A stretch of 14,967 bases of DNA from Candidatus Peribacteria bacterium (GTDB lineage: Bacteria > Patescibacteria > JAEDAM01 > Absconditabacterales > Absconditicoccaceae): positions 1-14,967 of the forward strand of contig JAISKI010000002.1 of NCBI GenBank assembly GCA_031261265.1. The letters run 5' to 3'. A program made the translations under genes and the position numbers. Shown in pieces: positions 1 through 14,967 of the stretch. Under the pieces are notes generated by a model that did no database searches, was not told the origin of the DNA, and worked only from the letters and a program-made list of their open reading frames with translations. Every line of letters begins with the position of its first letter. The first letter of the stretch is position 1.

Positions 1-3
1 ATC

Positions 4-25
4 TTTTGGGGCTAACGCCCCAAAA
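4..25. repeat. Perfect palindrome / hairpin, 9-bp stem
   Basis: TTTTGGGGC (4-12) is perfectly complementary to GCCCCAAAA (17-25) around a TAAC loop. The T run lies on the 5' side and the A run on the 3' side on both strands, so there is no U tract after the stem and it does not look like a classical intrinsic terminator. It may be a transcript-end hairpin of a gene left of the window, or a small repeat. The rest of 1-134 shows nothing I can support. Confidence 0.5.
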
Positions 26-134
26 CCTAACAACAATCTCACAATATGCTAGGTATGGACCAATCCAACAAGCACTTTTTTAATTCCTATAATCTGATTT
101 TTATTTGGACAGCAATGAATTATAGAGGGAAAAA

Positions 135-163
135 TTGACAAAACAGAACAAAAAAGCTATACT
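135..163 (+). promoter_or_regulatory. Consensus sigma70-type promoter of the 199-723 gene
   Basis: A perfect -35 box TTGACA (135-140) is followed after 17 bases by the -10 box TATACT (158-163). Transcription would start near 168-170, leaving a leader of about 30 bases before ATG 199. The extended -10 string TATACTTAGAG recurs exactly in front of the giant surface-protein gene at 8960-8970. There is no Shine-Dalgarno-like sequence in the leader. Confidence 0.8.
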
Positions 164-198
164 TAGAGTAGCCTTTTACCTGCTAATCACAAATACCT

Positions 199-723
199 AT
201 GACAACAACTAAAGGAGTCGAAAAAGTTTCTGATACCCCACATCTGAAATATTGGGAGATAACAGAAGCCACCGACAAAAAAGAACTCACTCCACTCAAC
301 GCTGAGAAATTACTGAAACTTCATTACGAATCTGCAAGTAAAACTATGAAGCTAGATTTTTATGTTTGGAAAGATAAAAAAGAGGGGAAATACCATCTCA
401 AATATCACGAAGTGGATTATAGTAAAAATAGTGCTGATAAGATAACCTACACTCAATCCATTCCTCCAGAGAATGTAAAAACCGTGCACACGCTAGATGT
501 TAAAAGTCCTGCTAAATTTCTGGAAGATCTCAAAAAAGCATTAGATAGCTATTATAGAGGTGCTAGACCAAAAACAGGAGAAGATAAGGAATTATCTGAG
601 ATTATTTATACAAAACTTGGATTTTGAGATCTACTGAAGCAAGAAAAAAAAGCCCTTGAGAAATTTGCTTATGAAGTAGAAAGATTAGAGACAGACGTAA
701 GAGGGAATGCCTCCTATGCTTAA
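199..723 (+). CDS. Hypothetical protein, 174 aa, one in-frame UGA
   Basis: ATG at 199 lies about 30 bases downstream of a consensus promoter. In the standard code the frame stops at UGA 625-627 (142 aa). Read as Gly it continues for 31 further codons to TAA 721-723, giving 174 aa with Gly143. The added tail is a charged, helix-forming stretch (DLLKQEKKALEKFAYEVERL, starting at residue 144), which looks like real protein. The protein is soluble, rich in Lys and Glu, with no signal peptide or membrane segment. The middle (residues about 50-80) alternates hydrophobic and polar residues like beta strands, and the last third looks helical. I recognise no family. It is probably a single-gene transcript. 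Confidence 0.75.
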
Positions 724-943
724 CAAAACTAAATCCTTTATGTATTACAAATTCCCACTACAAACTCATCTTCTTTAATGCGGTCTGTCTGCCTTTTTTC
801 TGTGGGAGAAATCCGAGAAAGGTGAAAATCTGGAAATCGGAAATGTGCCGTAGATAATACCAAACGAAATATACAATAAATCCCTAGAAATTCCTATCAA
901 AATCCCTACTATACAAACAATATTTACTCACTCATTACCCCAA
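724..943. other. Intergenic, no gene seen
   Basis: This 220-base gap between the hypothetical gene and the CutA-like gene holds only a short UGA-read-through frame of about 33 codons starting at the ATG near 779, with no similarity I recognise. TATACA at 910-915 could be a weak -10 box for the downstream gene, but I see no convincing -35 box. Confidence 0.4.
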
Positions 944-1183
944 ATGCTCATTACCTTTCCCAATGACTGAAGAAAACTAAAAAAACTCATCACCTGACTC
1001 CTCAAGGCTAAACTCGCTACGGAAATTAAAAGGATGAATTATCTTCAGAGTTATACTCTGGTGGAAAATGCTGTGGAAAAAAAGGAAGAAAAGCTGCTTT
1101 GGATCAGTACAGATCAGTCTGAAAAGGTTTCTGCATTTCTTCAGAAGTCTTTTCCTGAGGCCGTGATTTTTTCGTTGAGCTAA
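944..1183 (+). CDS. cutA: CutA1-like divalent-cation tolerance protein, short, 79 aa
   Basis: The gene is visible only if UGA is sense: UGA codons at 968-970 and 995-997 (Gly9 and Gly18) break it in the standard code. From ATG 944 it runs to TAA 1181-1183. The order of elements matches CutA1: an N-terminal beta strand MLITFPND, a helix ending LLKAKLA (family: L...KLAAC), then SYTLVENAVEKKEEKLLWIST (residues 36-56), which corresponds to the family's S.Y.W.G...E.E..L..KT segment, a helix, and a final strand after FPEAV. The usual Cys after KLA, the Trp of the Y.W.G motif and the HPY before the last strand are altered or absent, so this is a divergent member and metal binding cannot be assumed. 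The family forms ferredoxin-like trimers of about 105 aa, and this one is short. The start is the only in-frame ATG after stop 851-853. No Shine-Dalgarno sequence is present. Confidence 0.6.
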
Positions 1184-1276
1184 GATATTTTTTAACGTGA
1201 TATCTCTCTTTGTGGTTGGTTCATTTTTCCTCTATTTTTCCGTTGCTTTAGTTCTTCACTTTCATATAAATAAAAA

Positions 1277-1303
1277 TTGATCGAAAATACTGCATTTTAT
1301 TAT
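1277..1303 (+). promoter_or_regulatory. Possible secA promoter
   Basis: TTGATC (1277-1282) and TATTAT (1298-1303) are separated by 15 bases, just upstream of ATG 1320. The spacing is short and the leader would be only about 10 bases, so this is a weak prediction. The 1184-1319 gap is otherwise A+T-rich and featureless. Confidence 0.3.
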
Positions 1304-1319
1304 TGTTAAAAATACTCAA

Positions 1320-4300
1320 ATGTTAAAACGAATTAGCAACCTCATTGTAGGAGATTATAATCAAAAACAGCTCGATGCTATCGCTCCTCTCATCCCAGAG
1401 ATTAATGCATGGGACGCAAAATACGACTCGTTGAGTGATGAAGAAGTTAAAGCTAAAACCCCAGAATTTCAATCCAGATACCAAAAAGGAGAAAGTTTAG
1501 ATCAGCTTTTACCAGAGGCTTTTGCTGTGGTGAAACAAGCTTGTAAAAGGATGATGGGATCAGAATTGGAAGTGAAAGGAGAAAAACAAATCTGGAATAT
1601 GATTCCTTATGATGTTCAGCTGATCGGAGGAATTATTTTGCATCAGGGAAAAATCGCAGAAATGAAGACAGGAGAAGGAAAAACTTTGGTGGCAGCGGCA
1701 CCCGTGTATTTAAATGCCTTGTCTGGGAAAGGAGTGCATGTGGTGACGGTGAATGATTACTTGGCTTCTCGTGATGCTCAGTGGATTGGGTATGTGTATC
1801 AATGGTTAGGGTTGACGGTTGGAAGTGTGGTAAAGGGAACTCCTTTGCAGAGAAGAAGAGAGGAATATAGTAAAGATATTACCTATGTTGAAAATTCTGA
1901 ATTGGGATTTGATTATCTGCGTGACAATCTGGTCCAAACGATGGATAGGAGAAATGTGGTATGGAGACCGCTGAATTTTGCGATTGTGGATGAAATTGAT
2001 TCCATTTTGGTAGATGAAGCGAGGACTCCTTTGATCATTTCAGAGGCGAGGGAAGAAGCTACAGAAAAATATACCTACTATGCGAATATTGTGAATCTTT
2101 TACAACCTTGTAGCAATAAAAAGAAAGTGTCAAAAGGACTTTTGAATGAATTGATGAATGAAGATATCAAAGATCAGGAAGAAGATGGAGATTATTATAT
2201 TGATGAAAAGACAAAAACTGCTGCTTTGAGTGGAAAAGGAATCGGAAAATTGGAGGAGATTTTGCATGTGGAAAACATTTACAAGGATATGGGATTTGAA
2301 GAAATTCATCATATTGAGAATGCTTTGAGAGCGAAAGCAGTATATCTGAGAGATATTGATTATATCGTGAGTAATGGAGAGGTCTTGATCGTAGATGAAC
2401 ATACGGGTAGAACCATGCCAGGCAGAAGATTTAGTGAAGGACTTCACCAAGCGATCGAAGCAAAAGAGCAAGTACAAATCCAGCGTGAATCTCAGACGAT
2501 GGCTACTATTACTTATCAGAATTTTTTTAAACAGTATACAAAGCTGGCAGGAATGACGGGAACGGCTGCTACTGAGGCGGAAGAATTCCAAAAAATTTAC
2601 GAACTCGAAGTGATCATCGTGCCAACCAATAGAGAGACGATCAGAGTGGATAAAAATGATAAAGTGTATTTTGATCAAGGAGCAAAACGGAAATTTGTGA
2701 AAGAATATATTAAATTTTATCATGAAATTGGACAGCCTATTCTCATTGGTACGGCGGATATTGCTACCTCTGAATATGTTTCTAGAATTTTGGAGAAAGA
2801 TGCAATTACGCATTACGTTTTGAATGCGAAGTTTCATGAGCAGGAGGCTCATATCGTTTCCAATGCTGGGAAATACAAATCTGTAGTAGTTGCTACAAAT
2901 ATGGCAGGTCGTGGTACGGATATCAAACTTGAAACGGGATTAAATGAAAAACTCGCTCAGAATTATGCTACATGGGCAAAAAAACTGATAGAAAAAGGAG
3001 AAGAGAGCCTGCAAGCTATGGTGTATTCTCAAGTGGAGTATGCACTTACCTTAGAGGGCTTGAAAACGGTGCGAGAGCTGAGTGATGAGGAAGTGGAGAA
3101 TTTGATGAAAGCGGGAATTGAAAAAAACGGAGTGAAACTCACTTTACAATTTAATACAAAAAAGAAGGAGGTGACGGATCGATATGCAAGATTCAGTTTT
3201 GAAAATATTGGGAAAGCGTGGACTCTGAAAGATTTTCATTATGGACTTTTCATCCTCGGGACTGAGAAACATGAATCTAGGAGGATCGATAACCAGCTCA
3301 GAGGACGTGCAGGTAGACAAGGAGATCCTGGAGTTTCTGTCTTTTTTGTAGCTTTGGACGATACCTTGATGAGAAAAATGGGTGGAGAAAGGATTAAATC
3401 AATGGCGGGACTCTTGCTTTCCAAAGAAGAGCTTGGTAGCCTTGAATTGACGCAAAGTCAGTTTACTACAGCTATTACCAGGTCCCAAAAGGAGATAGAG
3501 GCATGGCATTTTAGCAGTAGAAAGCATTTGTTTGACTATGATTCCGTGATCGATAAGCAGAGAAGAAATATTTATCATACCAGAGATTCCATTATTGAGG
3601 CTAGTGTGGATGAGGAGAAGATGACTGAATGGATCTCTCAAAGTGAAAAACAATTTCTGCTGGATGCTCAAGAGGTGCTCAATACACAGATTCAAGCGTG
3701 AGAAAATACGGAGCAAGGAATCGGGGATTTAATTGAGGTACTGAATAAGGAATTTGGGCTAGCTTTGACGAATCAGCAAAAGGAAGAATATCTAAAATTG
3801 AATTATCAATCTTTGAACGAGATCTTGGAATTGAGGTTGGTAGAATATTTTCAGTCAGCTTTTTCAACTTTGGATCAGCATTTGCTTTTCAATATCTTTA
3901 GAGATGTTTCTTTGCAGGTGATCGATAAACTTTGGGTGGCCCATATTGATGAAATGCAGTATTTGAAAGATAAAGTGGGATTTATGGGCTATGCTCAGCT
4001 TGATCCGCTGATCGTGTACAAAAAAGAGAGTTTTGAAAAATTTCAAGATTTGCTCACTACTATTAAAGTTGATACTAGCACTTTTTTGATGAGATTGGAT
4101 TTTATGACTATCGCTCAGCAGCAACAGGCTCAACTGCAGATTATCGAGGCAGTAGAAAAGAATCCTGATCTTTTGGCAAAGCTCAAGTCTGCTAGTCAAA
4201 ATGTGAGAGTCTCTGCTCAGCCTGGTCAGATTTATTCTGCTGATGGAATTGTGCCTTTAGGGGGAGATGATAAGAGAAAACTCCTTTTCTCTGATGAAGA

Positions 4301-4466
4301 TGGGGTGGAAATTTTTGAGGTAGATGGAGAGAAAGCTGATCCTCTACCATCTTCTGAACCCTCTGAAAATCTTTTGCCATCTTCCAAGAGAAAAATCAGA
4401 CCTAATGATCCTTGTCCCTGTGGCAGTGGGAAAAAGTATAAAAAATGTTGTGGAAAGGAAGAGTAG
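1320..4466 (+). CDS. secA: Preprotein translocase ATPase SecA, 1048 aa, one in-frame UGA
   Basis: SecA is the ATP-driven motor that pushes unfolded preproteins through SecYEG at the cytoplasmic membrane. Visible signatures in order: Walker A MKTGEGKT (residues 115-122), DEID with following SILVDEARTPLIIS (224 on), the VDEHTGRTMPGRRFSEG segment, GMTGTA, VATNMAGRGTDI (about 524-535), the arginine-finger region GRAGRQGDPG (662-671), and a C-terminal SEC-C zinc motif C-X-C-X8-CC (Cys1032, 1034, 1043, 1044). UGA at 3699-3701 is residue 794, read as Gly. In the standard code it would cut SecA in the helical scaffold region and leave an orphan 3' piece, yet the frame continues unbroken to TAG 4464-4466. 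Length is above the usual 800-900 aa because of insertions around residues 260-330 and 540-620. It is monocistronic and convergent with rplN. Confidence 0.97.
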
Positions 4467-4540
4467 AGGTTCACAAGAAAAGTGTGGTGTTGGTTTGTTA
4501 TTTTTTATGAATAAACAATGAGAAGAGAACACAGAGTTTA

Positions 4541-4630
4541 CCCCTATCAGGGGGAGAGGGAGGAGGACAAGTAGGGAGAGGGCTCGTCCCTATCCGATGA
4601 GGACGACGGAAGAGGGGGTTGTTCCTCAAT
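4541..4630. repeat. G+C-rich repeat element, intergenic copy
   Basis: This stretch is far more G+C-rich than its surroundings. Its left part (4541-4562, CCCCTATCAGGGGGAGAGGG...) and right part (around 4606-4625, GACGGAAGAGGGGGTTGTT) match the element inside the giant surface gene at 9322-9376. The intergenic copy carries an extra central hairpin, TCGTCC (about 4584-4589) with GGACGA (4601-4606). It lies between secA and rplN. It looks like a dispersed palindromic repeat family. Confidence 0.55.
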
Positions 4631-4665
4631 CTCCCATTTTCAAAACTTTGAATTTCCTATATACT

Positions 4666-4705
4666 AAAAAAAAAGACAACCTATAGAGGTAAGTTATCTC
4701 TTTTT
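4666..4705. terminator. Probable bidirectional terminator between secA and rplN
   Basis: A run of nine A (4666-4674) and a run of five T (4701-4705) flank an imperfect hairpin. AAAAGA pairs with TCTTTT, and the inner ACCT pairs with AGGT around an ATAG loop, with bulges. The A tract on one side and T tract on the other let it serve both converging transcripts, secA on plus and rpmC-rpsQ-rplN on minus. The stem is imperfect. Confidence 0.5.
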
Positions 4706-4727
4706 ATTATGTCAGTTGTAATGATTT

Positions 4728-5105
4728 TTATACTACTTCTTCTGCCATGTTGGTAATATTTCTCCAACCCAAATCACGAAGCTCTCTAGCTACAGGTCCG
4801 AATACTCTCTTTCCAATAGGATTGAGATTTCCTTTGGTGTCTTTGGTCAAAAGTACTACCGCATTATCTCCAAAACGTACATATGTCCCGTCTGGGCGAG
4901 CTATTTCCTTTCTTACACGAACAATCACTGCTGGTACTACCTGTCCTTTTTTTACAGAAGCAGTAGGAGAAGCATCTTTTACAGCTACTACCACTCTGTC
5001 TCCGATCGTACCTGTGCGAGCGTTTCCTTTGATTATTCTGATGATTTTGGCTTTTTTAGCTTGCGTATTGTCCGCAACTACTACCATACTTTCCTGTTTT
5101 AGCAT
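4728..5105 (-). CDS. rplN: Large ribosomal subunit protein uL14
   Basis: This 125-aa protein (family usually about 122) begins MLKQESMVVVADNTQAKKAK and matches L14 throughout: the VVVADN...AK N-terminus, IGDRVVVAVKDA, VVPAVIVRVRKE, a GTYVRFGDNAVVLL segment, and the C-terminal GKRVFGPVARELRD. L14 sits at the subunit interface of the 50S subunit and contacts 16S rRNA helix 14. The gene ends in TAA and contains no UGA. It is the last gene of rpmC-rpsQ-rplN, 33 bases after rpsQ, followed by a probable terminator rather than by rplX as in the usual spc operon. No Shine-Dalgarno sequence precedes the ATG. Confidence 0.97.
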   Translation of the reverse strand: MLKQESMVVVADNTQAKKAKIIRIIKGNARTGTIGDRVVVAVKDASPTASVKKGQVVPAVIVRVRKEIARPDGTYVRFGDNAVVLLTKDTKGNLNPIGKRVFGPVARELRDLGWRNITNMAEEVV

Positions 5106-5138
5106 TGTTTTTTAAGCTACAAGAATTAAAAGTTTACA

Positions 5139-5384
5139 TTATTTCACAATCTCCCACCTGATGAGTTTACTTAACGGTGGAATAGCTCTGATTTTTACAG
5201 TATCTCCAATTTTGCTTGCATTTTCTGCATCGTGTGCATAGTATTTTTTGCGGACTACAAATCTTTTTTTGTAAATGGGGTGCATTTGTACACTCTTTAC
5301 CATCACGACACGAGTTTTTTGCATTTTGTCGCTTACGACTTCTCCGATGAGTTCTTTGATGTTTTTATCTCCAATAATGGTCAT
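5139..5384 (-). CDS. rpsQ: Small ribosomal subunit protein uS17
   Basis: An 81-aa protein with typical S17 features: LIGEVVSDKMQKTRVVMV near the N-terminus, the HPIYKKRFVVRKKYYAHD OB-fold segment, KIGDTVKIRAIPPLSK and a terminal RWEIVK. S17 binds 16S rRNA early in 30S assembly. The start codon overlaps the rpmC stop as TAATG (shared A at 5384), which suggests translational coupling. It ends in TAA and has no UGA codon. Confidence 0.95.
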   Translation of the reverse strand: MTIIGDKNIKELIGEVVSDKMQKTRVVMVKSVQMHPIYKKRFVVRKKYYAHDAENASKIGDTVKIRAIPPLSKLIRWEIVK

Positions 5385-5587
5385 TAGTTCGCCAATTTAG
5401 AATGTAAAACCGTATTGATTCTTGCAATTTGTACTCTGATTTCTCCGAGTTTGTGAGTTTCTTTAAGCCCACGGATTTCGTTTTTCATTTTGAGAGCAAA
5501 AAGTTCGTTTCTGAGTTTTTTTCTCATTGCCACGAGGTCTTTTGGTGATTTCTCAATGATTTCATTCATAAATGATTTAGTTTTCAT
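5384..5587 (-). CDS. rpmC: Large ribosomal subunit protein uL29
   Basis: A 67-aa, strongly helical basic protein. The L29 core is clear: a helix with KSPKDLVAMRKKLRNELFAL, then the second helix with THKLGEIRVQIARINTVL. L29 lies by the exit of the ribosomal tunnel. I chose ATG 5587 (MKTKSFMNEI) because the frame upstream to 5791 is not L29-like; ATG 5569 is an alternative. It is the first gene of a three-gene cluster, without rplP and rpsC in front as in the standard S10 operon. It ends in TAA. Confidence 0.9.
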   Translation of the reverse strand: MKTKSFMNEIIEKSPKDLVAMRKKLRNELFALKMKNEIRGLKETHKLGEIRVQIARINTVLHSKLAN

Positions 5588-5636
5588 CGATAATGAACAA
5601 GTAATAAAGTTGTAAAATTCTGAATGCAGTAGTGAG

Positions 5637-5664
5637 TGTATAGTTATTTGCTTTCGAATTGCAA
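5637..5664 (-). promoter_or_regulatory. Possible promoter of rpmC-rpsQ-rplN
   Basis: On the minus strand TTGCAA (5664-5659) is followed after 16 bases by TATACA (5642-5637), about 50 bases before the rpmC start. Both boxes are near consensus. The divergent plus-strand promoter for the membrane-protein gene lies next to it, so 5588-5777 would be a shared divergent regulatory region. Confidence 0.45.
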
Positions 5665-5688
5665 GGGGATTTTCCCTCTTTTTTTTAT

Positions 5689-5716
5689 TTGCAAAAGCGA
5701 CCCTAAACTTTATACT
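5689..5716 (+). promoter_or_regulatory. Probable promoter of the O-antigen ligase-like gene
   Basis: The -10 box TATACT (5711-5716) is identical to those at 158 and 8960. TTGCAA (5689-5694) lies 16 bases upstream as the -35 box. The leader to ATG 5778 would be about 50-55 bases. Confidence 0.5.
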
Positions 5717-5777
5717 ACCAGAGAAAAAGAAAAACAAAAGCAGATGGACTTCCTTTACTTTGTACTCAATTTCCGCC

Positions 5778-7325
5778 ATGAATCTCTGCAATTTTAAGTA
5801 TCGACTGGTTCTGCTTTGTAAAATCTTTCTGATTGGACTGTTGCTTCAATTTTTTCTCCAGACGTTCGTCACTTTCCAATTAGGACGAGATGGAGGGATT
5901 TGGACTGCTGTTTGGATGTGGAAGGAATTTATTCTGCTTCTCTTGCTTGTTGCCGTGTGCTATGTGGCAGTGACACAAGTCTCCAAACGGTGGAAAGAGT
6001 GGAAAACTACTGATCATCGGCGAACTTTTCTCAAAAAACATGCCTTACTCCAGTTTATTCTGCTTTTTGTAATTTCTGCGGTTGTTTTCTTTCTGCTTGC
6101 AGTGGTGGTTCAACAGGTGGGACTTTCAGCTTTTGTTCTCTCGCTCAAATACGATCTGCTTCCTTTTTTCATCTTTGGATTGGGGGCGTGTCTGGGAGTG
6201 TTAGTGTTTACAGAAAAGGATAAAGAGCTTTTTCAACTCTATAAAAAATTGATGATCCGATGTTTACGAGGGGGGATTATTTGGTGGGTAGTAGTGTATT
6301 TTTCTCCTAATGTGTTGAGGCATTTTGGCTATGATGGACTCAATTATGAAGGGACTATTGGAGTCAGGCCGCCTTCAGCTTATTATACTCTCGTCAATCC
6401 ACGTTTTCCTGGTAGCTATGTTAGGAATCAATTCCTCTTTGAGAGGCCGATTAGTTTTGGTTTTTGGTTAGTAGCGTTTTTCCCGTTTTTTGCATTGGGA
6501 TGGCTAAGAAAAAAGAGTATCAAAAATCAGATTTGGTATCTCATTATTTTTGGGCTTTTGGTATTTTCTACCTGGTCTAGAGCGGGGATTGCTATCTTCG
6601 CCGTGGAAGTGGTAGCTGTAGTCTTACTCTTGCATCGAAAAGCTTTAAAAAAGTGGTTGCGAGGGATTTTAGCTCTAGGAGTATTGAGTGTCTGAGCTAT
6701 TGCTTATTTGGGGACGGCATTCTTTGCGAGGGAACATTCTAACACGGGACACTTAGTATTGGTGCAGGAGGGACGAAATTTAGCGAAAGAACAACTATTC
6801 ATCGGGCGAGGAGCAGGATATTCGGGCCCCGCTTCCCATCAACTGTGCTATGATGCGGAGGGAAATGTGAGATGTGAGGCGATTCAGGCGATCAATGAAA
6901 AACATAGTATTACTACCTATGGCTTCAATCCAGAAAATCAATATCTTCAAATTCTGATGGAATACGGAGTGATAGGTCTGCTTTTTTGGCTTGCAATGCT
7001 GGCTTTCATCTTGTGGTATACGGCGAAGATGGTGCGAATATATCGTACTACGGAAAAGTCCTCGTATCAGAAATTTCTCTGGTGGAGTTTGATCGGGTTT
7101 GGGATTGGGTTAATTGGGCTGTGCGGTGAAGGAATGGTCTTGCATAGTTTGGTAGATAGAATGATTGTCTATCCGTTTTTTCTCCTCTATGGATTGGCTC
7201 TTGGGGGTCGGGAAAGCGTAAAAGATGAGGTGTATATTCCGTTAGTAGCAGAAAAAAAGGGAAAGAAAAAGAAACCTGTCTCTGGTGGTAAAAAGTCTGG
7301 AAAAAAGAGGGGGAAGAGGAAGTAA
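5778..7325 (+). CDS. O-antigen ligase/polymerase-like polytopic membrane protein, 515 aa
   Basis: The frame runs from ATG 5778 to TAA 7323-7325. One UGA (6693-6695, residue 306, in a hydrophobic segment VLSV-G-AIAYLG) is read as Gly. About twelve hydrophobic membrane segments alternate with short loops. Two signatures fit the Wzy_C/O-antigen ligase family: STWSRAG (264-270) at the start of a membrane helix, and PENQYLQILMEYGVIGLL (from about 385), equivalent to the family's H-N-x-x-L-x-x-x-x-E-x-G-x-x-G block. The large loop between them is where this family has its periplasmic loop. The last 23 residues are almost all Lys, Gly, Ser and Arg, a probable cytoplasmic tail. Family members transfer or polymerise undecaprenyl-linked glycans, and the substrate here is unknown. 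Upstream TTG 5760 is a less likely start. The gene stands alone, with no glycan genes beside it. Confidence 0.75.
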
Positions 7326-7333
7326 TGATCCTT

Positions 7334-8116
7334 TTATGCGAAAGTGGTTTGCTGGATAATTTGTGGAAAGAGGAGGACAGACTGGTCATTAGGATTAAAG
7401 AGAAAAGGCTGGACATCGCGTTGAAGGGTGGCAAAATCTATTCATTCAGCTTTTTCTAAAAGATACTTTTTTACGGTTTCTGGGGTAGATATTCCTAATT
7501 TTTGTTGTAAAAATTCGTAATCAGGTTTTTGAGTTCTTCCTAAAAGGAAAACGATATCAAAAAAATCCCTTCCTTTGGTTCTTTTCCTCGTAAAGCAGGC
7601 AAATATTTTTTGAGATAAAAGCAAAGAAGGAGAAACGGTTAAAATAGTACTTTGTACATCAAATTTATTCAAAAAATAGGAGGTAGGTGCATATTGATAT
7701 CCCTGTGAAGTAGTATCAATTTGAATTAGAATCGTTTGCGTCTTCATAGGGGATAAATTGTTTTCATAGAGCAATGAGGGAATGCTAATATGACAGTGGA
7801 ATGCTCCTTTTTTGATGGTTCTCATTCTGACTTCCAATCCCTCATGCTCCAAATCTTTTTGTACATGTTCAGCTAAGAGATTAAAATCATCAAAAGAAAG
7901 CGTTCCGTCATTATCGAAATCAATATCTTCGGAAAATCTCGTATTTCCATAGACGATTCTCAGAGCGGTACCACCAATAAATCTGAGTGATGTACCTTGT
8001 GGAGAAGCGAATACACTTTTGAGAATTTTATATTGCAGATATTCTCTCAGACAGGATTCTGCTCTATCAGGAGAAAATTCTGGATAGTAAGAAAGGATTT
8101 GTGATAAACTAAACAT
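7334..8116 (-). CDS. abiEii: AbiEii-type nucleotidyltransferase (toxin-like), 260 aa
   Basis: ATG 8116 overlaps the abiEi-like stop by 8 bases, the tight coupling expected of AbiE pairs. The nucleotidyltransferase core is clear: RFIGGTALR (residues 45-53), then NTRFSEDIDFD (58-68) with the acidic metal-binding residues. A conserved-looking KGRDFFDIVFLL segment follows in the C-terminal half. In the standard code it would end at UGA 7444-7442 (224 aa). Read as Gly it gains 36 residues, including FATLQRDVQPFLFNPND, a C-terminal block like that of full AbiEii/PF08843 proteins, and stops at TAA 7336-7334. AbiEii proteins are GTP-binding nucleotidyltransferases that halt growth, in lactococci aborting phage infection. 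Here the function is inferred. The stop lies 8 bases from the convergent membrane-protein stop. Confidence 0.85.
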
Positions 8117-8732
8117 CGGTAGTATGGAGATAATCTAAAAAAAACTGAACTCTTTTCTGAACGGATTTTGGATAACGAGAAGCATATTGTGTCAGGAGGT
8201 CATTAGAAGCTATGTCTTGCCAGACCAATACATTAATCCTCTGTTCTTCAAAATCTTCTGAACTGGTGATTTCGTGATGAAAGTAGAGGTAATCGCAAAG
8301 GGTCTTTTCAGGAGAAGCAATGCGGACAGTGGGGTATCTTCCTAGGGTATGCAAGTCATATCCCCAGTACCAACGAGGATGTAAAGAACGATAAGAAAAT
8401 TTTCCCACGGAGAGCGTAGAGGTTTGCGTTTTTTTGGTAGTACAAGAAGTGTACTGATACACTCCTTCTGGAATAAGGTTATAATATCTTAATGCCCATT
8501 CCAAACTGAGATAAGAGGGTTCATAAAGCATATTTGCGATCACTGCTCCAATTCAAACTTCTTGCAAGGTCTTTGGATGTATCCATCGTCCTTTTGTTAG
8601 AGCAATTAGTCGTCATTTTTTAGTTCGACTATGTAGCTGTTGTACTGCAAAATTCTTCTCTTGAAGCCTAATTTCTTGAAGAGAGAGAGGATAAAGTTCG
8701 TTATAGGTTTGAGTGAATTTTTTGAAGTTCAT
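8109..8732 (-). CDS. abiEi: AbiEi-type antitoxin / transcriptional regulator, 207 aa
   Basis: Reading two UGA codons as Gly (8615-8613, residue 40; 8555-8553, residue 60) extends the gene from GTG 8543 up to ATG 8732. The recovered N-terminus holds a winged helix: a helix ending FAVQQLHSRTKKGRLIALTK with the wing KGRW, where the first Gly of KKGRL is the UGA residue. The following IANMLYEPSYLSLEWALRYY and NLIPEGVYQYTS are the hallmark of the AbiEi family C-terminal domain. A standard-code annotation would lose the DNA-binding domain. AbiEi antitoxins neutralise AbiEii and repress their own operon by binding inverted repeats at the promoter; a 12-bp inverted repeat is present there (8730-8793). 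The gene ends in TAG and overlaps abiEii. Confidence 0.85.
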
Positions 8733-8793
8733 TTCTCAAAATCATATAAAAGTATGATTACGAGAAATATAATAAGGATTTTTTTGAGAAATG
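8730..8793. promoter_or_regulatory. Inverted-repeat operator at the abiE promoter
   Basis: CATTTCTCAAAA (8730-8741) and TTTTGAGAAATG (8782-8793) are perfect 12-bp inverted copies 40 bases apart. A third GAGAAAT core lies between them at 8762-8768. The distal half-site overlaps the predicted abiEi -35 box, the middle one borders the -10 box and the proximal one contains the abiEi start codon. This matches the known layout of AbiEi autoregulation, where a winged-helix antitoxin binds inverted repeats. Confidence 0.65.
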
Positions 8794-8796
8794 CAA
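8769..8796 (-). promoter_or_regulatory. Predicted abiEi-abiEii promoter
   Basis: On the minus strand TTGCAT (8796-8791) is followed after 16 bases by TATTAT (8774-8769), giving a leader of about 28 bases to ATG 8732. It lies inside the inverted-repeat operator. Confidence 0.5.
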
Positions 8797-8937
8797 GAAA
8801 TTCATCTCTTTTTGTTTTCTTTTTTTTGGAGAGGGGCTTTTATGATGTATAATATGTCGTATTAATATAATGTCCATATATATATAGAACTATTTAAAGA
8901 AATCCAAGGTGAAGTGCATGAAAAAGTAGCTGATTTT
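8794..8937. other. A+T-rich divergent intergenic region, no gene seen
   Basis: Between the divergent abiE pair and the surface-protein gene lies a T-rich tract (about 8807-8829) and alternating TA runs (about 8875-8886). I see no conserved reading frame or RNA. It may help insulate the two divergent promoters. Confidence 0.4.
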
Positions 8938-8965
8938 TTGACGAGAAAAAATTTTGGGGTATACT
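8938..8965 (+). promoter_or_regulatory. Promoter of the giant surface-protein gene
   Basis: The -35 box TTGACG (8938-8943) and the -10 box TATACT (8960-8965) are 16 bases apart. The string TATACTTAGAG (8960-8970) is identical to that at 158-168. The leader to ATG 9002 would be about 30 bases, as for the gene at 199, and lacks a Shine-Dalgarno sequence. A second TATACT lies at about 8983-8988. Confidence 0.65.
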
Positions 8966-9001
8966 TAGAGGTAGAAATTTTATATACTATTTAGGCATAA
9001 A

Positions 9002-12000
9002 ATGAAAAAGATCTCTATTCTCAGTCTGCTTGTACTAGCCATTTCAGTTCTTACTTTTTCTGCATTTAAGGAAAATCAGGAAGAAGAGATTATCTTGTAT
9101 AATACACTAGAAATAGAAGAAACAACAGATACCTCTGATACTTCCAACCTTGATACAGAAACTACACTTCCTGAAGAGGGAGAAGCCAACATTGGATGAG
9201 ACATTGATGATAAAGGTATAAATGCTTCTGACGTAGATGAAGAGAATACTGATAAAGATACTGCTGAGGACTCCGATGAAACACCGTCAGAGGATAACAA
9301 AGAGAATCCTTCTGTTGATCTCCCTGCTAGGGGAGAGGGAGACCCCACAAGTGTAGGGTCGGAAGAGGGGCTAGCAACATCAGATGAACCTACTGAGGCA
9401 CTTAACGACCTTTCTCCGACAGCACTTATCACCAGTGGGAGTATCTCTATTAATATCCCAGAATATGATCCAAGTATTTGATGGAATGTGGCAACGACTT
9501 CCACAACTGATATAAAAAATGCAGTTATTATTGCAGATTTTTGATGAACTTCATCTCCTGATAAAACGGTTAGAATTCAACTTTCCGAATGATTTAAATT
9601 TGTGAAATATCCAGTACTAACCGTTACAAACGCTACACTTGAAGTTGAAGCCAATAATGAAATGAAACTCGTTTTAGATTCTGTAACGAGTAAACCAGTT
9701 AGCCAAACTTATTATCCCTCCATTAATAGTGGATACTTAGAATATAAACTTAATCCTTCGGCTACAAAAATAGAAATTAGAGGGTTAGCTTTTGCTACAG
9801 ATGAAGCAGTTGTTTATACAAATATGACACTTACAGGTGCCATTACAGTTAGTACTATTACAGATGGAATACTACAACAAGAGCTTTCTATGGATATTGA
9901 AGCAAAGGCGAATCGAACTTATAGTTTGCATAAATCGAGCGATAATACTCCACAACTTCCAGATACTACTTTTCGTAGTACTACACGATATACTCATGCA
10001 CTATATGTTAGTAGGTACAATAAAAAAATGAGGTTATATTATTACTATCCACCAGAATTTTCAATTGTGTCTGTCTATTCCAGTATTGCGTCTAGTCAAT
10101 ATACCTACGAAATACATACAGAATCAGGATTAGTAATTTTTGAAAGAAACAATGTATATAACAATAATATGGGATCTTTTGCACTGAATCTGAGTTCATC
10201 AGGTGTAGCTCCTGGTACCTATGTTACTCCCAGTAATATTGTATTAGAAGCTGAGCAATATGATGGTACTATCAGAAGCATTACTATAGCTCCTCAATCT
10301 GTTCAAATTCTTGATCCAAGTACCATACCGAATAAAATTACTCTTAGAGGTGCTAATAATGAGTATAATCCCAATATTTCACCAGATTTTTATATTAAAT
10401 GACCTAGTTTCAGTATTCTAAATAATGATCCTATACCAAAAACTAACCAACGAATGTCTTACGAAATAGGGACAGGATATGAAGTCATAGAATTAGCTTT
10501 TTCAACTACCAATGGAGTAGCTCCGATGTTTTACGAACGAGAAACCCGATCGGGTTTGACAGGAACGGCCACATGATCTGAGATTATTCCTCAATCTGCT
10601 ATCGTGATGAAGAAGCGTTGATATCGTATTTCAATTACTTCATTATGATTGCCTATAGGAGAATATTTTAAATCTGCGAAAGCTTATTTAGGAGATATCA
10701 CAGGAGATATTCTCCTACCTCCCTCATCACCAAGTACTGATTACTATTATAGAAATACACCAAATTATCTTCTAGGTCGCCTAACTCCATGAACTCTGAA
10801 TGCTACGGTGACTGGTCAGACATGGTCGCAAGATGGTAGTGGGAATATTGATCCAAATTCTCTTGCATCAGTGTCCTATAAGGTTATTAGCAATCCTACA
10901 GCAGGACTAAAAGCCTGATTAGTAGTACCAAATACAACAATAATTGCAGGTGAAAGTCATACGATTAGTATAGCATTAAAATCATCAGAGTCATTTAATG
11001 GAGCGGGAACCCACAGACAGATACATGGGTATTCTAATCCAATACTCTATCTCAGGGAAATCCCAGGAATAACTATGGATGAATCTTCTATCGAAGTAAT
11101 CCAAAATGGTATTCCAATAGTATATCTGACTGGTAAATATACAACTTCACTTTGAGAAGAAATTATTACTATCCAGCCACAAACAGAGATTGGATCGTAT
11201 TTTACCAATCAAACATCTCCCGATGTTACTGTATCAATAGATATAATTACTGATATTTGATCTGATGCAAGATTCTATGATTGGGGAGACTATATTTTCA
11301 TGACAGCAAATAATGCAAGTACCTATTATGGAGATAACGAATGAAATAACTGATATGAGACAGTAGATACCTATGATGTGAATAATAATGGGAATCAAAC
11401 AGAAAAAATATTAAAATCAGGATTCTGAACCCTAACCGTTATTGAAAATAAAACCTTGAGTATCTCCACCTACCTCATCCCTAACGGAGGAACCAAACAA
11501 CTTCCCTACGATCCGACTAAACCCAATACTGCCGTAGCCTTCACCCCTTCTTCAAACGGAGTCTACACCGTAGAATTCATCAATCAAAGGGATGATACCG
11601 TCATGGAAATCGACACCTATCTTCCAATTCCTCGTGCAGGAAATAACTTCTGACCAAACTTCCAATCCACGGGTTTCAGTCGAAATATGAAGCTCTGAAA
11701 TGCCCCAACAATTATGGTCATCGACAAAGATGGAAACGATGTGACAGCGACTAAAGCTACTAATTATTTGCTTACCTACAGTGCAGACGCTACAAACGCT
11801 AGCAACTATCAAACTGCAACCTACACGACCAATATCCCCAATGCAACCATGATCAAAATCATCAACACTGCAGGTATCGCACCAGGAGAAAAAGCCACAC
11901 TCACCTTCGATTATGTCGTAGATGAAACCCCAACCACCGTAGATCTCAACCCAGAAAAACTCTGATCTGTAAACGACTTTATGCCCTACTACTACTTTCA

Positions 12001-14842
12001 AGCTGGTAGTGCGGGACTCGCTAACGGAACCAGAGTAGGAGCTACGCTTCAAGTAGGAGAAATCAGAGGGATCGCCTTCCTCGATACCGATGCAGATGGA
12101 ATCTACAGCTGAGCAGATACCTTACTTCCCTCCAAAACCGTAAACCTGTACTTAATGTCAGGTGGAAATTACCAGCTTCTCACCTGAACTCAAACCACTA
12201 GCACGGGAAGCTACTCCTTCTCTGACCTAGGAAACGGAAACTATCAAGTAGACTTCACCGCCATCAAAGGAGCTTACCCTTACTTCACCAAACAGGGAAA
12301 TAATGCTGACCCAAGTAAAAATTCCACTGTTAATCCCCTTGGTGCAAACTCAGGAACGGTAATCAATCTCGACCCCACAAGCACCGCTTCCAAGGCCGTC
12401 AATGCAGGAGTTCTTGCCTACAATCCAACCGATCCCACCAACGGACTCAAAGTGACGCTCAATAAAACAGGAACCACACTAACGCTCACCACAGGAGGGA
12501 TACATCCCACAGAGCAACTCATTACCACGATATTGCCGACATTCTTTGACTCCATCAAAGATCCGATCAACTGAATCACTTGGACAAGTAGCAATACAGG
12601 TGTCGTAAGTGTTGCAAATGGTCTCCTAGAAGGGAAAGTTCAGGGTACGGGAATTGTCACCATTACTATCCAAGACATCTATGGAAATACTACAGGAGCT
12701 ACCGTACATGTAGAGGTAAAGGATTTGCGGATGCCTATCTGTGAACTAGACTTTACTACCACGAGTCCGACTACTGGAAATGTGACTGCTACCTTAGCCA
12801 GATGTAATAGGCCTGTCACCGTCACCAATACTACAAGTGCTAGCACCTCGTACCTCTTCACCGAAAATGGAAGCTTTACTTTCCATTTCATCGATACTGC
12901 AGGGAATACAGGAAGCACCGTAGCTACAGTAAACTGGATAGATACTTGGTTAGTATTTATTCCTTTCATTACCACGCGAGATACGAGAAATCTGAGTACA
13001 GGAAGTACCGATGAATATACTATCAGAATTCCAACGGTAGGTACTGGATATAATTTTGAGATAGATTGGGGAGATGGAGTTATCGATAATTATAGTGGTA
13101 CTGCACCAGTAGTGAGCCATCCCTATGCTACAGGAGGAGTAAAAGAGGTAAAAATCAGAGGGAATTTCCCAAGAATTTACTTTAATAACCAAAGAGATAG
13201 AAATAAAATTTTGAGTGTAGACCAATGGGGAGATGTTCAATGGACGAATATGGCAAATGCTTTTTATGGCTGTGAAAACCTACAAAGTGTAGGGAATGAT
13301 ATCCCAGTATTTACAGGAACAACTTTTAGTATGGAAAATATGTTTCGTGGAGCAACAAATTTTAATGGCGATTTGAGTAATTGGGATACAAGTAATGTGA
13401 CAACGATGGCAAGTATGTTTTACTGAGCAACAAACTTCAATGGTTCATTGAGTGGATGGCAAACGGATAGTCTAACTGGAAATGGAATGGTTTATATGTT
13501 CCAAAGAGCGAGTAGTTTCAATCAACCTGTCAATCACTTCAAGACAGAGAATATTACTACTTTACAACAAACATTTTACTGAGCGAGTAGTTTTAATCAA
13601 CCTTTGGATAATTGGAATACAAATAGAGTAATAACTATGAAAAATATGTTTAATAGTTGAGGTTGAACAATAGCAGATGGAAATATGTCATTTAATCAGC
13701 CTTTAAATACTTGGGATGTGTCTAATGTTGAAGATATGTTCGGAATGTTTTGATGAGCAAAGGATTTTAATCAACCTTTAAATCAATGGGATGTAAGTAA
13801 GGTAACCACTATGTTTGGAATGTTCACAAGAACTCAGAGTTTTAATCAAGATATTTCTATGCGAAAGATTGGTAGTGGGGTGGATATGGAGAGAATGTTT
13901 GATAGAGCATTGGTTTTTGATAAAGACCTTTCTAACTGGAATATAACAGGTGTAGTAAACATATCTGGTATGTTTCTTGATTCAGCTCTTTCTACCTACA
14001 ATTATAATCAAATCCTTAATTGATGGTCAGCACAGAATGTGCAAAGCTGACTGAACTTCTGAGCAAGCCCTACCAAATATGGAGGCTGCAATATCACTAA
14101 TAGAGAAGCAGGTATAGCAGGACATAATAAACTGATAACTGATAAAGGACGAACCATTACCGATGGAGGACTAGCCGACTGTGCTCCCGCTCCAAGTACG
14201 AGCTGATGAGGTGGCGGTACCAGCTTAACGAAAGATAATTGTCCGAATGGGGACTTTTCGCCAAGCTACTATGATGGTGAATGTGAAGCAGAAGTAGAAC
14301 ATAACGCTCCAGACAAAGAAGACTCTACAAAAACTCTCTACGAAACCGCTTACGAGCGAGCTAAAGGCTACGGAATCACCACCGCTTCTACCTATGAAGA
14401 AGCAAGGATCTCCGATGCTATCCTTAGACAAGAAATGGCAAAAATGATCTCTACGTATGCTATCAAACTCTTTCAAAAAACTCCTACTACTTCAAAACTA
14501 GAGTGTTCTCAATTCCAAGATGTTTCTGAAGTACCTACCGAACTGCAACCCTATATCATTCAATCCTGTGAACTTGGTCTGATGGGAATGCATGGTGATG
14601 GAATCCAAGTTCAAGATAACTTCTTCCCTAAAAACTCTATTACCAGAGCAGAAGTAGGGACTATCCTCTCCAGACTTCTCCGAGGGACTACGTATGCTAC
14701 TCAGCCAGGTGATGAAACCTACTATACTAGACATTTACAGGCACTCAAAAAGGCAGGGATTATGAATTTCATCTCTAATCCTGATATGTTAGAACTCAGA
14801 GGAAACATCCTCTTGATGCTCTGGAAAAGTGTGACCAAATAA
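9002..14842 (+). CDS. Giant modular SLH-anchored surface protein, 1946 aa, about 33 in-frame UGA
   Basis: One frame runs from ATG 9002 to TAA 14840-14842 with no UAA or UAG; I read every codon across the gaps between UGA codons. Domains by residue: signal peptide 1-21 (MKKISILSLLVLAISVLTFSA); acidic Asp/Glu/Thr/Ser linker 22-140; beta-rich unrecognised region about 145-1000; SdrB-like domain about 1016-1140 (GEIRGIAFLDTDADGIY); Big_2-like about 1161-1240 (ITWTSSNTGVVSV); Ig-like 1245-1316 ending FIDTAGNTGSTVATVNW; PKD-like 1343-1397 (FEIDWGDGVIDNY); BspA-like DUF285 repeats about 1418-1673 (MF.GA..FN...NWDTSNV); Gly5 linker 1735-1739; Cys pair CPNGDFSPSYYDGEC 1747-1761; SLH-like repeats 1796-1946, with ITRAEVGTILSRLL clearest. 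It is probably Sec-exported, held to the envelope by SLH, and exposes adhesive or binding modules, possibly toward a host cell. Its binding partner is unknown. Confidence 0.9.
9322..9376 (+). repeat. G+C-rich palindromic repeat inside the surface-protein gene
   Basis: This stretch resembles the intergenic element at 4541-4630: a left part CCCTGCTAGGGGAGAGGGAG, a central ACAAGT, and a right part GTCGGAAGAGGGGCTAGCAA. It contains the hairpin GACCC-C-ACA-AG-TGT-A-GGGTC (9341-9360), and its ends TGCTAG and CTAGCA (9325-9330, 9371-9376) are complementary. It is translated in frame as LPARGEGDPTSVGSEEGLA (residues 107-125) within the acidic linker, where an insertion should be tolerated. Confidence 0.5.
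13253..14020 (+). repeat. DUF285/BspA-like repeats within the surface protein
   Basis: About nine degenerate repeats of roughly 25-35 codons with the pattern M..MF.GA..FNQ.L..WDTS.V. Copies begin near 13256, 13340, 13415, 13493, 13571, 13643, 13736, 13811 and 13889. The Gly of MF.GA is coded by UGA in several copies (13424, 13580, 13754), while Trp in the same repeats is always TGG. Such repeats form solenoid-like surface structures in other bacteria. Confidence 0.75.
14387..14839 (+). other. C-terminal SLH-like anchor region (residues 1796-1946)
   Basis: Three SLH-like units can be traced. The first has AILRQEMAKMISTYA. The second has FQDVSEVPTELQPYI, then CELGLMGMHGDG and NSITRAEVGTILSRLL, the strongest match to the F.DV...W....I..A...G...G...G.F.P...ITRAE pattern. 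The third is degenerate, from YYTRHLQALKKAGIM to LELRGNILLMLWK. SLH domains attach proteins non-covalently to cell-wall glycopolymers in other bacteria; in CPR cells the ligand is unknown. Confidence 0.75.
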
Positions 14843-14859
14843 CCTCGCATAAATTAATA

Positions 14860-14895
14860 AAACAGCCCTAAACTTATGGGGCTGTTTCTTTTTTT
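14860..14895 (+). terminator. Intrinsic terminator of the surface-protein gene
   Basis: AAACAGCCC (14860-14868) pairs perfectly with GGGCTGTTT (14879-14887) across a 10-base loop, followed by C and seven T (14889-14895). It lies 17 bases after the TAA stop. Confidence 0.92.
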
Positions 14896-14967
14896 ATCTA
14901 CTAATATTTTTCTCTTCAAAAAAAGGTGATAATCCTTATTGTGTAGTTATCAAGCAAACACATGGAA
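14896..14967. other. Window end, possible start of a further gene
   Basis: These 72 bases hold a GATAAT string near 14928 and an ATG at 14962. A downstream plus-strand gene may begin at that ATG, but only two codons are visible and nothing can be said of it. Confidence 0.2.

Follow-up and report, generated by a model that had tools for sequence, protein, structure and literature searches.

The window analyzed here, 14,967 nucleotides of contig JAISKI010000002.1 (assembly GCA_031261265.1), carries ten genes. Its forward strand begins with a gene for a hypothetical protein of 174 amino acids without a Pfam or PADLOC family (positions 199 to 723, one in-frame UGA at 625) and a CutA-like gene (944 to 1183, UGA at 968 and 995), whose product of 79 amino acids matches Pfam CutA1 under the cut-off (E value, 7.8e-4), covering positions 5 to 69 of the 99 in the profile. 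They are followed by secA (1320 to 4466), which encodes 1,048 amino acids with the Pfam SecA domains, contains one UGA (3699), three CGA (1329, 3072, and 3180), and one CGG (2688), and was aligned at the codon level with 30 relatives. Three ribosomal protein genes identified by Pfam, all free of UGA, lie on the reverse strand and encode L14 (4728 to 5105; 94% identity in the nearest genome, G001), S17 (5139 to 5384), and L29 (5384 to 5590). The forward-strand gene at 5760 to 7325 encodes an O-antigen-ligase (Wzy_C) membrane protein according to Pfam, with one UGA (6693), ten CGA, and three CGG codons, and next to it the reverse strand carries genes for an AbiEii nucleotidyltransferase (7334 to 8116; Pfam and PADLOC; UGA at 7442) and an AbiEi antitoxin-like protein (8109 to 8732; PADLOC; UGA at 8613 and 8553, three CGA), both matched by PADLOC across almost their entire length. 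The gene at 9002 to 14842, on the forward strand, encodes a BspA-like surface protein carrying SdrD_B and DUF285 repeats (Pfam; E value for DUF285, 6.6e-82), which reaches 1,946 amino acids when UGA is sense and contains 33 UGA, 11 CGA, and one CGG. Outside the ten genes the longest frame among those listed has 250 amino acids, and no tRNA genes were found within the window. TGA triplets at 1164, 1176, 1278, and 5846, upstream of where secA and L29 begin, were left out of the counts. For the hypothetical, cutA, abiEi, and abiEii genes, homologues were not found among the relatives' loci searched.

As had been predicted, seven of the ten genes are broken only by UGA: their frames are otherwise open across 41 in-frame UGA codons, eight at exactly the positions given above and exactly 33, where about 33 had been announced, between 9197 and 14207 in the surface gene. 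Equally in line with the prediction, no gene ends in UGA, the stops being TAA in eight cases and TAG in two. The claim that readthrough restores proteins of family length is not clearly borne out for the CutA-like product with its partial match. Pseudogenes or an error-filled contig, in which UGA would be a true stop, would be a vanishingly improbable explanation of this pattern, for which no support was found; seven genes remain open across 41 UGA without TAA or TAG, and in relatives the secA frames, with 1 to 44 UGA each, are otherwise open. Furthermore, no RF2 match above the prfB cut-off was found in any of the 13 relatives searched, each of which has one full-length class I release factor gene that is matched by both models but better as RF1 (399 to 443 bits with prfA, 213 to 267 with prfB); the RF1 match of G005 contains a TAA in addition to UGA, and three genomes carry one additional short release factor match. 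We reject this explanation on the open frames together with the column evidence that follows.

The meaning of the codons was inspected by a column test, in which UGA, CGA, and CGG were masked in three window genes and scored in nats. At UGA (10 of 41 sites scored) glycine obtained +7.9, asparagine +2.5, and tryptophan −9.6, although in the surface gene by itself glycine stood only 2.2 nats above asparagine. The controls returned TGG as tryptophan, CGT, AGA, and AGG as arginine, and GGA, GGT, and GGG as glycine, and only five of the 61 codons examined departed from table 11, namely, CGA, CGG, and TGA, together with GTC and TCG, which missed narrowly. In the SecA alignment of 31 rows, the majority columns at UGA are glycine in 483 of 523 cases and tryptophan in none. 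An alignment of the UGA sites themselves, which had been proposed as a check, favors glycine in the SecA relatives and in part of the surface gene but not at secA 3699, whose column is alanine in 25 of 27 informative rows, so that no argument for glycine follows from that site. The ligase-like gene has its UGA (6693) in a column that is glycine in nine of 12 informative rows, UGA itself occurring in seven further rows. The surface gene was compared over residues 1300 to 1760 only, among the 120 homologues listed, which covers 11 of its 33 UGA sites; glycine is on top in five of these 11 tabulated UGA columns, among them that of 14021 to 14023 on the forward strand (glycine fraction of 0.80 of 548), where the next codon is TGG in a column with a tryptophan fraction of 0.98.

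A Mycoplasma-like code with UGA as tryptophan (table 4) might be suggested by DUF285, which is named after Mycoplasma in Pfam, and by the AbiEi homologues, many of which carry tryptophan at the UGA columns (13 and nine of 28). The AbiEi motif KKGRL had in fact been put forward as evidence for glycine, which was not confirmed: among 28 database homologues its UGA column is mixed (W in 13, G in 11, E in one, gap in three), and the motif includes a CGA codon, so that it reads KKGWL under the code inferred here. The mixture is presumably for the most part an artifact of gene callers, which probably used table 4. The AbiEi homologues cannot settle the meaning of UGA or CGA, as their translations in the database show G in some cases and W or R in others at these sites. 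Against table 4 stand the score of −9.6, the absence of tryptophan from the 523 SecA majority columns, and closest relatives of the SR1 type rather than Mollicutes; we therefore reject it, as UGA does not lie in tryptophan columns, and give it hardly any credence.

The original prediction further held that tryptophan is always TGG and that the window uses code 25. UGA as glycine is upheld by the window columns, but CGA and CGG are also changed, from arginine to tryptophan, and sit in tryptophan columns. In the column test, CGA scored +39.4 for tryptophan versus −16.0 for arginine (16 of 27 sites) and CGG +11.0 versus −5.6 (four of five sites), which amounts to 20 of 32 sites scored, and CGT, AGA, and AGG keep arginine. 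The 31 SecA rows agree, with tryptophan in 60 of 65 majority columns at CGA (arginine in none) and in 17 of 17 at CGG, and arginine in 154 of 161 at CGT. In secA itself, the CGG at 2688 to 2690 on the forward strand lies in an invariant tryptophan column (22 of 22 informative rows, CGA or CGG in the remaining eight), the only clean one among the four sites: the column at 1329 has W in 12 and K in six of 21, that at 3072 F in 11 and W in seven of 27, and that at 3180 A in nine and W in three of 26. All three CGA codons compared in the surface gene among the 120 homologues listed (12977 to 12979, 13862 to 13864, and 14150 to 14152, forward strand) fall in columns with 81 to 97% tryptophan (fractions of 0.91 of 427, 0.97 of 598, and 0.81 of 370, respectively). 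For the ligase-like gene the CGA and CGG sites taken together rank tryptophan first in the column test, and across its family W holds just 38 of the 89 majority columns printed for CGA, most of the others going to L, Y, or F. The AbiEi CGA at residue 36 is R in 16, W in seven, L in two, and a gap in three of 28 database homologues. Plain table 25, in which CGA and CGG remain arginine, shares the support for UGA as glycine from the column test and the SecA alignment, and PMC8629427 reports a prediction that CGG has stayed arginine in part of the sister clade, Gracilibacteria; nevertheless, the negative arginine scores and the column at 2688 make it very unlikely, and it is rejected.

The window SecA nests within the SR1/Absconditabacteria clade, grouped with L001 and L007 (support, 97/96), which together with the window columns and, in relatives only, the missing RF2 and a glycine-type tRNA(UCA) supports UGA as glycine and the predicted membership in Absconditabacteria or Gracilibacteria; record names for clade members are mixed (SR1, Gracilibacteria, and "Peribacteria"). 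Its nearest SecA (L001/G001) has 78 to 80% identity, and no row compared exceeds 80% over its length; a 192-residue fragment in G047 reaches 81%. The most likely source of the DNA is an uncultured bacterium belonging to the group in which UGA is glycine and CGA and CGG are tryptophan. We hold with high confidence that this is an Absconditabacteria (SR1) contig with that code, TAA and TAG as stops, and CGU, CGC, AGA, and AGG as arginine. RF2 would have been lost, judging from the 13 relatives, so that UGA would not be terminated and may be read by a glycine-type tRNA(UCA); that of G001 has the glycine identity bases G1:C72, C2:G71, G3:C70, and U73. CGG and CGA would be read by tryptophan-type tRNA(CCG) and tRNA(UCG), which in G001 carry G73 and U20 and are 63% and 60% identical to tRNA-Trp(CCA), tRNA(UCG) being without the A/G1:U72 pair that supports tryptophan identity. 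The other arginine codons are probably kept by tRNA-Arg(GCG), (UCU), and (CCU), which carry A20 in G001. These positions were set by eye; ARAGORN gave an extra first pair in tRNA-Trp(CCA) and another register in tRNA(UCG), and both were re-registered by eye. Our own pattern scan matched tRNA(UCA) in none of 21 genomes, including G001, which does have it, so that the pattern is poor.

Campbell et al. reportedly described UGA as glycine in SR1 in 2013. The Absconditabacteria code with UGA as glycine and CGA and CGG as tryptophan was later entered as NCBI table 37, whereas table 25 shares UGA as glycine with the window without the change of CGA and CGG. This group was shown to have both codon changes by Shulgina and Eddy in 2021 (PMC8629427), whose three reassigned codons and clade are those found here, and the code is also published for it in PMC13092985; the window represents a further member and, with SecA at most 80% identical over its length to the rows compared, a species other than the relatives compared here. 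The G001 tRNAs are like the set described there (UCA of glycine type; CCG and UCG of tryptophan type by that paper's rules; GCG for CGU and CGC). CGA is apparently commoner in the window, with 27 among the 4,509 codons that the ten genes comprise versus fewer than 37 per 10,000 in PMC8629427, a comparison between a tiny sample and counts of Pfam-aligned codons only. UGA as glycine is shared with BD1-5, for one population of which proteomics by Hanke et al. in 2014 found 97 peptides unique to the glycine database and three to the tryptophan database (PMC4032931), an account that treats UGA alone and other lineages. For annotation, table 25 would miscall about two in five tryptophans of such contigs as arginine (32 of 85 tryptophan codons in the ten genes), and tables 11 or 4 would give shortened proteins or, as probably in the AbiEi homologues, tryptophan at glycine sites; the database SecA and AbiEi proteins of this contig are cut short.

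UGA use is uneven, at one of 65 glycine codons in secA versus 33 of 166 in the surface gene, with gene GC equal (0.392 and 0.391, respectively). The near absence of UGA from secA while CGA and CGG use is high is mildly new, and the lineage offers a natural series on the rise and fall of a reassigned codon after release factor loss. The surface and AbiE genes might have been acquired recently from a UGA-richer relative, a tentative idea compatible with the preferred code, as one code would show two usages. The difference at equal GC fits it, and a glycan island in G003, where 18 of 24 open reading frames use UGA for at least 60% of glycine, is compatible with exchange inside the clade; however, the overall UGA share of the window (41 of 322; 12.7%) is the same as in G001 (895 of 6,853; 13.1%), whose genes span 0 to 60%, and selection that keeps UGA out of genes that are conserved or highly expressed would give the same pattern. 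It is similarly speculative that UGA as glycine is in retreat, near-purged from conserved genes as GC rose to about 0.36 to 0.40, with CGA and CGG use for tryptophan staying high. The secA genes of the window, L001, and L007 have one of 65, three of 58, and one of 51 glycines as UGA, the six next-nearest rows hold 12 to 40 UGA, and RF2 was not found in G001. Against a retreat, L010, L021, L022, and L027 (GC of 0.37 to 0.40) hold eight to 16 UGA and L020 (0.37) holds 44, so that GC alone is insufficient. If the retreat were true, the two reassignments would evolve independently, UGA use tracking base composition and CGA and CGG use not tracking UGA; the latter two make up half of the tryptophan codons counted in G001.

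The ten genes of the window, a contig of 14,967 bases, contain 41 in-frame UGA codons, distributed over the first ORF (199 to 723; 1 codon), cutA (944 to 1183; 2), secA (1320 to 4466; 1), the O-antigen ligase-like (Wzy_C) gene (5760 to 7325; 1), abiEii (1), abiEi (2), and the surface protein gene (9002 to 14842, + strand; 33), whose frame spans 1,946 amino acids with UGA read as sense; apart from the ten genes, no listed frame exceeds 250 amino acids. Four more TGA triplets were excluded from this count because they precede the start of secA (1320) or of L29. The numbers agree with the original prediction of seven UGA-interrupted genes and about 33 UGA codons in the surface gene, and every UGA site that it named lies in frame where it was placed. 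UGA never serves as a stop, as had also been claimed, since eight genes end with TAA and two with TAG. Pfam or PADLOC recognized SecA, L14, S17, L29, O-antigen ligase, AbiEi, AbiEii, and DUF285/SdrD_B. The Pfam match of cutA, one of the genes expected to reach family length on read-through, is weak and under the cut-off, and neither resource assigned a family to the first ORF.

The meaning of UGA was assessed by codon-level alignments in which UGA, CGA, and CGG were masked in every row to stop the answer leaking in; for the surface gene, whose homologues are database proteins, masking was possible on the window side only. Scored over homologue columns, UGA favored Gly (+7.9 nats) over Asn (+2.5), Ser (+0.4), and Trp (−9.6), based on the 10 of 41 sites that had sufficient homologues (8 surface, 1 secA, and 1 ligase), with a noise level at which two sense codons miss their known residue, TCG by 0.1 and GTC by 1.7 nats. 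Alignment of the secA and DUF285 sites had been proposed as a check of the glycine assignment. Gly does lead overall, but the secA column is Ala in 25 of 27 informative rows, and between residues 1300 and 1760 of the surface protein Gly is the top residue at 5 of 11 UGA codons, the remaining columns being headed by N (0.35, with Gly at 0.34), A, A/L, S, L, and L/I. Across the 31 rows of the SecA alignment, 523 of 686 UGA codons fall in majority columns, which are Gly in 483 cases, Ala in 13, Lys and Ser in 9 each, other residues in 9, and Trp in none; the five secA UGA codons of the window and the relatives' loci L001 and L007 face Gly twice, Ala twice, and no majority once. In the ligase family, Gly occupies 243 of 264 majority UGA columns among the eight commonest residues.

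The claim that Trp is always encoded by TGG did not survive the same analysis, as the ten genes contain 32 CGA or CGG codons against 53 TGG and both of the former score Trp first: CGA with +39.4 nats (Phe next at −5.4, Arg at −16.0; 16 of 27 sites) and CGG with +11.0 (Tyr +2.5, Arg −5.6; 4 of 5 sites). For CGA, Trp is on top in each gene taken alone (3 surface, 3 secA, and 10 ligase sites). At the clearest sites for CGA, Trp stands in 91, 97, and 81% of the segments aligned to surface CGA codons 12977, 13862, and 14150 among the 120 matches listed, whose organisms, where named, are mostly Bacteroidota. In secA, the CGG at 2688 is equally among the clearest sites, facing Trp in 22 of 22 informative rows, the other 8 carrying CGA or CGG, while the CGA columns are less clear: W 12, K 6, and three others at 1329 (21 rows), F 11, W 7, L 6, and Y 3 at 3072, and A 9 and W 3 at 3180 (26 rows). 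Over the 31 SecA rows, Trp accounts for 60 of 65 majority columns of CGA (99 codons) and 17 of 17 of CGG (18 codons), against controls in which Arg accounts for 154 of 161 such columns of CGT and 620 of 697 of AGA. Most ligase CGA and CGG sites lie in variable hydrophobic columns; the 89 majority CGA columns listed for the family include Trp 38, Leu 18, Tyr 17, and Phe 11, and no Arg appears among the residues listed. With CGA as Trp, the AbiEi wing motif proposed as KKGRL would therefore read KKGWL.

The code in which UGA is Gly and CGA and CGG are Trp was later listed as NCBI table 37; the term "translation table 37" had no occurrence in the literature searched. The window is a further member of an already published code and its reassignments are not new, since CGA and CGG as Trp alongside UGA as Gly were predicted for Absconditabacteria in PMC8629427 and restated for Absconditabacterales, with the class named JAEDAM01, in PMC13092985. 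Peptide evidence for UGA as Gly in a BD1-5 population is given in PMC4032931. Public protein sets of this clade appear to include table 4 or table 11 readings, as seen in the AbiEi homologues P0121 to P0149 and in P0001: UGA columns hold W or G, CGA columns hold R or W, and the entries for this contig are shortened (SecA, 793 amino acids; AbiEi, 140 amino acids).

Membership in the Absconditabacteria/Gracilibacteria group, as originally proposed, is supported by the SecA tree (31 rows), where the closest neighbors of the window are L001 and L007 (97/96), L002 and L003 join next (99/96), and the enclosing clade includes the complete SR1 genome RAAC1_SR1_1. Among the 30 SecA loci matched in the genome contigs, L001 is the closest (78%; "Candidatus Peribacteria" Im510_bin22), and the labels of the other 29 include SR1/Absconditabacteria/Gracilibacteria (11), "Patescibacteria group" (3), and "Fermentimonas" (1, L007). 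In the class to which G001, the nearest relative's genome, belongs, SecA was matched in 336 of 353 genomes; G001 ranks first (79%), and its L14 is 94% identical to that of the window; genome G047 reaches 81%, but on a 192-residue fragment. As L001 and L007 have in-frame UGA in secA (three and one, respectively) and nest within this clade, their labels probably reflect misnaming or misbinning.

The absence of RF2 matches above cut-off and the tRNA set were observed in relatives and are inferred for the window, within which no tRNA genes were called and no Rfam family reached gathering score. In 13 of 13 relatives' genomes, the prfB and prfA models match one and the same full-length gene with 399 to 443 bits for RF1 and 213 to 267 for RF2, exceeding the RF1 cut-off in 5 of 13 and the RF2 cut-off in none, whereas 10 of 14 control genomes are above cut-off for both models, the other four being archaea. 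The absence is weaker evidence outside G011, since this genome alone is titled complete; three relatives have an additional short, weak release factor match, and the release factor gene of G005 has an internal TAA. The tRNA survey covered G001, with 40 matches, 39 of them above gathering score, anticodons from ARAGORN, position names assigned by eye, and identity rules as quoted by Shulgina and Eddy (PMC8629427). Its tRNA(UCA) has G1:C72, C2:G71, G3:C70, and U73 and is nearest to tRNA-Gly(UCC) (64%; eight tRNAs compared). Identity to tRNA-Trp(CCA) is 63% for tRNA(CCG) (A1:U72, G73, U20) and 60% for tRNA(UCG) (G73, U20, and G1:C72 in a by-eye register); to the Arg tRNAs, which carry A20, it is at most 54%. 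No tRNA-Gly(GCC) was seen among the G001 anticodons, probably owing to an incomplete bin.

UGA provides 1 of 80 Gly codons in secA and the three ribosomal protein genes and 40 of 242 in the other six genes (Fisher P = 7.5e-5, for groups formed after the counts were seen and with one gene dominating). The GC contents of secA (0.392) and the surface gene (0.391) are nearly equal, so composition does not explain their difference. Overall, the UGA share in the window (41/322, 12.7%) resembles that of G001 (895/6,853, 13.1%, in 257 mechanical ORFs; the 20 stretches sampled cover roughly one third of the genome). Between genes, higher GC goes with a lower UGA share in all four genomes sampled (Spearman −0.44, −0.55, −0.56, and −0.45). 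Over the 31 secA rows, the UGA share likewise falls with locus GC (−0.70), whereas the CGA/CGG share of Trp rises with it (+0.46), and no relation exists between the two shares (−0.02); P values for these rows are too small because the rows are related by descent. Since the window is nested within the clade, these relations suggest a lineage in which, following reassignment, conserved genes were depleted of most of their UGA; independent UGA gains in AT-rich lineages would fit as well. GC is not the whole story, since L010, L020, L021, L022, and L027 have similar GC yet kept UGA. An AT-rich island lies in contig C1 of genome G003 at about 14 to 37 kb (L174:14167 to L175:16532; gene GC, 0.22 to 0.34), where 18 of 24 ORFs use UGA for at least 60% of their Gly codons, compared with 0 to 33% in the preceding 13. 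Scanning of 10 island proteins identified 9 as nucleotide-sugar enzymes, glycosyltransferases, an aminotransferase, or a TPP enzyme, and the island resembles a locus for surface glycans that was exchanged among members of the UGA-as-Gly clade.

The ribosomal cluster of the window (4728 to 5590, − strand) consists of L29-S17-L14 only and is convergent with secA, whereas in contig C22 of G001 the run continues past L14 with an unassigned ORF, then L24, L5, S14, and S8; the usual cluster may have been split, or the arrangement may stem from an assembly join. The AbiEi/AbiEii pair (7334 to 8732, − strand) is, by family match, of the type IV toxin-antitoxin/abortive-infection kind, and no relatives of it were found among the loci searched. 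The surface protein carries DUF285 repeats, its named homologues among the matches listed are mostly Bacteroidota BspA-type proteins, and it may act as an adhesin toward a host bacterium. BLAST matched it twice in contig C22 of G001, once within a 1,574-amino-acid Ig-like/SLH protein adjoining the ribosomal cluster of that contig.
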